Shown here in pieces: positions 1-64,000 of a stretch of 64,000 bases of DNA; position 1 is the first letter of the stretch, and each line of letters begins with the position of its first letter. The translations under genes and the position numbers were made by a program. Origin of the DNA: Flavobacteriales bacterium (lineage in GTDB: Bacteria; Bacteroidota; Bacteroidia; Flavobacteriales_E; Vicingaceae); NCBI GenBank assembly GCA_002706365.1, contig PALM01000040.1:1-64000 (forward strand), read 5' to 3'. The notes under the pieces were generated by a model. That model made no database searches, was not told the origin of the DNA, and saw only the letters and a list, made by a program, of their open reading frames with translations.

Positions 1-139
1 ATGTAAACTAGTATACAGAGCCTTCGCAACAATAAAAAGACAAAGTCCATATGTGAATCTTCAACATTAATTTGCAAATGTCAAAGTCTTAGAATACACT
101 AAGTTTCGATGCTAAGGACACAAAGCCATTCGTAATTCC

Positions 140-595
140 CTACACCAACTTCATCCCCTGCATCACCGAATAAACCAAATCCCCCTCATAACCCTTGGCT
201 TTCATCTTCTGAAAAATCCGATCTGCCGCATATCCCTGTCCATCGAACTTTTCGATCAATTCTTTGGCCTGTTTCTCATAGTCATCCTGATCCAATTCGG
301 CCAATGCAATCTCCGCAAAACTCTCCTTCACCCTCTTGCTGTATAATCCTTCACGAATCTTATACCTCCCCCATTGGTTTTGTCGGAATTTGGACCTTGC
401 ATACAATTCTGCAAATCGCTGATCATCGATAAACCCCTCTTGCTCCAATTGGTTAATCGCAGTATCTATCTTATCAGCCGACAACCCCAATTCTTTAGCC
501 CTTACTCCAACCTCCGAACTCGCTCTCTCGCGATAAGCGCAGAAAGATCTGAGCTTTTCCAGAACTTCAGATTCAGAGAGTTGTTGCTTTTGCAT
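140..595 (-). CDS. recX: Regulatory protein RecX
   Basis: The 151-residue, helix-rich product fits the RecX family, which binds RecA filaments and limits RecA recombinase and coprotease activity in the cytoplasm. Recognisable features are the N-terminal stretch with FCAYRERASSEV, the central GFIDDQRFAELYARSKF block, which is the most conserved RecX signature, and repeated short three-helix units. Its length is usual for the family. The ATG at 595 directly precedes MQKQQLSE. It is transcribed divergently from the MFS gene, with only about 50 bases between starts, so the two may share a control region. RecA itself is not in the window. The assignment rests on motif recognition. Confidence 0.88.
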   Translation of the reverse strand: MQKQQLSESEVLEKLRSFCAYRERASSEVGVRAKELGLSADKIDTAINQLEQEGFIDDQRFAELYARSKFRQNQWGRYKIREGLYSKRVKESFAEIALAELDQDDYEKQAKELIEKFDGQGYAADRIFQKMKAKGYEGDLVYSVMQGMKLV

Positions 596-647
596 TCGAG
601 CGTAATTAGATGTCTAATTTCGCAATTCACAATCAATCCAATGGCTC

Positions 648-1901
648 TTGAAGAATAAAAAGGCGCTCTACTTATTACTTTCTGCCAATGCCATCTCGCA
701 TTTTGCTCAGGGTATAAGTATGCTCGCTATTCCCTGGTATTTTGCCAAGCATCTGGGAGCGGCTTCCACCTTCGCCACCATGTATTCGATTGCCACTTTC
801 ATCACACTTTTCTGGGGCTTATATGCCGGTACTTTGATCGATCGATTCCCCAGAAAGAATATCTTCTTGGGCATCTGCGCGCTTTCTTCGGTGGTGCTAA
901 TCTCAGTGTCATCTATGGGATATTTGGGCGATGAGATTCCCATGTTCTGGGTGGCTTTTGTCTTCTGCTTCACCCTCTTCAATTACAATATTCACTATCC
1001 AACGCTTTATGCTTTCGGACAAGAGATTACGGAGAAGGAGAATTACTCCAAGACCAATTCATTATTAGAGGTGATAGGACAATCGACCAATGTGCTTTCA
1101 GGAGCTATGGCGGTTTTATTGATCGAAGGAATAAACACCTCCCTTTTCGGGATGGAGATCCATATTGAAGCTTGGCCTATTGAGCGGATCTTCTTGATGG
1201 ATGGGATCACTTATATAGTTGCAGCTGTATTGATCAAAATGATCAAATACGTGCCTACAACCGAGCTTAAACGCTCTACTGATCCAATTCTAGTGCGATT
1301 CAAAGAAGGCTTGGCCTATCTGAAAGAAAGACCGCTGCTCTTCCATTTTGGAAATGCTTCTTATACAGTCTTCATCTTTGTGCTGATCGCCACTCACCTG
1401 CTCTGGCCCATCTATGTGGATTCGCATTTGGAAGCCGAGGGGAATGTCTATGCCATTACCAAAGTCCATTACGCCATTGGTGCCATGCTAGCCGGCTTCA
1501 CCATCAGCTGGATCTTTAGATTCACTCATCGAATCAACAGTATCCTCATCCTGATGCTGATCGCATTTATCGCCTTCACAACCTTAAGTCTTACTCAGAA
1601 CGAACTTATACTTTATGGAACGGCCTTCTTCCTGGGAATCTCCAATGCGGGTATTCGCATACAGCGGATCACCTATCTTTTCAATCATATTCCGAATAAC
1701 ATCATCGGCAGAACCAACTCTGTCTTTCAGAGTATCAATATCTTCTTGAGGTCGGTCTTCCTGGGGATCTTCTCGATGGCCTTTTTCAATGAAGGATCGA
1801 ATATTGTGTGGGCTATGGTGATAGCAGCTGCTGCAATAATGGTATCTTTTGTACCTCTGTTATACCATTATAAGAAACTGAAAGATTTTAGGAAGGTATA
1901 A
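648..1901 (+). CDS. MFS transporter, MFS_3-like drug/macrolide exporter type
   Basis: A 417-residue membrane protein with hydrophobic segments along its whole length, consistent with 12 helices. After the second helix lies GTLIDRFPRKN, the loop 2-3 motif typical of MFS exporters. It resembles the MFS_3 group, which includes macrolide and siderophore exporters; the substrate cannot be read from sequence. The only upstream start in frame is TTG at 648, and it gives a sensible cytosolic N-terminus (MKNKKALYLL) before helix 1. An ATG at 641 is in another frame and stops at once. A diverged copy of its last 26 or so codons lies about 640 bases downstream, so a tandem paralogue probably existed once. 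Confidence 0.8.
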   Translation: MKNKKALYLLLSANAISHFAQGISMLAIPWYFAKHLGAASTFATMYSIATFITLFWGLYAGTLIDRFPRKNIFLGICALSSVVLISVSSMGYLGDEIPMFWVAFVFCFTLFNYNIHYPTLYAFGQEITEKENYSKTNSLLEVIGQSTNVLSGAMAVLLIEGINTSLFGMEIHIEAWPIERIFLMDGITYIVAAVLIKMIKYVPTTELKRSTDPILVRFKEGLAYLKERPLLFHFGNASYTVFIFVLIATHLLWPIYVDSHLEAEGNVYAITKVHYAIGAMLAGFTISWIFRFTHRINSILILMLIAFIAFTTLSLTQNELILYGTAFFLGISNAGIRIQRITYLFNHIPNNIIGRTNSVFQSINIFLRSVFLGIFSMAFFNEGSNIVWAMVIAAAAIMVSFVPLLYHYKKLKDFRKV

Positions 1902-1907
1902 GATTGG

Positions 1908-1935
1908 TAAGGTCGGGGTCGGGGACCGAGGTCGG
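1908..1935 (+). repeat. Left arm of imperfect inverted repeat flanking the four-helix-bundle gene
   Basis: A GC-rich 28-base stretch built on GGTCGGGGTCGGGG and GAGGTCGG. The reverse complement of 2446-2473 matches it at about 20 of 28 positions by eye. Together the arms bracket the gene at 2034-2381. The arm begins just after the MFS stop codon. Confidence 0.5.
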
Positions 1936-2033
1936 CTTTTTAGGCAGAAAGAAAATCATTCTCTAATAGAACCCCCCTTAACCCAAGCCTAGGTCCTTGA
2001 GCACGACTAAGGGTCGAACTCGACCAAAATGAA

Positions 2034-2381
2034 TCAATCAGTCAATCTCTTTATTAGCTTGAATAAAATCTTAGACAGAACTTCTGCTTCAGACTTCAAT
2101 TCTTTAAACGTTTTCAAACTAATGCTTCCTTCTTCTTTCAAGATATCCAGGACTGCAACACATTCGTTTATTGAACTCCTTGAAATCACATAAAACCTTC
2201 TAACATCCTTCTTTGAAAAACGTCCATTCCCTTCAGCTAAATTTAACTGCACACTTAAAGATGCTCTTCTTAACTGATTTTCTGTGGCATAGTCTAGTTT
2301 TAGGGTTTTGATCAATGCTCTAATTCTAAGATTAAAAGAACGAGACTTTTTATATATTTCTAACTCTTCAAATGGAAACAT
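2034..2381 (-). CDS. Four helix bundle protein (23S rRNA intervening-sequence protein family)
   Basis: This 115-residue product matches the small family of four-helix-bundle proteins first described from open reading frames inside 23S rRNA intervening sequences. Visible signatures are the N-terminal FEELEIYKKSRSF, the central LRRASLSVQLNLAEGNGR, and the RFYVISRSSINE helix. Related proteins include the Avd accessory factor of diversity-generating retroelements, but no reverse transcriptase is nearby. Molecular function is unknown. The gene is alone, points against its neighbours, is flanked by GC-rich inverted repeats, and lies between the intact MFS gene and the tail of a second MFS copy. That setting suggests it arrived as a unit. 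Confidence 0.85.
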   Translation of the reverse strand: MFPFEELEIYKKSRSFNLRIRALIKTLKLDYATENQLRRASLSVQLNLAEGNGRFSKKDVRRFYVISRSSINECVAVLDILKEEGSISLKTFKELKSEAEVLSKILFKLIKRLTD

Positions 2382-2445
2382 AAATCTTTTCTATTGAAGT
2401 TACAACAATCCTTTAATTTCAAGAAATCGAATTGTTAAACGAATC

Positions 2446-2473
2446 TCGACCCCAGCCTTCGACCTCGACCTAA
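2446..2473 (-). repeat. Right arm of imperfect inverted repeat flanking the four-helix-bundle gene
   Basis: Reverse complement begins TTAGGTCGAGGTCGAAGG and pairs imperfectly with 1908-1935. Similar tracts (GTTCGAGGACGAGGACGAAG) occur inside ctaA near 11229-11250, so this is one type of the dispersed repeats in the window rather than a sequence unique to this gene. Confidence 0.5.
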
Positions 2474-2538
2474 CAAATTATTGAATGGGCAGATAATCTA
2501 TTATTAGAAGTAGTTAGATTATATGAATACCCTTATAG

Positions 2539-2619
2539 ATAGCTGCTTTTATGATACTGATTTCCTTTGTTCCCCTTATTGTGAACTATAAGGGCTTGAA
2601 GGACTACAAGAAAGTTTAG
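2539..2619 (+). pseudogene. C-terminal remnant of a second MFS transporter gene
   Basis: Read forward from 2539 this stretch encodes IAAFMILISFVPL followed by VNYKGLKDYKKV and a TAG stop at 2617-2619. The last residues of the MFS transporter ending at 1901 read IAAAAIMVSFVPL and YHYKKLKDFRKV. About 26 codons are clearly homologous but diverged, with an in-frame stop just upstream (2536-2538) and no usable start. I read this as the surviving tail of a tandem paralogue whose body was deleted or replaced by the four-helix-bundle segment. An old partial duplication would look the same. Confidence 0.72.
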
Positions 2620-3123
2620 TTAATTGAACAGCATCCGCTTTAACCACAGCGAACCTGCCTGCCGGCAGGCAGGCACTGCGAAGGCACAGCGAGCACGGCG
2701 AATTTTCATTCCAAAATACCGATCCTCGATCTTGGTTCCTGAGCGTAGCCGAAGGACCGATCACCGGTCATTTTCAAGCTATTACACAAGGGTGCGCTAA
2801 GGTTTCCTGCCTTGGCAGGCAGGCGCAAAGGTTCACTAGGAGTGAAAATCAAAACATTGTGAACCTTCGCCTTGCCCTTCATAGCTTTAGCGTAGAAGGG
2901 TGAGCGCAAAGCGCCATAGCGAGCCTTTGTGACATAGCCAATACGACCAATTACTCTTAAAGTCTAATCTCTATTAAATCTCCCGCAGATCTCACAGATT
3001 AACGCAGATCAAAACTCTAAGTACTCCAAGTATTCTAAATACTCTGAACTCAAAAAACTCTAGCGCACTCCTTGTCCTTCGAAGCTTTAGCGTAGAAGGA
3101 TTAGCTGCACTCTAGCGCACTCG
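2620..3123. repeat. Intergenic repeat mosaic between MFS remnant and RNase G gene
   Basis: No credible gene lies here. The stretch combines several motif types that recur elsewhere in the window. There is a perfect 20-base palindrome CCTGCCTGCCGGCAGGCAGG at 2654-2673 and a shorter relative near 2806-2823. A GGTTCCTGAGC...CCGAAGGACCG unit lies near 2733-2760, and an ACACAAGGG/TTCACTAGGAGTGAA/GTGAACCTTCGC unit spans 2792-2935. A CCGCAGATCTCACAGATTAACGCAGAT unit lies near 2984-3008, CCTTCGAAGCTTTAGCGTAGAAGG at 3077-3100, and CTCTAGCGCACTC at both ends of that. Reading frames across it are repetitive and not conserved-looking. Confidence 0.7.
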
Positions 3124-4677
3124 TCACTTCAAATGAATCTCTTCCCCTTTCGCATCAAAGAATCGATACTCCAAGAACGCATAAGCATCCGACTTCTTCA
3201 CCGTTACCCAACGGTTGTAATTCGTATACCACTTACGTTGGATGGAATAGAAACCCTTAGTTAGGTATGCCTGCACAAAAGGATGGCAAATCAGGGTGAG
3301 TTTCTTTTGGTTCATCTGCTTGATCAGATAGCGCAGCTTATTCTGAATCTCATCGATCATGAGAATAGTGGCTTGTGTTTCCCCAGTACCGTTGCAGCAA
3401 GGACATTTCTCTGCTGTTTTGATATCCATTTCAGGGCGCACTCGCTGACGTGTGATCTGAACCAAACCGAATTTGGTTGGAGGAAGAATAGTGTGCTTCG
3501 CACGATCATCACTCATCACATTCTTCATGTGCTCGAAGAGCTTCTCGCGATTGGCCCCATCCTTCATATCGATGAAATCAATTACGATGATTCCACCCAT
3601 ATCGCGCAGTCTAAGCTGACGGGCAATTTCTTCTGCAGATTCCATATTCACATCTATGGCATTCTGCTCTTGATTGTCTTTTGAACGCGAACGCTGTCCA
3701 CTGTTCACATCAATAACGTGAAGGGCTTCAGTATGCTCAATTACCAAATAAGCACCCGATTTCATGGTCACATTCTTGCCAAAAAGCGCTTTGATCTGCT
3801 TTTCAATGCCAAAATGCTCGAAAATTGGGATGTTTCTACGATAGCCTTTAACGATCTTCTCTTTGCCTGGAGCAATAGAGGCGATGTATTCTTTCAGCTC
3901 TGCCTTGGTCTCTTGAGAATCTACATAGATGTTATTGAAGTCTTTGTTGAGCATATCTCTCAGCATAGCTGAACTTCTACTCAACTCGCCCAATACTCTG
4001 TGCGGTGGCTTGGCCTTCTTCAATTGCTTGAAACACTCTTCCCATTTGTCGATCAAAGCCTGAAGATCTGCATGCAGATCAGCTACTTTCTTATTCTCGG
4101 CAACGGTACGCACAATAACTCCAAAGCCTTCCGGACGAATACTCTTGATCAGTCTTTTCAGACGATCTTTTTCTTCATAAGAACGGATCTTTTGAGAAAC
4201 CGAAATACGGTTTGAGAATGGCACCAATACCATATATCTCCCGGCAAGGGAAAGTTCACTACTCAAGCGCGGTCCCTTGGTAGAGATCGGCTCTTTAGCT
4301 ATTTGCACCAGTACATGCTGGTTCTGTTTCAACAAGTCGGTAATCTTACCGTCCTTATTGATCTCAGCTTCGAACTTGAACTTTTTCAGAGAGCCACCTT
4401 TGATCCCACCTTTGTTCACGCCTTCAACATATTTGTTGAGCGATGCGAAGTTTGGTCCTAGATCAAGGTAGTGTAAGAAAGCATCTTTGTTGTATCCAAC
4501 GTCTACAAAAGCAGCGTTAAGACCGGGCATCACTTTTTTAATGCGCCCTAGATAAATATCTCCTACCGAAAAATTGTTGTTGCTCTTCTCCTTATGAAGT
4601 TCGATCAACCTTCTGTTCTCCATCAATGCGAGGGTGTCTTCAGAAGGTTTAGAACTTATCACTAAATCTAAACTCAT
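3124..4677 (-). CDS. rng: Ribonuclease G (RNase E/G family)
   Basis: A 517-residue cytoplasmic endoribonuclease of the RNase E/G family, which processes rRNA and cuts 5'-monophosphorylated RNA. An N-terminal S1 RNA-binding domain runs from about residue 38 (GDIYLGRIKKVMPGLNAAFVDVG). The catalytic region contains both metal-binding aspartates, in HVIDVNSG and IVIDFIDM. The zinc-link cysteines are present as KCPCCNGTGE. It lacks the long disordered C-terminal scaffold of E. coli RNase E, so RNase G is the better name. ATG at 4677 gives MSLDLVIS. It is last in a run with HU, TPR and small basic protein genes, an order I recognise from other Bacteroidota. Confidence 0.93.
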   Translation of the reverse strand: MSLDLVISSKPSEDTLALMENRRLIELHKEKSNNNFSVGDIYLGRIKKVMPGLNAAFVDVGYNKDAFLHYLDLGPNFASLNKYVEGVNKGGIKGGSLKKFKFEAEINKDGKITDLLKQNQHVLVQIAKEPISTKGPRLSSELSLAGRYMVLVPFSNRISVSQKIRSYEEKDRLKRLIKSIRPEGFGVIVRTVAENKKVADLHADLQALIDKWEECFKQLKKAKPPHRVLGELSRSSAMLRDMLNKDFNNIYVDSQETKAELKEYIASIAPGKEKIVKGYRRNIPIFEHFGIEKQIKALFGKNVTMKSGAYLVIEHTEALHVIDVNSGQRSRSKDNQEQNAIDVNMESAEEIARQLRLRDMGGIIVIDFIDMKDGANREKLFEHMKNVMSDDRAKHTILPPTKFGLVQITRQRVRPEMDIKTAEKCPCCNGTGETQATILMIDEIQNKLRYLIKQMNQKKLTLICHPFVQAYLTKGFYSIQRKWYTNYNRWVTVKKSDAYAFLEYRFFDAKGEEIHLK

Positions 4678-4782
4678 CTTGATTGATCAGTTATGCAAGC
4701 ACAAGAATCCCATGACATTTAATGCAGGGATCCTGTGAAAATCTTAAAAGGAAAGGATGCTCTAAATCAGAGCTTTACAGAC

Positions 4783-4875
4783 TTATTTTTTCTTCTTGTG
4801 ACGATTTTTACGTAATCTTTTCTTACGCTTGTGTGTCGCCATCTTATGTCTTTTTCTTTTCTTACCGCTTGGCAT
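4783..4875 (-). CDS. 30-residue basic protein, bS22/mS38 (AURKAIP1/COX24)-like
   Basis: Reading the minus strand from ATG at 4875 gives a 30-residue peptide, MPSGKKRKRHKMATHKRKKR followed by LRKNRHKKKK and TAA. More than half of it is Lys/Arg. The KMxxHKxxKxxRK pattern is that of the COX24/AURKAIP1 domain, found in mitochondrial ribosomal protein mS38 and mycobacterial bS22. The likely role is a small ribosomal protein of the 30S subunit; that is inference from the motif. It starts 21 bases after the TPR gene stop and lies about 105 bases ahead of the RNase G gene, so it is probably cotranscribed with both. Its size makes it easy to miss in annotation. Confidence 0.82.
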   Translation of the reverse strand: MPSGKKRKRHKMATHKRKKRLRKNRHKKKK

Positions 4876-4896
4876 AACCTGGTTTTTTAAATATTA

Positions 4897-5805
4897 TTAA
4901 TTACTTCTTATTTCTTCTATATACTGATCCACTCTCTGATCCACTATAGGATCATTCATGATATCTCTATACTTCTTTAAATATTCAATGCCTTTTTCAT
5001 TATCTCCTTGCGATAGATATACGTCCGCTAAATAGAGATAAGCCTCGGCATTATTGGGATCCAGCTTTAATACTTGCTCAAAACGCTCGATCGCTTTGTC
5101 GTACTGTCCGGATTGGATTGCAAAATAACCCAAATTTGTGATAGCATCCACATTTTCAGGGTCAATTTTTAATACATCACGCAACATTCCAATACCTTTC
5201 ATTGGCATTTCACCTAAAATTGCAGCCCCTTCAACATAGGCTACTCCAAGCGCCGTTTTTGCTTGTAGAAAGTCGGGATCTAGCTCCAATGCCTTTTCAT
5301 ATGCCGCTACAGCGCCGTCTAGCATTGGTTTTGATTGATTCTTCGATAGGCGGAATGCCTTGAAATAATTGTCGCCAGCCAACATATAATTTGTTGCTGA
5401 AGGCATTACATCGGCTTTAGCGCGACTGTATTTAGCCACATATGGTGGCAAATTCTCTTTAATAGCCAGCTCTACCAATTCATCGTAGGCTGCTATTTTA
5501 TCTGTGGGGTCTGTCATCCCCATGGCTTTGGTTTCACCTTCCTCAAATCTCGCTGTCAGGGCGGGGTTATTGTCAAGCTTTTCTTGCCATTTTTGATCTT
5601 GATCAGAAGTACCATCTTCATGAGCACCAACTTCATGCTCATGACCCGCATGTGCGTCCTCGTCTTCGGTCATCGATCCTTCGACAGAAGTTAAATTATC
5701 GTCGGCGACCTTCTCCTCAAGCGACCTAGGTGAAAACCATAGAAATAAGGCCAAAAAAACTCCTGCTACTACTAGCAGGAGCTGTATGATTGCTTTCTTA
5801 GACAT
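4897..5805 (-). CDS. Membrane-anchored TPR protein
   Basis: This 302-residue protein has one N-terminal membrane segment (about residues 6-24), an acidic and His-rich linker (DEDAHAGHEHEVGAHED, about residues 47-64), then a helical domain. At least three TPR units follow, seen in AYEKALELDPDFLQAK, AITNLGYFAIQSGQYDKAIE and AEAYLYLADVYLSQGDNEKG. The domain probably faces the periplasm as a scaffold; no enzymatic motif is visible. It starts 5 bases after the HU gene stop, so cotranscription is very likely. A perfect 9-bp inverted repeat (5760-5781) lies inside the first codons. The function is not recognised. Confidence 0.8.
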   Translation of the reverse strand: MSKKAIIQLLLVVAGVFLALFLWFSPRSLEEKVADDNLTSVEGSMTEDEDAHAGHEHEVGAHEDGTSDQDQKWQEKLDNNPALTARFEEGETKAMGMTDPTDKIAAYDELVELAIKENLPPYVAKYSRAKADVMPSATNYMLAGDNYFKAFRLSKNQSKPMLDGAVAAYEKALELDPDFLQAKTALGVAYVEGAAILGEMPMKGIGMLRDVLKIDPENVDAITNLGYFAIQSGQYDKAIERFEQVLKLDPNNAEAYLYLADVYLSQGDNEKGIEYLKKYRDIMNDPIVDQRVDQYIEEIRSN

Positions 5806-5810
5806 TAAGC

Positions 5811-6098
5811 TTATGCTTTAACGTTGTCTTTTACTTTCTCTACAAAGCTTTTTGAAGGCTTGAATGCAGGAATGTAATGAGCTGGAATAATCATAGTGGT
5901 GTTCTTAGAGATATTTCTCCCCGTTTTTTCCGCTCTTTTCTTAGTGATGAAGCTTCCAAAGCCTCTTAGATAAACGTTTTCTCCTTTCTCCAATGAGTTT
6001 CTGATTGAATTCATAAACTCTTCAACTGTAGCTTGAACAGCTACCTTTTCTACGCCGGTAGATTCAGAAATCTCCGTTACGATGTCTGCTTTAGTCAT
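5811..6098 (-). CDS. HU/IHF-family DNA-binding protein
   Basis: A 95-residue histone-like protein. The fold is recognised from MTKADIVTEISESTGV, the VYLRGFGSFITKKRAEKTGRN beta-arm region, and the C-terminal IPAFKPSKSFVEKVK. HU/IHF dimers bend and compact DNA. Which member it is (HU alpha, HU beta or IHF-like) cannot be fixed from sequence. It opens the minus-strand run HU - TPR - bS22-like - RNase G and is transcribed divergently from mutY. A Bacteroidota-type promoter precedes it at 6181-6209, giving an 80-odd base leader. Confidence 0.9.
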   Translation of the reverse strand: MTKADIVTEISESTGVEKVAVQATVEEFMNSIRNSLEKGENVYLRGFGSFITKKRAEKTGRNISKNTTMIIPAHYIPAFKPSKSFVEKVKDNVKA

Positions 6099-6180
6099 TT
6101 GAAATTAAATTTGTAATGGTTGGTGTTAGACTTTAATGCCCAAAATCAAAGAAAATTGGACAAATTTTATATTCGGTGCA

Positions 6181-6209
6181 CAAATATAAGCATAAACAAA
6201 GCCTTCAAA
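6181..6209 (-). promoter_or_regulatory. Promoter of the HU operon
   Basis: On the minus strand 6188-6181 reads TATATTTG, a perfect match to the Bacteroidota -7 consensus TAnnTTTG. A TTTG at 6209-6206 lies 17 bases upstream as a -33 element. It points at the HU gene. Confidence 0.6.
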
Positions 6210-6246
6210 ATTCTAATTATCACGTACTTACAAAATTTTAGACGAT

Positions 6247-7350
6247 TTGACTGATATTATAGACGAGTCTAAAAATTTTCCCTTTGAGTTAATAAAATGG
6301 TATCGACGAAACCATAGAAAGCTCCCATGGAGAGATACTAATGACCCATATAAAATTTGGCTATCGGAGATCATCCTACAGCAAACCCGTGTAGATCAAG
6401 GCTTAGCCTATTATAATCGCTTTATTTCCAAATATCCAAAAGTGGCCGACTTGGCTACTGCGGATCAGGAGGAAGTGCTTAAGGATTGGCAGGGCTTAGG
6501 CTACTACTCCCGTGCGAGAAATTTACATGCTGCCGCAAATATGATCGTGGAGGATTTTGATGGTGCTTTCCCCAACAATTATAGCGAGATCAAAAAACTA
6601 AAAGGCGTAGGCGACTATACCGCTGCGGCAATTGCTTCCTTCGCCTATGGAGAGGCAAAAGCAGTGGTTGATGGGAATGTCTACCGCTTGCTTTCGCGAT
6701 ATTTTGGGATAGAAACTCCAATTGATAGCACAGCAGGTAAAAAAGAGTTCGCCCAATTGGCTCAAGAGCTGATCCCGAAAAAAGAAGCCGGGGAATACAA
6801 TCAGGCCATTATGGAGTTTGGTGCACTGCAGTGTAAGCCCAAAAATCCCGACTGTGATTCTTGCCCTTTGCAAGCTTCTTGCTCGGCTTATGCCAATGAC
6901 AAAGTGGAACTTTTACCGATTAAGGCAAGAAAGACCAAAGTGCGCAATCGTTACTTCCACTATTTGATCTTAGAAGTGGATGATCAATTGGTATTGAGAA
7001 AAAGAGAGGGAAAGGGAATTTGGCAGAACTTATTCGATTTCCCATTGATCGAATCGGAAAAATTGTTGGAATGGAAGAAGCTAGAAGAGCTTGTGGAGCT
7101 GAATTCCGTCGGTATAGATGCCAAATACGAATTTGAAGCTGAAAGTGATGAAAGAAAGCATTTGTTATCACATCAAAAACTGCATTGTAAGTTCTTTCAC
7201 CTGCGCTTGAGCGATTATAATGGTGAACTAAAGAAGGAGTTTCAGCTGTGTAAAAAGAACGAGCTGGAACGATATCCAATTCCCAAATTAATCGAGAATT
7301 ATTTACGAGAAGAGACCAATTTGCTATCTTTGTTTAACAATCAATCTTAA
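6247..7350 (+). CDS. mutY: A/G-specific adenine DNA glycosylase MutY
   Basis: A 367-residue base-excision repair enzyme that removes adenine mispaired with 8-oxoguanine. The N-terminal HhH-GPD domain shows [11 protein letters not shown] with the catalytic Glu, and [18 protein letters not shown] with the helix-hairpin-helix and active-site Asp/Tyr region. The iron-sulphur loop has its four cysteines spaced C-x6-C-x2-C-x5-C ([17 protein letters not shown]). The C-terminal third is the NUDIX-like 8-oxoG recognition domain. The start used is TTG at 6247; no ATG lies between it and the conserved [18 protein letters not shown]. The ssb gene follows after 8 bases, so the two are surely cotranscribed. 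Confidence 0.95.
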
Positions 7351-7358
7351 GGAAGCTA

Positions 7359-7814
7359 ATGGCGGGAGTAAACAAAGTAATTCTAATCGGAAATCTGGGA
7401 AAAGACCCTGAAGTACGTCACCTTGAAAGCGGTGCAACTGTAGCAAATTTCCCAATCGCAACAACCGAAACTTACAAAGACCGCAACGGCAATCGTCAGG
7501 AACAAACCGAATGGCACAATATCGTGCTTTGGAGAGGTCTGGCAGAAATTGCCGAGAAGTACCTTAAGAAGGGAAATCAAATTTATGTGGAGGGCAAACT
7601 TCGCACACGTTCTTGGGAAGACAAGGAAGGCAATACGCGTTATACTACTGAAGTAGTTGGCGACAATATGACCATGCTTGGCGGCCGTTCTGATGGAGGT
7701 TCATCTGAAGGTCCTGCTGCTACTAGCAGCCGTCAGCCTGCTCAAGAAACTCAGACTAGTCAGCCTACACATACCACAGTGAACGACGAAGATGATGACG
7801 ATCTCCCATTCTAA
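7359..7814 (+). CDS. ssb: Single-stranded DNA-binding protein
   Basis: A 151-residue SSB. The OB fold occupies about residues 3-106 ([55 protein letters not shown]). A Gly/Ser/Gln/Thr-rich disordered linker follows, then the acidic tip DDDDLPF that docks repair and replication partners. It forms a tetramer at replication forks. It sits between mutY and gldE, a gene order common in Flavobacteriia. Confidence 0.97.
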
Positions 7815-7897
7815 TATCCGGAATAACGGCTTGCTTTCAGCTGCCTGTCCCGACTTTAGCGGGAAGACATTCCTATTGTTGAATTAAGCTCCGCACT

Positions 7898-9253
7898 TTG
7901 GAAGACCCCTTTGAACGCTTAAATCACTTTTTCCTTTTCCTCAATCTAAGTAGTAGTCAAGCAGAATTGCTCACCATCATTTTGGTGTCGGTGGCAATCC
8001 TATTCTTACTGCTTTGCTCTGCCCTGGTTTCTGGTTCTGAAGTGGCCTTTTTCTCATTGGGACCAAATGAAAAGGAGACCATCAATGGATCCACAGAGCG
8101 CAAAGCCAAAATGCTCAAAGATCTCATCGATCGACCAAAGCGATTATTGGCCACCATACTTATCGCCAACAATTTTGTGAATGTGGGCATTGTGATCTTA
8201 TCGACCTATCTCACCGATAGTCTTATGCCAAAGGATTTTCCGGAATCTTATCAATTCACCATACAAGTTGTGGTGGTGACATTCCTCTTGCTGCTTTTGG
8301 GAGAGGTGATCCCAAAGATCTACGCCAATAAGAATCCACTCACTTTGGCCAATTTTATGGCCTTCCCGCTTTTCTACATACGAATGATCCTGAATCCATT
8401 TAGTTCACTGCTGGTGAATTCCACCAACTTCATCGATAAGCGAATCAAGAAGAAAGGACATAATATATCTGTCGATGAGCTCTCCCAAGCACTTGAACTC
8501 ACCTCAGATGAAAATCAGGATGATGACGACCACAAAATTCTAGAAGGTATTGTGAAGTTCGGGAATACCGAAGTAAAGCAGGTCATGACTTCCAGAGTAG
8601 ATGTGGTGAGTTTGGAGGAGAGTCAGAGCTATAAAGAAGTGAACGACACCATTCTAGATGCCGGTTTTTCGAGAATTCCAGTGCATAAAGACAATTTCGA
8701 CAACATTAGCGGAGTACTATATATAAAGGACCTGCTACCACATTTGAAGAAGAAGGATTTTGAATGGCAGAAGCTGATGCGCAAGCCCTACTTCGTGCCG
8801 GAGAATAAAAAGATCGATGACCTATTGAAGGAATTCCAGAGTATGAAAACTCACTTGGCGATAGTGGTAGATGAATATGGAGGGAGTTCCGGAATCATCA
8901 CCCTGGAAGATATTTTGGAAGAGATCGTAGGCGATATCAGTGATGAGTTCGACGATGATGATCTGTTCTATTCTAAACTCGACGACTTCAACTATGTATT
9001 CGAAGCCAAGATCGCTTTGAATGATATGTATAGAGTATTGGATATTGATGGAGATGAATTCGAGGCCGAAAAGGGAGAATCAGAAACCCTTGCCGGATTT
9101 GTGTTGGAGCTCTTTGGCAAGATTCCACAGAAGAATGAAAAGATCCGTTTTAACGATTATCAGATCACTATAGAAGCGGCAGACAAACGCAGGATCAAGC
9201 GAATTAAACTACAATTGCCGGAAACAACAGAAGTGAGAGAGTATGAGGACTAA
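7898..9253 (+). CDS. gldE: Gliding-associated CNNM/CorC-type protein GldE
   Basis: This 451-residue membrane protein has a DUF21/CNNM transmembrane domain (about residues 20-200, with VSGSEVAFFSLGPNE). A pair of CBS domains follows (about 215-340: MTSRVDVVSLEE, ISGVLYIKDLL, MKTHLAIVVDEYGGSSGIITLEDILEEIVG), then a C-terminal CorC/HlyC domain. The family includes magnesium/cobalt efflux proteins. The position immediately before gldD identifies it as GldE, which supports gliding and type IX secretion in Flavobacterium. The start is TTG at 7898, giving MEDPFERLN. It overlaps gldD by 11 bases. Confidence 0.9.
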   Translation: MEDPFERLNHFFLFLNLSSSQAELLTIILVSVAILFLLLCSALVSGSEVAFFSLGPNEKETINGSTERKAKMLKDLIDRPKRLLATILIANNFVNVGIVILSTYLTDSLMPKDFPESYQFTIQVVVVTFLLLLLGEVIPKIYANKNPLTLANFMAFPLFYIRMILNPFSSLLVNSTNFIDKRIKKKGHNISVDELSQALELTSDENQDDDDHKILEGIVKFGNTEVKQVMTSRVDVVSLEESQSYKEVNDTILDAGFSRIPVHKDNFDNISGVLYIKDLLPHLKKKDFEWQKLMRKPYFVPENKKIDDLLKEFQSMKTHLAIVVDEYGGSSGIITLEDILEEIVGDISDEFDDDDLFYSKLDDFNYVFEAKIALNDMYRVLDIDGDEFEAEKGESETLAGFVLELFGKIPQKNEKIRFNDYQITIEAADKRRIKRIKLQLPETTEVREYED

Positions 9254-9827
9254 TTTTCTATTGAATTACACATTAGTCTTAGCATCATTGATGTTGATGC
9301 TTTCCTGTGGATCGGATCCCATTCCAAAACCCACCGCATACTACCGCATAGATTTGCCGGAAAAAGAGTACAAAAGAATAGATTCCATACCCTTCCCTTT
9401 TAGCTTTGAGATGGCAGAATATGCCAAGGTCAATTTAAAGCGCACCATGAAGGAGCCGGAATTTATGAATATCGATTTCCCTCGCTATGGAGCAAGGCTC
9501 CACCTAAGCTACAAAGCCATAGATACCAATGCCAATCAATTGCTGGAAGATGCCAGATCATTGGTGTATAAACATGTTGTAAAGGCTCAGGATATACAGG
9601 AGAACTTGATCGTGAATCCAGAAGAAAGGGTTTATGGCACTTATTATGAGATTGCCGGCAATGCCGCCTCAGGAGCACAATTCTACCTCACCGACAGCAC
9701 AAATCATTTCCTAAGAGGCGCCCTCTATTTCAGCGTAGAACCCAACTACGATTCCTTGGCTCCAGTGCAGAATTTCTTGAAGGAGGATATTGAGAGGATG
9801 ATTGAGACTTTTAGTTGGGAGTATTAA
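9243..9827 (+). CDS. gldD: Gliding motility lipoprotein GldD
   Basis: A 194-residue lipoprotein. The signal peptide ends in a lipobox at LMLMLSCGSDP, so Cys about residue 22 would be lipidated. The YRIDLPEKEYKR motif just after it, and the C-terminal HFLRGALYFSVEPNYDSLAPV, are characteristic of GldD. GldD is essential for gliding in Flavobacterium johnsoniae and occurs with the type IX secretion machinery. It overlaps gldE and is translationally coupled to it. Its presence implies gliding and/or T9SS elsewhere in the genome; no other gld genes are in this window. Confidence 0.93.
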   Translation: MRTNFLLNYTLVLASLMLMLSCGSDPIPKPTAYYRIDLPEKEYKRIDSIPFPFSFEMAEYAKVNLKRTMKEPEFMNIDFPRYGARLHLSYKAIDTNANQLLEDARSLVYKHVVKAQDIQENLIVNPEERVYGTYYEIAGNAASGAQFYLTDSTNHFLRGALYFSVEPNYDSLAPVQNFLKEDIERMIETFSWEY

Positions 9828-10014
9828 GAGTATAAAGTACTTAGAATACTTAGAGCGCCGCACTGAGCGAAGCCGAAGTGTACTTAGAGTTTTGAGCTGC
9901 GACCTCCGTGTAAAGCGTAGCGCCATTCCTGCCCACCGAAGCTCTAGCGTAGGTGGGGCGAAGCTTCGAACAAAGAGAGAAGCTTTTGTGGATAGAGCAG
10001 ATGTCAATTTAAAA
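9828..10014. repeat. Repeat mosaic between gldD and the toxin gene
   Basis: Noncoding. It contains AAGTACTTAGAATACTTAGAG, a CGCACTGAGCGAAGCCGAAG unit, a CGAAGCTCTAGCGTAGGTGG unit and a GAAGCTTCGAACAAAGAGAG unit. All have relatives in the other intergenic clusters. Open frames across it follow the repeats and are not believed. Confidence 0.65.
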
Positions 10015-10320
10015 CTAATCCGGCCATTTCTTTGGATTCATGCTTGTATGAAGTACTCTAAGAACTATGATCTGTCTTTTGACAATTATAAAATGTATAC
10101 CAAATGGAAAAATCTTAAGAAAACAGACCCTTAAATTATTGTATCGAAATTGAAATGTCTTTGGATTATCCTGAATCCTCTGAAAGGCCTCATCAATTTT
10201 CCTGATGAATCTAGATCCTAAGCCACTTTTCTTATTCTCATACCAAGAAAAGGCATCTTGCAGATCTAATTCTGCCAAGGAAGTTATCGTGAGAGAATAC
10301 GCGACTTGACCTCTTCCCAT
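10015..10320 (-). CDS. RelE/ParE-type toxin
   Basis: A 101-residue product of the RelE/ParE toxin fold. Typical features are YSLTITSLAELDLQDAFSWYE near the start, GLGSRFIRKIDEAFQRIQDNP in the helical hairpin, and a C-terminal beta strand IIVLRVLHTSMNPKKW. RelE members cleave mRNA at the ribosome and ParE members poison gyrase; which applies here cannot be told. The reading starts at ATG 10320 and overlaps the antitoxin by 37 bases. The first six residues are unusual for the family, so an internal start is possible. It sits between two repeat clusters, fitting a mobile or accessory insertion. Confidence 0.85.
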   Translation of the reverse strand: MGRGQVAYSLTITSLAELDLQDAFSWYENKKSGLGSRFIRKIDEAFQRIQDNPKTFQFRYNNLRVCFLKIFPFGIHFIIVKRQIIVLRVLHTSMNPKKWPD

Positions 10321-10508
10321 GAACTGACATTTTCTGGATCTTCCAGGTAGCTTCTTAAGCCCTCCTCTAAAAGTTCCTTTTGATTGACTGTCAGTTCAGG
10401 AACATCAGCACTTTCATTCTTTAGCTCTTTGATCTTAAGGATTATCTCCTCATCAGTCAGCTGAGCCAACCAATTGATCAAGTCTAATTTTTCAGTACTT
10501 AAGTCCAT
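10284..10508 (-). CDS. Antitoxin of the ParE-type pair (addiction-module family)
   Basis: A 74-residue acidic protein. The tail (LTVNQKELLEEGLRSYLEDP and SSWEEVKSRI) matches short unstable antitoxins of the addiction-module family encoded directly ahead of RelE/ParE toxins. The conserved W-EVK-RI end wraps the toxin in known complexes. The N-terminal half may carry dimerisation or DNA-binding functions, but I see no clear helix-turn-helix. It precedes and overlaps the toxin gene, the usual order for this class, and is probably autoregulated. Confidence 0.78.
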   Translation of the reverse strand: MDLSTEKLDLINWLAQLTDEEIILKIKELKNESADVPELTVNQKELLEEGLRSYLEDPENVSSWEEVKSRILSR

Positions 10509-10753
10509 CTTAATAAAGGTAAGACTTTTGTTTTGTTTACCGCAGATCTCGCAGATTTAATGAATGCCCCCGCGACCTTTGCGCCTACTTTGCGAAGCTT
10601 CGAACGTAGAGAGAAGCTTTTGTGGTAAAAGTAGATGTCATTTTTATTTTATGACCCTCTGTCTAAACTCTAATCTTGGTTCCTGAGCCCTTCGACAAGC
10701 TCAGGATAAACTCCGCCGAAAGACTGATTTGTCTAGATTCTAGACTCTAGGTT
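10509..10753. repeat. Repeat mosaic between antitoxin and heme A synthase
   Basis: Noncoding. It holds CCGCAGATCTCGCAGATTTAA (10541-10561), a GCGAAGCTTCGAACGTAGAG unit, GGTTCCTGAGCCCTTCGACA with AGCTCAGGAT (about 10678-10707), and a TCTAGATTCTAGACTCTAGG tract (10733-10752) abutting the ctaA stop codon. Confidence 0.65.
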
Positions 10754-11851
10754 CTAGGCTCTTAATTGAAACCGATGCAACACATAAACCGTCGCCCCTA
10801 GCAAGAAGAAAGCCCCCAATTGATGCAAGAGCCCCAGACTAATCGGCACCGCATAAAGAAGGGTGAAGACTCCTAATATAAATTGAAGTCCCACAGCAAT
10901 TAGCAAAGCATTCAAACCTCTTCGCTGACTCACAAAAAGATTCATTCTTCTGCCTTTGAAATAGATAAAGAGCACTAATCCCACCACTGCATAAGCCAAA
11001 TATCTATGCACAAACTGCACTCCGGCCATTCCTTCAATGAAGTTATGCCACCAGGGCGACATAGCAGTCACACTTTCAGCAACCCAATCCTCTCCCATCT
11101 TGGGCCAAGTGTTATAGATCTTCCCGGCATTGAGTCCGGCGACGTAAGCACCCCAGATGATTTGGATTATTAGGACGGCAAGGAGAAGTTGGATCCATTT
11201 GAAGATTGGTGGTTTTGTAGAACTAGGGTTCGAGGACGAGGACGAAGACGTGGATTTTTCTTCCCAATTATCCTCTTGCTCAATACTCCCCCCTCTTGCG
11301 GTCATTGATTTAGAATAAATCAATGACAAGGCCACCCAGAACGTATACGCAAAAGTCAGAAAGGCGGTCAAGAGATGCGCTGCTAGTCTATAATGACTCA
11401 CATCCGGATCTTTGACTAAGCCGGATTCCACCATCCAATAACCCAGAAAACCTTGGAAGGCACCCATGGCAAGAATAATCAGCAATTTGGGCATGAGGTC
11501 TTTGGAAATTCGTCCTTTGATCCAGAACCAGAGAAAAGGGACTAAGAAGATCACACCAAGTAATCTACCTAGCATGCGGTGACCGTATTCCCAATAAAAG
11601 ATCGATTTGAACTCATCCAAACTGATATTGAAGTTCACCAGTTTGTATTCAGGGTATTGCTTGTACTTATCGAAAAGTTCTTGCCAGTCGGTCTCTGAAG
11701 TTGGCGGCACCGAACCCATAAAGAGGTTCCACTCTACCATGGATAAACCCGAATTGGTGAGACGGGTCATTCCTCCGACAACCACCATGGCGAATATTAA
11801 AATACAACCCAATAACAGCCAAACTACAATTGGCCGATCCTTCTTCAACAT
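10754..11851 (-). CDS. ctaA: Heme A synthase (COX15/CtaA family)
   Basis: A 365-residue polytopic membrane enzyme that oxidises the C8 methyl of heme O to give heme A for aa3/caa3 oxidases. Family signatures include VVVGGMTRLTNSGLSMVEW after helix 1, FYWEYGHRMLGRLLG, HYRLAAHLLTAFLTF, FVHRYLAYAVVG and LLHQLGAFFLL, which carry the conserved heme-ligand histidines. The length with a long periplasmic loop resembles the COX15 type. A Ser-rich insert (TSSSSSSNPSSTK, near residues 201-213) lies between helices and its DNA resembles the dispersed GTCGAGG repeat type. Its partner ctaB is at the other end of the window. Confidence 0.9.
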   Translation of the reverse strand: MLKKDRPIVVWLLLGCILIFAMVVVGGMTRLTNSGLSMVEWNLFMGSVPPTSETDWQELFDKYKQYPEYKLVNFNISLDEFKSIFYWEYGHRMLGRLLGVIFLVPFLWFWIKGRISKDLMPKLLIILAMGAFQGFLGYWMVESGLVKDPDVSHYRLAAHLLTAFLTFAYTFWVALSLIYSKSMTARGGSIEQEDNWEEKSTSSSSSSNPSSTKPPIFKWIQLLLAVLIIQIIWGAYVAGLNAGKIYNTWPKMGEDWVAESVTAMSPWWHNFIEGMAGVQFVHRYLAYAVVGLVLFIYFKGRRMNLFVSQRRGLNALLIAVGLQFILGVFTLLYAVPISLGLLHQLGAFFLLGATVYVLHRFQLRA

Positions 11852-11856
11852 GAAAT

Positions 11857-11864
11857 CAAATTAA
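11857..11864 (-). promoter_or_regulatory. Possible -7 element for ctaA, five bases from the start codon
   Basis: The minus strand reads TTAATTTG, one mismatch from TAnnTTTG, ending 5 bases before the ctaA ATG at 11851. If used, the mRNA would be leaderless or nearly so. No clear -33 element is seen. Confidence 0.35.
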
Positions 11865-11886
11865 AAATTATAAACAGCGGTTTGGT

Positions 11887-12393
11887 CTATAATCTCTTCA
11901 TGAAATAAGTAAGCAATTGCGGAAAAGAAATGTTCTGCACTTCACTCACAACTTGAGCCACATCAACTTCTTCTTCTTCAAGCTCTTCATCATCCTGAAC
12001 ATCCTCAACTGCGTCCTCGTCCTTGGTCCCTGAGCCTGTCGAAGGGTCGTCTTGACCTTGCGCTACGATAGTCGCGTCATACTGTCCATCGTGAATCTTA
12101 TCGATAAACTCCTCAAGCTCTTCAGCTGTCCATTTGTTCGCATCATAAGTGAAGTAAGCCATACCTTCTTCGAAATCAACTTTACTTTCAGTCACACCTG
12201 CTTCACCAGCTACTTTATCTTCGATGAATTTGGCACAACCCATAGCGCATACCATACCTTCAACTTTCATTTCAACAGTAGCCAGCTGAGCTTCAGCAGC
12301 TACTTCAGTAGTCGTTTCAGCTGCTTGATCACAAGCAAAAAGACTTAGGATAGAAATACTTAGGATCAGACTTAGATTACGGAACATTTTCAT
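11887..12393 (-). CDS. Lipoprotein with heavy-metal-associated domain
   Basis: This 168-residue envelope protein has a lipobox at SLFACDQAA (Cys about residue 21). A heavy-metal-associated (HMA) domain follows at about residues 40-110, with the binding motif in GMVCAMGCAKFIE. HMA domains bind copper or related metals; here it would face the periplasm, perhaps delivering metal to the oxidase whose heme enzyme is encoded next door. The C-terminal third is acidic and includes DPSTGSGTK, encoded by a copy of the dispersed repeat (12021-12050). The last 25 residues look helical. The ATG at 12393 is preceded by a promoter at 12410-12417. Confidence 0.82.
   Translation of the reverse strand: MKMFRNLSLILSISILSLFACDQAAETTTEVAAEAQLATVEMKVEGMVCAMGCAKFIEDKVAGEAGVTESKVDFEEGMAYFTYDANKWTAEELEEFIDKIHDGQYDATIVAQGQDDPSTGSGTKDEDAVEDVQDDEELEEEEVDVAQVVSEVQNISFPQLLTYFMKRL
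12021..12050. repeat. Dispersed repeat copy inside a coding sequence
   Basis: Plus strand reads CCTTGGTCCCTGAGCC and then TGTCGAAGGGTCG. This matches the intergenic unit GGTTCCTGAGC...GAAGGAC at about 2733, 10678, 20061 and 22649. Here it stays in frame and encodes DPSTGSGTK of the metal-binding lipoprotein. Confidence 0.75.
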
Positions 12394-12409
12394 GCTTTAA
12401 AATTTTCCT

Positions 12410-12417
12410 CAAAATTA
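12410..12417 (-). promoter_or_regulatory. Promoter -7 element of the metal-binding lipoprotein gene
   Basis: The minus strand reads TAATTTTG, a perfect TAnnTTTG, 16 bases before the ATG at 12393. A TTTG (12436-12433) 15 bases upstream may act as the -33 element. Confidence 0.5.
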
Positions 12418-12460
12418 CTCAATAAAGGAGAACAAAAACTTAAGAATCAGTCTTTAAACT

Positions 12461-12468
12461 TAGTTTTG
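12461..12468 (+). promoter_or_regulatory. Promoter -7 element of the EamA transporter gene
   Basis: TAGTTTTG matches TAnnTTTG perfectly and lies 12 bases before ATG 12481. It argues against the upstream TTG at 12466, which lies inside this element. Confidence 0.5.
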
Positions 12469-12480
12469 CGGCGCTCAATT

Positions 12481-13443
12481 ATGAAATTCTTCGATCTAGA
12501 TAAGGCAGTTTGGCAATGGGTACTTTTAATAGTACTTGCATTCATTTGGGGAAGCTCATTCATCCTGATGAAGAAAGGCCTTGAGTCCTTTGACAATTAT
12601 CAAGTGGCCTCGCTTCGAATTTTGATCTCTTTCATCTTTCTGTCACCTGTTATTTTTAGAAACTTCAAAAAGATCAAAAAGGATCAATGGATCCCTATTT
12701 TCATAGCCGGTTTATTGGGCAGTGGGATTCCCGCATTTCTTTTTACCACAGCACAGACCAAGATCAGCAGTTCACTTTCAGGAATGTTGAACTCATTGGT
12801 TCCGCTCTTTACCGTATTTATAGGCGTGCTCTTTTTCGGATTGAAATTGCGCAAGATGAAATTGCTGGGTGTGGCCATTGGATTGGGAGGAGCTTTAGGT
12901 TTATTGAGCAGCACAGGTTCAATCTCTTTAGCAAACGACGAATTACTCTATGGTTCCTTAGTAGTCTTAGCCACCATCTGCTATGCCACCAATGTGAACT
13001 TTATAAAGGTAAAGCTAGAAGAAGTGAGTTCTTTGAACATAACCTCATTTGGATTCTTATTGATCGGTCCGGCCGTGGCAATCTACCTTTTCACCACAGA
13101 TTTCACCACAAGACTGCAAACAGACCCAGATGCATCTTTGAACCTATTCTTCATTTCACTGCTTGCCATCTTTGGAACAGCCTTAGCGGTGATCTTCTTT
13201 AATATGTTGATCAAAAAAGTATCGGCGGTCTTTGCATCATCAGTAACATATATGATTCCGGTCTTCGCCATCTTTTGGGGATTTGTGGATGGGGAGGAGA
13301 TATTCTTGATGCAACTATTATTTATAGGTATAATCCTTTCGGGGATATATATAGTGAATAGGGATAAGATGTTGGAGATGCGAGAAGCGAGAAGACAACG
13401 AAAAGCGGCTAAGAAACTCCCGGATTCAGTCAGCAAGAGCTAG
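12481..13443 (+). CDS. EamA-family (DMT) transporter
   Basis: A 320-residue inner-membrane protein of the drug/metabolite transporter superfamily with ten likely helices in two EamA repeats. The first contains WGSSFILMKKGLESFDNYQVASLRI; the second begins near ELLYGSLVVLATICYATN. The C-terminus is basic (RRQRKAAKK). Substrates in this family range from amino acids to metabolites and cannot be assigned. I start it at ATG 12481 (MKFFDLDKA) because the upstream TTG lies in the promoter. It stands alone between minus-strand genes and the ribosomal protein pair. Confidence 0.85.
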   Translation: MKFFDLDKAVWQWVLLIVLAFIWGSSFILMKKGLESFDNYQVASLRILISFIFLSPVIFRNFKKIKKDQWIPIFIAGLLGSGIPAFLFTTAQTKISSSLSGMLNSLVPLFTVFIGVLFFGLKLRKMKLLGVAIGLGGALGLLSSTGSISLANDELLYGSLVVLATICYATNVNFIKVKLEEVSSLNITSFGFLLIGPAVAIYLFTTDFTTRLQTDPDASLNLFFISLLAIFGTALAVIFFNMLIKKVSAVFASSVTYMIPVFAIFWGFVDGEEIFLMQLLFIGIILSGIYIVNRDKMLEMREARRQRKAAKKLPDSVSKS

Positions 13444-13582
13444 TTGGCTCACAGGGGTCCGCCAGCTGGCGGACTTCACTGAGAAGGCTCTGGGGACCAC
13501 GGTTTTCAAGCCTGTGTTTCCCTGTGTCTACCCTGTGTTTCCTTGTGACCTAACTCAAGCATTTACAATTTACAAAAACTGC
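13444..13582. repeat. Spacer with repeat-like segments upstream of rplU
   Basis: Noncoding. It contains the inverted repeat GTCCGCCAGCTGGCGGAC (13457-13474) and three near-copies of CCTGTGTTTCCCTGTG between about 13512 and 13545. No gene is seen. Confidence 0.55.
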
Positions 13583-13613
13583 TTGTCCAAATAAACCCTT
13601 TTTCCTAAATTTG
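13583..13613 (+). promoter_or_regulatory. Promoter of rplU-rpmA
   Basis: TTG at 13583-13585 and TAAATTTG at 13606-13613, separated by 20 bases, match both Bacteroidota promoter elements. The leader to the rplU ATG would be roughly 35 bases. Confidence 0.65.
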
Positions 13614-13652
13614 CCCTCCCATTTTTGGGAAGTATAAATTAAAGCTATAGAA

Positions 13653-14255
13653 ATGTACGCAATTGTAGAGATAGCAGGGCAACAGTTCAAAGTTGAAAAA
13701 GACCAGCAGATCTTCGTACATCGTTTGGAAGGCAAAGAAGGATCGAAAGTAAATTTCGATAAGGTTTTGTTGACATCAGATGGTAAGAAGGTTGAAGTTG
13801 GCGCCCCAGCTGTAAAAGGTGTATCTGTATCAGCGAAGATCGTTGAGCACCTGAAAGGCGACAAAGTGATCGTCTTCAAAAAGAAAAGAAGAAAAGGCTA
13901 TAAGGTGAAAAACGGTCACCGTCAGGCCATGTCTAAGATCCAGATTGAAGCTATTGGCGCTTCTAAAGCTGCACCAAAGGCTGCTGCTAAGAAAGAGGAA
14001 GCACCTAAAGCGGAAGCAAAAGCAGAGACTAAAGCTAGTACTGCTAAGACTGCTACTAAGAAGCCAGCTGCTAAAAAGACAGCTACTAAAGCTTCTTCTG
14101 CTAAGACTACTGCAAAGAAGTCTACTTCAACTGCGAAGAAAACAAGTACAACAAAAGCTAAGCCTGCTGCTAAAAAAGCTCCAGCTGCTAAGAAGACTAG
14201 CACTACAAAAGCAAAAAGCACTGGTACTAAGAAAAGCGACGATAAGAAAAAGTAA
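13653..14255 (+). CDS. rplU: 50S ribosomal protein L21 with long Lys/Ala-rich C-terminal extension
   Basis: Residues 1-103 are a normal bL21 (MYAIVEIAGQQFKVEKDQQI, KRRKGYKVKNGHRQ, MSKIQIEAI). After this the protein runs on to 200 residues with a low-complexity Lys/Ala/Thr/Ser tail (AAAKKEEAPKAEAKAE, then repeated AKKT/TTKAKPAAKK-like units). The tail resembles histone H1-like tails and roughly doubles the protein. bL21 binds 23S rRNA in the large subunit. The tail would be disordered and could contact rRNA or nucleoid; that is inference. The rpmA gene follows 42 bases later. Confidence 0.95.
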   Translation: MYAIVEIAGQQFKVEKDQQIFVHRLEGKEGSKVNFDKVLLTSDGKKVEVGAPAVKGVSVSAKIVEHLKGDKVIVFKKKRRKGYKVKNGHRQAMSKIQIEAIGASKAAPKAAAKKEEAPKAEAKAETKASTAKTATKKPAAKKTATKASSAKTTAKKSTSTAKKTSTTKAKPAAKKAPAAKKTSTTKAKSTGTKKSDDKKK

Positions 14256-14297
14256 TTATAGTTTAGATCTCAGGATCTGACTTAAAAATAAAAGACA

Positions 14298-14567
14298 ATG
14301 GCACATAAGAAAGGAGCCGGTAGTTCTAAGAACGGTAGAGATTCGGAAAGTAAACGACTCGGGGTGAAAATCTTCGGTGGACAAGAAGCAATCGCTGGTA
14401 ACATCATTGTTCGTCAGCGTGGTACTAAGCATCATCCAGGTGAAAACGTTGGTATGGGAAAAGACCATACTTTGTTTGCCCTAACTGATGGTGTAGTTTC
14501 TTTCCAAACTAGAGGAAATAAGAAGTCTTTCGTTCACGTAAGACCGGCGACGTCGGCCGAAGCTTAA
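14298..14567 (+). CDS. rpmA: 50S ribosomal protein L27
   Basis: An 89-residue bL27. [20 protein letters not shown] at the start and [20 protein letters not shown] are diagnostic. The N-terminal tail reaches the peptidyl-transferase centre; no Firmicutes-type cleavable extension is present. It forms the usual rplU-rpmA pair and is followed by a strong terminator. Confidence 0.98.
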
Positions 14568-14620
14568 GAAGCGTAGGTTGACTGAAGCGAAAGCTTAAGT
14601 AACGTTTAAAGTATAGATAA

Positions 14621-14651
14621 AAGCTCGTTCAGAAATGAATGAGCTTTTTTT
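14621..14651 (+). terminator. Rho-independent terminator of rplU-rpmA
   Basis: AAGCTCGTTC pairs with GAATGAGCTT around an AGAAAT loop (10 bp, one G-U), and a run of seven T follows. It ends the ribosomal protein operon. Confidence 0.85.
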
Positions 14652-14652
14652 G

Positions 14653-14986
14653 TTTCAAGATCGGAGTATGGAGCTTGGAGTAAGGAGTTATACCGCAAAG
14701 TCTCGCAGAGCCTGCCTACCGGCAGGCAGGCGCAAAGGTTCACTAGGAAAGAAATCACAAGACTTCGTGAACCTTAGTGAGCGCGAAGCGCCATAGTGAA
14801 CCATAGTGTAACAGCCAAACAGAAATTGAACTTTCTCAACCTAAAGCCATTCGTAATTCCTAATTCGTAATTATCGCCTGCGCTCAGTGCGGCGGATTTC
14901 TGATTTGTCTAGATTCTAGGCTCTAGGTTCTAGGTTCTAGGTTCTAGGTTCTGGATACAAATCCGCTAAAACCCCTGCTTTCTAAT
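14653..14986. repeat. Repeat mosaic between rpmA terminator and serS promoter
   Basis: Noncoding. It includes a near-palindrome CCTGCCTACCGGCAGGCAGG (14711-14730), and a GCAAAGGTTCACTAGGAAAG to GTGAACCTTAGTGAGCGCGA unit. CCATTCGTAATTCCTAATTCG also occurs and is shared with bases 125-139. A TCTAGATTCTAGGCTCTAGG tract then runs into repeated GGTTCTA (about 14916-14951). Confidence 0.7.
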
Positions 14987-14994
14987 TACCTTTG
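14987..14994 (+). promoter_or_regulatory. Promoter -7 element of the serS operon
   Basis: TACCTTTG matches TAnnTTTG, 25 bases before the serS ATG. No convincing -33 element is seen. Confidence 0.5.
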
Positions 14995-15019
14995 TAAATC
15001 AATTTTTACGACAACAGAA

Positions 15020-16300
15020 ATGATTACTCTTTCTCAAATCAGAGAACAGAAAGCCGATTTGATCGAGCGCTACCAAAAGCGCATGGCTGATCTAGATGTA
15101 GAAAAACTGCTCGACCAAGTATTAGAACTCGACGAGCAACGTAAGTCTACTCAGCAGAAGATGGATGATGAATTGGCTGAAGCCAATCAGATCGCAAAGC
15201 AGATCGGACAGCTATTCAAAGAAGGCAAGCAAGAAGAAGCAGGCAAAATGAAGAGTCGCGCTGCTGAACTAAAGCAAAGCTCCGGTTCTTTGAAAGAGTC
15301 GCTTCAAAAGATCGAAGACCAACAAAGAGAGATCCTATTCCACCTTCCTAATGTCCCTCAAGCTAGAGTGCCAAAAGGAAAGGACGATAGCGATAATGAG
15401 ATCACCGAAGAGTTCGGAACAAAGCACAGCTTCAGTTTCGAGCCTAAGCCTCATTGGGAATTGGCAGATGAATATGATCTGATCGACTTCGAACTAGGGG
15501 TTAAGATCAGTGGTGCTGGTTTTCCGGTATACAAAGGAAAAGGCGCTAAACTCCAAAGAGCTCTGATCAATTTCTTCTTAGATGAAGCGGAAAAAGCAGG
15601 ATATGCTGAAGTAATCCCTCCTCACCTTGTGAATGAAGCTTCTGGTATTGGAACAGGACAGCTTCCCGATAAAGATGCGCAGATGTATCATGTGGGAGAA
15701 GATGGACTTTACCTTATCCCTACTGCCGAAGTGCCGGTGACCAACATCTATAGAGATGTGATCTTAAAAGAGGATCAGTTCCCTATCAAAAATTGCGCTT
15801 ATTCGCCTTGTTTCCGACGTGAAGCTGGATCATACGGTAAAGATGTCCGCGGTTTGAACCGTCTGCATCAATTCGATAAAGTGGAGATCGTACGCATTGA
15901 AAAGCCAGAGAATTCTGATGCTGCACTTGAAGAAATGAAGTCGCATGTACAAGGACTCCTCAATAAATTAGGCCTACAATCTAGAATATTACTACTTTGT
16001 GGAGGCGATTTGGGCTTTGCAGCAGCTGTAACCTATGATTTTGAGGTTTATTCTGCCGCTCAGGAGCGCTGGTTGGAAGTGAGCTCAGTTTCTAACTTTG
16101 AAAGCTTTCAAGCAAACCGTCTTAAATTGCGATACAAAAACGAAGATGGCAAGTCCACTCTTGCTCATACGCTCAACGGTAGTGCATTGGCCTTACCAAG
16201 AATATTGGCCGCACTATTGGAGAACTATCAGCAAGAAGATCATATTGCTATCCCGGATGTTTTAAAACCATATTTGAACTTTGATAAGATCGAAAAATGA
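15020..16300 (+). CDS. serS: Seryl-tRNA synthetase
   Basis: A 426-residue class II synthetase that charges tRNA-Ser and also provides Ser-tRNA for selenocysteine where used. The N-terminal long coiled-coil arm runs to about residue 105. Class II motifs follow: motif 2 in SPCFRREAGSYGKDVRGLNRLHQFDKVE and motif 3 in LNGSALALPRILAALLENYQ. TAEVPVTN is the serine pocket signature. It heads a plus-strand run that includes a lipoprotein, TPR protein, DUF4286 and rsmA; its stop overlaps the next start as ATGA. Confidence 0.97.
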   Translation: MITLSQIREQKADLIERYQKRMADLDVEKLLDQVLELDEQRKSTQQKMDDELAEANQIAKQIGQLFKEGKQEEAGKMKSRAAELKQSSGSLKESLQKIEDQQREILFHLPNVPQARVPKGKDDSDNEITEEFGTKHSFSFEPKPHWELADEYDLIDFELGVKISGAGFPVYKGKGAKLQRALINFFLDEAEKAGYAEVIPPHLVNEASGIGTGQLPDKDAQMYHVGEDGLYLIPTAEVPVTNIYRDVILKEDQFPIKNCAYSPCFRREAGSYGKDVRGLNRLHQFDKVEIVRIEKPENSDAALEEMKSHVQGLLNKLGLQSRILLLCGGDLGFAAAVTYDFEVYSAAQERWLEVSSVSNFESFQANRLKLRYKNEDGKSTLAHTLNGSALALPRILAALLENYQQEDHIAIPDVLKPYLNFDKIEK

Positions 16301-16854
16301 AACTGATTAAAACCCTACTTATTGGCCTTAGTATTTCTGCAGTCTTAGTAGCCTGCGGACCGCAAATCTCAAAAGAGAAATTGGCCGAGATCGATGAGCT
16401 TGAAGCAATGATCGACGATGCTTCAGAAATGTTAAACGCTGTAGATTCTGCAACTGCAATGCAAGCAGTTGATACCTATAATGAAAACTTACATTATATA
16501 CAAAGCGAACTAAATGACACCCTGCCCAGAGAAGAAGCTTTCTTTGTCGATACTTATTATCGTCTGAGAAAGACCATGCAAAAATTTGCGAGCAATTATA
16601 ACACATTGAGCTCTGAGGTCGTTATAGCTAAGCAACAATTGACCAATCTCCGCAAGGATGCCAAAAATGGCTTGGTTGAAGAGAAGCAATTCGACGAATA
16701 TTTGGCTTTAGAAAGACAGAATACAGAAGGTTTATTCAATGCGACTAAAGATTTGATGGAGCCATTCCAAAAGGCACTTCCTCTTTACGAGAAGAAAAAT
16801 CCTCGAATCGATTCATTGATCCAATCCTTCGAAGCTGAGCAAATGCTAGAATGA
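16297..16854 (+). CDS. Uncharacterised coiled-coil lipoprotein
   Basis: A 185-residue protein with a lipobox LVACGPQ (Cys about residue 20) after a short signal peptide. The remainder is predicted almost all helical with heptad-like spacing (IDELEAMIDDASEMLNAVDS and VVIAKQQLTNLRKDAKNGLV). No known domain is recognised. It overlaps serS by 4 bases and the TPR gene by 4 bases, so it is part of a tightly coupled operon. A helical periplasmic lipoprotein followed by an exported TPR protein suggests a shared envelope role; that is inference. Confidence 0.75.
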   Translation: MKLIKTLLIGLSISAVLVACGPQISKEKLAEIDELEAMIDDASEMLNAVDSATAMQAVDTYNENLHYIQSELNDTLPREEAFFVDTYYRLRKTMQKFASNYNTLSSEVVIAKQQLTNLRKDAKNGLVEEKQFDEYLALERQNTEGLFNATKDLMEPFQKALPLYEKKNPRIDSLIQSFEAEQMLE

Positions 16855-18695
16855 TCAGATTCACCCTAATCTTATGTTTATCACTCTTTAGTCAGAGCTT
16901 GCTTTTTGGTCAGCACGACCAAAAAACACTGCAGTTATTGGCTAAACAAGCGAAAGATAAAGGCGATATTGAACAGGCTATCAATTATTACGAAGAGCTT
17001 TATCAGAAGAATGATGCCGACCTCTTCTATGAGGAACTCTTCGACCTATACACTAGCACCGAGAATTTTAAGGAAGCCGAAAAGCTTGTCAAAAAACGCA
17101 TTCGCAAATACCCCAATCGTCCGGTCTACATTGTAGATCGCGGACAACTTAGCGAACTGCAAGGCGATCTAAAAGCTGCTGATCAGGATTATAGAGAAGC
17201 ACTAAAACTCTACGATGGAAATACTCAATATGTACGCGTGCTTGCCGGCAGGTATGGACAATATGACCATTACGACTTCAGCGAAGAGGTCTTTTTAAAG
17301 AGCCGAAAAATTACCGGCGATGATCAGCTCTATAGATTCGATCTTGCCAATACCTACGCCCAACAAGGAAAAACGGTAGAAATGATCGATGAGTATCTAT
17401 CTGTTGTTGGTAGCAATAGAGCTTATTTACAGACCATTCAAAATCTCTTTCACCGCGTGCTTCATCCAGACCCGGACGGCTCGCAAAGCAGAATATTGAA
17501 AGAGCGGATCTTGAAGAAGATTCAGGAGAATAATCCTCGATACGACAACAGCGTCTATTCTGAATTGCTGATCTGGCTTTATATTCAGGAAAAGAACATG
17601 CAAGGAGCCTTCATTCAAGCTAAAGCGCTGGATAGAAGAGCAGATGAAAATGGAAAGAGAGTTTATGCCCTTGCAGAACTAGCAAGACAGAATGGAGAGT
17701 ATGAAGTAGCCGAAGAAGCCTATACTTACACCAGAGATCTCGGCGATAAGTCGCCATACTATCTCAGTTCTAAAGTGAAGCTGGTAGATGTAAAGCGCGA
17801 TCGCTTGATGGCTAAGGACAATTACAGCAGAGAAGATCTATTGGTCTTGCGCGATGAGTATCAAGCCTTGTTAGATGACCTTGGCAAGAATGCCTACACC
17901 CTTAAGGTGATCTTTAATCTGGCCGAACTGAATGCCTATTACCTCAACAATATTGAAGCTGCAGAGCAATTGTTGCAAGAGGTACTTTTATTCAAAGGAG
18001 TAACCCCAAATGAAAAAGCTGATGCCAAATTGGCCCTAGCTGATCTCATGTTGCTCAAAGGTGAAATTTGGGAGGCCTCACTCCTCTATTCACAAGTTGA
18101 GAAGTCGTTCAAATACGATCGCCTAGGTGAAACGGCCAAATTCAAGAATGCCAAGGTGGCTTTTTACACAGGCGATTTCTATTGGGCTCAGGCGCAATTG
18201 GATGTACTCAAAGGATCCACTTCGAAATTGATTTCTAATGATGCGATGGATCTCTCATTGATGATCACTGATAACATTGGTTTGGATTCAATTGCCGAAC
18301 CATTGGAAATGTATGCCAGAGCAGATCTTTTGGTGTTCAAAAAGGACTACCAAATGGCGATCAAAACCTTGGATTCCATTCCAAAATTCTTCCCGCTGTC
18401 CTCTTTGAAGGATGAAGTACTTTTTAAAAAGTACGAAATAGCCTATGAAAAGAAGCAATACCAAGATGCAAAAATCCATTTGGAGGAATTGATTGCTGTG
18501 CATGCAGAAGATATTCTGGGAGATGATGCACTTTTCTATTTGGCAGAATTGCACGAAAAGCATTTAAACGAGCCGGGAAAAGCCATGGAGCTTTACAAGA
18601 CATTGATCACTTCTTATCCTTCTAGTCTCTTCGTAGTTGAGAGTCGCAAAAGATTCAGGGCTTTAAGAGGAGATAAACAGGAAGAAGCACTTTAA
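16851..18695 (+). CDS. Exported TPR-repeat protein
   Basis: A 614-residue protein with a cleavable signal peptide (IRFTLILCLSLFSQSLLFGQ, residues 2-21). TPR-like helical hairpins run along its length, for example AINYYEELYQKNDADLFYEE, YEVAEEAYTYTRDLGD and PGKAMELYKTLITSYPSS near the end. No catalytic motif is seen. It is likely a periplasmic or outer-membrane-associated scaffold. It overlaps the preceding lipoprotein gene and sits 10 bases before the DUF4286 gene. I recall similar proteins between serS and rsmA in other Bacteroidota. Confidence 0.78.
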   Translation: MIRFTLILCLSLFSQSLLFGQHDQKTLQLLAKQAKDKGDIEQAINYYEELYQKNDADLFYEELFDLYTSTENFKEAEKLVKKRIRKYPNRPVYIVDRGQLSELQGDLKAADQDYREALKLYDGNTQYVRVLAGRYGQYDHYDFSEEVFLKSRKITGDDQLYRFDLANTYAQQGKTVEMIDEYLSVVGSNRAYLQTIQNLFHRVLHPDPDGSQSRILKERILKKIQENNPRYDNSVYSELLIWLYIQEKNMQGAFIQAKALDRRADENGKRVYALAELARQNGEYEVAEEAYTYTRDLGDKSPYYLSSKVKLVDVKRDRLMAKDNYSREDLLVLRDEYQALLDDLGKNAYTLKVIFNLAELNAYYLNNIEAAEQLLQEVLLFKGVTPNEKADAKLALADLMLLKGEIWEASLLYSQVEKSFKYDRLGETAKFKNAKVAFYTGDFYWAQAQLDVLKGSTSKLISNDAMDLSLMITDNIGLDSIAEPLEMYARADLLVFKKDYQMAIKTLDSIPKFFPLSSLKDEVLFKKYEIAYEKKQYQDAKIHLEELIAVHAEDILGDDALFYLAELHEKHLNEPGKAMELYKTLITSYPSSLFVVESRKRFRALRGDKQEEAL

Positions 18696-18705
18696 AAGAA
18701 TCAAG

Positions 18706-19011
18706 ATGATTATTTATAGCGTTACAGTTGCCATTGATGAATCTGTTCACGACGATTGGTTGAAGTGGATGAAAGAAGACCACATTCCAAAAGTGATGGA
18801 TACCGGTCATTTTCAAGACTTCAGAATGTTGAAATTGATTAGCCATCAAACTGAGGAAGAAACTGTGAGCTATAACATTCAATATGAATGCGAGAGCATG
18901 GCCGAATTACACAAGTATCAAGTAAATAAGGCACCGGCTCTGCAGAAAGAGCATAGCGAAAGATACGATGGGAAGTTCGCAGCCTTCAGAACCTTGCTAG
19001 AAAAAGTCTGA
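18706..19011 (+). CDS. DUF4286 family protein
   Basis: A small 101-residue protein starting MIIYSVTVAIDESVHDDW and continuing LKWMKEDHIPKVMDTG, the pattern of the DUF4286 family, a ferredoxin-like alpha/beta fold common in Bacteroidota. The function is unknown. It lies 2 bases before rsmA, a linkage I recognise from other genomes of this phylum and that hints at an RNA or translation link. Confidence 0.82.
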   Translation: MIIYSVTVAIDESVHDDWLKWMKEDHIPKVMDTGHFQDFRMLKLISHQTEEETVSYNIQYECESMAELHKYQVNKAPALQKEHSERYDGKFAAFRTLLEKV

Positions 19012-19013
19012 GC

Positions 19014-19793
19014 TTGAGTAAGGTAAGAGCCAAAAAACAATTAGGACAGCATTTTCTAATCAATCTGGCTGTCGCCCAAAACACCGTTGATGCCTTCGGC
19101 AAGCAGGGTAATTTCAAAAAAGCATTGGAGATCGGTCCCGGAATGGGTGTACTCACCGAAGAACTCAAAAAGAGAGATGATCTCGATTTCAAAGTGATCG
19201 ATATCGATCAAGAATCCATCGCCTATTTGGCTCAACATGGAGTAGTAGAAAATTCTCAATTGATCCACGGCGATTTCTTAAAAATGGATCTCAAAGAGCT
19301 ATTTGGAGATGAGCCTTATGGGATCATTGGAAACTTCCCATACAATATTTCCACGCAAATCCTCTTCAAACTCTACGACTCCAGAAATCAAGCCTTGGAA
19401 TTGGTAGGCATGTTCCAAAAAGAAGTGGCTGAAAGGGTGGTGAGTCCGCCAGGCTCTAAAGTCTACGGTATTACTTCCGTTTTACTGCAGGCTTATTATG
19501 ATGTGGAGTACCTTTTTACTGTGGATGAGCACGATTTCGATCCACCGCCCAAGGTAAAATCTGCTGTGATCCGACTGAAACGCAATCAGACTAAAGAGTT
19601 GGACTGCGACCCCAAAAAATTCAAGCAGATCGTAAAAATGGCCTTCAATCAGAGAAGGAAGACCCTTAGGAATGGCTTAAAGGCCTTGATCAATCAAAAG
19701 CCTGAAGTCAAATCCAATCCCATCTTCGATGAAAGAGCGGAGCAATTGTCGGTGCAGGAATTCGTAGGGATTGTGAAAATGCTTTCAGCTTAG
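19014..19793 (+). CDS. rsmA: 16S rRNA (adenine(1518)-N(6)/adenine(1519)-N(6))-dimethyltransferase
   Basis: A 259-residue KsgA/RsmA that dimethylates two adjacent adenines in helix 45 of 16S rRNA late in 30S assembly. It opens with VRAKKQLGQHFL, has the SAM-binding LEIGPGMGVLTEEL and the catalytic NFPYNIST motif. PPPKVKSAVIRL and the C-terminal FNQRRKTLRNGLK are also present. The start is TTG at 19014, two bases after the DUF4286 stop, and gives the family-standard N-terminus. Length and motifs are complete. Confidence 0.96.
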   Translation: MSKVRAKKQLGQHFLINLAVAQNTVDAFGKQGNFKKALEIGPGMGVLTEELKKRDDLDFKVIDIDQESIAYLAQHGVVENSQLIHGDFLKMDLKELFGDEPYGIIGNFPYNISTQILFKLYDSRNQALELVGMFQKEVAERVVSPPGSKVYGITSVLLQAYYDVEYLFTVDEHDFDPPPKVKSAVIRLKRNQTKELDCDPKKFKQIVKMAFNQRRKTLRNGLKALINQKPEVKSNPIFDERAEQLSVQEFVGIVKMLSA

Positions 19794-20111
19794 ACTGAAG
19801 CCGGTATTTAAAAACAAATTCAATCTTTGCGTCCTTGGCGCCTGCCGAAGGCAGGAAAACTTTGCGCACTTTGTGGTTAAGGCGGATGTAATTCAATTAC
19901 GAATTGTCAATTTCGAATTACGAATGTCTTTAGGTTAAGAAAGTTTACTTGTGATTCTTTACCACAAAAGCTTCTCACTTTGTTCGAAGCTTCGCAAAGG
20001 CGCTTCGCTCTGCACAAAGGACGCGGAGGTAATTCTTTGCTATAATTCGGCTATGGGTTACGGTTCCTGAGCTTGCCGAAGGACGGCCATCGCCCATTGC
20101 CCACAAAATCT
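19794..20111. repeat. Repeat mosaic between rsmA and mgtE
   Basis: About 320 noncoding bases. Recognisable units are a CCTGCCGAAGGCAGG hairpin near 19840-19854, CAATTACGAATTGTCAATTTCG followed by AATTACGAATG (about 19895-19925), and ACCACAAAAGCTTCTCACTT with TTCGAAGCTTCGCAAAGGCG (19959-20004). GGTTCCTGAGCTTGCCGAAG (20061-20080) also occurs. All recur in other clusters. Confidence 0.68.
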
Positions 20112-20119
20112 TAAATTCG
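20112..20119 (+). promoter_or_regulatory. Possible -7 element of mgtE, five bases from the start codon
   Basis: TAAATTCG is one mismatch from TAnnTTTG and ends 5 bases before ATG 20125. If used the mRNA would be leaderless. Confidence 0.35.
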
Positions 20120-20124
20120 CTCCC

Positions 20125-21483
20125 ATGCAGTTTGAGTTGAATAAAGAATACATACAGGAGGTACAATCCTGTTTGCGCGAGAACCTCGATGCCTCGCTGC
20201 TGCATGATATCAATCAGCTGCATCCGGCGGATATTGCCGAGATCATTGATGAGCTTGAGAATGAAGAAGCCATCACCCTTTTCAGCATTTTGGATGAAGA
20301 GATAGCTACTACCGTGCTTATTGAATTGGAAGAGGATGTTCGTCAGTTAATGATGAACTCACTCAATGCGAACGAGATTGCCAACCGACTGATCCCAAAT
20401 ATGGATTCGGATGATGCAGTGGATATCGTTGCCGAACTTCCAGATAAAAAGAAAGACGATGTAATCTCGGCTATTACAGATGTGGAGCAAGCGAGTGTGA
20501 TCGTCGATCTACTCTCCTACCCGGAAGATTCTGCCGGTGGTTTGATGGCCAAAGAGCTGATCAAAGTCCGCAGGGATTGGACTCCCCTAAAGTGCGTGAA
20601 AGAGATGCGCAAACAGGCGGAAGACATAGAGAACGTCTACACCATTTATGTGGTAGATGATCGCGACAAACTACTAGGCACACTTTCGCTTAAACAACTT
20701 TTGCTTGCCAAGAATGATGAGAAGGTAGAAGACATCTATTATGAAGATGTGCTTTCTGTAAAGGCTTATGAGAAATCGGAAGAGATTGCCTCTATCATGG
20801 AGAAATACGATTTGGTTGTTTTGCCTGTGGTAGATGAATTGGATCGTTTGATCGGGAGAATTACTATTGATGATGTGGTAGATGTGATCAAGGAGGAAGC
20901 CGAGAAGGATTATCAGATGGCTTCGGGTATCTCCTCCAATGTAGACTCTGCCGATTCTGTACGCATGCTTACAAAGGCAAGATTACCATGGCTGCTGGTT
21001 GGGCTGCTAGGAGGAATTCTAGGTGCAGTGGTGATCAATCAATATGAAGACACATTAGGACTCTATCCAGAAATGGCCTTATTCATTCCGCTAATTGCGG
21101 CAATGGGTGGAAATGTGGGAGTACAATCCTCGGCAATCATTGTACAAGGCCTTGCAAACAACTCATTGGGATTTGATTCCATGAGCAAGAAATTGGGCAA
21201 AGAATTCATGGTAGCAATCCTGAACGGATTGGTCTGTTCAGCTTTGATATTGGTGTATACCATGATCTATAAAGACAATCTAGATCTTGCTGTTACAGTG
21301 AGTGTTGCCTTGGTCTTGGTGATCATTTTCGCCGGACTCTTTGGCACTATTGTGCCTTTAACGCTCGACAAATACAATATTGACCCTGCATTGGCAACTG
21401 GTCCTTTTATTACAACCATGAATGATATTGTAGGCCTGTTCATCTATTTTGGCATAGGCCATATCATGTATAGCATGCTCTAA
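20125..21483 (+). CDS. mgtE: Magnesium transporter MgtE
   Basis: A 452-residue MgtE-type divalent cation channel. The N-terminal helical domain (about 1-130; LHPADIAEIIDELENEEAI) is followed by two CBS domains (about 135-255) that sense cytosolic magnesium. The five-helix pore region follows; MGGNVGVQSSAIIVQG carries the pore-lining signature. Gating by magnesium binding between the N and CBS domains is known for the family. It follows rsmA across a repeat cluster and ends 4 bases before the dehydrogenase gene. Confidence 0.95.
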   Translation: MQFELNKEYIQEVQSCLRENLDASLLHDINQLHPADIAEIIDELENEEAITLFSILDEEIATTVLIELEEDVRQLMMNSLNANEIANRLIPNMDSDDAVDIVAELPDKKKDDVISAITDVEQASVIVDLLSYPEDSAGGLMAKELIKVRRDWTPLKCVKEMRKQAEDIENVYTIYVVDDRDKLLGTLSLKQLLLAKNDEKVEDIYYEDVLSVKAYEKSEEIASIMEKYDLVVLPVVDELDRLIGRITIDDVVDVIKEEAEKDYQMASGISSNVDSADSVRMLTKARLPWLLVGLLGGILGAVVINQYEDTLGLYPEMALFIPLIAAMGGNVGVQSSAIIVQGLANNSLGFDSMSKKLGKEFMVAILNGLVCSALILVYTMIYKDNLDLAVTVSVALVLVIIFAGLFGTIVPLTLDKYNIDPALATGPFITTMNDIVGLFIYFGIGHIMYSML

Positions 21484-21487
21484 ACAG

Positions 21488-22426
21488 ATGAGTGTTCGCC
21501 GAGTCATATTCATCGATAGTGTTCACCCCATACTTTTTGAAAAACTTCAAGCATCGGGCTTCGATTGCGAATGGCAAACGGAGCTGAAACGCGATGAGAT
21601 CTTTGCTTGCATAAAGGATTATGAAGGTGCAGTGATCCGCTCCAAATTCAAATTCGATAAAGAGATGTTGGATGCAGCTGACAATCTTAATTGGATCGCA
21701 CGCTCGGGAGCTGGCATGGAGAATATAGATGTGGAGTATGCCAAGCAAAAAGGAATAGCCTGCTTTAATTCTCCAGAAGGCAATAGAGATGCTGTTGCAG
21801 AACATGCTATAGGCATGCTGTTGATGCTCTTCAATAATTTGAAAAGAGGTGATGCAGAAGTAAGGCTAGGTCAATGGAAGCGCGAAGCCAATAGAGGAGT
21901 TGAGTTGAAGGGCAAGACTGTGGGGATTTTGGGTTACGGCTATATGGGAGCCGCCTTTGCTCAACGATTGAGAGGCTTTGATGTAAGGGTGATCGCCTAT
22001 GATAAGTACAAGAAGAACTTTGGCAATGAATATGTGGAAGAGGTGGATGAAGCCACTCTTTTTGCTGAAAGTGATGTACTGAGCATCCATCTGCCGCTCA
22101 CAGAAGAAACTACTTTTCTGATCGACAAAACCTACCTCTCCAAATTCCAAAAACCCATCTACCTCATCAATACCGCAAGGGGTAAGAATTTAAAAACAAG
22201 TGACTTACTTGGCGCAATAGATAGCGACAAGGTGCTTGGCGCTTGTTTGGATGTATTGGAGTATGAAAGCCTATCATTTGAGAAGCTGAGATCAGAAGAT
22301 CTGCCTACCGACTTCCAAAAACTTGCTCAATCTGATAAAGTGATTTTAAGTCCGCACATTGCCGGCTGGACGGTGGAGTCGTATGAGAAATTATCGGCGG
22401 TGTTGGCTGAGAAGATTCTTGGATAG
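21488..22426 (+). CDS. 2-hydroxyacid dehydrogenase, SerA (phosphoglycerate dehydrogenase)-like
   Basis: A 312-residue NAD-dependent D-2-hydroxyacid dehydrogenase. It has SGAGMENIDVEYAKQKGI in the substrate domain, a Rossmann motif GILGYGYMGAAFAQRL, LPLTEETTFLID, NTARG with the catalytic Arg, and the closing HIAGWT with the catalytic His. It lacks the C-terminal ACT domain of many SerA enzymes, so phosphoglycerate dehydrogenase is likely but not certain; other hydroxyacids are possible. It follows mgtE by 4 bases and is probably cotranscribed. Confidence 0.87.
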   Translation: MSVRRVIFIDSVHPILFEKLQASGFDCEWQTELKRDEIFACIKDYEGAVIRSKFKFDKEMLDAADNLNWIARSGAGMENIDVEYAKQKGIACFNSPEGNRDAVAEHAIGMLLMLFNNLKRGDAEVRLGQWKREANRGVELKGKTVGILGYGYMGAAFAQRLRGFDVRVIAYDKYKKNFGNEYVEEVDEATLFAESDVLSIHLPLTEETTFLIDKTYLSKFQKPIYLINTARGKNLKTSDLLGAIDSDKVLGACLDVLEYESLSFEKLRSEDLPTDFQKLAQSDKVILSPHIAGWTVESYEKLSAVLAEKILG

Positions 22427-22672
22427 AACCATAATTTTTATCTCCCGCAGATCTCGCAGAAGAGACCTATCTCGATAAAAAGATGATTTGATGATCTCGC
22501 TGATTTTGGATTCATAACACTAAATCAATCTAGAAGACAATCAAATCAGCGCAATCTGCGAATAAAATCTGCGCCATCAGCGGGAAAGAAGAGAGATCAT
22601 TCTAACATTAGAGTCGAGGTGATAAGTCTAGATTCTAGACTCTAGGTTTGGTTCCTGAGCGAAGCCGAAGGA
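22427..22672. repeat. Repeat mosaic between convergent dehydrogenase and aspartate kinase genes
   Basis: Noncoding, about 250 bases. It holds CTCCCGCAGATCTCGCAGAA (22442-22461) and an AATCAGCGCAATCTGCGAAT unit with AAATCTGCGCCATCAGCGGG (22544-22583), forming an imperfect inverted pair. A TCTAGATTCTAGACTCTAGG tract (22628-22647) and GGTTCCTGAGCGAAGCCGAAG (22649-22669) abut the kinase stop codon. Confidence 0.68.
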
Positions 22673-23944
22673 CTAGGCACTCCCAACTACAAACCTCCCC
22701 GTATTCCTACTCCTCTGCTCCAAATACACCTTTTTCTTGCCAATCAATTTCTCGATGATCTCTTCAGTATAATGGCGTATAGTGATGAGGGTTAGGTTTT
22801 TATTATAGGTTACCTTATAGGATTCGCTTAGCTTCTTAATCAAGTCTTCAAGAGCAGGCTGCTCATCCACACAAACAGAAAAACTAATGGCAGAATTTTG
22901 CATTAGATTAATACTCACCCCAGCCTCAGAAAACAACTGAAATATCTCGGATAATTGATGCTCGACAATAAAAGCATAATCGCGAGAAGCGATGGAGATC
23001 AAACGCTGATTTGGTTTGTGAATGTATGAGGGAACGATCTTATCTGCCGTATTATCCTCATTGATCAAACTACCCTTTCTGTCGGGATTGATGAAGGACT
23101 TCACAATTAAGGGGATGTTCTTTCTGTGCAATGGTTGCACCGTCTTAGGGTGGATCACCGAAGCACCGAAATAGGCCAACTCAATCGCTTCCTGAAAGGA
23201 GATATTGTTCAGCTTCACCGTATTCTCAAAGTATTTGGGATCGGCATTGTACATACCTTCCACATCCTTCCAAATCACCACTTCCTCTGCTCCCATCGCG
23301 CAAGCGAGAATAGCCGCAGAATAATCTGAACCTTCTCTTCCCAAGGTAGAGGTGAAATTCTCAGATGTTCCTCCAATAAAACCCTGCGTAAGCACTACAC
23401 CACTTGGCTGCTTCTTAAAATACGGCTCAAGCTTTCGCTTCGTCATCTTCTCGGTCTGCTCCCAATCTACCTGCGCCTGACGGTAACGATTATCGGTACG
23501 AATGAGATCCCTAACATCCATCCACTGATGATCGATCTTCTTATCCTTTAGATGGGCGCTGATGATCTTAGTCGACAAAACCTCACCTAAACTCACCATC
23601 TGATCGTACTCAAAATCGAAGGTACCTACCGGTTCATCTTCGATCTGCCATTCAACCTCAACAAAAGTGTTGTGAATCTCTTCATAGACAGGGTGAGAAG
23701 AATCCGGAAAAAGATCTTCAATGATCTTAAAATGGAAGTCTTTGATCTCCTTCAAATAGGTCTCACATTGATCTCCACCATTAAAGAACTCATTGTGTAA
23801 TTTCTCAAAAGCATTGGTGGTTTTACCCATGGCAGAAACCACAACAATTAGGGGACCATCTGAATGATTGGAGATGATCTCTCCCACATTCCTCACTGCA
23901 TCTGCATCCTTTACAGATGCTCCTCCAAACTTAAATACCTTCAT
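22673..23944 (-). CDS. lysC: Aspartate kinase
   Basis: A monofunctional aspartokinase of 423 residues, the first step to lysine, threonine and methionine. VFKFGGASVKDADAVRNV is the catalytic N-terminus; TLGREGSDYSAAILA and the following VIWKDVEGMYNADPK are further kinase motifs. The C-terminal part carries ACT domains for end-product control (LMQNSAISFSVCV). It ends at FVVGSA, so no homoserine dehydrogenase is fused. I start at ATG 23944, which overlaps the preceding acetyltransferase stop as ATGA; an upstream TTG at 23953 is in frame but less likely. With metH in the same window, part of the methionine pathway is represented. Confidence 0.92.
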   Translation of the reverse strand: MKVFKFGGASVKDADAVRNVGEIISNHSDGPLIVVVSAMGKTTNAFEKLHNEFFNGGDQCETYLKEIKDFHFKIIEDLFPDSSHPVYEEIHNTFVEVEWQIEDEPVGTFDFEYDQMVSLGEVLSTKIISAHLKDKKIDHQWMDVRDLIRTDNRYRQAQVDWEQTEKMTKRKLEPYFKKQPSGVVLTQGFIGGTSENFTSTLGREGSDYSAAILACAMGAEEVVIWKDVEGMYNADPKYFENTVKLNNISFQEAIELAYFGASVIHPKTVQPLHRKNIPLIVKSFINPDRKGSLINEDNTADKIVPSYIHKPNQRLISIASRDYAFIVEHQLSEIFQLFSEAGVSINLMQNSAISFSVCVDEQPALEDLIKKLSESYKVTYNKNLTLITIRHYTEEIIEKLIGKKKVYLEQRSRNTGRFVVGSA

Positions 23945-24417
23945 GCTTCGCAAATTTTAGCGATCTGCTCTTTTGAGAATCTTCCATTCAACCATTCATC
24001 TTCAATGGAAGCTCCAAAATCCTTATAAAAATCTATAGCCGGTTTATTCCAATCCAAAACCTGCCACTCCATTCTCCCTGCAGCACGATCATATGCCTCC
24101 TGGATCACAGCCTTAAAAAGTGCCAAACCCAAGCCTTTTCCCCGGGCCGATTCAGTAACAATTAGATCCTCTAAATACAAAGCCCTTCCTTTCCAAGTGC
24201 TGTATTTCTGATAATAGATCGCACAACCCTTGATCTCTCCATCAATCTCACCAACCAAAAGATCATAAGCCGGATCTTCACCAAAGCCATCTTCCTCAAG
24301 CTGAGTAAGATCTACATCTACTGCATCGGGCTCCTTCTCATAGACCGCTAACTCTCTAATTAGTTCTAGTACAGCACTACAATCTTCCTTTTTGCCTTTG
24401 CGGATATTTAATTGCAT
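23941..24417 (-). CDS. GNAT-family N-acetyltransferase, diamine acetyltransferase-like
   Basis: This 158-residue protein has the GNAT fold: an N-terminal IRKGKKEDCSAVLELIRELA, the acetyl-CoA loop ESARGKGLGLALFKAVIQEA, and the C-terminal WNKPAIDFYKDFGA. ALYLEDLIVTESARGKG and YQKYSTWKGRA resemble the spermidine/spermine N1-acetyltransferase group, so a small-amine acceptor is plausible. The natural substrate is uncertain. It is translationally coupled to lysC by an ATGA overlap. Confidence 0.85.
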   Translation of the reverse strand: MQLNIRKGKKEDCSAVLELIRELAVYEKEPDAVDVDLTQLEEDGFGEDPAYDLLVGEIDGEIKGCAIYYQKYSTWKGRALYLEDLIVTESARGKGLGLALFKAVIQEAYDRAAGRMEWQVLDWNKPAIDFYKDFGASIEDEWLNGRFSKEQIAKICEA

Positions 24418-24502
24418 CTCCTCTTTTGAGCTATTGAACGAATTGACAAAAGTGAGGAATTCTCAGGAGATTGCGATATTTGCAGCTTCCAAAGAAGCAT
24501 AG

Positions 24503-25498
24503 ATGCAAGGCGTAAAGACATTAAGCGAGTTCATAATTGAACGACAAGAAGATTTTCCATTTGCCAGCGGTGAATTCAGCCGACTGATGAACGATATAGT
24601 GATCGCATCAAAGATCATCAACAGAGAGGTGAATAAAGCCGGCTTGGTTGAGATCCTAGGAGCTACCGAGAATGAAAATGTGCAGGGAGAAACCCAACAA
24701 AAATTGGATGTTTTTGCAGATGAGCAATTCATTTCTGCTCTGCAAAATGGTGGTGAAGCTTGTGGAATAGCCTCTGAAGAGAATGATGATTTCGTCGCTT
24801 TCGATAATGAGCGATCAAAGCAAGGTAAGTACATCGTTGTATTCGATCCATTGGATGGCTCTTCAAATATTGATGTGAATGTGTCTATTGGAACCATTTT
24901 TAGCATCTACAGAAGAAAGACAGAGATCGGCCAGAAGGCAGAACTGAAAGATTTTCTTCAATCTGGACGTGAGCAAGTAGCCGCCGGTTATGTGATCTAT
25001 GGCTCTTCCACTATGCTGGTTTACACTACTGGTAACGGAGTAAATGGTTTTACCCTTGATCCTTCTATTGGTGAATTCTGTCTATCTCATCCCAATATGA
25101 AATGTCCTTCAAATGGCAAGATCTACTCCATCAACGAAGGCAAAAGAGCTGAGTTTTCCAATGCTGTTCAGAGCTATTTGGATTATGTTAAAGAAGATGA
25201 CAAATCGACCAAAAGACCTTATGCTTGTCGCTACATTGGCTCAATGGTGGCCGATTTACATAGAAATCTTCTAAAAGGTGGGATTTTTATGTATCCGGAA
25301 AGCAAAAGTGCTCCAAATGGGAAATTGCGCCTGCTGTACGAATGCAATCCAATGGGCTTCATTATGGAACAAGCCGGTGGTAAGGCACATAGCGGATCAA
25401 TAAATATCATGGATATTGAGCCAGAATCACTTCATCAAAGGGTGCCAATCTTAATTGGATCCACTGAAATGGTAGATAAAGTGCTGAGCTATTATTAG
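24503..25498 (+). CDS. fbp: Class I fructose-1,6-bisphosphatase
   Basis: A 331-residue class I FBPase that makes fructose 6-phosphate, the committed step of gluconeogenesis. The metal/phosphate motif [18 protein letters not shown] is intact, as are [36 protein letters not shown] and the closing [19 protein letters not shown]. It is read divergently from the GNAT-lysC pair, with 85 bases between starts. The histidine kinase gene follows 36 bases downstream and may be partly cotranscribed. Confidence 0.96.
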
Positions 25499-25534
25499 AA
25501 ATAATATCTTTAGCTTTCTAACCCACTCCACTAA

Positions 25535-27601
25535 ATGCCAGCTAAATACTGGAAAAACTTATTATACCTCCTCCTGATTGCGGCAGCGCCCTTACAAGCT
25601 TGGGCGCAACTCGATAGTATACAAGCTCTGGTAGATTCTGAGAATAAGGAAAAGCATTTTTCCGGACTTATAGGCCTAGCAGAGTATTATTTCGAAGAAG
25701 ATGATACGCTAACTAGCTATGTATTGGAGCGTGCCAATCTAGAAGATGCCGACCTACCCGATGAGCTTTACAGAGAACTCACCGAGCGGAAGGCTGAAGT
25801 CATCAAGCGGCTTTTCAATTATGATGAAGGAGTAAAAGTGCTGGATAAGGCACTTAAGTATTCCGAAGAACGGAAAGACTCCATTTCAATGGCCAAATGG
25901 TATGAGTTGAAGTCGGGATATTATTACTACCTCTTCAAATACGACTCATGCAGATATTCCTTGAATAAAGGAATAGAGATCCTTGACAGCCTGGGTTTAG
26001 AACAAGAAAAAGGAAACCTAATCTTGAAGTCGGGAGTGGTAGATTACGCACTTGGCAACTATGAGAAAGCTATTAAAAGCGCCTTTGAAGCCACCGATAT
26101 CTTTAAAAATAGCAATGAGGATAAGCAATTAGGGGTTGCATATCTTCAATTGGGTAACATCCATTATTTCCTCAAAAGCTATGATGAAGCTGAAACCTAT
26201 TATGATCTGGCTGCTGTACACTTCAAAAAGGCCGAAGATGATTATGGCTATCAAAATGCCATTTCGAATACCGGTTTAGTCAATATAGAAAGAGGCGAAT
26301 ACTTCAAGGGCATTCAATTACAACATAAAGCTTTGCGACAGTTTCGCAAAGAGAAGCGCTATCAGGAAATTGGAAATAGCTATTACTATTTGGGGAAAGC
26401 CCACAATGGTATGAAAGATTACGATAGTTCTGATTATTATCTGGATCTATCGATTCTCTCAAATACGAAATCCAATTATGATATAGGAATTGGCTATGCC
26501 TATTGGATCAAGGCAGATAATGAACTTGCTAGAAATAAGATCGACTCAGCTCTGCACCACAACCAATTAGCACTCAACATTCTTCAAAAAGTTGAAAATT
26601 TCGAGCTGGAAAAACTCATTCAGAAGCAACGCTCTCACTTATTAGAACGACAGAACAAACACAAAGAAGCACTGGCCGCACTCAAGAGAAGCGTGCTTAT
26701 TGAAGATAGTCTGGATATTGATTATGAATCGCTCAATGAAATGGCCAGCAACCAAAGAGCCAAGCTAGAGAGTGCTGAATACGAGCTAAAATTGGCGCGA
26801 CAAAAAGGTGAGCAGCAAGCGATCGAGAATAAGCGTCAGCAACAATTCATTATTGCCATTTCGATCATCGCCTTCTTGCTGATCTTCTTTGTGATCGGCT
26901 TGGTAATGACCAATCGTCGAAATCGATCCTTACACAAGCAATTAGTGGAAAACAGAGACACCATTGAACATGAGCTCATCACCAAGAAAGCCCTGCTCAA
27001 AGAGATACATCATAGGGTGAAGAACAACCTACAGATTATCTCCTCTATGCTGAGCATTCAATCTCAGTATACCAATGATTCCAGACTGGATGAAGTGATC
27101 GGTGAATGTCGCTCGCGCATTGTTTCTATGTCGCTCATTCACGAGAGTCTCTACAAAAAGGAAGATGATGAGAAGTCGCTTTTCAGCAATTATATCAAAC
27201 AGCTGATGCCTCAGCTTATCGATACTTATCATATTGATAAGAGCAAGATCGACCTAAAGATGAATATCGAGGAATTCGAGCTTTCTTTGGATGATTCTGT
27301 GCCTTGCGGACTCCTCATCAACGAAATTGTGTCCAATTCATTGAAACACGCCTTTCCTGATGGAACTAATGGTCGCATCGACTTGAAAATGTTCAAAGAT
27401 GGCAGGAATATGGTCTTGCAGATCTCAGATAATGGAGTAGGGCTGAAAAAAGAGGTAGATCCTGAATCTCAGGACACTTTTGGCTTTCTATTGATCTATA
27501 CTTTAGCCGCTCAACTAGAAGCAACAATCGTTATCAGTCGCGAAGGCGGTGTGGCCTTCGATATTCGTTGGGAAACCAAAATGGATAAACTACTAAGTTA
27601 G
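25535..27601 (+). CDS. TPR-containing membrane sensor histidine kinase (HisKA_2 type)
   Basis: A 688-residue sensor kinase. It has a signal peptide (LLYLLLIAAAPLQAWAQ), a periplasmic region with several TPR units from about residue 60 to 370 (AYLQLGNIHYFLKSYDEAET and neighbours), a coiled coil, and a membrane helix (IIAISIIAFLLIFFVIGLVM, about 440-460). The HisKA_2 phosphoacceptor box EIHHRVKNNLQIISSMLS and an ATPase domain with DNGVGL follow. Such kinases usually act with a separate response regulator, often LytTR type, but none lies beside it. The signal is unknown; TPRs suggest sensing through a protein partner. Confidence 0.87.
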   Translation: MPAKYWKNLLYLLLIAAAPLQAWAQLDSIQALVDSENKEKHFSGLIGLAEYYFEEDDTLTSYVLERANLEDADLPDELYRELTERKAEVIKRLFNYDEGVKVLDKALKYSEERKDSISMAKWYELKSGYYYYLFKYDSCRYSLNKGIEILDSLGLEQEKGNLILKSGVVDYALGNYEKAIKSAFEATDIFKNSNEDKQLGVAYLQLGNIHYFLKSYDEAETYYDLAAVHFKKAEDDYGYQNAISNTGLVNIERGEYFKGIQLQHKALRQFRKEKRYQEIGNSYYYLGKAHNGMKDYDSSDYYLDLSILSNTKSNYDIGIGYAYWIKADNELARNKIDSALHHNQLALNILQKVENFELEKLIQKQRSHLLERQNKHKEALAALKRSVLIEDSLDIDYESLNEMASNQRAKLESAEYELKLARQKGEQQAIENKRQQQFIIAISIIAFLLIFFVIGLVMTNRRNRSLHKQLVENRDTIEHELITKKALLKEIHHRVKNNLQIISSMLSIQSQYTNDSRLDEVIGECRSRIVSMSLIHESLYKKEDDEKSLFSNYIKQLMPQLIDTYHIDKSKIDLKMNIEEFELSLDDSVPCGLLINEIVSNSLKHAFPDGTNGRIDLKMFKDGRNMVLQISDNGVGLKKEVDPESQDTFGFLLIYTLAAQLEATIVISREGGVAFDIRWETKMDKLLS

Positions 27602-27602
27602 G

Positions 27603-29339
27603 ATGTCGGCCTTTAAACGACATCTCCTCTTTGGCATCATCGCTTTGGTGACTATCGTCGCCTATTTCCATTCTTTGGATCATCCTTTTACCTATTTGGA
27701 TGATCAGGAACAAGTGGTGAAGAACAGCAATATCCAGAACCTCAACTTTGCCAATCTCAAAGCTATTTTCAGTAGCACTTCAGTGGGCATGTATCAACCT
27801 CTTACTACTGTTGTTTATGCCTTTGTTTACGCTCTAGGCGGATTGAGTTCTACTCCATTTCACTGGGCCTCCCTCATCCTGCATTTGCTGAATTCCTTTA
27901 TGCTATTCAAGCTGCTTCAGCGATTAAAGATCGAGGAATGGTCTGCTTTGGTACTCACTTCAATCTTTGCACTGCATCCCATGCAGGTAGAGAGCGTAGC
28001 CTGGATATCGGCCTTTAGCAACCTGCTTTTTACCTCATTCTATCTTCTGGCGATCTCGGCCTATTTGAAATACCTGAATGGACAAAAAGCGGCCCTTTGG
28101 TTGGCATTGCTTTTCTTCATTCTAAGCTGTTTCTCAAAAGCTACGGCGGTTACTCTTCCAGTAGTTCTGATTCTGCTGGATCGATGGCATTACGGTGAAT
28201 GGAAATGGAATAAACTAGTCCAAAAACTGCCATTCTTTGCGGTTTCTATTGCTTTTGGATTGATTACGATCAACAGCAGGGAGGCGGCTGGACATCTATC
28301 CGACCTTTCTGTGGGATATGAATGGCATCATCGGATCTTTTTGATTTCGGATTCCATCAATTTCTATATTCTAAAATTCGTCACTCCTATACAGCTTTCT
28401 GCCTTTTACCCATATCCCGAACTGGAAAATGGATGGCTAGACATCGGAGTCTACATCAGTATGGTTTTTGTGCTCTTCTTTGCTTGGCTGATCTATCGTT
28501 ACCGCAAAGACCGTCGACTTATTGTTGGCGGACTCTTCTTCATTATTACTTTGGCACCTACCCTACATTTTATCCCGGTGGGAAATCAATTGACCACAGA
28601 TCGCTATATCTATCTTCCAATGATTGGCCTTTTATTGCTCCTAGCTGAGCGGATGGAGAAGTGGCCAACTTTAGGTCGGCAGATTGCCTTCTTCTTGCTG
28701 ACAGTAGTTTTTGGAATTGGCACTTTCTTAAGAGCCGATGTCTGGGAGAACGATCAAAAGATATGGGAGAATGTATTAGACAGCTATCCAAGAGTAGCAC
28801 AAGCTCACAATAATCTGGGTAGCTACCTTTTGCTCCAGGGCAAAAAGCAAGATGCTTTTGAACATTTTGATCAGGCGGTGAAGCTCAAGCCCTATTATGC
28901 AGATGCCTATAACAATAGGGGGAATTTATATTCTCAGGCAGGCAAATCCAAAGAAGCCATGGCAGATTTTAATAAGGCCATAGAACTTCGTCCGCATGCA
29001 GATGCCTACTTCAATCGCGCCAATGAACTCAGTAGTAGAGGAAATCTAGATCTTGCGATAGAAGATTATACAGAAAGTATAAAGCTGAAAGCTAGTCCAG
29101 ACGCATACACCAATAGAGCATTTGCCTATTTAAAGCTGAGAAAGATGAGCCTTGCCAGAGCAGATCTGAACAAAGCCATTCAGCTAGATAAAACCTACCA
29201 TCCCGCTTACTATTTATCTGCCATGGAAGCTCGTGAAAGGGTAAACTTCGAGGATGCTTGCAGAAATTTGCGTTTAGCAGCCCAATACGGCAATAAAAAA
29301 GCTGCCAAGGCATTACAGGAACTATGTCCGAACAATTAG
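27603..29339 (+). CDS. TMTC-like membrane protein with C-terminal TPRs (putative glycosyltransferase)
   Basis: A 578-residue protein with about 10 membrane helices (residues 1-395) followed by TPR units to the end (AQAHNNLGSYLLLQGKKQDA, ADAYNNRGNLYSQAGKSKEA and more). The first loop carries YLDDQEQV, the acidic pair expected of GT-C glycosyltransferases, and FALHPMQVESVAWISA. The arrangement matches TMTC proteins, which O-mannosylate substrates in animals. Transfer of mannose from a lipid donor to exported proteins is plausible, since Bacteroidota O-glycosylate secreted proteins; activity is inferred. It starts one base after the kinase gene stop codon. Confidence 0.75.
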   Translation: MSAFKRHLLFGIIALVTIVAYFHSLDHPFTYLDDQEQVVKNSNIQNLNFANLKAIFSSTSVGMYQPLTTVVYAFVYALGGLSSTPFHWASLILHLLNSFMLFKLLQRLKIEEWSALVLTSIFALHPMQVESVAWISAFSNLLFTSFYLLAISAYLKYLNGQKAALWLALLFFILSCFSKATAVTLPVVLILLDRWHYGEWKWNKLVQKLPFFAVSIAFGLITINSREAAGHLSDLSVGYEWHHRIFLISDSINFYILKFVTPIQLSAFYPYPELENGWLDIGVYISMVFVLFFAWLIYRYRKDRRLIVGGLFFIITLAPTLHFIPVGNQLTTDRYIYLPMIGLLLLLAERMEKWPTLGRQIAFFLLTVVFGIGTFLRADVWENDQKIWENVLDSYPRVAQAHNNLGSYLLLQGKKQDAFEHFDQAVKLKPYYADAYNNRGNLYSQAGKSKEAMADFNKAIELRPHADAYFNRANELSSRGNLDLAIEDYTESIKLKASPDAYTNRAFAYLKLRKMSLARADLNKAIQLDKTYHPAYYLSAMEARERVNFEDACRNLRLAAQYGNKKAAKALQELCPNN

Positions 29340-29360
29340 GCCACATTCATACTTATAGAG

Positions 29361-29368
29361 TAGTTTTG
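29361..29368 (+). promoter_or_regulatory. Promoter -7 element of mfd, nine bases from the start codon
   Basis: TAGTTTTG matches TAnnTTTG and ends 9 bases before the mfd ATG, leaving a leader of only a few bases. Confidence 0.45.
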
Positions 29369-29377
29369 CAGGGCTAA

Positions 29378-32300
29378 ATGAAGTTAGAGCAGCTAAAAGA
29401 GAGGTACAGGGAAGATAGCAGAGTAAAGCAGATCGCTGATCGCTTTCGAGAAAATCCGCTCTCTCACCTTCAGTTGATCGGTAGTTCTGGAAGTATCAAT
29501 GCATTTATGGCATATGGTATCTCCAAACAGATTCCCCTACACCAATTTTTCATATTGGCCGATAAAGAAGAGGCTGCATATTTCCTAAATGATCTTGAAG
29601 CATTGGTTGGAGAAAGGGCTCTTTTTTACCCTTCTTCCTATCGCAGAGCCTACGAAGTAGAGCAAACCGATAATGCCAATATTCAGATGCGAGCCGAAGT
29701 GCTGAATAAGATCTCGGCAAAGGAACAGCAGTATTTCATCGTTAGCTATCCCGAAGCACTTTCTGAATTCGTGATCACGGAAAAACGACTCAATCAAAAG
29801 CGTTTGGAAGTGAATCAGGGTGACACACTAGATATGGAATTCATGATCGAAAGTCTGAATGAATTCCATTTTGAACGTGTTGATTTTGTAGGCGAACCAG
29901 GAGAGTTCTCTGTGCGCGGTGGAATATTGGATGTATACTCCTTCGCCAATGAACATCCTTATCGTATCGAATTCTTTGGCGATGAGGTCGACTCTATTCG
30001 ATTGTTCGATGCCGCCACACAACTATCTGTAAAGAAACTTGACGGCATCGCTATCTTGCCCAATGTGCAGGAAAAAATGACGGAAGAGAGTCGCATCCCG
30101 ATCTTTGAATTCCTGCCCGACAATACCCTTTATTGGCTGAAGGATTTCCAAATGAGTAGAGATGCCATTGAGCAACTCTATAAAAAAGCAGAGGAAGCTT
30201 ATGAGAATCTCGATTCTCCATTAAAACATCTGAAACCACATGAGCAATTCATTTCTAAAGATGAGTTCATTCGGTCGACTTTGCATTTGAATACGATCGA
30301 ATTCGGACAGCAAACTTATTTTCAGCATGATCTGAAAATAGAGATGAAGACCTCTCCGCAACCTGCATTCAACAAGAACTTCGATCTGCTGGCCGATAAG
30401 CTCAATAAGAACAACAAAAACGGTCTCGACAACCTTCTAGTTGCCAACAACAGCAAACAGATCGAGCGACTATATTCCATTTTTGAGGACATCGGGAAGG
30501 AGCTGCAGTTCGACAGTATGCTATTGAGCATTCATGAAGGCTTTGAAGATCAGGAACAAGGATTGGCGGTCTACACCGACCATCAGATCTTTGACAGATA
30601 TCAGCGCTTTAGACTTAAGGAATCTTTCAAGAAGAAAGATCAAGCCATTACCCTAAAAGAACTACAGAATCTTAGTCCGGGAGATTACATCACCCACATC
30701 GACCATGGTGTTGGAAAGTTCTCGGGCCTTGAGAAGATCCAAGTAGATGGCAAGGAGCAGGAAGCCATTCGCATACTTTATCGAAACAGAGATATCCTTT
30801 ACATCAGTATTCACTCATTGCATCGCATCTCAAAATTTGTGAGCAAGGATGGTATTGAACCTAAGATAGATAAACTAGGGTCAGATAGCTGGAAAAAGCT
30901 CAAGCAAAAGACCAAGAAGAAAGTCAAGGAGATCGCCTACGACCTCATCAAACTCTATGCAGAACGTAAATCGAAGAAGGGCTTTGCCTACTCTCCGGAT
31001 ACTTATCTTCAAAATGAACTAGAAGCATCCTTCCTTTACGAAGACACTCCAGATCAGCTCAAGGCTACACAAGATGTAAAAGCCGATCTGGAATCTGAAA
31101 CCCCAATGGACAGATTGATCTGTGGTGATGTGGGCTTTGGAAAGACAGAAATTGCCATCAGAGCGGCATTTAAAGCAGTTACCGACAGCAAGCAAGTGGC
31201 CATTCTAGTGCCGACAACCATTCTTGCTTGGCAGCACTATCAGACTTTTAAGTCTAGGCTAAAAGATTTCCCAGCTAAAGTAGATTATCTCAATCGCTTT
31301 AAAAGCAAGAAAGAGCAGACAGAAACCCTTAAGAAAGTGGCCAATGGGGAGGTTGATATCTTGATTGGCACACACAGAATTGTCGGGAAGGATGTGAAGT
31401 TTTTGGATCTGGGACTATTGATCATTGACGAAGAACAGAAGTTTGGAGTGAGTGTGAAAGACAAGCTCAAGACCATGAAGGTGAATGTGGATACCCTGAC
31501 ATTAACCGCCACACCTATTCCACGAACATTGCAGTTTTCTCTAATGCAAGCGAGGGATCTATCGGTAATCAATACCCCACCACCTAACCGTCAGCCAATA
31601 CTCACCGAGGTGCACACCTTCAACGAAGAATTGATCCGCGATGCGGTGAGCTATGAGATCTCGAGGGGCGGACAAGTATTCTTCATCAACAATCGGGTGC
31701 AGAACATCAAGGAAGTGGCCGGTATGGTGCAAAGGCTAGTGCCTGATGCCAGAGTTTTGGTGGCTCACGGACAAATGAAGGGAGAAGAGCTGGAAGAGCG
31801 CATGATGGCTTTTATCAATGGAGAGTATGATGTACTGATAGCTACCACTATTATTGAAAGTGGTTTGGACATTCCAAATGCCAATACCATCATTATCAAT
31901 AATGCCAACAACTTTGGATTGAGTGATCTGCATCAAATGCGCGGAAGGGTGGGTAGATCCAATAAGAAAGCCTTCTGTTATTTGATGGCCCCACCAATGG
32001 TGAGTTTGACTCCGGAAGCTCGTAAACGTTTGCAAGCCCTTGAACAATTCTCTGATCTTGGCAGTGGATTCCAGATCGCCATGAAGGATTTGGATATCAG
32101 AGGAGCAGGGAATTTATTGGGCGCCGAGCAAAGTGGATTTATCTCAGAAATTGGCTTCGATACCTATCAAAAGATCTTGAATGAAGCCATTCAAGAATTG
32201 AAAGAAACAGAGTTTAGAGATCTGTACCAGTATGAAGATGAGTCTTTTGTAGATGATTGTCAGATCGAGACCGACCTAGAGATCCAGATCCCCGACGATT

Positions 32301-32713
32301 ATGTGAGTCAGATCGCCGAGCGAATCAACCTCTACAAAGAGTTGGATTCATTGGAAACAGAAGCAGAGCTCAAAGCCTTCGAAGAAAAACTGATCGACCG
32401 CTTCGGACCAATTCCACCAGCCACTCAAGAAATGATCCGCGCCATACGAATGCGTTGGATCGCCAAAGAAATTGGATTGGAGAAGGTGGTCCTAAAGCAA
32501 AACAAGCTCATCTGCTATTTTGTGAGCAATCCAGACTCTCCGTATTATCAATCACCTAACTTCAGTCAGGTACTCCGCTACGTCCAAACCCACTCTGGCC
32601 TATGCACCCTTAAAGAAAGAAAAGACAGATTGAGTCTGGTGTATGAGAATGTGAGTTCGGTGAATAGGGCTATTGAGTTATTAGAGGGTGTTCTTGAAAA
32701 AGAAGTCGTTTAG
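29378..32713 (+). CDS. mfd: Transcription-repair coupling factor Mfd
   Basis: A 1111-residue translocase that removes stalled RNA polymerase and recruits UvrA. The N-terminal UvrB-like module runs to about residue 330, including SVRGGILDVYSFANEHPYR. The RNA-polymerase-interacting CarD-like domain shows DYITHIDHGVGKFSG (about 430-500). The RecG-like helicase has Walker A CGDVGFGKTE, IIDEEQKFGV and LTATPIPRTLQ. IESGLDIPNANTIIINNA and RGRVGRSNKKAFCYL are further motor motifs, and the TRCF domain closes the protein. Length and order are normal. Confidence 0.97.
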   Translation: MKLEQLKERYREDSRVKQIADRFRENPLSHLQLIGSSGSINAFMAYGISKQIPLHQFFILADKEEAAYFLNDLEALVGERALFYPSSYRRAYEVEQTDNANIQMRAEVLNKISAKEQQYFIVSYPEALSEFVITEKRLNQKRLEVNQGDTLDMEFMIESLNEFHFERVDFVGEPGEFSVRGGILDVYSFANEHPYRIEFFGDEVDSIRLFDAATQLSVKKLDGIAILPNVQEKMTEESRIPIFEFLPDNTLYWLKDFQMSRDAIEQLYKKAEEAYENLDSPLKHLKPHEQFISKDEFIRSTLHLNTIEFGQQTYFQHDLKIEMKTSPQPAFNKNFDLLADKLNKNNKNGLDNLLVANNSKQIERLYSIFEDIGKELQFDSMLLSIHEGFEDQEQGLAVYTDHQIFDRYQRFRLKESFKKKDQAITLKELQNLSPGDYITHIDHGVGKFSGLEKIQVDGKEQEAIRILYRNRDILYISIHSLHRISKFVSKDGIEPKIDKLGSDSWKKLKQKTKKKVKEIAYDLIKLYAERKSKKGFAYSPDTYLQNELEASFLYEDTPDQLKATQDVKADLESETPMDRLICGDVGFGKTEIAIRAAFKAVTDSKQVAILVPTTILAWQHYQTFKSRLKDFPAKVDYLNRFKSKKEQTETLKKVANGEVDILIGTHRIVGKDVKFLDLGLLIIDEEQKFGVSVKDKLKTMKVNVDTLTLTATPIPRTLQFSLMQARDLSVINTPPPNRQPILTEVHTFNEELIRDAVSYEISRGGQVFFINNRVQNIKEVAGMVQRLVPDARVLVAHGQMKGEELEERMMAFINGEYDVLIATTIIESGLDIPNANTIIINNANNFGLSDLHQMRGRVGRSNKKAFCYLMAPPMVSLTPEARKRLQALEQFSDLGSGFQIAMKDLDIRGAGNLLGAEQSGFISEIGFDTYQKILNEAIQELKETEFRDLYQYEDESFVDDCQIETDLEIQIPDDYVSQIAERINLYKELDSLETEAELKAFEEKLIDRFGPIPPATQEMIRAIRMRWIAKEIGLEKVVLKQNKLICYFVSNPDSPYYQSPNFSQVLRYVQTHSGLCTLKERKDRLSLVYENVSSVNRAIELLEGVLEKEVV

Positions 32714-33030
32714 AGTGCCTAGAGTGCACTAAAATGCGCTAAAGTGCCTTAAGTTAGAATTTTGAATAATCAATTATGAATGTGTGAATGTATAATTCAT
32801 TCTTAATTCACACATTGAAGATTCATATTTCTTTCTAAAGCTATTACACAAAGGTTCTCAAAGGTTTCGCTAAGATTCACTAGGAGTGAATTCCTCAAAA
32901 CATCGTGAACCCTCGCGGGCGCGAAGCGCCTTTGTGAAGCTTTGCGGTACAGCCAAATTTGAACTTTGAACCCTTCGACAGGCTCAGGGCAGCGGACTGA
33001 AGTTTGAAGATTAATTGCCGAAGGCAAGTA
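32714..33030. repeat. Repeat mosaic between convergent mfd and permease genes
   Basis: Noncoding. It opens with GAGTGCCTAGAGTGCACTAA, continues with near-palindromic TGAATGTGTGAATGTATAATTC, then ACACAAAGGTTCTCAAAGGT to TTCACTAGGAGTGAA to GTGAACCCTCGCGGGCGCGA (about 32846-32930). It ends with GAACCCTTCGACAGGCTCAG (32967-32986) and a TTGCCGAAGGCAA hairpin. Confidence 0.68.
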
Positions 33031-34272
33031 TCAACTCCTTATCGCCTCCACCGGATCCAACCTACTCGCAATCACCGCCGGTATTATCCCAGATATCAAT
33101 CCAATCCCCACAGAGATGGAAATACCCAATACAATATTCCCCATGCTGAGCATTACATCGAAATCAGCAATAAGGGAAACCACTAAAGACAGGAAGAAAA
33201 TGAGTAGCAGTCCTACTGCTCCACCAAGCAAGCAAAGGAAAATAGATTCGAAGAGGAATTGCAGAAGGATAAAGTAATTCTTCGCTCCCAATGATTTTTG
33301 AATACCGATCAAGGGTGTTCTTTCCTTCACAGAAACAAACATGATATTGGCGATAGAGAAACCTCCTACGATGATCGAGAAGATCCCAATGATGAATCCG
33401 GTCATATTCAGCACACCAAAAAGTCCATCGAAGGCTTGAGTGAGCATACTCAATTGATTCAAGGCGAAATTGTCATCGGCGGTGGGTTTTAACTTTCTAA
33501 TCGAGCGCATTACTCCGGTGAGCTCATCGATCAGTTCGGCATTGCTTACTCCTTCTTTGGCTCTAACCATAATGATTGAGCCCGAACGATGGCTATTCAG
33601 ATTGATGTAATTCCTCGCAAAATTCAATGGTGTAAACACATTCTTATCGTTGGATTGCCCCATCATGCTCTCACCCTCTTTTTCAAGCACTCCGATCACA
33701 GTGAGCTTTCTCCCCTTGAACTTCATATCCTTGCCTTCGGCCTCTCCACCTGGAAAAAGGTTATCGGCAATATCAGCTCCAATTATGGCCACATTCCTGC
33801 CATTTCTCACCTCATATTCCGTGAAATATCTTCCTTTCACGATCTGCAGGTCCCAGATTTGAGTGTATTCCTCAGTGACGCCGTTCAATGCAATGCCTTC
33901 GATGGAGTTATTCTTGTATTCCAATGTTCCATTGGTGGCGGCAAGCATCGCCACAGCTTCCGCATTACGGGTGAGCTTCTTCACCATTTTGAAGTCCTCA
34001 AGATTGGGGTGCGGACGTCTGATATAATCCCACCAAGGCGTATTGGAGTCGAACTGCCAAGGCATCTGTTGAATGTAGACTACATTATCTCCAAGACTTT
34101 GAATGCTTTCCCTGATGCTTCGCTCCAGAGATCCCACAACGGTAAACACAGAGATCATGGCGAAGATTCCAATGGTGATCCCCAAGAGAGAAAGCACGGT
34201 CCTCAACTTATTCACGATCAGTGAATCCATGGCAAAACGAAAGCTCTCTTTTATCAGTCGGAAAATCAACAT
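33031..34272 (-). CDS. MacB/FtsX-type ABC transporter permease
   Basis: A 413-residue permease with a MacB periplasmic core domain. Helix 1 is at about residues 22-47 (LRTVLSLLGITIGIFAMISVF) and a large periplasmic domain follows to about 285. The three closing helices of the FtsX domain follow, with FIIGIFSIIVGGFSIANIMFVSVKERTPLIGIQKSLGA split across the second. It ends in PVEAIRS, the usual family ending (DPVEALR). Such permeases pair with a LolD/MacB-type ATPase and a membrane fusion protein, neither of which is adjacent here. The substrate is unknown: lipoprotein, peptide or drug. The reading on the opposite strand is a shadow. Confidence 0.88.
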   Translation of the reverse strand: MLIFRLIKESFRFAMDSLIVNKLRTVLSLLGITIGIFAMISVFTVVGSLERSIRESIQSLGDNVVYIQQMPWQFDSNTPWWDYIRRPHPNLEDFKMVKKLTRNAEAVAMLAATNGTLEYKNNSIEGIALNGVTEEYTQIWDLQIVKGRYFTEYEVRNGRNVAIIGADIADNLFPGGEAEGKDMKFKGRKLTVIGVLEKEGESMMGQSNDKNVFTPLNFARNYINLNSHRSGSIIMVRAKEGVSNAELIDELTGVMRSIRKLKPTADDNFALNQLSMLTQAFDGLFGVLNMTGFIIGIFSIIVGGFSIANIMFVSVKERTPLIGIQKSLGAKNYFILLQFLFESIFLCLLGGAVGLLLIFFLSLVVSLIADFDVMLSMGNIVLGISISVGIGLISGIIPAVIASRLDPVEAIRS

Positions 34273-34360
34273 GCAACGAAATTAGGCCTAAGCTTTTATA
34301 AAAGGTAACCGCTTGTCAATATTTCAGCCATTTGCTCAATGCTCAAATGCCTCTTTAGCG

Positions 34361-34391
34361 TTGCTTAAGCCCTTGATTATGCGTAAAATTG
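34361..34391 (+). promoter_or_regulatory. Promoter of purH
   Basis: TTG at 34361-34363 and TAAAATTG at 34384-34391 (one mismatch from TAnnTTTG), spaced 20 bases, lie 20 bases before the purH ATG. Confidence 0.45.
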
Positions 34392-34411
34392 CATCTTATT
34401 CCAATACATAG

Positions 34412-35941
34412 ATGCAAGCAGAGAAAAAAGTCAAAACAGCCTTAATATCAGTATTTTACAAAGACGGCCTAGAACCACTCGCCAGGCAATTAGATGAGCT
34501 TGGTGTAGAAATTTACTCCACCGGAGGAACACAATCATTCATTGAAGGACTCGGAATCAAGGTAAACCGAGTAGAAGACCTTACCTCTTACCCTTCTATT
34601 TTGGGAGGAAGAGTAAAGACATTACACCCTAAAGTTTTTGGTGGCATTCTAGCCAGAAGAGAGCTTCAAGAAGATGTGGCTCAATTGGAGGAGTATGAGA
34701 TCCCACCTATGGATCTTGTGGTAGTAGATCTATACCCTTTTGAAGAAACGGTGAAATCAGGCGGAAGCGAAAGTGAGATCATCGAGAAGATCGATATTGG
34801 AGGTATTTCCCTAATTCGCGCTGCAGCAAAGAATTTCAAGGAAGTGATCACCATTTCTAACCGCTCGCAATATGCGGAAGTGACTGAATTCTTGAAATCT
34901 CAAAATGGTTCCAGCAGTCTGGAGCAAAGAAAGAAATTGGCCAAAGAGGCATTCAAGGTATCTTCTGGATATGATACTGCAATTGCCGCTTACTTCGGTG
35001 GCGATGATAGCTGTCCGCTAATCATTAGAGAAGAAGAACAAAAAGCTTTGCGCTATGGTGAGAATCCACATCAAGCTGGTATTTTCTATGGAGAACTCGA
35101 CAAGATGTTCGATAAACTTCACGGAAAGGAATTGTCGTACAACAACCTCTTAGATGTTGATGCTGCAGTACAATTGATGAGCGATTTCAAAAATGGAAAG
35201 CCAACTTTCGCCATCCTCAAGCACAACAATGCATGTGGATTAGCAAGCAGAGATACCATTCTTGAGGCTTATAATGATGCGCTAGCTGGCGATCCTGTTT
35301 CTGCCTTTGGTGGAATCTTGATCTCCAATCGCAAGATCGATCTAGCCACATCAGAGGAAATCAACAAGCTCTTCTGCGAAGTGGTGATCGCTCCGGAATA
35401 TGATGCAGAGGCATTGGAAATCCTAAAACAGAAAAAGAACAGGATCATCTTGAAGCAGAAAGAGGTGGAGACGGTTTCTTTTCAAGTGAGAACTGCCTTG
35501 AATGGCTATCTATATCAAGAAATAGACAGAGCAATTGAATTGGCTTCAGACTTTGAGCAAAAGACCAATGTAAAAGCTACAGATGAGCAATTGAGCGACT
35601 TAGAGTTCGCATTGAAATTGGTGAAACACACCAAATCAAACTCTATAGTATTGGCCAAAGGTCAGCAACTGCTAGCTAGCGGCACCGGACAAACATCTAG
35701 GGTAGATGCCCTGCAGCAAGCAATTGCAAAAGCGAAGCACTTCAATTTTAACTTAGAAGGAGCTGTAATGGCATCAGATGCCTTCTTCCCCTTCCCAGAC
35801 TGTGTTGAAATCGCCGATAAAGCGGGAATCAAAGCAGTTGTTCAACCGGGTGGATCAGTGAAAGATCAATTATCGATCGATTACTGCAATGAGCATCAAT
35901 TGGCAATGGTGTTTACGGGAGTGAGGCATTTTAAGCATTAA
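34412..35941 (+). CDS. purH: Bifunctional AICAR formyltransferase / IMP cyclohydrolase
   Basis: A 509-residue PurH catalysing the last two steps to IMP. The IMP cyclohydrolase (MGS-like) domain occupies about residues 1-195, with YSTGGTQSFIEGLGI, LGGRVKTLHPKVFGGIL and the SLIRAAAKNF motif. The formyltransferase part has ALRYGENPHQAG, ILKHNNACGLA with the catalytic Lys-His region, and DPVSAFGGI. ASDAFFPFPDCVEIADKAGI and the terminal GVRHFKH complete it. It stands upstream of the mre cluster with a repeat spacer between; this neighbourhood is common in Bacteroidota. Confidence 0.97.
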   Translation: MQAEKKVKTALISVFYKDGLEPLARQLDELGVEIYSTGGTQSFIEGLGIKVNRVEDLTSYPSILGGRVKTLHPKVFGGILARRELQEDVAQLEEYEIPPMDLVVVDLYPFEETVKSGGSESEIIEKIDIGGISLIRAAAKNFKEVITISNRSQYAEVTEFLKSQNGSSSLEQRKKLAKEAFKVSSGYDTAIAAYFGGDDSCPLIIREEEQKALRYGENPHQAGIFYGELDKMFDKLHGKELSYNNLLDVDAAVQLMSDFKNGKPTFAILKHNNACGLASRDTILEAYNDALAGDPVSAFGGILISNRKIDLATSEEINKLFCEVVIAPEYDAEALEILKQKKNRIILKQKEVETVSFQVRTALNGYLYQEIDRAIELASDFEQKTNVKATDEQLSDLEFALKLVKHTKSNSIVLAKGQQLLASGTGQTSRVDALQQAIAKAKHFNFNLEGAVMASDAFFPFPDCVEIADKAGIKAVVQPGGSVKDQLSIDYCNEHQLAMVFTGVRHFKH

Positions 35942-36112
35942 TCTTGCAGAACCTAGAGCCTAGAGTCTAGAATCTAGACTTGAGGTTTTCGTAATAAACG
36001 TTCCAACGTTAATAACAAGCAAAATAATGCCATCCCCAAAGGGGAGAAAAGTATAAATTTAGACGCGAATGTTCGGCCATCGGCAATCGGCCATCGGTCT
36101 CAAAAAAAAACT
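35942..36112. repeat. Spacer with repeat units between purH and mreB
   Basis: It contains GAACCTAGAGCCTAGAGTCT and TCTAGAATCTAGACTTGAGG (35948-35983), AACGTTCCAACGTT, a CCCCAAAGGGG hairpin (36034-36044) and GGCCATCGGCAATCGGCCAT. A partial -7-like TAAATTTA near 36055 may serve mreB. Confidence 0.5.
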
Positions 36113-37135
36113 ATGGGAATATTTGATTTTTTTACTCAAGAAATAGCCATTGACTTGGGTACTGCCAACACGCTGGTGATTCACCAGGATAAGGTGGTTG
36201 TAGACGAACCTAGTATCGTTGCTATTGACCGCGCTACCAACAAAGTGATTGCGGTTGGAAAGAAAGCCATGCAGATGCATGGAAAAACACACGAAGAGAT
36301 CAAGACAGTTCGTCCGCTAAAGGATGGTGTAATTGCCGACTTCCAAGCGGCTGAATACATGATCCGCGGAATGATCAAAATGATCAATCAGAAGAAAAGA
36401 TGGTTCACTCCTTCCCTAAAAATGGTGATCTGTATTCCATCCGGTATTACAGAAGTGGAGAAAAGAGCAGTAAAAGACTCAGCAGAGCATGCCGGTGGTA
36501 AGGAAGTATATCTGATCCACGAGCCTATGGCAGCTGCAATTGGTATTGGCATCGATGTGCTAGAGCCAATGGGTAATATGATCATTGATATTGGAGGTGG
36601 TACTTCTGAGATTGCGGTAATCGCATTGGGAGGTATTGTTTGCGACAAATCTATCCGTGTAGCAGGTGATGATTTCACCAATGATATCGTCGACTATATG
36701 CGTCGTCAACACAACCTATTGATCGGTGAGCGTTCCGCAGAGAAGATCAAGATCGAAGTTGGATCTGCCCTTCCAGAATTGGATGATCCTCCACCAGACT
36801 ATGCTATTCAAGGTAGAGATTTGATGACAGGTACGCCAAAAGAGATCAGAGTATCTTATACTGAGATCGCACATGCCCTAGATAAATCGATTACTAAGAT
36901 CGAAGCGGCGATCTTGAATGCCTTGGAGATGACTCCTCCTGAGCTTTCTGCAGATATTTACAGAACAGGCCTTTATCTTGCCGGTGGTGGTTCCTTGTTG
37001 AGAGGTTTGGATAAGCGAATCTCACAAAAGACCAAGCTTCCTGTGCATGTAGCTGAAGATCCATTAAGAGCGGTAGCAAGAGGAACTGGAATTGCGTTGA
37101 AGAATTCAGCGAAGCTTCCATTCCTTATCAGATAA
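36113..37135 (+). CDS. mreB: Rod shape-determining protein MreB
   Basis: A 340-residue bacterial actin that forms membrane-associated filaments directing elongation-specific wall synthesis. The N-terminus IAIDLGTANTLVIHQDKVVV is phosphate loop 1. CIPSGITEVEKRAV, LIHEPMAAAIGIG and MIIDIGGGTSEIAVI (phosphate loop 2) follow, then the adenosine motif LAGGGSLLRGLDKRI. It heads mreB-mreC-mreD-mrdA-rodA, whose overlaps indicate one operon. Cells are therefore expected to be rod-shaped. Confidence 0.97.
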   Translation: MGIFDFFTQEIAIDLGTANTLVIHQDKVVVDEPSIVAIDRATNKVIAVGKKAMQMHGKTHEEIKTVRPLKDGVIADFQAAEYMIRGMIKMINQKKRWFTPSLKMVICIPSGITEVEKRAVKDSAEHAGGKEVYLIHEPMAAAIGIGIDVLEPMGNMIIDIGGGTSEIAVIALGGIVCDKSIRVAGDDFTNDIVDYMRRQHNLLIGERSAEKIKIEVGSALPELDDPPPDYAIQGRDLMTGTPKEIRVSYTEIAHALDKSITKIEAAILNALEMTPPELSADIYRTGLYLAGGGSLLRGLDKRISQKTKLPVHVAEDPLRAVARGTGIALKNSAKLPFLIR

Positions 37136-37165
37136 ATTAAATGATTAGAAGAGGAAAATGATTCC

Positions 37166-38008
37166 ATGCGGAACCTAATTCGATTTTTAAGTAGATTCTC
37201 TTTTTTCTTTCTCTTTCTGCTTTTCGAGCTGGTTTGTTTCTATTTGCTCTTCCAAAATAATCACTATCAGCAATCTGCATTCTTGCATTCGGCCAATTCG
37301 GTGACTGCAGGGATTTACGATAGCTATTCCGACTTCACCGATTACCTGAACTTAAAAGAAGTGAATCGGGAATTGGCTGCAGAGAACCAGCGCTTGAGAG
37401 AACGCCAATTGATCTCTTTCCAAAAAGTCTTCGGTCCTAATTTCCTCATAAGAGACACCCTTTATCAAAAGAAGTATCTCTACACAGAGGGAAGGGTTGT
37501 AAACAATTCGGTGAACAAGCAAAACAACTTCCTCACGCTGAATATCGGTAAGCGAAATGGTCTAGAAAGAGGTATGGGTGTTTTGGGGCCAAATGGTGTT
37601 GTGGGTGTGGTAACCCAATGCAGCGAACATTATTCTACGGTGCTTTCACTCTTGCATAGACAGTCTAAAGTGGGAAGCAAGATCCAGGGTAGCGAGTATT
37701 TCGGCTCTCTTCAATGGGATGGAAAAGATTACAGACATGGCGTTTTAAAAGATATTCCAAATCATGTAGTGATCAGTATTGGCGACACCATTGTAAGCAG
37801 TGGTTACTCCTCTATCTTCCCGGCTGAGATTCCAGTGGCAACGATTTCGGAGTTCAATGAAGTTCCCGGAGAGAATTTCTACGATATCAAGGTTGAGTAT
37901 ACTACCAACTTCAAGAATCTCTCATATGTGTATGTGGTGAAGAATTTACATCGCGCAGAATTTGATGCGCTTGAAGAAGCAAAGGAGGGCTTGAGCAATG
38001 ATCAGTAG
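37166..38008 (+). CDS. mreC: Rod shape-determining protein MreC
   Basis: A 280-residue inner-membrane protein with one N-terminal helix (SFFFLFLLFELVCFYLLF) and a short coiled coil (EVNRELAAENQRLRERQ). The beta-rich periplasmic domain contains TLNIGKRNGLERGMGVLGPN and GVVGVVTQCSEHYSTVLSLL. It scaffolds the elongasome, linking MreB with PBP2 and RodA. It overlaps mreD by 11 bases. Confidence 0.94.
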   Translation: MRNLIRFLSRFSFFFLFLLFELVCFYLLFQNNHYQQSAFLHSANSVTAGIYDSYSDFTDYLNLKEVNRELAAENQRLRERQLISFQKVFGPNFLIRDTLYQKKYLYTEGRVVNNSVNKQNNFLTLNIGKRNGLERGMGVLGPNGVVGVVTQCSEHYSTVLSLLHRQSKVGSKIQGSEYFGSLQWDGKDYRHGVLKDIPNHVVISIGDTIVSSGYSSIFPAEIPVATISEFNEVPGENFYDIKVEYTTNFKNLSYVYVVKNLHRAEFDALEEAKEGLSNDQ

Positions 38009-38516
38009 TGTGATAAGATATCCTTTGCTATTCATCTTTTTTGTGATGCTACAGGTATTGATCCTGAATAATATTCAACTTTCAGGATACATCAACCCCT
38101 ATCTCTACATCATCTTTATCCTTTGGCTACCTGTTGATGGCAATAAGGTATTATTGATGGCTGTGTCCATGCTTTTGGGATTGAGTGTGGATATTTTTAG
38201 CAATTCTGTGGGCATGCATGCATCTGCATGTGTATTCCTCGCTTTTTGTCGACCTTACATCTTGCAATCCCTTGCACCAAGAGATGGTTATGAGACTGAT
38301 CAAGTGCCCGATATCAAGACCTTAGGATTGAATTGGTTTCTAGCCTATGCAGGTATTTGCGTCTTGCTTCACCATCTCTTCCTTTTCTATGTGGAAATCT
38401 TCCGCTTCGATGATTTCTTCAGTACCTTAGGGAGAGTGATTTCATCAAGCATTTTTACGCTGATCCTTATAATTATCGCTCAGCTATTCCGTTACAATCC
38501 CTCGCGTAGAATATGA
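37998..38516 (+). CDS. mreD: Rod shape-determining protein MreD
   Basis: A 172-residue, strongly hydrophobic protein with five or six helices, a poorly conserved elongasome component. Recognition rests on its length, topology, the segment LLMAVSMLLGLSVDIFSNSVGMHA, and its place between mreC and mrdA with ATGA overlap into the latter. MreD modulates MreC and PBP2 activity. Confidence 0.9.
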   Translation: MISSVIRYPLLFIFFVMLQVLILNNIQLSGYINPYLYIIFILWLPVDGNKVLLMAVSMLLGLSVDIFSNSVGMHASACVFLAFCRPYILQSLAPRDGYETDQVPDIKTLGLNWFLAYAGICVLLHHLFLFYVEIFRFDDFFSTLGRVISSSIFTLILIIIAQLFRYNPSRRI

Positions 38517-40360
38517 GACAATTGGAAAATAGAAGGTATGTTATTGGGGCAATTTTTGGCTTGGTAGCACTAATCTTCCTTATGCGATTGTTTTATGTGC
38601 AGGTTATTGATGATCACTATAAGCTCGATGCCGATAACAATGTGCTTCGTCATATCACTAAGTATCCGGCAAGAGGTTTGATCTACGATCGCAATGGAGA
38701 GCTGCTGGTATACAATGAAGCGGCATACGATCTAATGATCACACCACGACAAATGAGTGATGATTTTGATACCCTCAGTTTCTGTGAATTATTGGGAATC
38801 GAAAGAGAGGAGTTTGATAAGAAACTCCAGAAAGCTAAGGAATTCTCGCTCTACAAATCGAGCATCTTCATAAAAGAGATCTCTGCTAAGGATTTTGCGC
38901 GCATTCAAGAAAGTCTATACAATTATCCGGCTTTCTATGTGCAGACAAGGACCTTAAGATCCTATCCAAAACGCACCGCAGCTCATATCCTAGGCTATGT
39001 TGGAGAAGCTAGTCCGCGAACCATAGAAGAGGACGATTACTATCGCTCTGGAGATAATATTGGGATTAGCGGAATAGAAAAGGAGTATGAAGAAGTCCTA
39101 AGAGGAAGAAGAGGTGTACGCATCATGATGGTGGATGTGTTCAACCGTGAAAAGGGAAAATTCAGAGGAGGAATCTATGATTCTACAGCTGTTTCAGGAA
39201 AGAACCTACAGTTAAGTCTAGACGCCAAACTGCAGGAGTATGGCGAGCAATTGATGCAAAACAAAAAGGGAAGTATAGTAGCTCTTGATCCTAAAACAGG
39301 AGAGGTGCTTGCCCTGATCAGCATGCCCACATACGATCCGAATTTATTGGTGGGCCGTGAAAGATCTGAGAACTACGGAATGCTTAGTCGTGATACCCTA
39401 AATCCGCTCTTCAACAGAGCACTAATGGCGAAATATCCCCCAGGTTCTACCTTTAAAAGTATCAATGCCTTGATCGGACTTCAAGAAGATGTTTTGAGTC
39501 CTAATACCTATTACTCCTGCTACAACGGCTATCGCTCGGGTAGGTTCTTTATGGGTTGTCACAGTCATCGCTCGCCCGTAAATCTCGAATTCTCTATACA
39601 AACTTCTTGTAATGCTTACTACAGTAATGTGTTTAGGAGCATTATCGACAAATACCCAACAGCCGAGGAAGGTTATCAGGTTTGGCGCGACTATGTTACA
39701 GCTTTTGGCTTGGGAAAAAAGAGCAATATCGATCTGCCGAATGAATTGAAAGGCTTCGTTCCCGAAGTAGAATATTACGATCGTTATTATAGAAAGGGCG
39801 GATGGAGTTCATTAACCATAGTTTCTTTGGCTATTGGTCAGGGAGAGTTGGGATTCACCCCAATGCAAATGGCAAATATGACTGCTACCATAGCCAACCG
39901 CGGCTATTATATCACTCCGCATATAGTCAGCAATGTTGAAGGTCAGCCAATCAATGAAGTGGATACCGCCATCAAAAGACATGAAAGTGGAATAGATGCC
40001 AAGAATTTTGATGAGGTGGTAAATGCGATGTTCAAGGTGGTAGAGCAAGGTACCGGAACCATGGCCAAGATAGAAGGCATAGAAGTTTGCGGAAAGACGG
40101 GAACGGTAGAGAACCCGCATGGAGATGACCACTCCACATTCATCGCCTTTGCGCCAAAAGATGATCCACAAATAGCCATTTCAGTATATGTAGAGAATGG
40201 ATATTGGGGTAGTCGCTGGGCGGCGCCAATTGCCGGACTAATGATCGAGCAGTACATGAGAGATAGCATTAGTACCAATCGCAAATGGATTGAAAAACGA
40301 ATGCTCGAGGGAGATTTGATACATGTAAAACCACAAATAGCTAGCAATGCGGGGGAATAG
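38513..40360 (+). CDS. mrdA: Penicillin-binding protein 2 (elongation transpeptidase)
   Basis: A 615-residue class B PBP with one N-terminal membrane helix. The pedestal domain includes YPARGLIYDRNGELLVYNE. The transpeptidase domain has its active serine in PPGSTFKS, the SxN motif as SCN in QTSCNAYYSN, and the KTG box in CGKTGTVENP. It crosslinks peptidoglycan during elongation with RodA as the polymerase partner. Overlaps on both sides show translational coupling. Confidence 0.95.
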   Translation: MRQLENRRYVIGAIFGLVALIFLMRLFYVQVIDDHYKLDADNNVLRHITKYPARGLIYDRNGELLVYNEAAYDLMITPRQMSDDFDTLSFCELLGIEREEFDKKLQKAKEFSLYKSSIFIKEISAKDFARIQESLYNYPAFYVQTRTLRSYPKRTAAHILGYVGEASPRTIEEDDYYRSGDNIGISGIEKEYEEVLRGRRGVRIMMVDVFNREKGKFRGGIYDSTAVSGKNLQLSLDAKLQEYGEQLMQNKKGSIVALDPKTGEVLALISMPTYDPNLLVGRERSENYGMLSRDTLNPLFNRALMAKYPPGSTFKSINALIGLQEDVLSPNTYYSCYNGYRSGRFFMGCHSHRSPVNLEFSIQTSCNAYYSNVFRSIIDKYPTAEEGYQVWRDYVTAFGLGKKSNIDLPNELKGFVPEVEYYDRYYRKGGWSSLTIVSLAIGQGELGFTPMQMANMTATIANRGYYITPHIVSNVEGQPINEVDTAIKRHESGIDAKNFDEVVNAMFKVVEQGTGTMAKIEGIEVCGKTGTVENPHGDDHSTFIAFAPKDDPQIAISVYVENGYWGSRWAAPIAGLMIEQYMRDSISTNRKWIEKRMLEGDLIHVKPQIASNAGE

Positions 40361-41648
40361 GAGTCTGATCGAAAATATGGATTGGCTGTTGATCTCCCTC
40401 TACTTCATAATGGTAGTAGCGGGATGGTTGAATATCTATGCAGCTGTATACAATGAAGAATTCCAAAGTATCTTCGATAGCTCACAGCGCTACGGAAAGC
40501 AATTGATCTGGATAGGTACATCAGTGGTGCTAGCCACGGTGATCATGCTGATCGATGAACGCTTCTTTTCCACCTTTGGATATCTGATCTACGGCCTAGT
40601 CATAGCCATGCTGGTGGTAGTGATCTTCATTGGTGCAGAGACCAAAGGAGCTACCTCCTGGTTCACTATTGGGGGCTTTAAGGTGCAGCCTTCGGAGTTC
40701 TCAAAGTTTGCCACTAATCTGGCCTTGGCAAAGTACCTCAGCAGCATTAGCACACAGCTGAAACGCTTTAAGACCAAGCTCATAGCCTTTGCTATCATCA
40801 TACTTCCTGCAATTCTTATTCTGCTTCAGAATGATACAGGTTCAGCGCTAGTCTATGGTGCATTCATCTTGGTGCTCTATAGAGAAGGACTTTCAGGAAC
40901 GATACTAGTGATCGGCATATTTGCAGCCTTCTTGTTTATCCTAACACTCTTTTTAAGAGAGGTGAGCTATACCTTACCCTTTGCCTTTACCATTCACGGT
41001 CCGGAATTGATCCTGATCGGTATGGCTGTATTGATGATGATCTTCTATTGGTTCAATCGTAAGAAGAAGGGCTTGGTCACCGCATTGGTACTTGTATTGG
41101 TTGGTTCAGGCGTCTTGATCAAGAGTGTGGATTATGTCTTCAATTCCGTTCTAGAGCCACATCAATCAAAGCGTATCAATGTATTGTTGGGATTGGAATC
41201 GGATCCGCAAGGAGCGGGTTATAATGTGAATCAATCGCTTATTGCCATAGGTTCTGGCGGTTTTTCAGGAAAAGGATATTTACAGGGGACACAAACCAAG
41301 TTCGACTTCGTGCCAGAGCAAAGCACCGACTTCATCTTCTGCACCATAGGAGAAGAATGGGGCTTTATTGGCAGCTTCTTTGTGGTTGTGATCTTTTTGG
41401 GATTCCTATTGCGCTTACTATATCTCTGTGGGAGGCAGCGTTCAGATTTCTCCAGGATCTACGGCTATGGTGTAGCAGCGATCTTCTTCTTCCACTTTGC
41501 CATAAACATCGGAATGACCATAGGACTAGCGCCTGTAATTGGTATTCCACTCCCCTTCTATAGCTACGGAGGTTCATCCTTATGGGGCTTTACGATCTTG
41601 CTGTTCGTCTTTATAAAGATGGATGCGGATAGACTAGAAGTGCTCTAG
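40347..41648 (+). CDS. rodA: Rod shape-determining protein RodA (SEDS glycosyltransferase)
   Basis: A 433-residue SEDS-family peptidoglycan polymerase with about ten helices. Signatures are GATSWFTIGGFKVQPSEFSK, ILLQNDTGSALVYGAF, FVPEQSTDFIFCTIGEEWG and GIPLPFYSYGGSS near the end. A middle region (about residues 215-270) is longer than in E. coli RodA, with extra hydrophobic stretches. It overlaps mrdA by 14 bases and ends the rod-shape operon just before a repeat cluster. Confidence 0.95.
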   Translation: MRGNRSLIENMDWLLISLYFIMVVAGWLNIYAAVYNEEFQSIFDSSQRYGKQLIWIGTSVVLATVIMLIDERFFSTFGYLIYGLVIAMLVVVIFIGAETKGATSWFTIGGFKVQPSEFSKFATNLALAKYLSSISTQLKRFKTKLIAFAIIILPAILILLQNDTGSALVYGAFILVLYREGLSGTILVIGIFAAFLFILTLFLREVSYTLPFAFTIHGPELILIGMAVLMMIFYWFNRKKKGLVTALVLVLVGSGVLIKSVDYVFNSVLEPHQSKRINVLLGLESDPQGAGYNVNQSLIAIGSGGFSGKGYLQGTQTKFDFVPEQSTDFIFCTIGEEWGFIGSFFVVVIFLGFLLRLLYLCGRQRSDFSRIYGYGVAAIFFFHFAINIGMTIGLAPVIGIPLPFYSYGGSSLWGFTILLFVFIKMDADRLEVL

Positions 41649-42097
41649 AGTTGGGTCCTCCGACGCTAAAGCTATGGAGGACAAGAGTGCAGCTAGAGTG
41701 CGCTAAAGTTGGTAGTTTGATAGCCGATAGCCTTCCCTCGATACCCGTCAGCCGCCGGGCAGGCAATTTCGCTTCGCGAAATCACTCGGGAAGCTTGACC
41801 GAAAATTCGATTTATTTTGAAACGCTAGCGCGGACATGTTGTCCGCGTGATAGGTTTACGCCAAGTACACAAAGGCATTAGGGATTAATATGCCGCTGTG
41901 TCCTTTCTGCCTAGCGAAGCGACTCTGTGTGGCCGAAAAGCCGTCAGGCTGAGAGGCTGCTGTGGTAAAAAAGGAAGTAAATGAGGGCGAGTTCGGAATT
42001 GCAAGGAGCGCAAAGAAATTTTTGAAATGAAAAGCTTAAAGTTTCATATTTCAAATTCGTCTAGATTCTAGACTCTAGGCTCTAGACTCTTAGAGGA
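41649..42097. repeat. Repeat mosaic between convergent rodA and NifU-domain genes
   Basis: About 450 noncoding bases. There is a hairpin with GTCCTCC and GGAGGAC arms around GACGCTAAAGCTAT (41655-41682), AGTGCAGCTAGAGTGCGCTA, a CGCCGGGCAGGC remnant and GGACATGTTGTCCGCG. An ACACAAAGGCATTAGGG unit, and TCTAGATTCTAGACTCTAGG running into CTCTAGACTCT (42060-42090), complete it. No credible gene; the 76-codon frame here is repeat-derived. Confidence 0.68.
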
Positions 42098-42349
42098 TCA
42101 ATCCTCCACCGCCTCCACTCTCTCAATATGAGGTACGGCTTTCTTTACGGCTTCTTCAACGCCGGCTTTTAGTGTCATGGATGACATATTGCAGTCTTTG
42201 CAAGCGCCTAGCAGTTTTACTTTGGCCACATTATCCTCTACGCGGAGAAGTTTAATGTCTCCACCATCTGCTTCTAGGAACGGACGAAGCTGTTTGATTG
42301 CTTCTTCGATCTTATCTATTGTCTCTTTCTCGCTCATTGTGGCTTCCAT
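42098..42349 (-). CDS. NifU C-terminal domain protein (iron-sulphur scaffold)
   Basis: An 83-residue stand-alone NifU C-terminal domain. LRPFLEADGGDIKLLRVEDN and LGACKDCNMSSMTLK with the CxxC motif define it; two subunits would bridge a 4Fe-4S cluster. It acts as scaffold or carrier for iron-sulphur cluster delivery. It lies 22 bases downstream of mrp, another cluster carrier, which supports a joint role. Confidence 0.92.
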   Translation of the reverse strand: MEATMSEKETIDKIEEAIKQLRPFLEADGGDIKLLRVEDNVAKVKLLGACKDCNMSSMTLKAGVEEAVKKAVPHIERVEAVED

Positions 42350-42371
42350 CTCTTTACAATCTTAGTCATTT

Positions 42372-43439
42372 TTAAGCAAAGGCCTCAACTGAAGCTCTTA
42401 CCTTATCCACGATTTCTTCAAATGCTTTGGCTTGTGGGGTGTCGACTTGCAAAACTGCAGGGCGACCCACATCACCGGCTTCACGGATCGACTGCACAAT
42501 AGGCACTTCTCCGAGGAACGGAATATTCAGTCGGTCTGCCAGATCTCTCGCACCATGCTCGCCGAAGATATAGTACTTATTCTCAGGCAATTCGGCTGGA
42601 GTAAAATAGGCCATATTCTCAACCAATCCCAAAACCTTCACATTGATCTGTGGTAATCTAAACATACCCAAAGCCTTTCTCACATCTACCAAAGCAATTT
42701 CTTGCGGAGTACTTACGATCACAGCTCCTGTCAGTGGAATCTGCTGCACCAAAGTCAAGTGCACATCACCGGTTCCCGGAGGTAGGTCGATGATCATATA
42801 ATCCAATTCTCCCCAATAAGCATCTTGAAATAACTGGGTGAGTGCTTTGGTTGCCATCGGCCCTCTCCACACCATAGCTTGATCCGGAGTTGCAAAGAAA
42901 CCGATAGATAGCATTTTTACGCCATGACTCTCAATTGGCTTGATATATTCTTTGCCATCGATCTCTTCGGTCTGAGGCTTTTCATTGGCCACATCAAACA
43001 TAGCAGGAACGGAAGGTCCATAGATATCGGCATCTACCATACCCACTTTCAATCCTTGCTTTGCCAAGCCGGCAGCCAAGTTTGCCGCTACAGTTGACTT
43101 CCCAACTCCACCTTTACCAGAAGCTACCGCAATGATCTGCTTTACTCCTTTAAGTATGGTTCGGTGTTCCGGATCTCTTTCATGGGCCTTTCCCATGGCG
43201 GTGACATTCACTTCAACAGTGATATCTTTCCCCAGGAATCTCTTTAACTGATGCTCGCAGGCCTCTTCCATTCGCTTGCGGTTGTGCATAGCCGGGTTAG
43301 AGATCTTGAGATCGAAAGCCACCTTATTCTCGTCGAACTGGATATTGGAAACCAAATCCAAGCTGACAACATCTTTCTTCAAATCGGGCTCTATCACGAA
43401 GGACAGCGCCTCTTTTATTTTATCTTCACTTACTGACAT
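42372..43439 (-). CDS. mrp: Mrp/ApbC/Nbp35-type iron-sulphur carrier ATPase
   Basis: A 355-residue P-loop ATPase that carries 4Fe-4S clusters. An N-terminal MIP18/DUF59 domain (about residues 1-85) precedes the ATPase, whose deviant Walker A is SGKGGVGKST. MVDADIYGPSVPAMF, IDLPPGTGDVHL and the C-terminal FGEHGARDLADRLNIPFLGE are conserved. The CxxC pair common in many Mrp proteins is not evident near VLGLVENMAYF, where Met-Ala replaces it. I choose ATG 43439 (MSVSEDKIK) over a TTG nine bases upstream, which would lie inside the promoter element. Confidence 0.92.
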   Translation of the reverse strand: MSVSEDKIKEALSFVIEPDLKKDVVSLDLVSNIQFDENKVAFDLKISNPAMHNRKRMEEACEHQLKRFLGKDITVEVNVTAMGKAHERDPEHRTILKGVKQIIAVASGKGGVGKSTVAANLAAGLAKQGLKVGMVDADIYGPSVPAMFDVANEKPQTEEIDGKEYIKPIESHGVKMLSIGFFATPDQAMVWRGPMATKALTQLFQDAYWGELDYMIIDLPPGTGDVHLTLVQQIPLTGAVIVSTPQEIALVDVRKALGMFRLPQINVKVLGLVENMAYFTPAELPENKYYIFGEHGARDLADRLNIPFLGEVPIVQSIREAGDVGRPAVLQVDTPQAKAFEEIVDKVRASVEAFA

Positions 43440-43445
43440 GGCAGG

Positions 43446-43453
43446 CAAAATTA
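43446..43453 (-). promoter_or_regulatory. Candidate -7 element of mrp, six bases from the start codon
   Basis: The minus strand reads TAATTTTG, a perfect TAnnTTTG, 6 bases before ATG 43439. A transcript from it would be leaderless or nearly so. No -33 element is seen, so readthrough from trmB may matter more. Confidence 0.4.
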
Positions 43454-43462
43454 CTCATTAGA

Positions 43463-43822
43463 TCAGTGGGATAAGTCCTCGATCTCTTTTGAAGGATCCC
43501 AAAAAAGCTTATCGAATTCTTGCACCTGATCTTCTACTATTCTTACACCTTCAGCCTCCAATTGTTCTTGCATGGGTCTTTCTGCCGGAAAGTGATGTTT
43601 ACCAGTGAGGAGTCCACTTCGATTAACTACCCTATGCGCGGGGACTTCAGGTCGAGAATGTGCGGCATTCATTGCCCAACCTACCATACGGGCTCCACTT
43701 TTAGCTCCCAAATAATTGGCAATTGCACCGTAGGATGTCACCCTTCCTTTAGGTATCAATACTACTACCTGATACACCTGTTCAAAGAAATCCCTATTCT
43801 TTTCGGAGATCTTTCTATCCAT
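43463..43822 (-). CDS. Alkyltransferase-like protein (MGMT family, no catalytic cysteine)
   Basis: A 119-residue protein with the DNA-binding fold of O6-alkylguanine-DNA alkyltransferase: QVVVLIPKGRVTSYGAIANYL, ARMVGWAMNAAHS and VPAHRVVNRSG. The active-site PCHR of true transferases is PAHR here, so alkyl transfer is impossible; ATL proteins instead flag O6-alkylguanine for nucleotide excision repair. Start is ATG 43822; a TTG one codon upstream is also in frame. It directly follows trmB. Confidence 0.9.
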   Translation of the reverse strand: MDRKISEKNRDFFEQVYQVVVLIPKGRVTSYGAIANYLGAKSGARMVGWAMNAAHSRPEVPAHRVVNRSGLLTGKHHFPAERPMQEQLEAEGVRIVEDQVQEFDKLFWDPSKEIEDLSH

Positions 43823-43825
43823 CAA

Positions 43826-44512
43826 TTAAGGCTTGAATCTCAAATAGTGAATGGGATGCCCTTTTTCGCTAAACAGCTTCTCGTAATGGGTGCGTATTTG
43901 AAGTGTCTCTTGCATCTTTGAGTCTTGCTCTTTTAGGAAATCCCCATAGACTTTATCGGTAGAAGCCTCCAACTCATAGCCATGTTCTTCGATCTGCTCC
44001 AGAGTGAAATTGTAGAAGAAGGCATTATCTGTCTTGAGATTGATCTTTCCATTAGGCTTCAAGAACTTGCGATAGCGGTTGATGAATAAAGGACCTGTTA
44101 GTCGCTTTTTTTCTTGGCGATCTTTTGGCTGAGGATCCGGAAAGGTGATCCAGATCTCGTCAATTTCATTTTCTCCAAAACAGCCCTCGATGAATTCAAT
44201 TCGAGTGCGAAGAAAGGCGATGTTCTTCAAGCCTTCTTCCAAGGAGTCTTTGGCACCTTTCCACATGCGGGCACCTTTGATATCAACTCCAATGAAATTC
44301 CTCTCGGGATAGATCTTGGCCATCCCATGACTATATTCTCCTTTCCCACATGCAAGTTCTAAAACAAGGGGATTGTCGTTCTTAAAGAAGTCTTTATTCC
44401 AATTGCCTTTGAGTTTATAGTCTGCTCGGAATACCTCTTCCAATGCAGGCTCAAAGACATGAGGGAATTCCTTCATCTCGGCGAAGTGCTGTAGTTTTTG
44501 TTTACCGGACAT
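43826..44512 (-). CDS. trmB: tRNA (guanine(46)-N7)-methyltransferase
   Basis: A 228-residue SAM-dependent enzyme that makes m7G46 in the tRNA variable loop. Motifs are LELACGKGEYSHGMAKIYPE (SAM binding), NFIGVDIKGARMWKG, and IWITFPDPQPKDRQEKKRL with the PDP catalytic segment. RTHYEKLFSEKGHPIHYLRF closes it. The ATG at 44512 gives MSGKQKLQHFAE. It leads a compact minus-strand run with the alkyltransferase-like gene. Confidence 0.95.
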   Translation of the reverse strand: MSGKQKLQHFAEMKEFPHVFEPALEEVFRADYKLKGNWNKDFFKNDNPLVLELACGKGEYSHGMAKIYPERNFIGVDIKGARMWKGAKDSLEEGLKNIAFLRTRIEFIEGCFGENEIDEIWITFPDPQPKDRQEKKRLTGPLFINRYRKFLKPNGKINLKTDNAFFYNFTLEQIEEHGYELEASTDKVYGDFLKEQDSKMQETLQIRTHYEKLFSEKGHPIHYLRFKP

Positions 44513-44575
44513 GGCTCGATAGAGCCTAGAACATAGAGTCTAGAATCTAGACTCTAGAATCTAGGTTCTCAAATA
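44513..44575. repeat. Short TCTAGA-type repeat between M1 peptidase and trmB genes
   Basis: Bases 44523-44569 consist of AGCCTAGAACATAGAGTC and TCTAGAATCTAGACTCTAG units, the same type as at 10733, 14916, 22628, 35948 and 42060. Confidence 0.65.
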
Positions 44576-46480
44576 TTATGATTCAAAATTCAATACCTCA
44601 TCAATCGTCTCCCTAGAAACCGAATGATAATTCGGACGGGCTTTCTCGTAGATCTCCAATGCTCTTTCTCGGCCGAATTCCGACTTCAAATAGGCCTTAT
44701 AAATTGGAGTGAGGAACTTTCTTCTACCTACTAAAACCAAGAAATTCTCAGCTTCTATATCAGCTATGATATAGTTGTTTGGAATCACTTTAGTAAACCA
44801 GGCGGCTTGGATTTCTCTATTTCCGCTATGCGTAAAATCGAAGGCAGTATCCAATTGCTCCATTTGAGACAGGTTCAACTCATCATCAAGTGAACGGATA
44901 AAATACAACCATTGTGGAGTGCTCCAACTTTTCACATTCAGTTCAGTTGTTTTCTTACCTCTTCTCCAAAGCACCAATTGATTATCAACCTCTTCGAATT
45001 TAGTAGAAGTAGGCACGGGAATATTATCGGGAATACCCTCGCCATAAACCCATTCTTCAACTCCAATAGTAGACATCCAATTGCTGCTATCGGCAAGAAG
45101 ATTCTCATCCAAATAATTGAGGAAAGTCTTAGTATTCATTACCTGGAAGGCAAATTCATTGAAATACTGCTTTAGGAATGCATCCCATTTTTCTCTTCCA
45201 ACAGTCTCTTCGATCAACTTCAAAAAGTAAAAGCCTTTATCGTAGGGTACAGACGACAATCCATCATCTGGATTTCTGCCTTTCAAGTCAACTTTCAATC
45301 GGGTATCTGCAGCTCTGCCAGTATTCATGAAATCTTCAACCTCTTCCACAAGATCCTTATGAGATAGAATTGCCAGCATATTTGCATAGTCCTTACCATA
45401 GATCTCTTCCATAATGCGGTTCTCAAAGTAAACTGTAAATCCTTCATTCAACCAGATATCTTCCCAATTCACATTGGTAACCAGATTGCCAGACCAAGAG
45501 TGAGCAAGTTCATGTGCAATAAGAGCAGTAAGCGATCTATCACCTGCTATGATTGTAGGTGTTGCGAAAGTCAGGCGAGGATTCTCCATTCCACCAAAAG
45601 GGAAAGAAGGTGGAAGCACGATCACATCGTATTTACCCCAACGATAAGGACCATAAAGCGCCTCTGCCGTATCTACCATATCTTGCATATCGGCAAACTC
45701 GAATACAGCATCTTCAATTACTTCTGGTTCTGCATATACTCCAGTTTCTTCTCCTATCTCTTTATAAACAAGATCACCAACCGCAAGAGCAACTAGATAA
45801 GATGGTACTGCTTGATCCATTTTGAAATTATATACCCCAGTGGCATTTCTCTCAGTTGGATTCTCGGCGCTCATCACTGCCATCATATCTGCCGGTACGC
45901 TCACTTCGGCATCATAAGTAAAGCGGATACCCGGACTATCCTGAGAAGGGATCCAGCTTCTAGCCATAATGGCTTGTGATTGAGTAAAGAGGAAAGGGCT
46001 TTTCTTACCGGTAGTCTGCTCGGGATCTAGGAACTGAAGTGCTTCAGCGGAAGGACTGGTCTTATAGCTTATTGCTACCTGCTTTGTATTTTCCTGGATA
46101 GGGATACTTAAATAGGTCCCCAAGATAGGATCTGGCTCAGAGGCTAGAGCATAAAGACTTATTGTTTTCCCATCAACTTGAACGGAATCAATACTTAGCT
46201 CTTTTGTATCAAAGATAATCTCTGAGGTTCCACTCAAGTTCTCAATGGTGTAATCTGCAGTTGCAATAATGATCTTCTTCTCGAAGTCGACCTTGGCTTT
46301 CCAGCTAAGGTGCCTTACCACAGCTTCATTCGGTTTTGAGAATGAATGCGGGTCTTGAATCTTAATATCCATAGAATCTTTTGCTAATTCATTTTGATCA
46401 GCAGCATCTTTTGATTCCTGCGAAGAATCACATGCAGCGAAGAGCATGAAAAGGCTCGTTAAAAGAAAGATTTGTTTCAT
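44576..46480 (-). CDS. M1-family metallopeptidase lipoprotein (aminopeptidase, LTA4-hydrolase-like)
   Basis: A 634-residue exported zinc aminopeptidase. The lipobox is FMLFAACDSS (Cys about residue 17). The substrate-gripping GGMENP and the zinc site HELAHSW with the downstream glutamate in WLNEGFTVYFENR are intact. The C-terminal third resembles the helical armadillo domain of leukotriene A4 hydrolases (REIQAAWFTKVIPNN). It would trim amino acids from peptides in the periplasm or at the cell surface. It is separated from trmB by a short repeat tract. Confidence 0.93.
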   Translation of the reverse strand: MKQIFLLTSLFMLFAACDSSQESKDAADQNELAKDSMDIKIQDPHSFSKPNEAVVRHLSWKAKVDFEKKIIIATADYTIENLSGTSEIIFDTKELSIDSVQVDGKTISLYALASEPDPILGTYLSIPIQENTKQVAISYKTSPSAEALQFLDPEQTTGKKSPFLFTQSQAIMARSWIPSQDSPGIRFTYDAEVSVPADMMAVMSAENPTERNATGVYNFKMDQAVPSYLVALAVGDLVYKEIGEETGVYAEPEVIEDAVFEFADMQDMVDTAEALYGPYRWGKYDVIVLPPSFPFGGMENPRLTFATPTIIAGDRSLTALIAHELAHSWSGNLVTNVNWEDIWLNEGFTVYFENRIMEEIYGKDYANMLAILSHKDLVEEVEDFMNTGRAADTRLKVDLKGRNPDDGLSSVPYDKGFYFLKLIEETVGREKWDAFLKQYFNEFAFQVMNTKTFLNYLDENLLADSSNWMSTIGVEEWVYGEGIPDNIPVPTSTKFEEVDNQLVLWRRGKKTTELNVKSWSTPQWLYFIRSLDDELNLSQMEQLDTAFDFTHSGNREIQAAWFTKVIPNNYIIADIEAENFLVLVGRRKFLTPIYKAYLKSEFGRERALEIYEKARPNYHSVSRETIDEVLNFES

Positions 46481-46551
46481 CTGAAGCTTGTATTTAGGAG
46501 TGCGAATTTACTGAATGTTCATGGGCTTTGGAAGCCTTATTTGGCCTAGTG

Positions 46552-46567
46552 TTAACATGAATTTAAC
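46552..46567 (+). promoter_or_regulatory. TTAAC direct repeat with 11-bp period (candidate PhoB box)
   Basis: TTAAC starts at 46552 and 46563, separated by ATGAAT. The same spacing and similar sequence occur at 52081-52096 ahead of phoB. It lies between the divergent M1 peptidase and small exported protein genes, 44 bases before the -7 box of the latter. Confidence 0.45.
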
Positions 46568-46610
46568 GCATTGGTAAAATTATTCTAAACTTCAACTTGA
46601 ATTATGCCAA

Positions 46611-46618
46611 TACTTTTG
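46611..46618 (+). promoter_or_regulatory. Promoter -7 element of the carboxypeptidase-like small protein gene
   Basis: TACTTTTG matches TAnnTTTG and ends 7 bases before ATG 46626, suggesting a leader of 0-3 bases. Confidence 0.5.
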
Positions 46619-46625
46619 CACTGAA

Positions 46626-46946
46626 ATGAAAAAAGTACTATTCATACTTCCATTGTTCTTCTGTCTGGCATTCACTGCTTTGGCAGGTGGTGGTAATTTA
46701 AAAACCACTGAACTTAAAGGACAAGTACTTGACCAACAAGGTGAGCCCTTAGCAGGTGTGAAAATCCACTTGGCTTCTATAGATAAAGATATCTATACCG
46801 ACTTCGATGGAAACTTTGTGGTTGAAAATGTTCCTTTAACAGAACAAAGTATTCAGCTGGAGCTAATCTCTTTTGAAAAACAAGAGATCTTAGTTGATGC
46901 CAATTCTCTAAAATCAGAACTTCATTTAGAACTGAAGTCCAGATAA
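46626..46946 (+). CDS. Small exported protein with carboxypeptidase-like regulatory domain
   Basis: A 106-residue protein: signal peptide (KVLFILPLFFCLAFTALAGG), then one Ig-like carboxypeptidase D regulatory domain (LKGQVLDQQGEPLAGVKIHL and DIYTDFDGNFVVENVP). The same domain begins the TonB receptor at 47638-50538, but here it stands alone. Isolated versions are often periplasmic or surface proteins of unknown role in Bacteroidota. A candidate PhoB box upstream could tie it to the two-component system at 52.1 kb. A terminator follows. Confidence 0.82.
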   Translation: MKKVLFILPLFFCLAFTALAGGGNLKTTELKGQVLDQQGEPLAGVKIHLASIDKDIYTDFDGNFVVENVPLTEQSIQLELISFEKQEILVDANSLKSELHLELKSR

Positions 46947-46975
46947 TCAGACACTTATTTTATTAAGATCCTCCC

Positions 46976-47011
46976 TCTCCTTTGTGCCGAATGGCCGGGG
47001 AGATTTTTTTT
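46976..47011 (+). terminator. Probable Rho-independent terminator
   Basis: TCTCC pairs with GGAGA and an inner GCC pairs with GGC around a GAAT loop; eight T follow. It ends the small carboxypeptidase-like gene. Confidence 0.6.
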
Positions 47012-47052
47012 GTCGTCACATTTCCAATGTTATCTTATTGTTAATTTTTTCT

Positions 47053-47060
47053 TACCTTTG
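47053..47060 (+). promoter_or_regulatory. Promoter -7 element of the MORN-like protein gene
   Basis: TACCTTTG matches TAnnTTTG, 26 bases before ATG 47087. Confidence 0.5.
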
Positions 47061-47086
47061 TGTTAGATTAATTAAAAGTGAAGGTT

Positions 47087-47554
47087 ATGGGAAGGTTAAA
47101 AATTATGTTTACAGTAGCGTTGCTTGGCATCGCTTTTCTGGTAAACGCACAGGAGGAACTTATATACAGAAACGGTCAGTTATACAGTGTAAACACTGCA
47201 GAAGCTGAGAACAGTTACACGACGTATCATGAGAATGGTAAGAAGTCTGCTGTATACAGTTTAGAGAATGGTATTCTCAATGGTAAGGCTCAATTCTTTT
47301 ACGACAATGGCGCCAATCAGGAGATGGGTAGCTATAAAGACGGAGAAAAGCACGGCGACTGGGTTCGCTGGAACGAAAGCGGAGCAAAAATTGGAGAGAT
47401 CTCTTATTATTTAGGCGCTAAAGATGGCCAATGGACCCTTTGGGATGCGGAAGGCAACAAGTGTTATGAAATGCATTACGACCGAGGAGAAAAAGTCGGT
47501 CATTGGAAAATGTGGGATGCGGAAGGAAATCTGATCTCAGAAAAGGAATATTGA
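47087..47554 (+). CDS. Exported MORN/YwqK-repeat protein
   Basis: About 155 residues: a signal peptide (FTVALLGIAFLVNAQ) then five or so antiparallel repeat units of the MORN-2/YwqK type. Examples are YTTYHENGKKSAVYSLENG, AQFFYDNGANQEMGSYKDG, GDWVRWNESGAKIGEI and GHWKMWDAEGNLISEKEY. Databases often label these as antitoxins of YwqK type, but in Bacteroidota they are usually exported single genes with no toxin nearby, as here. The function is unknown. I prefer ATG 47087 to GTG 47078. Confidence 0.83.
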   Translation: MGRLKIMFTVALLGIAFLVNAQEELIYRNGQLYSVNTAEAENSYTTYHENGKKSAVYSLENGILNGKAQFFYDNGANQEMGSYKDGEKHGDWVRWNESGAKIGEISYYLGAKDGQWTLWDAEGNKCYEMHYDRGEKVGHWKMWDAEGNLISEKEY

Positions 47555-47590
47555 TTGCCTAATCAATATGTTTCAGTTAGTTAGGTAAGA

Positions 47591-47628
47591 AACCCTGCTC
47601 CGTCACAATCGGAGCAGGGTTCTTTTTT
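47591..47628 (+). terminator. Strong Rho-independent terminator between convergent genes
   Basis: A perfect 12-bp stem (AACCCTGCTCCG with CGGAGCAGGGTT) with a TCACAAT loop is followed by CTTTTTT. It ends the MORN-like gene and separates it from the TonB receptor gene, which converges from the other side. Confidence 0.9.
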
Positions 47629-47637
47629 ACCTATATC

Positions 47638-50538
47638 TTAGAATCTATGACTCACACTTAGACTAAACATTCTTCCAGGACTGAATTGAGTATATACCTG
47701 AGAAGCTGCTTGATATGATTCAAAGAATGACTCTCTTACATCACCTAGAATGTTATCTACGTTCAAGTCGATGGTTGTATTCTTATTCTCACCCACTTGT
47801 TTCGAAACACCAAGTGTTAGATTATGGAATGGCTGCTGATAGATATCTGGGAAGAAAGAAGTTCCCACAATCTGTAGAGTTGGGCCTTTCACATTATAGA
47901 ATAAACCTGCTCTTAGTCCATTCTCCACATTGTTATATGTAAGTCCGAAGTTGATCACATAAGGTGCCTGACCAGACATTTCTCTGAAATCTTCAATCTC
48001 TTGACCGTCTCTAGCACCGTTCTCTCTTGCGCGAATCTCAGCTTCGTTCATTTCAATTCGAGACTCAACCAATGTTAAGTTTCCACTTACACTAAAGTGT
48101 TTGAACTTATCCCCGAAGCGTTCAAGACTCTTTGTTGCTTCAAGCTCAATACCAAACACTTGACCATCACCCACATTTCGCGGCTGATATTCAAATCCTG
48201 TAGTATTCACTGAAATACGCACCAATTCAATTGGGTTTTCAAACTGCTTATAGAATGCACTAATAGAGTAGATCTGACCTCTTTCCATAAAGAACTCCCA
48301 TCTTAAATCGAAGTTATTGATATAGGTCGACTGCATATTACCATCCCAGTCGCTACCGAAATCAAAGAGTGCTCCGTTAAATGTCCTGTTGGATGTTGGG
48401 TCAATGATCTGGGCAAACGATAACTCTTTGAACGATGGTCTAGCAATGGTTCTAGAGAAACCAAATCGCAAGTTCATCTCTTCAGCAAGGGTGTAGATCA
48501 AGTTAACAGAAGGGAAGAAATCAGTTCCTTCGAGAACTACTTCATCATCCAGCACATTACCTTGAATACCACCGGTTTGTGCTCCTGAAATATCTCTACC
48601 TGTATGTCTCATTGTGAAATTCTCCATTCTAACACCTAATACAGTTTTAAGTGAGGGAGAAATATTGAACTCTTCAGAAATATATGCAGCTAGATTAGAT
48701 GAGTTAGCTTCATATGCATTCGGGTTCGGAGTTAAGAGTGTAGAGAAGATATAAGTATTATTTGGTCTGTTTGGCCAAATGTTCTTTGGATCCAACACCT
48801 CATTTGGGTTATAAGTATCCCAATCTTGTCCACCAGGACCGAACTGAATACCGAATTCCAAGATCTCGTACTCTCTTTGACGATAAGTTTCCATTAAACC
48901 GATCTTCAACTTGGCATCCTCTCCATTTAACTTATGCTTTTTGGTTACATCTATTCTACCAGTTAGGGTGATCTCATCAAGTTCTCTCCAGATTCTACTT
49001 GGCAATCCTGCATTACCAGCTTGGAACGAGGTGTCAATTGCAGTGGTGAATGCCGTTTTTCTTACGTCAGGATCATTTGCAGTTGAAAAAGTTGGCGACA
49101 ATCTCCAATCAACTTCCCAGTTACTTCCATCAAAAGCATGCGTACCATCCAATAGGAAATTAGTTAGGAATCTCTCATTGTATTCAAGGTTATCTGAAAA
49201 TCCGGTATATCCAGATCGTCCAATTCCAGCTGGATTTTGATCCAATTGAAATTCAGCGGCCTTACTTTCACCTGACTGCAAATGCATCAGTGTAAACCTA
49301 TACTTAGATAATTTAGTCTTATAAGCTAACCCAGTAAGTATTCCCAATTGGTTATTCCTAGTGCCTAGATTACCTTCTTGTAAGTCGGCATAAACTAACT
49401 CATTCTCAGATGCAGTTTCATTCCTTTGATATTCTGCATAAGTCACATCATCATAATAACGCTGTTGGTTCTTGTATGATAGGGAGAAGATATATCCGAG
49501 TTTAGGATTGCGAAGGCGATTCTCTTTGTCTTTATTCAGGTCGATTTGATTACCTAGTGTGAAGCTCATGGAGTAATCCATAAAGCTAGTTTCTCTGTAA
49601 GCATCCAAGTTGGGATCGAATTCTTGAGTAAATGCTCTTACTTCTTCATCCGGACTTCTAAATACAGTTGGCACATTTGGAGATCTAGCTGAGCTAGGAA
49701 GATCACGAGTACCATCATCAAATCCTAACCAATCAGTGCTACCACCTTCATAGGTAAGGTATTCATCATTAAAATGCATATCAGGGTTGAATGAAATACC
49801 CGCAGATGCAGCGATAATTTTTTCTTCGGGGAAAGCTTTGGTTTCCACATTCACCAAACCACCGGTAAAGTCGGCCGGAAGGTCTGCTGTAAAATTCTTT
49901 GCAACAACAATATTGTCGATCAAATTCGTAGGGAAGATATCCATTTGCAAGCTGTTGCGATCTGGGTCTAATCCTGGAATATTCATTTGGTTAAGGGTTA
50001 CTTTAGAGTAACGATCACCCAAACCACGCACATAGATATACTTTCCTCCTTCTATAGATACACCGGTAACCCTTTGAGCAGCTTCAACTGCACTACCATC
50101 ACCGGTAAGTGCCATTTTCTGAGCGGAGATCCCGTCCATCATAGTGGCAGATTTCTTTTTCATAGTATTCAGAGCAGCCTCAGAACGTCTAGTAGCAGTT
50201 GCAGTTACCACAACTTCATCTAAGTCGAGTGAGCCCGTTGTCATGCGAATAGTACCTAGGCTAGTTACTTCGCCAGCTTTTACAACTACATCATTAATTG
50301 TGATATTCTGATAAGAGATAAAAGAAACTCTAACTTGATATGTACCTGGAGCAATGGATATTGAGAATGCTCCATCAAGATCTGTAGAAGTTCCCATGAG
50401 TGGATCCAATACAGCTACATTGGCTCCGATCACAGTTTCACCTGTTTCATCGTCGATTACTGTGCCACGAATGGTTCCATTTTGGGCAAAGACCTTAGCA
50501 GATAGTAGAATGGTTAGTATCAAAAAGAGCTTTTTCAT
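47638..50538 (-). CDS. TonB-dependent receptor with N-terminal carboxypeptidase-like domain
   Basis: A 966-residue outer-membrane receptor. It has a signal peptide (residues 1-18), then a CarboxypepD_reg domain (about 20-105: GTIRGTVIDDETGETVIGAN). The plug runs from about 125 (AAQRVTGVSIEGGKYIYVRGL, IPGLDPDRNSLQMDIFPTNL) and a long beta-barrel ends in aromatic FSLSVSHRF. The FTADLPADFTGGLVNVETKAF plug segment is typical of a subgroup usually paired with a beta-helix lipoprotein, as here. It imports an unknown ligand using TonB energy. No SusD partner is present, so glycan uptake of the Sus type is unlikely. Proximity to PhoB/PhoR-like genes suggests phosphate or phosphorylated compounds. Confidence 0.92.
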   Translation of the reverse strand: MKKLFLILTILLSAKVFAQNGTIRGTVIDDETGETVIGANVAVLDPLMGTSTDLDGAFSISIAPGTYQVRVSFISYQNITINDVVVKAGEVTSLGTIRMTTGSLDLDEVVVTATATRRSEAALNTMKKKSATMMDGISAQKMALTGDGSAVEAAQRVTGVSIEGGKYIYVRGLGDRYSKVTLNQMNIPGLDPDRNSLQMDIFPTNLIDNIVVAKNFTADLPADFTGGLVNVETKAFPEEKIIAASAGISFNPDMHFNDEYLTYEGGSTDWLGFDDGTRDLPSSARSPNVPTVFRSPDEEVRAFTQEFDPNLDAYRETSFMDYSMSFTLGNQIDLNKDKENRLRNPKLGYIFSLSYKNQQRYYDDVTYAEYQRNETASENELVYADLQEGNLGTRNNQLGILTGLAYKTKLSKYRFTLMHLQSGESKAAEFQLDQNPAGIGRSGYTGFSDNLEYNERFLTNFLLDGTHAFDGSNWEVDWRLSPTFSTANDPDVRKTAFTTAIDTSFQAGNAGLPSRIWRELDEITLTGRIDVTKKHKLNGEDAKLKIGLMETYRQREYEILEFGIQFGPGGQDWDTYNPNEVLDPKNIWPNRPNNTYIFSTLLTPNPNAYEANSSNLAAYISEEFNISPSLKTVLGVRMENFTMRHTGRDISGAQTGGIQGNVLDDEVVLEGTDFFPSVNLIYTLAEEMNLRFGFSRTIARPSFKELSFAQIIDPTSNRTFNGALFDFGSDWDGNMQSTYINNFDLRWEFFMERGQIYSISAFYKQFENPIELVRISVNTTGFEYQPRNVGDGQVFGIELEATKSLERFGDKFKHFSVSGNLTLVESRIEMNEAEIRARENGARDGQEIEDFREMSGQAPYVINFGLTYNNVENGLRAGLFYNVKGPTLQIVGTSFFPDIYQQPFHNLTLGVSKQVGENKNTTIDLNVDNILGDVRESFFESYQAASQVYTQFSPGRMFSLSVSHRF

Positions 50539-50570
50539 TTTAGTGATTGTTGTAGATATTAAAAAACAAT

Positions 50571-50597
50571 AGACCCACGCTTTAAAAGCGTGAGTCT
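50571..50597 (-). terminator. Hairpin between beta-helix lipoprotein and TonB receptor genes
   Basis: CACGCTTT pairs with AAAGCGTG, extended by AGAC/GTCT across one mismatch. Four bases beyond it on the minus strand lies a TTTTTT run. It may be a partial terminator or an RNA-stabilising hairpin that sets different levels for the two genes. Confidence 0.5.
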
Positions 50598-50626
50598 AAA
50601 GTATAGTGAATATTTTAGTCTATCAA

Positions 50627-51883
50627 TTACAGTGATCCTAGATTACCTGCAACACCAGCCCAAGACCAGTTTGCAAAATCAGCAGCATTAGCTTGACCAG
50701 TTGTTCCTTCAGAAACAGCACCAGTCAAATCAGGCTCTCCAGCATTGATGTAAGTAGAAGCAGTACCTGCAGCTACATTCAATGTAAGGTTTGAGAATAC
50801 GCCACTTGTACAATTAACTCCGTTAGGATTGAACTTCTGAGCTGAATTAACAACTGAATAATATACGTTCTGGAAAGTGATGTTTGTGTTCGCATCAAAG
50901 TTCAACAGATCCTCAGCGTTAGTAGAACCACCTCTGGTAGCTGCTACAGTAACGTTTTGGATAGTATGATTGGCAGTTGCAACAGCACCACCTTCTGGAC
51001 CATCGAGCTCAACAACTGAACCTGCAGGACCTACGATAAATGCATTTGAAATGGTACCTACATAATTTTGGTCTGTATCCAAAGCATCGTCACCGTTATT
51101 CCAAACAACTACATTAGTAGCGTTAACAGCTCCACCGTAGAATTCTAGTCCATCATCAGCATTACCAACGATTTCTACATTTTCAACGATAGTTCCAGAA
51201 CCAACACCTCCAAAAGAGATACCGTTCAATTCGTTACCAGAACCGATCTGAGTACCACCGTGACGAACAGAAACGAATCTTAGGATACCAGAGTTATCAG
51301 TATTGTCATTACCACCGTACTGACCGTCAGAGTCAGAAGAAGGAACACCTTCAATTTGATCGTAGTCGAAACCACCACCATTGGGATCAGTGTCTCCTGA
51401 AGCAATAACAGCATTACCAAGGATAGCTATACCACCCCATAGTCCTACAGCATCTGTCGGAAGATTTGGAGAAGCAATGTCGCCTGGCTCGAGACAATCA
51501 TTGATAGAAGTAAAGATGATAGGCTCAGCAGATGTACCGTCAGCAATAAGAGTTGCATCTCTCATTACCATTAATACTACTGCTGCATTACCTTGACCTT
51601 CATCGCCTTTGATAACAGTACCTGGCTGAATTGTCAATGTAACACCTGGTCTTACTTTAATTCTAGATCTTAGGATGTAAACAGTGTCTTTAGACCAAGT
51701 TCTGTCTGCAGTAATGTCTAAGTTAACATCCAAAGTAGGAGCTACTGGAGAGCAACCAGTTGACTGTGGTGGTGCTGGTGGTTCTTCATCGTCATCATCT
51801 TCGCATGATGTGAATGAAAGTGCCAATGCGCAAGCAATTGTTGCTCCCATTAATAGTTTTGTTGTGAATTTGAATTTTTTCAT
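50627..51883 (-). CDS. Right-handed beta-helix surface lipoprotein
   Basis: A 418-residue lipoprotein with lipobox ALSFTSCEDDDDEEPPAPP. Cys is followed by a run of aspartates and glutamates, which resembles the acidic surface-export signals of Bacteroidota lipoproteins. Short repeated strands follow (GISFGGVGSGTIVENVEIVG, GLEFYGGAVNATNVVVWNNG), suggesting a beta-helix of about 300 residues. No catalytic residues are recognised. It precedes the TonB receptor in the same operon, so a ligand-binding or receptor-associated role is likely. The ATG at 51883 follows a 265-base region shared with divergent phoB. Confidence 0.78.
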   Translation of the reverse strand: MKKFKFTTKLLMGATIACALALSFTSCEDDDDEEPPAPPQSTGCSPVAPTLDVNLDITADRTWSKDTVYILRSRIKVRPGVTLTIQPGTVIKGDEGQGNAAVVLMVMRDATLIADGTSAEPIIFTSINDCLEPGDIASPNLPTDAVGLWGGIAILGNAVIASGDTDPNGGGFDYDQIEGVPSSDSDGQYGGNDNTDNSGILRFVSVRHGGTQIGSGNELNGISFGGVGSGTIVENVEIVGNADDGLEFYGGAVNATNVVVWNNGDDALDTDQNYVGTISNAFIVGPAGSVVELDGPEGGAVATANHTIQNVTVAATRGGSTNAEDLLNFDANTNITFQNVYYSVVNSAQKFNPNGVNCTSGVFSNLTLNVAAGTASTYINAGEPDLTGAVSEGTTGQANAADFANWSWAGVAGNLGSL

Positions 51884-51974
51884 GGTTTAATAAAAATATG
51901 TTTCAGTTAGTTTTATTTGCCGCAAAAGTGCCACCGTATTGTTAGCCCTAACTGTTTTTGCGGTTATAAAATAT

Positions 51975-52001
51975 TTATCGAAACATTAAGTCAATGTTAA
52001 G
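51975..52001 (-). promoter_or_regulatory. Three-unit 11-bp direct repeat (candidate PhoB box, lipoprotein side)
   Basis: Units begin at 51975, 51986 and 51997 on the plus strand (TTATC, TTAAG, TTAAG), exactly 11 bases apart. On the minus strand 52000-51985 reads TTAACATTGACTTAAT, which matches TTAACCTTGAATTAAC at 52081-52096 at 13 of 16 positions. It faces the lipoprotein-TonB receptor operon. Confidence 0.55.
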
Positions 52002-52069
52002 CCCCTTAGAAGCCATAACCTTAGCTTGCAAAAAGGAAAAAAGGCCTTAATTTTAAAGCAACTATCAAC

Positions 52070-52096
52070 TTAAGTTTTAATTAACCTTGAATTAAC
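52070..52096 (+). promoter_or_regulatory. Three-unit 11-bp direct repeat (candidate PhoB box, phoB side)
   Basis: TTAAG at 52070, TTAAC at 52081 and TTAAC at 52092 are spaced exactly 11 bases apart. The last unit ends about 21 bases before a -7-like TATCTTCG (52118-52125), that is, at the -33 position. OmpR/PhoB-type regulators bind 11-bp direct repeats in this place, which suggests autoregulation. Confidence 0.6.
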
Positions 52097-52147
52097 GAAG
52101 ATGCCACTACCTCCATTTATCTTCGCAGCAAAATCTTTCCTCCCTAA

Positions 52148-52825
52148 ATGAAAAAAGAAAAAATTCTCCTGGTCGACGATGAAGCGGATATCCTAGAGAT
52201 CGTTGGCTATAACCTGAAGAAAGAGGGTTACGAGGTTACCACAACAGACAATGGCAAAGACGCAATAAAGCTTGCCAAAAAAGAAAATCCCGACCTTATC
52301 ATTTTGGATGTAATGATGCCAGAGATGGATGGAATGGAAACTTGCTATCAAATGCGCAATATTCCTACACTCAAAGACACCTTAATTGCCTTCTTAACTG
52401 CCAGAGGAGAAGATTATTCTCAAATTGCCGGTTTTGATGCCGGTGCTGATGACTATATCACTAAACCGGTTAAGCCTAGAGTGCTTGTAAGTAAGGTAAA
52501 GGCTATTCTGCGAAGAAAAGGTGGTAGTGTATCCGTTGAAGAAGATATTGAGGTTGGCGGTATCTCTATAGATCGAGAAAGATACTTGATCAAAAAAGAT
52601 GGTGAAGAAATCAACCTTCCTAAAAAAGAATTCGAACTCCTTTCTCTTCTCATGAGCAAACCCGGTAGAGTTTACACTCGAGAGGTAATCATGAATAACA
52701 TCTGGGGTGGAGAAGTAGTCGTTGGCGACCGTACCATAGATGTACATATTAGAAAGCTAAGAGAAAAACTAGGCGATAGCTACATAAAAACCGTCAAAGG
52801 TGTAGGCTATAAATTTGAAGCCTAG
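52148..52825 (+). CDS. phoB: OmpR-family response regulator, PhoB/PhoP-like
   Basis: A 225-residue response regulator. The receiver domain (about 1-120) has the acidic pair in LLVDDEADILE, the phosphoacceptor Asp in LIILDVMMPEMDGME, the conserved Thr in FLTARGE and Lys in YITKPVKP. The C-terminal winged-helix domain shows LPKKEFELLSLLMSKPGRVYTRE, RTIDVHIRKLREKLGD and IKTVKGVGYKF. It closely resembles the PhoB/PhoP regulators of phosphate starvation in Bacteroidota. The cognate kinase follows at once. Phosphate is the best guess for its signal but is not proven by sequence. Confidence 0.85.
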   Translation: MKKEKILLVDDEADILEIVGYNLKKEGYEVTTTDNGKDAIKLAKKENPDLIILDVMMPEMDGMETCYQMRNIPTLKDTLIAFLTARGEDYSQIAGFDAGADDYITKPVKPRVLVSKVKAILRRKGGSVSVEEDIEVGGISIDRERYLIKKDGEEINLPKKEFELLSLLMSKPGRVYTREVIMNNIWGGEVVVGDRTIDVHIRKLREKLGDSYIKTVKGVGYKFEA

Positions 52826-52862
52826 TTCACCTAAATATACCGGAAAACCCTTAGTTTTAAGG

Positions 52863-53903
52863 ATGCGCAATCTCACGCCCAAACAATTGGCTTATAGGTT
52901 GTCTTTGCTGATTGCTGCGCTTATTACTGTGCTTAGCAGCCTGCTTTGGATGATCAATTACCCACTAGAATGGTATCTAGTGGTACTCACCTTTTTGATC
53001 TCCTTTCTCACCTGCTACTTCATCTTTCTCTGGGGTATTCGCCAATTCATTGATCGAAAATTCCGTTTGATCTATAAAACCATCCACAATTTGAAAGTCG
53101 GTTTGAAAAGAGAACCCCAAAAAGTGGATATGAGTGAAGATGTCTTTGGCAGGATTAGACAAGAGGTGATCGATTGGGATAAACGGAATAGAAAAGAGAT
53201 TGCCAGACTTACAGATCAAGAAAAATTTCGCCGAGAATTCCTCGGCAATGTATCCCATGAGCTAAAAACCCCCATATTTAGCATACAGGGATACATTCTT
53301 ACTTTATTAGAAGGTGGATTGGAAGACAAAAAAATCAATAGGAACTTCCTGCTCAAAGCCGAAAAAAGTATCAATCGTATGATTGAAATGGTCGATGATC
53401 TGGATGAGATCTCGAAATTGGAATCTAATCGTATGGTGTTGGATATCAAAAGATTCGATCTGCTAGCATTGACCAAAGAGATCATTGAGTCTTTGGAATA
53501 CAAAGCCAAGAAAAAGAAGATCAGTCTGCGAATGAACACCGACCAAAAGAATATATTTGTAAAGGCAGATCCAGCGAGAATTAGCCAAGTAATTACCAAT
53601 TTACTCGTCAATTCGATCAATTACGGTAAGGAAGATGGCAGAACTACGGTTAAATTCTTCGATTTGGACGAGAATGTATTGGTTGAAGTAGGAGATAATG
53701 GAAGGGGAATTGAGGCCGAACATCTACCCCGACTATTTGAGCGTTTTTACAGGGTTGATAAGGGTAGGTCGCGAAGCGATGGAGGCTCTGGATTAGGCCT
53801 TGCTATTGTAAAACACATAATGGAAGCTCATCAGCAAACCATTAATGTGAGAAGTAAAGTTGGAGAGGGTTCCGTTTTCTCTTTTACCCTTGAAAAAGCA
53901 TAG
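52863..53903 (+). CDS. phoR: Sensor histidine kinase, PhoR-like
   Basis: A 346-residue membrane kinase with two helices at the N-terminus (LSLLIAALITVLSSLLWMIN, YLVVLTFLISFLTCYFIFLW) and almost no periplasmic loop between them. The HisKA box is FLGNVSHELKTPIFSIQGY; ATPase motifs are VITNLLVNSINYG (N box), VGDNGRGIE and GGSGLGLAIVKHIM. Without a periplasmic sensor it probably takes its cue from a transport complex, as PhoR does from Pst/PhoU. A TTG start at 52815, overlapping phoB by 11 bases, would add 16 residues; I prefer ATG 52863. Confidence 0.85.
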   Translation: MRNLTPKQLAYRLSLLIAALITVLSSLLWMINYPLEWYLVVLTFLISFLTCYFIFLWGIRQFIDRKFRLIYKTIHNLKVGLKREPQKVDMSEDVFGRIRQEVIDWDKRNRKEIARLTDQEKFRREFLGNVSHELKTPIFSIQGYILTLLEGGLEDKKINRNFLLKAEKSINRMIEMVDDLDEISKLESNRMVLDIKRFDLLALTKEIIESLEYKAKKKKISLRMNTDQKNIFVKADPARISQVITNLLVNSINYGKEDGRTTVKFFDLDENVLVEVGDNGRGIEAEHLPRLFERFYRVDKGRSRSDGGSGLGLAIVKHIMEAHQQTINVRSKVGEGSVFSFTLEKA

Positions 53904-54023
53904 TGGTTCTTCTTCTTTCTAATTCAGCTATTTTTGGTGGCAATATTTTTTCACTTTGATGCAACCATTAGTTAAAGATTTGCATCTTCTAATAATAATA
54001 GCTTGAGCAAAGCTGGAGGACAC

Positions 54024-54563
54024 ATGAACGATGAGGAAATGCTGGAAGGCTGCATGGCCAAAGACTCTAAAGCACAGCGTTACCTCTACGAGCGCTATAA
54101 GCGCATAATGACGGGGGTTTGCATGAGATATGCAGACCGTTATGAGGAGGCTCAAGATATTGTACAAAACGGATTTATCAAGGTATTTAAAAAGATAGAT
54201 ACCTTTTCCGGCAAAGGTTCTTTAGAAGGTTGGATTAGAAGGATTATGGTGAATACCGCCTTAGATCACTTGAGAAGCAACAAAGCTGAGCGATTTAACG
54301 TAAACATCGAAGATGTTGACTACAAATTGAAGAAGGATGAGTTGATTCTGGACGCTCTGCAAGCTGAAGACTTGCTTAAACTAATAAGGGAGCTGCCAAT
54401 TGGGTATCGAACGGTTTTTAACCTATATGCAATAGAAGGTTATTCGCATAAAGAGATCGCCGATCAAATGGATATCTCTGAAAATACTTCGAAATCTCAA
54501 TATTCAAGAGCTAGAGCATTATTGAAAAAGAAATTATCTGAAATAGAAAGCCAACAAGATTGA
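54024..54563 (+). CDS. ECF-type RNA polymerase sigma factor
   Basis: A sigma-70 family extracytoplasmic-function factor of about 179 residues. Region 2 is seen in AQRYLYERYKRIMTGVCMRY, EEAQDIVQNGFIKVFKKIDTF and GWIRRIMVNTALDHLRSN. Region 4 contains LPIGYRTVFNLYAIEGYSHK and KEIADQMDISENTSKSQYSRARALL, the DNA-binding helix-turn-helix. An in-frame TTG at 54003 would add seven residues. It overlaps the next gene (TTGA), the usual layout for a sigma with its membrane regulator. Confidence 0.92.
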   Translation: MNDEEMLEGCMAKDSKAQRYLYERYKRIMTGVCMRYADRYEEAQDIVQNGFIKVFKKIDTFSGKGSLEGWIRRIMVNTALDHLRSNKAERFNVNIEDVDYKLKKDELILDALQAEDLLKLIRELPIGYRTVFNLYAIEGYSHKEIADQMDISENTSKSQYSRARALLKKKLSEIESQQD

Positions 54564-55648
54564 AAGAAGGCAATAACATAGAAAAACTCTTTAGAGACGG
54601 CTTCGAGAAATACGAAGTTGATCCTGGAGATCAGCTGTGGGATAAGATCCAAACGGAAATTCCTACAGAGGGTGTCGCTGAATCTGCTACGCAGTCGGCT
54701 GGCTCTGCAGCAAGTGCTGGCAGCAGCTGGTTAACTACTGTAGTGGTTGGTGGTGCAATTGGTATTGTTTCAGTTGCTGGCTATTACTATTTCGAGAATA
54801 AGGCTGAGAAGCTTAAAGACAATAAGCAAAAAGAGCAGCTGATCGACACGAATAAAACCGACGATCAGAATTTTGACAAGTCTACAGAGGATGCTAAAAC
54901 CTTAAGCATTACGGATGAGAATTCGAAAAGTGATATTGAGAACTCAAGTAGTGATCAAAACAACACTTTAGAAGATGTTACCTCTTCTGCTAAGACTGAG
55001 AAGACCTCAACTGAAGACACTAAGACGAATACTACTAAGCAGTTGAATTCTTCTCAGACTAGCAGAGAAGAATCAGCAAGTGAAATCGCTTCTGATGAGA
55101 CTAAAGAACAGCCGACTCAAACTACCGAGTCTGCCGATCAGGAAAGTACTTATGACAATACTTCTAGCAATAGCTCTAATCAGATCAATGCTTCTGATGC
55201 TGTTGAAGAAAAGTCGAATCCGAGTGTAGCTGAACCTACCAATTCAAATAGTTCAACTGAAGAAGGAAAAGAGAATAAGGTTGAAAAAGGCGGCAATTCA
55301 GTTAATGATCCGGTCTTAACACCTCCTTCAAATAGTGTGGATGAAACTCCGGGTGTAATTGAAGCTTACAAACCAGCAAACGTATTTTCTCCAAATGGCG
55401 ATGGCCAAAATGATGTGTTTGAACTTAGTGATTTGGCTGAACATGAGTTGGATGATGTTGAAGTGCAAATATTCTCCAGAACAAATACCCTAATCCACAG
55501 CTGGAAAGGTGTATATGGTTATTGGGATGGAAAAGGTCGCGATGGCACCTTGGCTCCTGAAGGGATTTACTTCTACATCGTAAATATTTCCAAAGAGGGG
55601 AAATTGTATCAGAAGAAAGGTACTGTTACCTTGATAAGAGACAATTAG
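54560..55648 (+). CDS. Membrane protein with anti-sigma-like N-terminus and gliding-type (CHU_C) C-terminal domain
   Basis: A 362-residue protein in three parts. Residues 1-45 are cytosolic, with LFRDGFEKYEVDPGDQLWDKI, a short motif common in Bacteroidota partners of ECF sigma factors. A membrane helix follows (WLTTVVVGGAIGIVSVAGYY, about 53-73), then about 190 residues of Ser/Thr/Asn/Glu-rich low complexity. The C-terminal 90 residues (VFSPNGDGQNDVFEL, GYWDGKGRDGTLAPEGIYFY) are a type-B T9SS/gliding-associated C-terminal domain. The start is TTG at 54560, coupled to the sigma gene. A tethered anti-sigma with an envelope sensor domain is my inference. No cleavable signal peptide is present. 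Confidence 0.78.
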   Translation: MKEGNNIEKLFRDGFEKYEVDPGDQLWDKIQTEIPTEGVAESATQSAGSAASAGSSWLTTVVVGGAIGIVSVAGYYYFENKAEKLKDNKQKEQLIDTNKTDDQNFDKSTEDAKTLSITDENSKSDIENSSSDQNNTLEDVTSSAKTEKTSTEDTKTNTTKQLNSSQTSREESASEIASDETKEQPTQTTESADQESTYDNTSSNSSNQINASDAVEEKSNPSVAEPTNSNSSTEEGKENKVEKGGNSVNDPVLTPPSNSVDETPGVIEAYKPANVFSPNGDGQNDVFELSDLAEHELDDVEVQIFSRTNTLIHSWKGVYGYWDGKGRDGTLAPEGIYFYIVNISKEGKLYQKKGTVTLIRDN

Positions 55649-55650
55649 TC

Positions 55651-58600
55651 TTACTCATTCAAGACCGGTCTCAACCATCTCTCCATTTCCGCTTCCGATT
55701 TACCTTTTCGCTTGGCATAATCAGCCAGTTGATCCCTTTCGATCTTACCCAATCCAAAATATTTGGAATGTGGATGCATAAAGTATAATCCACTAACGGA
55801 AGCTGCAGGATACATTGCAAAACTCTCAGTAAGCTTAATACCTATTTCCTCCGCCTGAAGTAACTCAAATAGCGTTTCTTTTTCGGTGTGGTCCGGACAA
55901 GCTGGATAACCCGGCGCCGGACGAATACCTTGGTAGTTCTCTTTGATCAATGCCTCATTATCAAGTTCCTCTTCTTCGGCATAGCCCCAGAATTCTGTGC
56001 GCACCAATTGATGCAGTCGCTCTGCAAATGCCTCTGCCAGTCTATCGGCAAGAGCCTTTAGCAAAATGCTATTGTAATCGTCGTGCTCTGCTTCAAATTC
56101 TTTTAGCTTCTTCTCTATTCCAAGACCGGCAGTTACGGCAAATCCTCCCACATAGTCGTTTCCTCCTTCGCCATTAGCCACAAAATCGGCCAGACAAAGA
56201 TTGGGTATGCCATCTGCTTTCTTCCCTTGCTGACGCAATTGATGAAGCACATTCAATTTCTCTTTGCGATCATCGTCTTTGTAAAGTACAATATCGTCGC
56301 CAACCGACTGCGCAGGCCAGAAACCTACAACTCCTTTTGCTTGCAACCACTTCTCTCGAATCATGGTATCAAGCATCTTCTGAGCATCTTTATACAGTCT
56401 AGTGGCTTCTTCACCTACTTTATCATCTTTCAATATCGCAGGAAACTTGCCCGCTAACTGCCAAGTGCTAAAGAATGGTGTCCAGTCGATATACTCCCTC
56501 AACTCAGCCAGATTGAAGTCCGGAAGCTCTTTTCTACCTAAGAATGATGGCTTCTTATAATTCAGATCCTTCCAATCGGCTTTTACCTTATTCTTTCTAG
56601 CCGACTCAAGGTCGATAGTTTTCTTACTGCTCTTTCTCGCTGCATGCTGATCGCGCATTTGCTGATATGATTCTTTGATCTCATCAAAGAATTTCTTCTT
56701 CACATTGGCATCCTTGCTCAACAAATTCCCTGCAACAGGAACAGATCGTGAAGCATCCAAAACGTGCACTACCGGATGATCATATTCAGGTGAAATTTTC
56801 ACCGCAGTATGCGCCTTTGAAGTCGTAGCTCCACCTATCAATAGCGGAACCTCAAAATTTTGTCGCTTCATTTCTGCCGCTACATGCACCATCTCATCCA
56901 ATGAAGGTGTGATCAAGCCACTTAAACCGATCATATCCACATCCTTCTCCTTGGCCTCTTTCAGGATCTTATCAGCAGGAACCATCACTCCCATATCAAT
57001 TACTTCGTAATTGTTGCAGGCTAGCACTACCGACACAATATTCTTTCCAATATCATGTACATCTCCCTTCACAGTAGCCATCAATATCTTTCCTGCATTC
57101 TTTGCAGTATCTCCAGAATTCCTTTTCTCCTCCTCAATATATGGCAAGAGATAAGCAACGGCTTTCTTCATCACCCTTGCACTCTTCACTACTTGAGGTA
57201 AGAACATCTTACCTGAGCCAAATAGATCGCCAACCACATTCATTCCATCCATTAGCGGACCTTCGATCACCTCTAATGGCTTATCGTATGCTTGCCTTGC
57301 TTCTTCTGTATCCGATTCAATGAATTCAACAATTCCCTTTACCAAAGCATGACTCAATCGCTCCTGCACACTGCCTTCTCTCCAGCTCTCGTCTTTTACC
57401 TGTTTCTTGCCGTCTGACTTTACAGTCTCAGCAAAATCTGACAACCTTTCTGTCGCATCCTTTCTGCGATTAAGGAGTACATCCTCAACCCTTTCCAATA
57501 GGTCTTTGGGAATATCATCATACACCTCGATCATTCCGGCATTCACAATACCCATATCCAATCCAGCCTTAATCGCGTGATAAAGGAAGGCAGAGTTCAT
57601 CGCCTCTCTCACCACATTGTTCCCGCGGAAAGAGAAAGACACATTACTCACACCACCACTCACTAGAGCATGAGGGAGATTCTCCTTGATCCATGAAGTA
57701 GCTCTGATGAAGTCGACCGCATAATTATCGTGCTCTTCGATTCCGGTTCCAACTGTGAGGATGTTCGGATCGAAGATGATGTCTTGGGGAGGAAAACCGA
57801 TCTTTTCTGTGAGCAATTTATATGCTCTTTCGCAGATGGCGATTCGGCGTTCGTAATTATCTGCCTGACCAGTTTCATCAAAGGCCATCACGATTACCGC
57901 AGCTCCATATCTGCGAATAAGCTTTGCTTGATGCAGGAATTGCTCTTCACCTTCTTTAAGGCTAATTGAATTTACAATGGCTTTTCCTTGAACGCACTTT
58001 AGTCCCGCTTCTATAACCGACCATTTTGATGAGTCGATCATGATGGGCACTCTAGCAATGTCTGGCTCTGATGCAATGAGATTAAGGAAGGTAACCATGG
58101 CTTCTTCTGAGTCCAACATCCCTTCATCCATATTCACATCAATGATCTGAGCACCTCCTTCTACTTGTTGAAGAGCTACTGAAAGTGCTTCTTCGAAATT
58201 ATCTTCCTTGATGAGTTTCTTAAAGCGAGCAGAACCGGTGACATTCGTACGCTCGCCCACATTCACGAAATTGGTGTTCTTGCGGATCACCAATGGTTCC
58301 AATCCACTATATCTAGGTAATACCTTTTGCTTTTCTGCTATTCGAGGTGGATGCTTTTCTGCTATCCTCGCGATCTCTCGAATGTGATCTGGAGTAGTTC
58401 CACAGCAACCCCCAATGATATTGATGAAACCGGAAGTAATGAAGTCTTCAATGAATCCACCCATTTGTCCGGCCGTCTGATCATACTCCCCAAATGCATT
58501 TGGCAATCCGGCATTTGGATGAGCCGAGACAAAGAAATCGGTCTTCTCTGCCAGCACTTCTAAATACGGTCTCAATTCCTCTGCACCCAATGCACAGTTG

Positions 58601-59322
58601 AAACCTACGCTCAAGAGTGGCAGATGACTAATGGAGATCAAGAAAGCTTCGGCGGTTTGTCCGGATAAAGTTCTTCCACTTGCATCGGTAATCGTTCCGG
58701 AAACCATGATAGGCAATTCAATACCCGCATCTTCATAGTATTCTGAAATGGCAAATAATGCAGCCTTACAATTGAGGGTGTCGAATACGGTTTCTACTAG
58801 CATTATGTCTACTCCACCTTCAGCCAATGCCTTTACTTGCTCATAATAGGCATTCTTTAGCTCGTCGAAGCTGGTATTCCTGAATTCCGGTCGGTTTACA
58901 TCCGGTGAAAGTGATGCAGTTCTGTTGGTTGGACCGATTGATCCTGCAACAAAGCGAGGTTTCTCAGGATTGGCCGCAGTAAATTCATCAGCCACCTTTC
59001 TGGCGATCTTCGCCGATTGATAATTCAACTCATACACCCAAGCTTCTAAGCCGTAATCAGCTTGAGCAATTGAAGTAGATGAGAAAGTATTGGTCTCCAC
59101 TATATCGGCACCAGCCTCAAAGTAGGCTTTGTGAACTTCTTCGATCACATCTGGCCGACTAATAGAAAGCAGGTCGTTATTGCCCTGTAAATTATGCTTG
59201 TGGTCTTTGAGTTTCTCTGTTCGAAAATCCTCTTCCTTCAACTTGTATTGCTGGATCATGGTTCCCATGGCACCATCCAAAACAAGAATCCGTTTCTTTA
59301 ATGTTTCTCTAATATCTGTCAT
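55651..59322 (-). CDS. metH: Cobalamin-dependent methionine synthase
   Basis: A full-length MetH of 1223 residues that methylates homocysteine using methyltetrahydrofolate through cobalamin. The modules in order are homocysteine-binding (about 1-330: [13 protein letters not shown], zinc ligands in [13 protein letters not shown] and [12 protein letters not shown]), pterin-binding (about 355-620: [18 protein letters not shown]), and the cobalamin cap and domain (about 650-890). The B12 motif there is [13 protein letters not shown]. The SAM-dependent reactivation domain closes the protein ([12 protein letters not shown]). A SAM-I riboswitch controls it. It converges on the sigma-partner gene with 2 bases between stops. 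Confidence 0.97.
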
Positions 59323-59337
59323 TCAATCTCATATACT

Positions 59338-59370
59338 AAAAAAGCCCTCAGACTTCGTCAAAAGGGCTTT
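59338..59370 (-). terminator. Expression-platform terminator of the SAM riboswitch
   Basis: On the minus strand AAAGCCCT (with extra TTT) pairs with AGGGCTTT around GACGAAGTCTG, followed by TTTTTT continuing the arm. It lies between the aptamer and the metH start codon (16 bases away) and would stop transcription when SAM is bound. Confidence 0.85.
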
Positions 59371-59376
59371 CAATGC

Positions 59377-59486
59377 TTTTGTCTTATCTTCATCAGCCAA
59401 GCGGCCGACCAGGATTTGGCACCCTCTTCTTCAGACTGGGTTGCCAAGGTTTCACAGGGCCTGTCCCTCCACCTTTCTCGATAATC
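59377..59486 (-). promoter_or_regulatory. SAM-I (S-box) riboswitch aptamer of metH
   Basis: Read on the minus strand, the element has the S-box core. AGGTGGAGGGACAGGCCC is followed by TGTGAAACCTTGGCAACC, and later GGTGCCAAATCC. Its ends (TTATC near 59484 and GATAAG near 59384) pair as helix P1. A terminator hairpin with T-run follows, so the arrangement is a typical OFF switch: SAM binding would reduce metH expression. Family identification is by the recognised core, not by a covariance search. The aptamer starts only about 14 bases after the stop codon of the upstream small gene, so it may act on readthrough transcripts. Confidence 0.93.
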
Positions 59487-59499
59487 TATTTATAAAGAA

Positions 59500-59748
59500 C
59501 TACTGTACCTCTATGGCTTTGGTCTTCTTGTAATGACGATACATCACAACTCCAACCACTGTTAGCAGTATATAAGGCACAAACATGATGTACACTATGC
59601 CATCATTGATGCCTTTACCAACTGCCTCTTCACCGCTCTGCATATTCGACTCAAGTACTGCCTTGCACATAGCGCACTGTGCATCTACAGCCTCAATTCC
59701 AATAATCAAGACAAAAATGAATAATATGGCAATTCTAACTGCTTTCAT
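59500..59748 (-). CDS. Small membrane protein with exported CxxC motif
   Basis: An 82-residue protein: signal-like helix (AVRIAILFIFVLIIGIEAVDA), the motif QCAMCKAVLESN at the mature N-terminus, and a second helix (GIVYIMFVPYILLTVVGVVMY) with a basic tail. The CxxC could bind copper or take part in thiol exchange, which would suit its place at the end of a cytochrome oxidase biogenesis run. I have seen similar small proteins beside SCO/cox genes in Bacteroidota but know no assigned function. ATG 59748 is preferred to a TTG at 59769. Confidence 0.75.
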   Translation of the reverse strand: MKAVRIAILFIFVLIIGIEAVDAQCAMCKAVLESNMQSGEEAVGKGINDGIVYIMFVPYILLTVVGVVMYRHYKKTKAIEVQ

Positions 59749-59782
59749 TTCTCCAAAGTTACAAAGCAAAGCCCAATAATGT

Positions 59783-60307
59783 TTAATAATAGGGCGAAAT
59801 CATCAGGTATACGACAACACCGGTTAATGCCACATACAGCCAAATAGGCAATGTGATACGGGCAATCTTCTTATGCTTATCGAATTTTTGTGATAAGGCT
59901 CTTGTAAATGTGATCAATACTAAAGGTACAATCACTATGGCAAGTAATATATGACTTAGCAATATAAAAAAGTAAACGGATCTGATCCATCCCTCTCCAC
60001 CAAATGTCGTAGACTCAGTTAAACTGTGATAGGTCACATAACAGAGCAAGAATAAAACCGATAGCACCAAAGCGAATAACATCAACCTTCTGTGGGTGAC
60101 TCTGTCTTTGCGACGAATAGCAACATAGGCCAAGATCAAGACTATAGAAGTAATCGCATTAATGGTGGCATTTGCCGCAGGTAAATAATAAACCCATTCA
60201 CCAACTTCTATATTCTTTGGAAGAAAGAACAATACAGCTACTACTATGGGAATGAGCAATGAAACGATCAAGATCAATCGTTTGCTATTTATATTTTCAA
60301 TATTCAT
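59783..60307 (-). CDS. DUF420 membrane protein (CtaM-like)
   Basis: A 174-residue protein with four to five helices. It matches the DUF420 family: LPAANATINAITSIVLILAY, the paired His in RVTHRRLMLFA and YVTYHSL, and HILLAIVIVPLVLITF followed by HKKIARITLPIWLYVALTGV. The family member CtaM is needed for assembly of heme-A type oxidase in Staphylococcus. The neighbours (SCO, cox subunits) support an oxidase assembly role here. Confidence 0.85.
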   Translation of the reverse strand: MNIENINSKRLILIVSLLIPIVVAVLFFLPKNIEVGEWVYYLPAANATINAITSIVLILAYVAIRRKDRVTHRRLMLFALVLSVLFLLCYVTYHSLTESTTFGGEGWIRSVYFFILLSHILLAIVIVPLVLITFTRALSQKFDKHKKIARITLPIWLYVALTGVVVYLMISPYY

Positions 60308-60322
60308 AATCGGGAAAGAAGA

Positions 60323-60994
60323 TTAATCCTTTAGAGTAACAAACTCTTCCTTAAAAAGGATTTCAATGGCGTCCATTAAATCGTTTGTTTCTGAAGTGGA
60401 GGTGCCATCAAAGTAACCGCGAATACGGCCTTGTTTATCAACTAGTACTAGCCATTGAGAATGCAAAAAGCCACCAGGGGCTTTTTCATCCTCCATAGCA
60501 TTCACCATATATCCCTCAAAGCCCAGATCATAGATGATTTCCTTATCTCCTGTTAGGAAGTCCCAAACAGAATCGGCTGCACCCAATTTATCAGCATAAT
60601 CTCTCAGTACTTCAACGGTATCATGTTCAGGGTTGACCGTAAAAGAAAGCAAATGGAAGTCGGGAAGATCATAGAAGTGCTTCTGCAATTCCAACATGTG
60701 AGTACTCATCTTTGGGCAGATGGTAGGACAGGTAGCAAAGAAGAAATCGGCTACATAGATCTTACCATCCAATTCCTCGCTGCTGAAGCTATTCCCATTT
60801 TGATTTGTAAGCTCAAAAGATGGAATTGTGTGATAGAGTGTATCATTGGCCTGCGAAGGGTCGTATTCCTTAGGCCCAAGAATAGGTAAAGTGCGAAAGT
60901 TATTCGCTCCGGTATAAAGAAAAAGGTAAAAGAGAGAAGGTAAAAGTAGGATTGCAACCAAGAATCCTACTTTCTTTACTTTATCGATATTCAT
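60323..60994 (-). CDS. SCO family copper chaperone (SCO1/SenC)
   Basis: A 223-residue membrane-anchored thioredoxin-fold protein that helps insert copper into the CuA site of oxidase subunit II. One N-terminal helix (VKKVGFLVAILLLPSLFYLF) precedes the copper motif FFFATCPTICPKMSTHM (CxxxC). The distal His ligand lies in PGGFLHSQWLVLVD. It follows the cox4 gene by one base and precedes DUF420 by 15. Confidence 0.93.
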   Translation of the reverse strand: MNIDKVKKVGFLVAILLLPSLFYLFLYTGANNFRTLPILGPKEYDPSQANDTLYHTIPSFELTNQNGNSFSSEELDGKIYVADFFFATCPTICPKMSTHMLELQKHFYDLPDFHLLSFTVNPEHDTVEVLRDYADKLGAADSVWDFLTGDKEIIYDLGFEGYMVNAMEDEKAPGGFLHSQWLVLVDKQGRIRGYFDGTSTSETNDLMDAIEILFKEEFVTLKD

Positions 60995-60995
60995 A

Positions 60996-61352
60996 CTACA
61001 TGATCATGTCTTCCCCATGCACGTAAATAGCTTCTGTAAGAGCCATTACGATAAGGTAAAGCACGAGCACTATGTATGGTAAGGCTACTGCGTAGATAAA
61101 ATTCTTGAATTCGTGCTTAAGGTGCATATAATAAGCAACAATGTAGTAGGCTTTAACCAGTGTAAGTAGAATAAAGGTCCACTTCACAAACTGCCAGTTT
61201 AGTCCCCATTGTTTCCAAACCAAACCAAGAGATACCTCAACGGTAGTAACTGCCAAAAGGACCCAAAAGATGATCCAAATGGTCTTTCTCATTTTCTTGC
61301 CCTCTTCCTCTCCGTGATGCTGGGCGTATTCTGCTGTTCTATCAAAATCCAT
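60996..61352 (-). CDS. Cytochrome c oxidase subunit IV (caa3 type)
   Basis: A 118-residue protein with three helices, typical of prokaryotic COX4/CtaF. IWIIFWVLLAVTTVEVSLGL, LVKAYYIVAYYMHLKHEFKN and ALPYIVLVLYLIVMALTEAI are the three segments. The conserved AYYMHLKHE follows the usual motif. It is an accessory subunit of the heme-copper oxidase. Subunits I and II are not in this window. Confidence 0.9.
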   Translation of the reverse strand: MDFDRTAEYAQHHGEEEGKKMRKTIWIIFWVLLAVTTVEVSLGLVWKQWGLNWQFVKWTFILLTLVKAYYIVAYYMHLKHEFKNFIYAVALPYIVLVLYLIVMALTEAIYVHGEDMIM

Positions 61353-61391
61353 GTGTCGTAGAAATTCTGTGTCTTATTCGAATGAATGTAA

Positions 61392-62195
61392 TTATATCAA
61401 GTAGAAGAAGGTAAATACGAATACCCAAACTAGATCTACAAAGTGCCAGTATAATCCAACTTTCTCAACCATTTCGTAGTGGCCTCTCTTCTCATATGTA
61501 CCCTTTAGTACATTCACAAAAATGATAAAGTTGATCACTACACCTGAGAATACGTGAGTTCCGTGGAAACCTGTAATAAAGAAGAAGAAATCACCAAACA
61601 ATGGTACTCCATACTCATTGACAGTTAAGTTGGCTCCATAAACTTCCGTTCCACTTTGAATCATTGCAGCTGCTTCTGCTCCACTCATGGTTGTGCCATT
61701 AGGTAAAGTGAATGCATTCTTAGCTCCATCTACCCATTGTGCAATTGTTCCATCAGCTAGTTGCAAAGCTCCCCACTCAGTACCGTGGATAAAGTGATAC
61801 CACTCCCAAGCCTGAGATCCTACGAAGATCAAACCACCAACAATGGTGAGTGCCATCCATAGAATTACTCCATTTCTGTTCATTCTGTGTCCGGCCTCTA
61901 CAGCTAATACCATGGTTACAGAACTCATGATCAGAATGAAGGTCATTAATGCCACATAGAGCAATGGGTGATCCCCATGAAGGAATGGGAAGTGAGTAAA
62001 TACTTCTTCAGCTACAGGCCATAGCTCCTCAAAACGATGACGCATGAAGCCGTATGAAATCAATAAAGCTGAAAAGGTGAAGGCATCTGAAACGAGGAAA
62101 AACCACATCATGATCTTTCCGTAGCTCACGTTAAATGGTGAGAAACCACCGCCCCACAAGTTATTTTTATCTACTGAAGGAGAAATTCCTGCCAT
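61392..62195 (-). CDS. Cytochrome c oxidase subunit III (copy B)
   Basis: A 267-residue subunit III with the usual seven-helix pattern. Recognisable pieces are MMWFFLVSDAFTFSALLISYG, FFFFITGFHGTHVFSGVVIN and KVGLYWHFVDLVWVFVFTFFY. A 60-residue loop (about 110-175) between helices is longer than in the neighbouring copy. It lies 9 bases downstream of the second cox3 gene. Paired subunit III genes in one operon are usual in Bacteroidota caa3 oxidases. Confidence 0.93.
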   Translation of the reverse strand: MAGISPSVDKNNLWGGGFSPFNVSYGKIMMWFFLVSDAFTFSALLISYGFMRHRFEELWPVAEEVFTHFPFLHGDHPLLYVALMTFILIMSSVTMVLAVEAGHRMNRNGVILWMALTIVGGLIFVGSQAWEWYHFIHGTEWGALQLADGTIAQWVDGAKNAFTLPNGTTMSGAEAAAMIQSGTEVYGANLTVNEYGVPLFGDFFFFITGFHGTHVFSGVVINFIIFVNVLKGTYEKRGHYEMVEKVGLYWHFVDLVWVFVFTFFYLI

Positions 62196-62204
62196 CTTGA
62201 AAAT

Positions 62205-62816
62205 TTAAATTACGATCGTAAAAAATATGTAAAGATAGATCCACATGGCGTCCATGAAATGCCAATAGATGGAACACAGCTGCAAACCTAACAAATTTTT
62301 CGACTTGTAATGCCCTAAAAATCCATTAATCATTGTCACAATTAAGGCAATTATTCCACCCACTAAATGGGCAATGTGTAAAGCTGAAATTATGTATAGA
62401 AAGGATCCTGAAGCTGTTTGCTCTGCACCTGTAAAGAAAATTCCCATTTCTACCAGCTGCTCATAACCCTCCAATTGCATATAGATAAAGGCCAATCCGA
62501 GTGCAAATGTGGTACTCAATCCCGCCTTTACAAATCCTTGCTGATCTCTTTTTGCTCCCCATTTTGCGATCCACAATGTCACACTACTCAATGCCAAAGC
62601 AATTGTGCTGAACAAAAAGATATCGGGCAATTCAAAAGATGTCCAATTGCCATCTCCTTTTCTCACAATTACAGCGGAGGTAAGACCGGCAAATAACATC
62701 ACAATACTGATCATTCCAAACCACAATAGGGGCTTGGCGACTTTCTTGCGCTTTGCTTTTTGGAAATCTTCTTCCGGAAGACTCTCTATCTCTACATTTT
62801 CTGTCGAAGTGCTCAT
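62205..62816 (-). CDS. Cytochrome c oxidase subunit III (copy A)
   Basis: A 203-residue, five-helix subunit III-like protein. The sequences WFGMISIVMLFAGLTSAVIV, ASGSFLYIISALHIAHLVGG and LLGLQLCSIYWHFMDAMWIY resemble family helices. It lacks the first two helices of classical subunit III. It starts within the ctaB stop (ATGA overlap). Confidence 0.92.
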   Translation of the reverse strand: MSTSTENVEIESLPEEDFQKAKRKKVAKPLLWFGMISIVMLFAGLTSAVIVRKGDGNWTSFELPDIFLFSTIALALSSVTLWIAKWGAKRDQQGFVKAGLSTTFALGLAFIYMQLEGYEQLVEMGIFFTGAEQTASGSFLYIISALHIAHLVGGIIALIVTMINGFLGHYKSKNLLGLQLCSIYWHFMDAMWIYLYIFFTIVI

Positions 62817-63709
62817 ATTTTGTCTAAATACCAGGCTATTAAAATCAGAGGGATATAAATGAATGAAGCAAACATCAGCTGAGTAGCTGCCTTATCACTT
62901 CTATTCTTAAACAAGCGAATTGCCGGAATGATCATGATTATTCCGGAAATGATAAAGACTATTCCAGCAATAATGCCCACCAATCCGAAAAAGACCGGAA
63001 GAAGGCTAACCAAGAGCAAGAAAAGGGTATACAACAAGATCAAGAATGCGGAACTCATGTCTTTACCGTTCTTCGATGGCAACAAATGAAAGCCCGCTTT
63101 AGCGTAATCTGAATCTGCCTTCCAGGCTATGGCCCAGAAATGAGGGAATTGCCAAATGAATTGAATGGCAAATAACAATCCCGGTTCCAAACCGAATTCA
63201 CCAGTGTATGCTACCCAACCCAACATTGGAGGAATTGCTCCCGGAAATGCTCCCACGAATACAGCCCATGGAGTGTGCTGTTTCATTGGAGTGTATATGA
63301 AAACGTAGATGAATAGCGACAAAAGTGCAAGCACACCTGCTAGGGGATTCAACGCCAGCCAGATGATCGCGATTCCAGCCACTCCTGATAGTATTGCAAT
63401 AAAGAAAGCCTCGTTCCTTTGCATACGACCAGTAACGAGCGGACGACCATTGGTTCTTTGCATTAATGCATCCAAATGCCTCTCCCAGATCTGATTAAAT
63501 CCATTGGATGATCCGGTTACCAAGAAACCACCAAGTGAAAGTAGGATCAAGTCCATCCAGATCACCTTCTCGGCAGCTATGATATAACCCAAAGCAGCAG
63601 AGATCACCACCAAAAAGGTGAGCCTCATTTTAAAGAAAAGGGCATAATCCTGTAGCTTATTTCGAAGGATAGCGATCGGGTTTTCTGTGGCCTTAGATTG
63701 AACTTGCAT
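62813..63709 (-). CDS. ctaB: Heme O synthase (protoheme IX farnesyltransferase)
   Basis: A 298-residue UbiA-superfamily enzyme that adds a farnesyl group to heme B, giving heme O, the substrate of the CtaA enzyme encoded at 10.8-11.9 kb. The prenyl-diphosphate motif is GSSNGFNQIWERHLDALMQR, next to NGRPLVTGRM; FPGAIPPMLGWVAYTGEF and FIWQFPHFWAIAWKADSDYA are also diagnostic. About eight membrane helices are present. It opens the minus-strand oxidase run and has a good promoter. Confidence 0.95.
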   Translation of the reverse strand: MQVQSKATENPIAILRNKLQDYALFFKMRLTFLVVISAALGYIIAAEKVIWMDLILLSLGGFLVTGSSNGFNQIWERHLDALMQRTNGRPLVTGRMQRNEAFFIAILSGVAGIAIIWLALNPLAGVLALLSLFIYVFIYTPMKQHTPWAVFVGAFPGAIPPMLGWVAYTGEFGLEPGLLFAIQFIWQFPHFWAIAWKADSDYAKAGFHLLPSKNGKDMSSAFLILLYTLFLLLVSLLPVFFGLVGIIAGIVFIISGIIMIIPAIRLFKNRSDKAATQLMFASFIYIPLILIAWYLDKI

Positions 63710-63727
63710 TCATTCGGAATTCGATTG

Positions 63728-63757
63728 CAAAATTACGTATAAAAGCAGTGAAACAAA
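63728..63757 (-). promoter_or_regulatory. Promoter of the ctaB-cox operon
   Basis: On the minus strand TAATTTTG (63735-63728) matches the -7 consensus perfectly, and TTTG (63757-63754) lies 18 bases upstream as the -33 element. The box ends 18 bases before the ctaB start codon. Confidence 0.65.
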
Positions 63758-63761
63758 GGCT

Positions 63762-64000
63762 CTAAAAGTCGAATGTTTGGCGGAATAGGTTTGTCCTTAC
63801 ACCAAAGTATATCATATTATTCACCGAAGTGAGATCTTCACTGTTGCTTTGTCGCCACACATAACCCAATGAAAGTTCTGCACCCCAAAGCATTTTCATT
63901 CTTCGGCTGAGATATGTTTCAACGTATTGGTTCCTCTGCGCAATTCCCTGCCCAATGAAATTCTCATACTCCTTACTTCTTGTAGTATTGCTGATCTCAG
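63762..64000 (-). CDS. C-terminal part of an outer-membrane beta-barrel protein
   Basis: An open frame enters from the window edge and runs 79 codons to a TAG at 63762-63764. Alternating patterns such as RRMKMLWGAELSLGYVWRQS and NNMIYFGVRTNLFRQ, with a terminal aromatic in QTFDF, fit the last strands of an outer-membrane barrel. The family cannot be named; capsule-assembly Wzi-like or other Bacteroidota barrels are possible. The stop lies within 55 bases of the ctaB start, with the ctaB promoter between. Confidence 0.6.
   Translation of the reverse strand, partial: EISNTTRSKEYENFIGQGIAQRNQYVETYLSRRMKMLWGAELSLGYVWRQSNSEDLTSVNNMIYFGVRTNLFRQTFDF

Follow-up and report, generated by a model that had tools for sequence, protein, structure and literature searches.

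A predicted membrane anti-sigma factor with a type IX secretion type B-like C-terminal domain, encoded behind an ECF sigma gene in a Flavobacteriales bacterium

The sigma gene and its membrane partner

In the window (the whole 64,000-nucleotide stretch of Flavobacteriales DNA analysed here), a gene for an ECF sigma factor is followed by a gene of the same orientation that overlaps it by 4 nt, the partner starting at 54560 and the sigma stop lying at 54563 (Table 1). The sigma protein matched Sigma70_r2 (E 1e-18) and Sigma70_r4_2 (E 9e-18), and an alternative in-frame TTG start of its gene is found at 54003. An earlier note on this DNA had described the pair as an ECF sigma factor and a partner with an anti-sigma-like N-terminus, a membrane helix, an acidic linker and a CHU_C domain, and this description was confirmed by Pfam and TIGR matches, AlphaFold2 modelling and composition.

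Table 1. Features of the sigma/anti-sigma locus, with positions in the window
Feature	Position	Strand	Details
OmpR-type response regulator and histidine kinase, immediately upstream of sigma	52148..53903	+	context
Predicted ECF promoter of the sigma/anti-sigma operon, TGCAACC-N16-CATCT	53958..53988	+	~37 nt upstream of sigma ATG
ECF sigma-70 factor	54024..54563	+	ATG start, 179 aa; Pfam Sigma70_r2, Sigma70_r4_2 and TIGR02937 above cut-off
Predicted membrane anti-sigma factor with C-terminal type IX secretion system (T9SS) type B-like domain	54560..55648	+	TTG start, 362 aa
N-terminal anti-sigma module, residues 7-33	54578..54658	+	two short helices, invariant Trp27 (AlphaFold2; alignment)
Single membrane helix	54728..54820	+	hydropathy best 56-74; AlphaFold2 helix 66-87
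Disordered acidic Ser/Thr/Asn linker, residues 88-265	54821..55354	+	pLDDT mostly <55; composition
CHU_C / T9SS type B-like C-terminal domain (CTD), residues 270-360	55367..55639	+	PF13585 and TIGR04131 above cut-off
Site of the cargo I-F/Y-N-R-W-G motif, here IFSRTN	55469..55486	+	aromatic residue missing

The AlphaFold2 model of the 362-aa partner, run with 44 homologues, placed helices at residues 7-16 and 23-33, a hydrophobic helix at about 57-87 and disorder at 88-265, and modelled the CTD (270-360) with pLDDT >90. Trp27 of the N-terminal module is invariant across the 44 homologues. The linker (178 aa) consists largely of Ser (17%), Thr (14%), Glu (12%), Asn (11%) and Asp (9%), with 38 acidic versus 16 basic residues. 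The match to CHU_C (PF13585) covers residues 273-358 (E 1.4e-16, 60.8 bits, cut-off 27), and TIGR04131, the type B sorting domain, scored 45 bits (cut-off 35). Hydropathy analysis of the partner revealed no Sec signal peptide; since the first hydrophobic stretch begins only at residue 56, the protein is expected to lack an ordinary cleavable signal peptide, in agreement with the earlier note.

The two genes are adjacent and co-oriented, the partner is a single-pass protein and the pair occurs in many genomes, which together give good support to the assignment as an ECF sigma factor and its cognate membrane anti-sigma factor, the partner being predicted to bind the sigma. Flanking charge is higher on the N side of the helix in 23 of 24 members of the barrel class described below, in 17 of 21 members of the short class and in 28 of the 44 CHU_C proteins, so that an N-inside topology is favoured in the first two classes and in those 28 of the third. 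The window protein's own subclade has a positively charged flank after the helix, and charge alone therefore leaves the topology in this subclade ambiguous.

The response regulator upstream of the sigma gene is of the OmpR type with a Trans_reg_C domain; a PorX-type regulator would be marked by a PglZ domain. This two-component system is probably a separate unit from the sigma/anti-sigma pair; it was considered as a part of the circuit and set aside, its conserved neighbourhood in several family members being the only link, although it may have some functional connection with the pair. Elsewhere in the window, positions 13653-14255 encode a homologue of ribosomal protein L21 with a Lys/Ala/Thr-rich, histone-like C-terminal tail of ~95 residues.

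Relatives of the pair and their C-terminal classes

We found 44 anti-sigma/CHU_C proteins adjoining related sigma factors, in Flavobacteriales and some Bacteroidales, and a second ECF sigma/CHU_C anti-sigma pair in the same genome beside gyrB (L291:852-2760; G000 contig C47, ~24650-26560), whose anti-sigma possesses a PKD-like region. The conservation of the gene pair, which the earlier note had proposed as a check, was thus observed. About 20 of 60 relatives match over most or all of the window protein, and family members retain the neighbourhood, in which the pair lies between a two-component system and metH. Because both the pairing and the architecture are conserved across many genomes, they lie far beyond chance. 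The partner might otherwise be read as ordinary T9SS cargo with an odd signal anchor, encoded by chance behind a sigma gene, as its TIGR04131 score above cut-off could indicate; this is very improbable given the sigma pairing in 44 proteins, the homology of its N-terminal module with barrel-type anti-sigmas, the missing signal peptide and the loss of the cargo motif.

A PKD domain match was seen in 9 of the 44 anti-sigmas, in L043 between tether and CTD. At L043:2728-4055, a second tandem sigma/anti-sigma pair (short, 249 aa) directly follows a sigma/CHU_C anti-sigma pair.

To survey what related sigma factors are paired with, we took 80 related sigma genes from other Bacteroidota and examined the gene downstream of each. 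Almost always it encodes the same short N-terminal module and one membrane helix, continued by a CHU_C domain in 30 cases, by a 395-515 aa form in 24 and by no recognisable domain in another 24 (3 truncated). Members of the 395-515 aa class mostly have recognisable barrels (OMP_b-brl_2 in 15/24), and in the AlphaFold2 model of a barrel-class protein two helices are followed by a single membrane helix, a disordered stretch and a barrel. When a profile was built from the N-terminal modules of the CHU_C class, it matched 37 of 45 barrel- and short-class members at E<1e-3, including 18 of the 24 in the barrel class. Among 308 background ORFs there were 2 matches, and at least one of these probably represents a further anti-sigma. 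On the sigma tree, members of the same C-terminal class group strongly together, and the three classes change into one another 6 times. At L053:4535-6079, a barrel-class anti-sigma (515 aa) follows a Flavobacteriales sigma that branches within the CHU_C-class sigmas, a candidate for a recent exchange of the C-terminal domain.

The dual membrane-spanning anti-sigma factor Dma consists of an N-terminal module, one helix, a disordered tether and an outer-membrane barrel, as published for Dma2 (PMC13088901). A cognate sigma of group ECF21 is a further mark of the Dma family. The window protein resembles it in its adjacent ECF sigma, its predicted sigma-binding N-terminal module, its one membrane helix, its long disordered tether and its C-terminal outer-envelope domain, and its barrel-type relatives are likewise encoded downstream of sigmas related to the one in the window. 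It differs from Dma in that the CTD is a T9SS type B-like Ig fold instead of an outer-membrane barrel and that the predicted regulon includes cargo-gene promoters. Since the same N-terminal module and helix, behind the same sigma family, also precede a barrel or no CTD at all, the window protein can be regarded as a putative Dma-like anti-sigma whose barrel is replaced by a T9SS domain, the comparison being made through the barrel-class relatives.

Of 50 genomes covering all anti-sigma classes, SprA was detected in 49; the remaining one still has 24 CHU_C proteins, and a gap in the assembly probably explains the absence. Since a T9SS is nearly universal among these genomes, its presence cannot separate the anti-sigma classes, and co-occurrence of CHU_C anti-sigmas with T9SS was discarded as uninformative.

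A type B-like domain lacking the R-W-G motif

The CTD of the window protein shares its fold and the motifs PNxDGxND, WDG and GxYxY with T9SS type B cargo such as SprB of F. johnsoniae and PG1035 of P. gingivalis. Unlike such cargo, the protein possesses no Sec signal peptide, a predicted cytosolic N-terminus, no R-W-G and no adjacent porP/sprF; one of four type B cargo features is present (the TIGR04131/PF13585 domain) and three are absent. Structural neighbours of the CTD include T9SS substrate CTDs in the SprA translocon (8glk_D, Z 8.7, 73 aligned, 2.0 Å) as well as the CTDs of PorU and PorZ, and its best solved relative by sequence is the C-terminus of the Aureispira grappling-hook protein. 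As Ig-like folds are common, the fold alone proves little and the sequence motifs carry the assignment; Foldseek matches to streptococcal peptidases and FlgD were dismissed as reflecting this common fold.

Of 54 cargo CTDs, 49 have an arginine with an aromatic residue or Leu directly after it, corresponding to the R-W of I-F/Y-N-R-W-G, versus 0 of 45 anti-sigma CTDs; the cargo sample included cargo of ten genomes that also carry the anti-sigma. The counts were first 49/55 versus 0/44 (Fisher 6e-22, not corrected for shared ancestry); one supposed cargo, L014, turned out to be the second anti-sigma, that of the L291 pair, whose CTD lacks R-W-G as well, and was moved. The anti-sigma CTDs keep the other type B hallmarks, PNxDGxND, W[DN]G and GxYxY. 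In F. johnsoniae, the SprB CTD was no longer secreted when any one of five conserved type B motifs was mutated (PMC12618676); from its order and strand position, we read R-W-G as the second of the five.

This pattern suggests that the anti-sigma CTD may be a cargo mimic that is retained and not secreted, and the missing R-W-G together with the missing signal peptide suggests that the protein likely stays anchored. The earlier note's claim that the partner remains in the inner membrane thereby gains some support, by the absent signal peptide and by the loss of R-W-G in all anti-sigma CTDs.

PorP/SprF-like proteins bind type B CTDs (PMC9143113, PMC12618676). The genome encodes eight PorP/SprF proteins, some of their genes not adjoining a CHU_C gene, and none of the eight is near the sigma/anti-sigma operon; this is not decisive, because orphans exist in F. 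johnsoniae (PMC12618676).

The altered CTD also bears on whether the protein could be a Dma-like general envelope sensor, its Ig-like CTD repurposed for an outer-membrane or peptidoglycan ligand, not for the T9SS, and its sigma serving a broad envelope regulon. With R-W-G lost, binding to a shuttle may be lost too; other family members have a barrel or nothing in the place of the CTD, and Dma1 and Dma2 control vesicles and PULs, not T9SS. Retention of several type B motifs over long divergence argues against such a sensor, which we regard as possible but doubtful.

Sigma-type promoters before cargo genes and a proposed switch

A TGCAACC-N16-C(A/G)TCT element is found just upstream of most related sigma genes across Bacteroidota, the window's included, as would be expected for an autoregulated ECF operon. 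The window promoter scored 27.9-28.2 with position weight matrices of such sites, including a matrix trained without it. The only intergenic match to exact TGCAAC-N17-CATC in the same genome is the sigma operon itself, and a one-mismatch search of this strict CATC-type pattern added a cargo site on C17. The link to cargo emerged only with the CGTC/GTCT -10 variants, which are used by other family promoters; the pattern was widened in this way after a first look at the window's own genome, and enrichment was then assessed by a matrix derived from sigma promoters only.

GCAAC-N17-CGTC matched 13 times genome-wide versus 6 times for the reversed pattern. Intergenic sites lie 75-140 nt before type B cargo genes (2910-aa, 1006-aa and 1585-aa frames, the CHU_C match of the last being below cut-off), and others at the same distance precede genes for a protein with a type A-like CTD, another secreted protein and a lipoprotein; one further site is located 49 nt before a histidine kinase gene. 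At L286:5029 (G000 contig C43, ~50530), a similar site (AGCCAACC...GCGTC) precedes a PorP/SprF-like gene by 47 nt; this gene is transcribed divergently from a CHU_C cargo gene.

The enrichment matrix was trained on 50 promoters of sigma genes, excluding the site in the window, and was applied to the 200 bp upstream of 89 CHU_C cargo and 155 control genes (upstream gap ≥100 bp) in sampled regions of seven genomes. At ≥8 bits, 15 of the 89 cargo genes were matched, versus only the window's own sigma promoter among the 155 controls (Fisher 1.3e-6 as computed). Among 1000 column-permuted matrices, none reached this number of cargo matches, and the rank-test p was equally low in 2. Cargo matches numbered 4/15 in the window's own genome (G000), 7/16 in G067 and 2/12 in G070, where one site reached 27.6 bits, and 1/13, 1/18, 0/7 and 0/8 in the others, all genomes except the window's own being tested with the matrix fixed after the widening. 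As the enrichment is concentrated in three of the seven genomes, only a subset of cargo is implicated. No convincing promoter site was found in the SprA upstream regions of nine genomes, which places this translocon gene outside the predicted set. The cargo promoters could instead be served by some other ECF sigma of similar motif. The second sigma's own promoter (L291) is similar, but its spacing is two bases shorter, a mild argument for assigning the 17-base sites to the window-type sigma.

Promoter matches before lipoprotein genes would suit a general envelope sensor, but the enrichment before T9SS type B cargo speaks against it. The earlier note's suggestion that the partner reports on T9SS gains from the recurrence of the sigma-type promoter before cargo genes, but nothing from T9SS presence, which does not separate the classes.

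Related circuits are known. In P. gingivalis, the cell-surface CTD protein PorA acts via the two-component system PorXY (PMC7712824, PMC4800418) and SigP is an ECF regulator of T9SS genes (PMC4800418). Common to that circuit and the one proposed here is a CTD protein influencing an ECF sigma that controls T9SS genes; unlike the present pair, PorA-PorXY-SigP has no anti-sigma; SigP acts on machine genes, and the motif reported for it is a different one. In F. psychrophilum, the SM6 promoter with its -10 CGT box drives gldN, porU and an ECF/anti-sigma operon (PMC9723704), so that the -10 CGT box and the union of T9SS genes with an ECF sigma/anti-sigma operon in one regulon recur, with machine genes there versus type B cargo here. 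Neither of these precedents for ECF control is known to use a sensor of the present kind. A literature search, which was not exhaustive, returned no description of an anti-sigma fused to a T9SS domain.

As the best explanation of the whole, we propose with even confidence a secretion-coupled switch for T9SS cargo. The cytosolic N-terminal module of the anti-sigma would hold the sigma, one helix would cross the inner membrane, and the disordered tether would carry the sensor domain towards the outer membrane. This sensor, derived from a T9SS type B sorting signal and lacking R-W-G, would act as a cargo mimic, docking on a PorP/SprF-type shuttle or on the T9SS in competition with real cargo, itself not exported. 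Docking on a PorP/SprF shuttle would make the Dma-like protein a two-piece device, its barrel supplied in trans. Docking or displacement would change the tether together with the part in the inner membrane, which would probably become accessible to regulated proteolysis; the sigma freed in this way would transcribe its own operon and a gene set including T9SS type B cargo. The likeliest logic would be that free secretion capacity relieves inhibition and turns cargo synthesis on and that saturation turns it off, which is simplest because the predicted targets are cargo genes.

The same parts would also allow another logic, in which the T9SS engages the CTD of the anchored protein as cargo and the pull leads to cleavage of the anti-sigma, so that secretion activity turns the sigma on. 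A type B-like CTD on a long flexible tether and a motor-driven T9SS would suit such pulling; it is indistinguishable by sequence from the switch proposed above, but the loss of R-W-G argues against recognition of the CTD as exportable cargo, and we consider it unlikely.

The secretion-coupled switch would amount to a T9SS checkpoint, a role that we put forward more tentatively than the switch itself: an inner-membrane anti-sigma bearing a non-exportable mimic of the sorting signal would sense free shuttles or translocons and so match cargo transcription to capacity. We know of no mechanism that adjusts cargo synthesis in Bacteroidota to T9SS capacity; the connection between a CTD protein and an ECF sigma in P. 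gingivalis is only an indirect one (PMC7712824, PMC4800418). A widespread anti-sigma with a T9SS sorting domain, together with a sigma-type promoter before cargo genes, provides a concrete and testable link. The outer end of Dma-type anti-sigmas appears as a swappable module, being a barrel, a T9SS domain or none, and one scaffold may therefore report on different outer-envelope processes.
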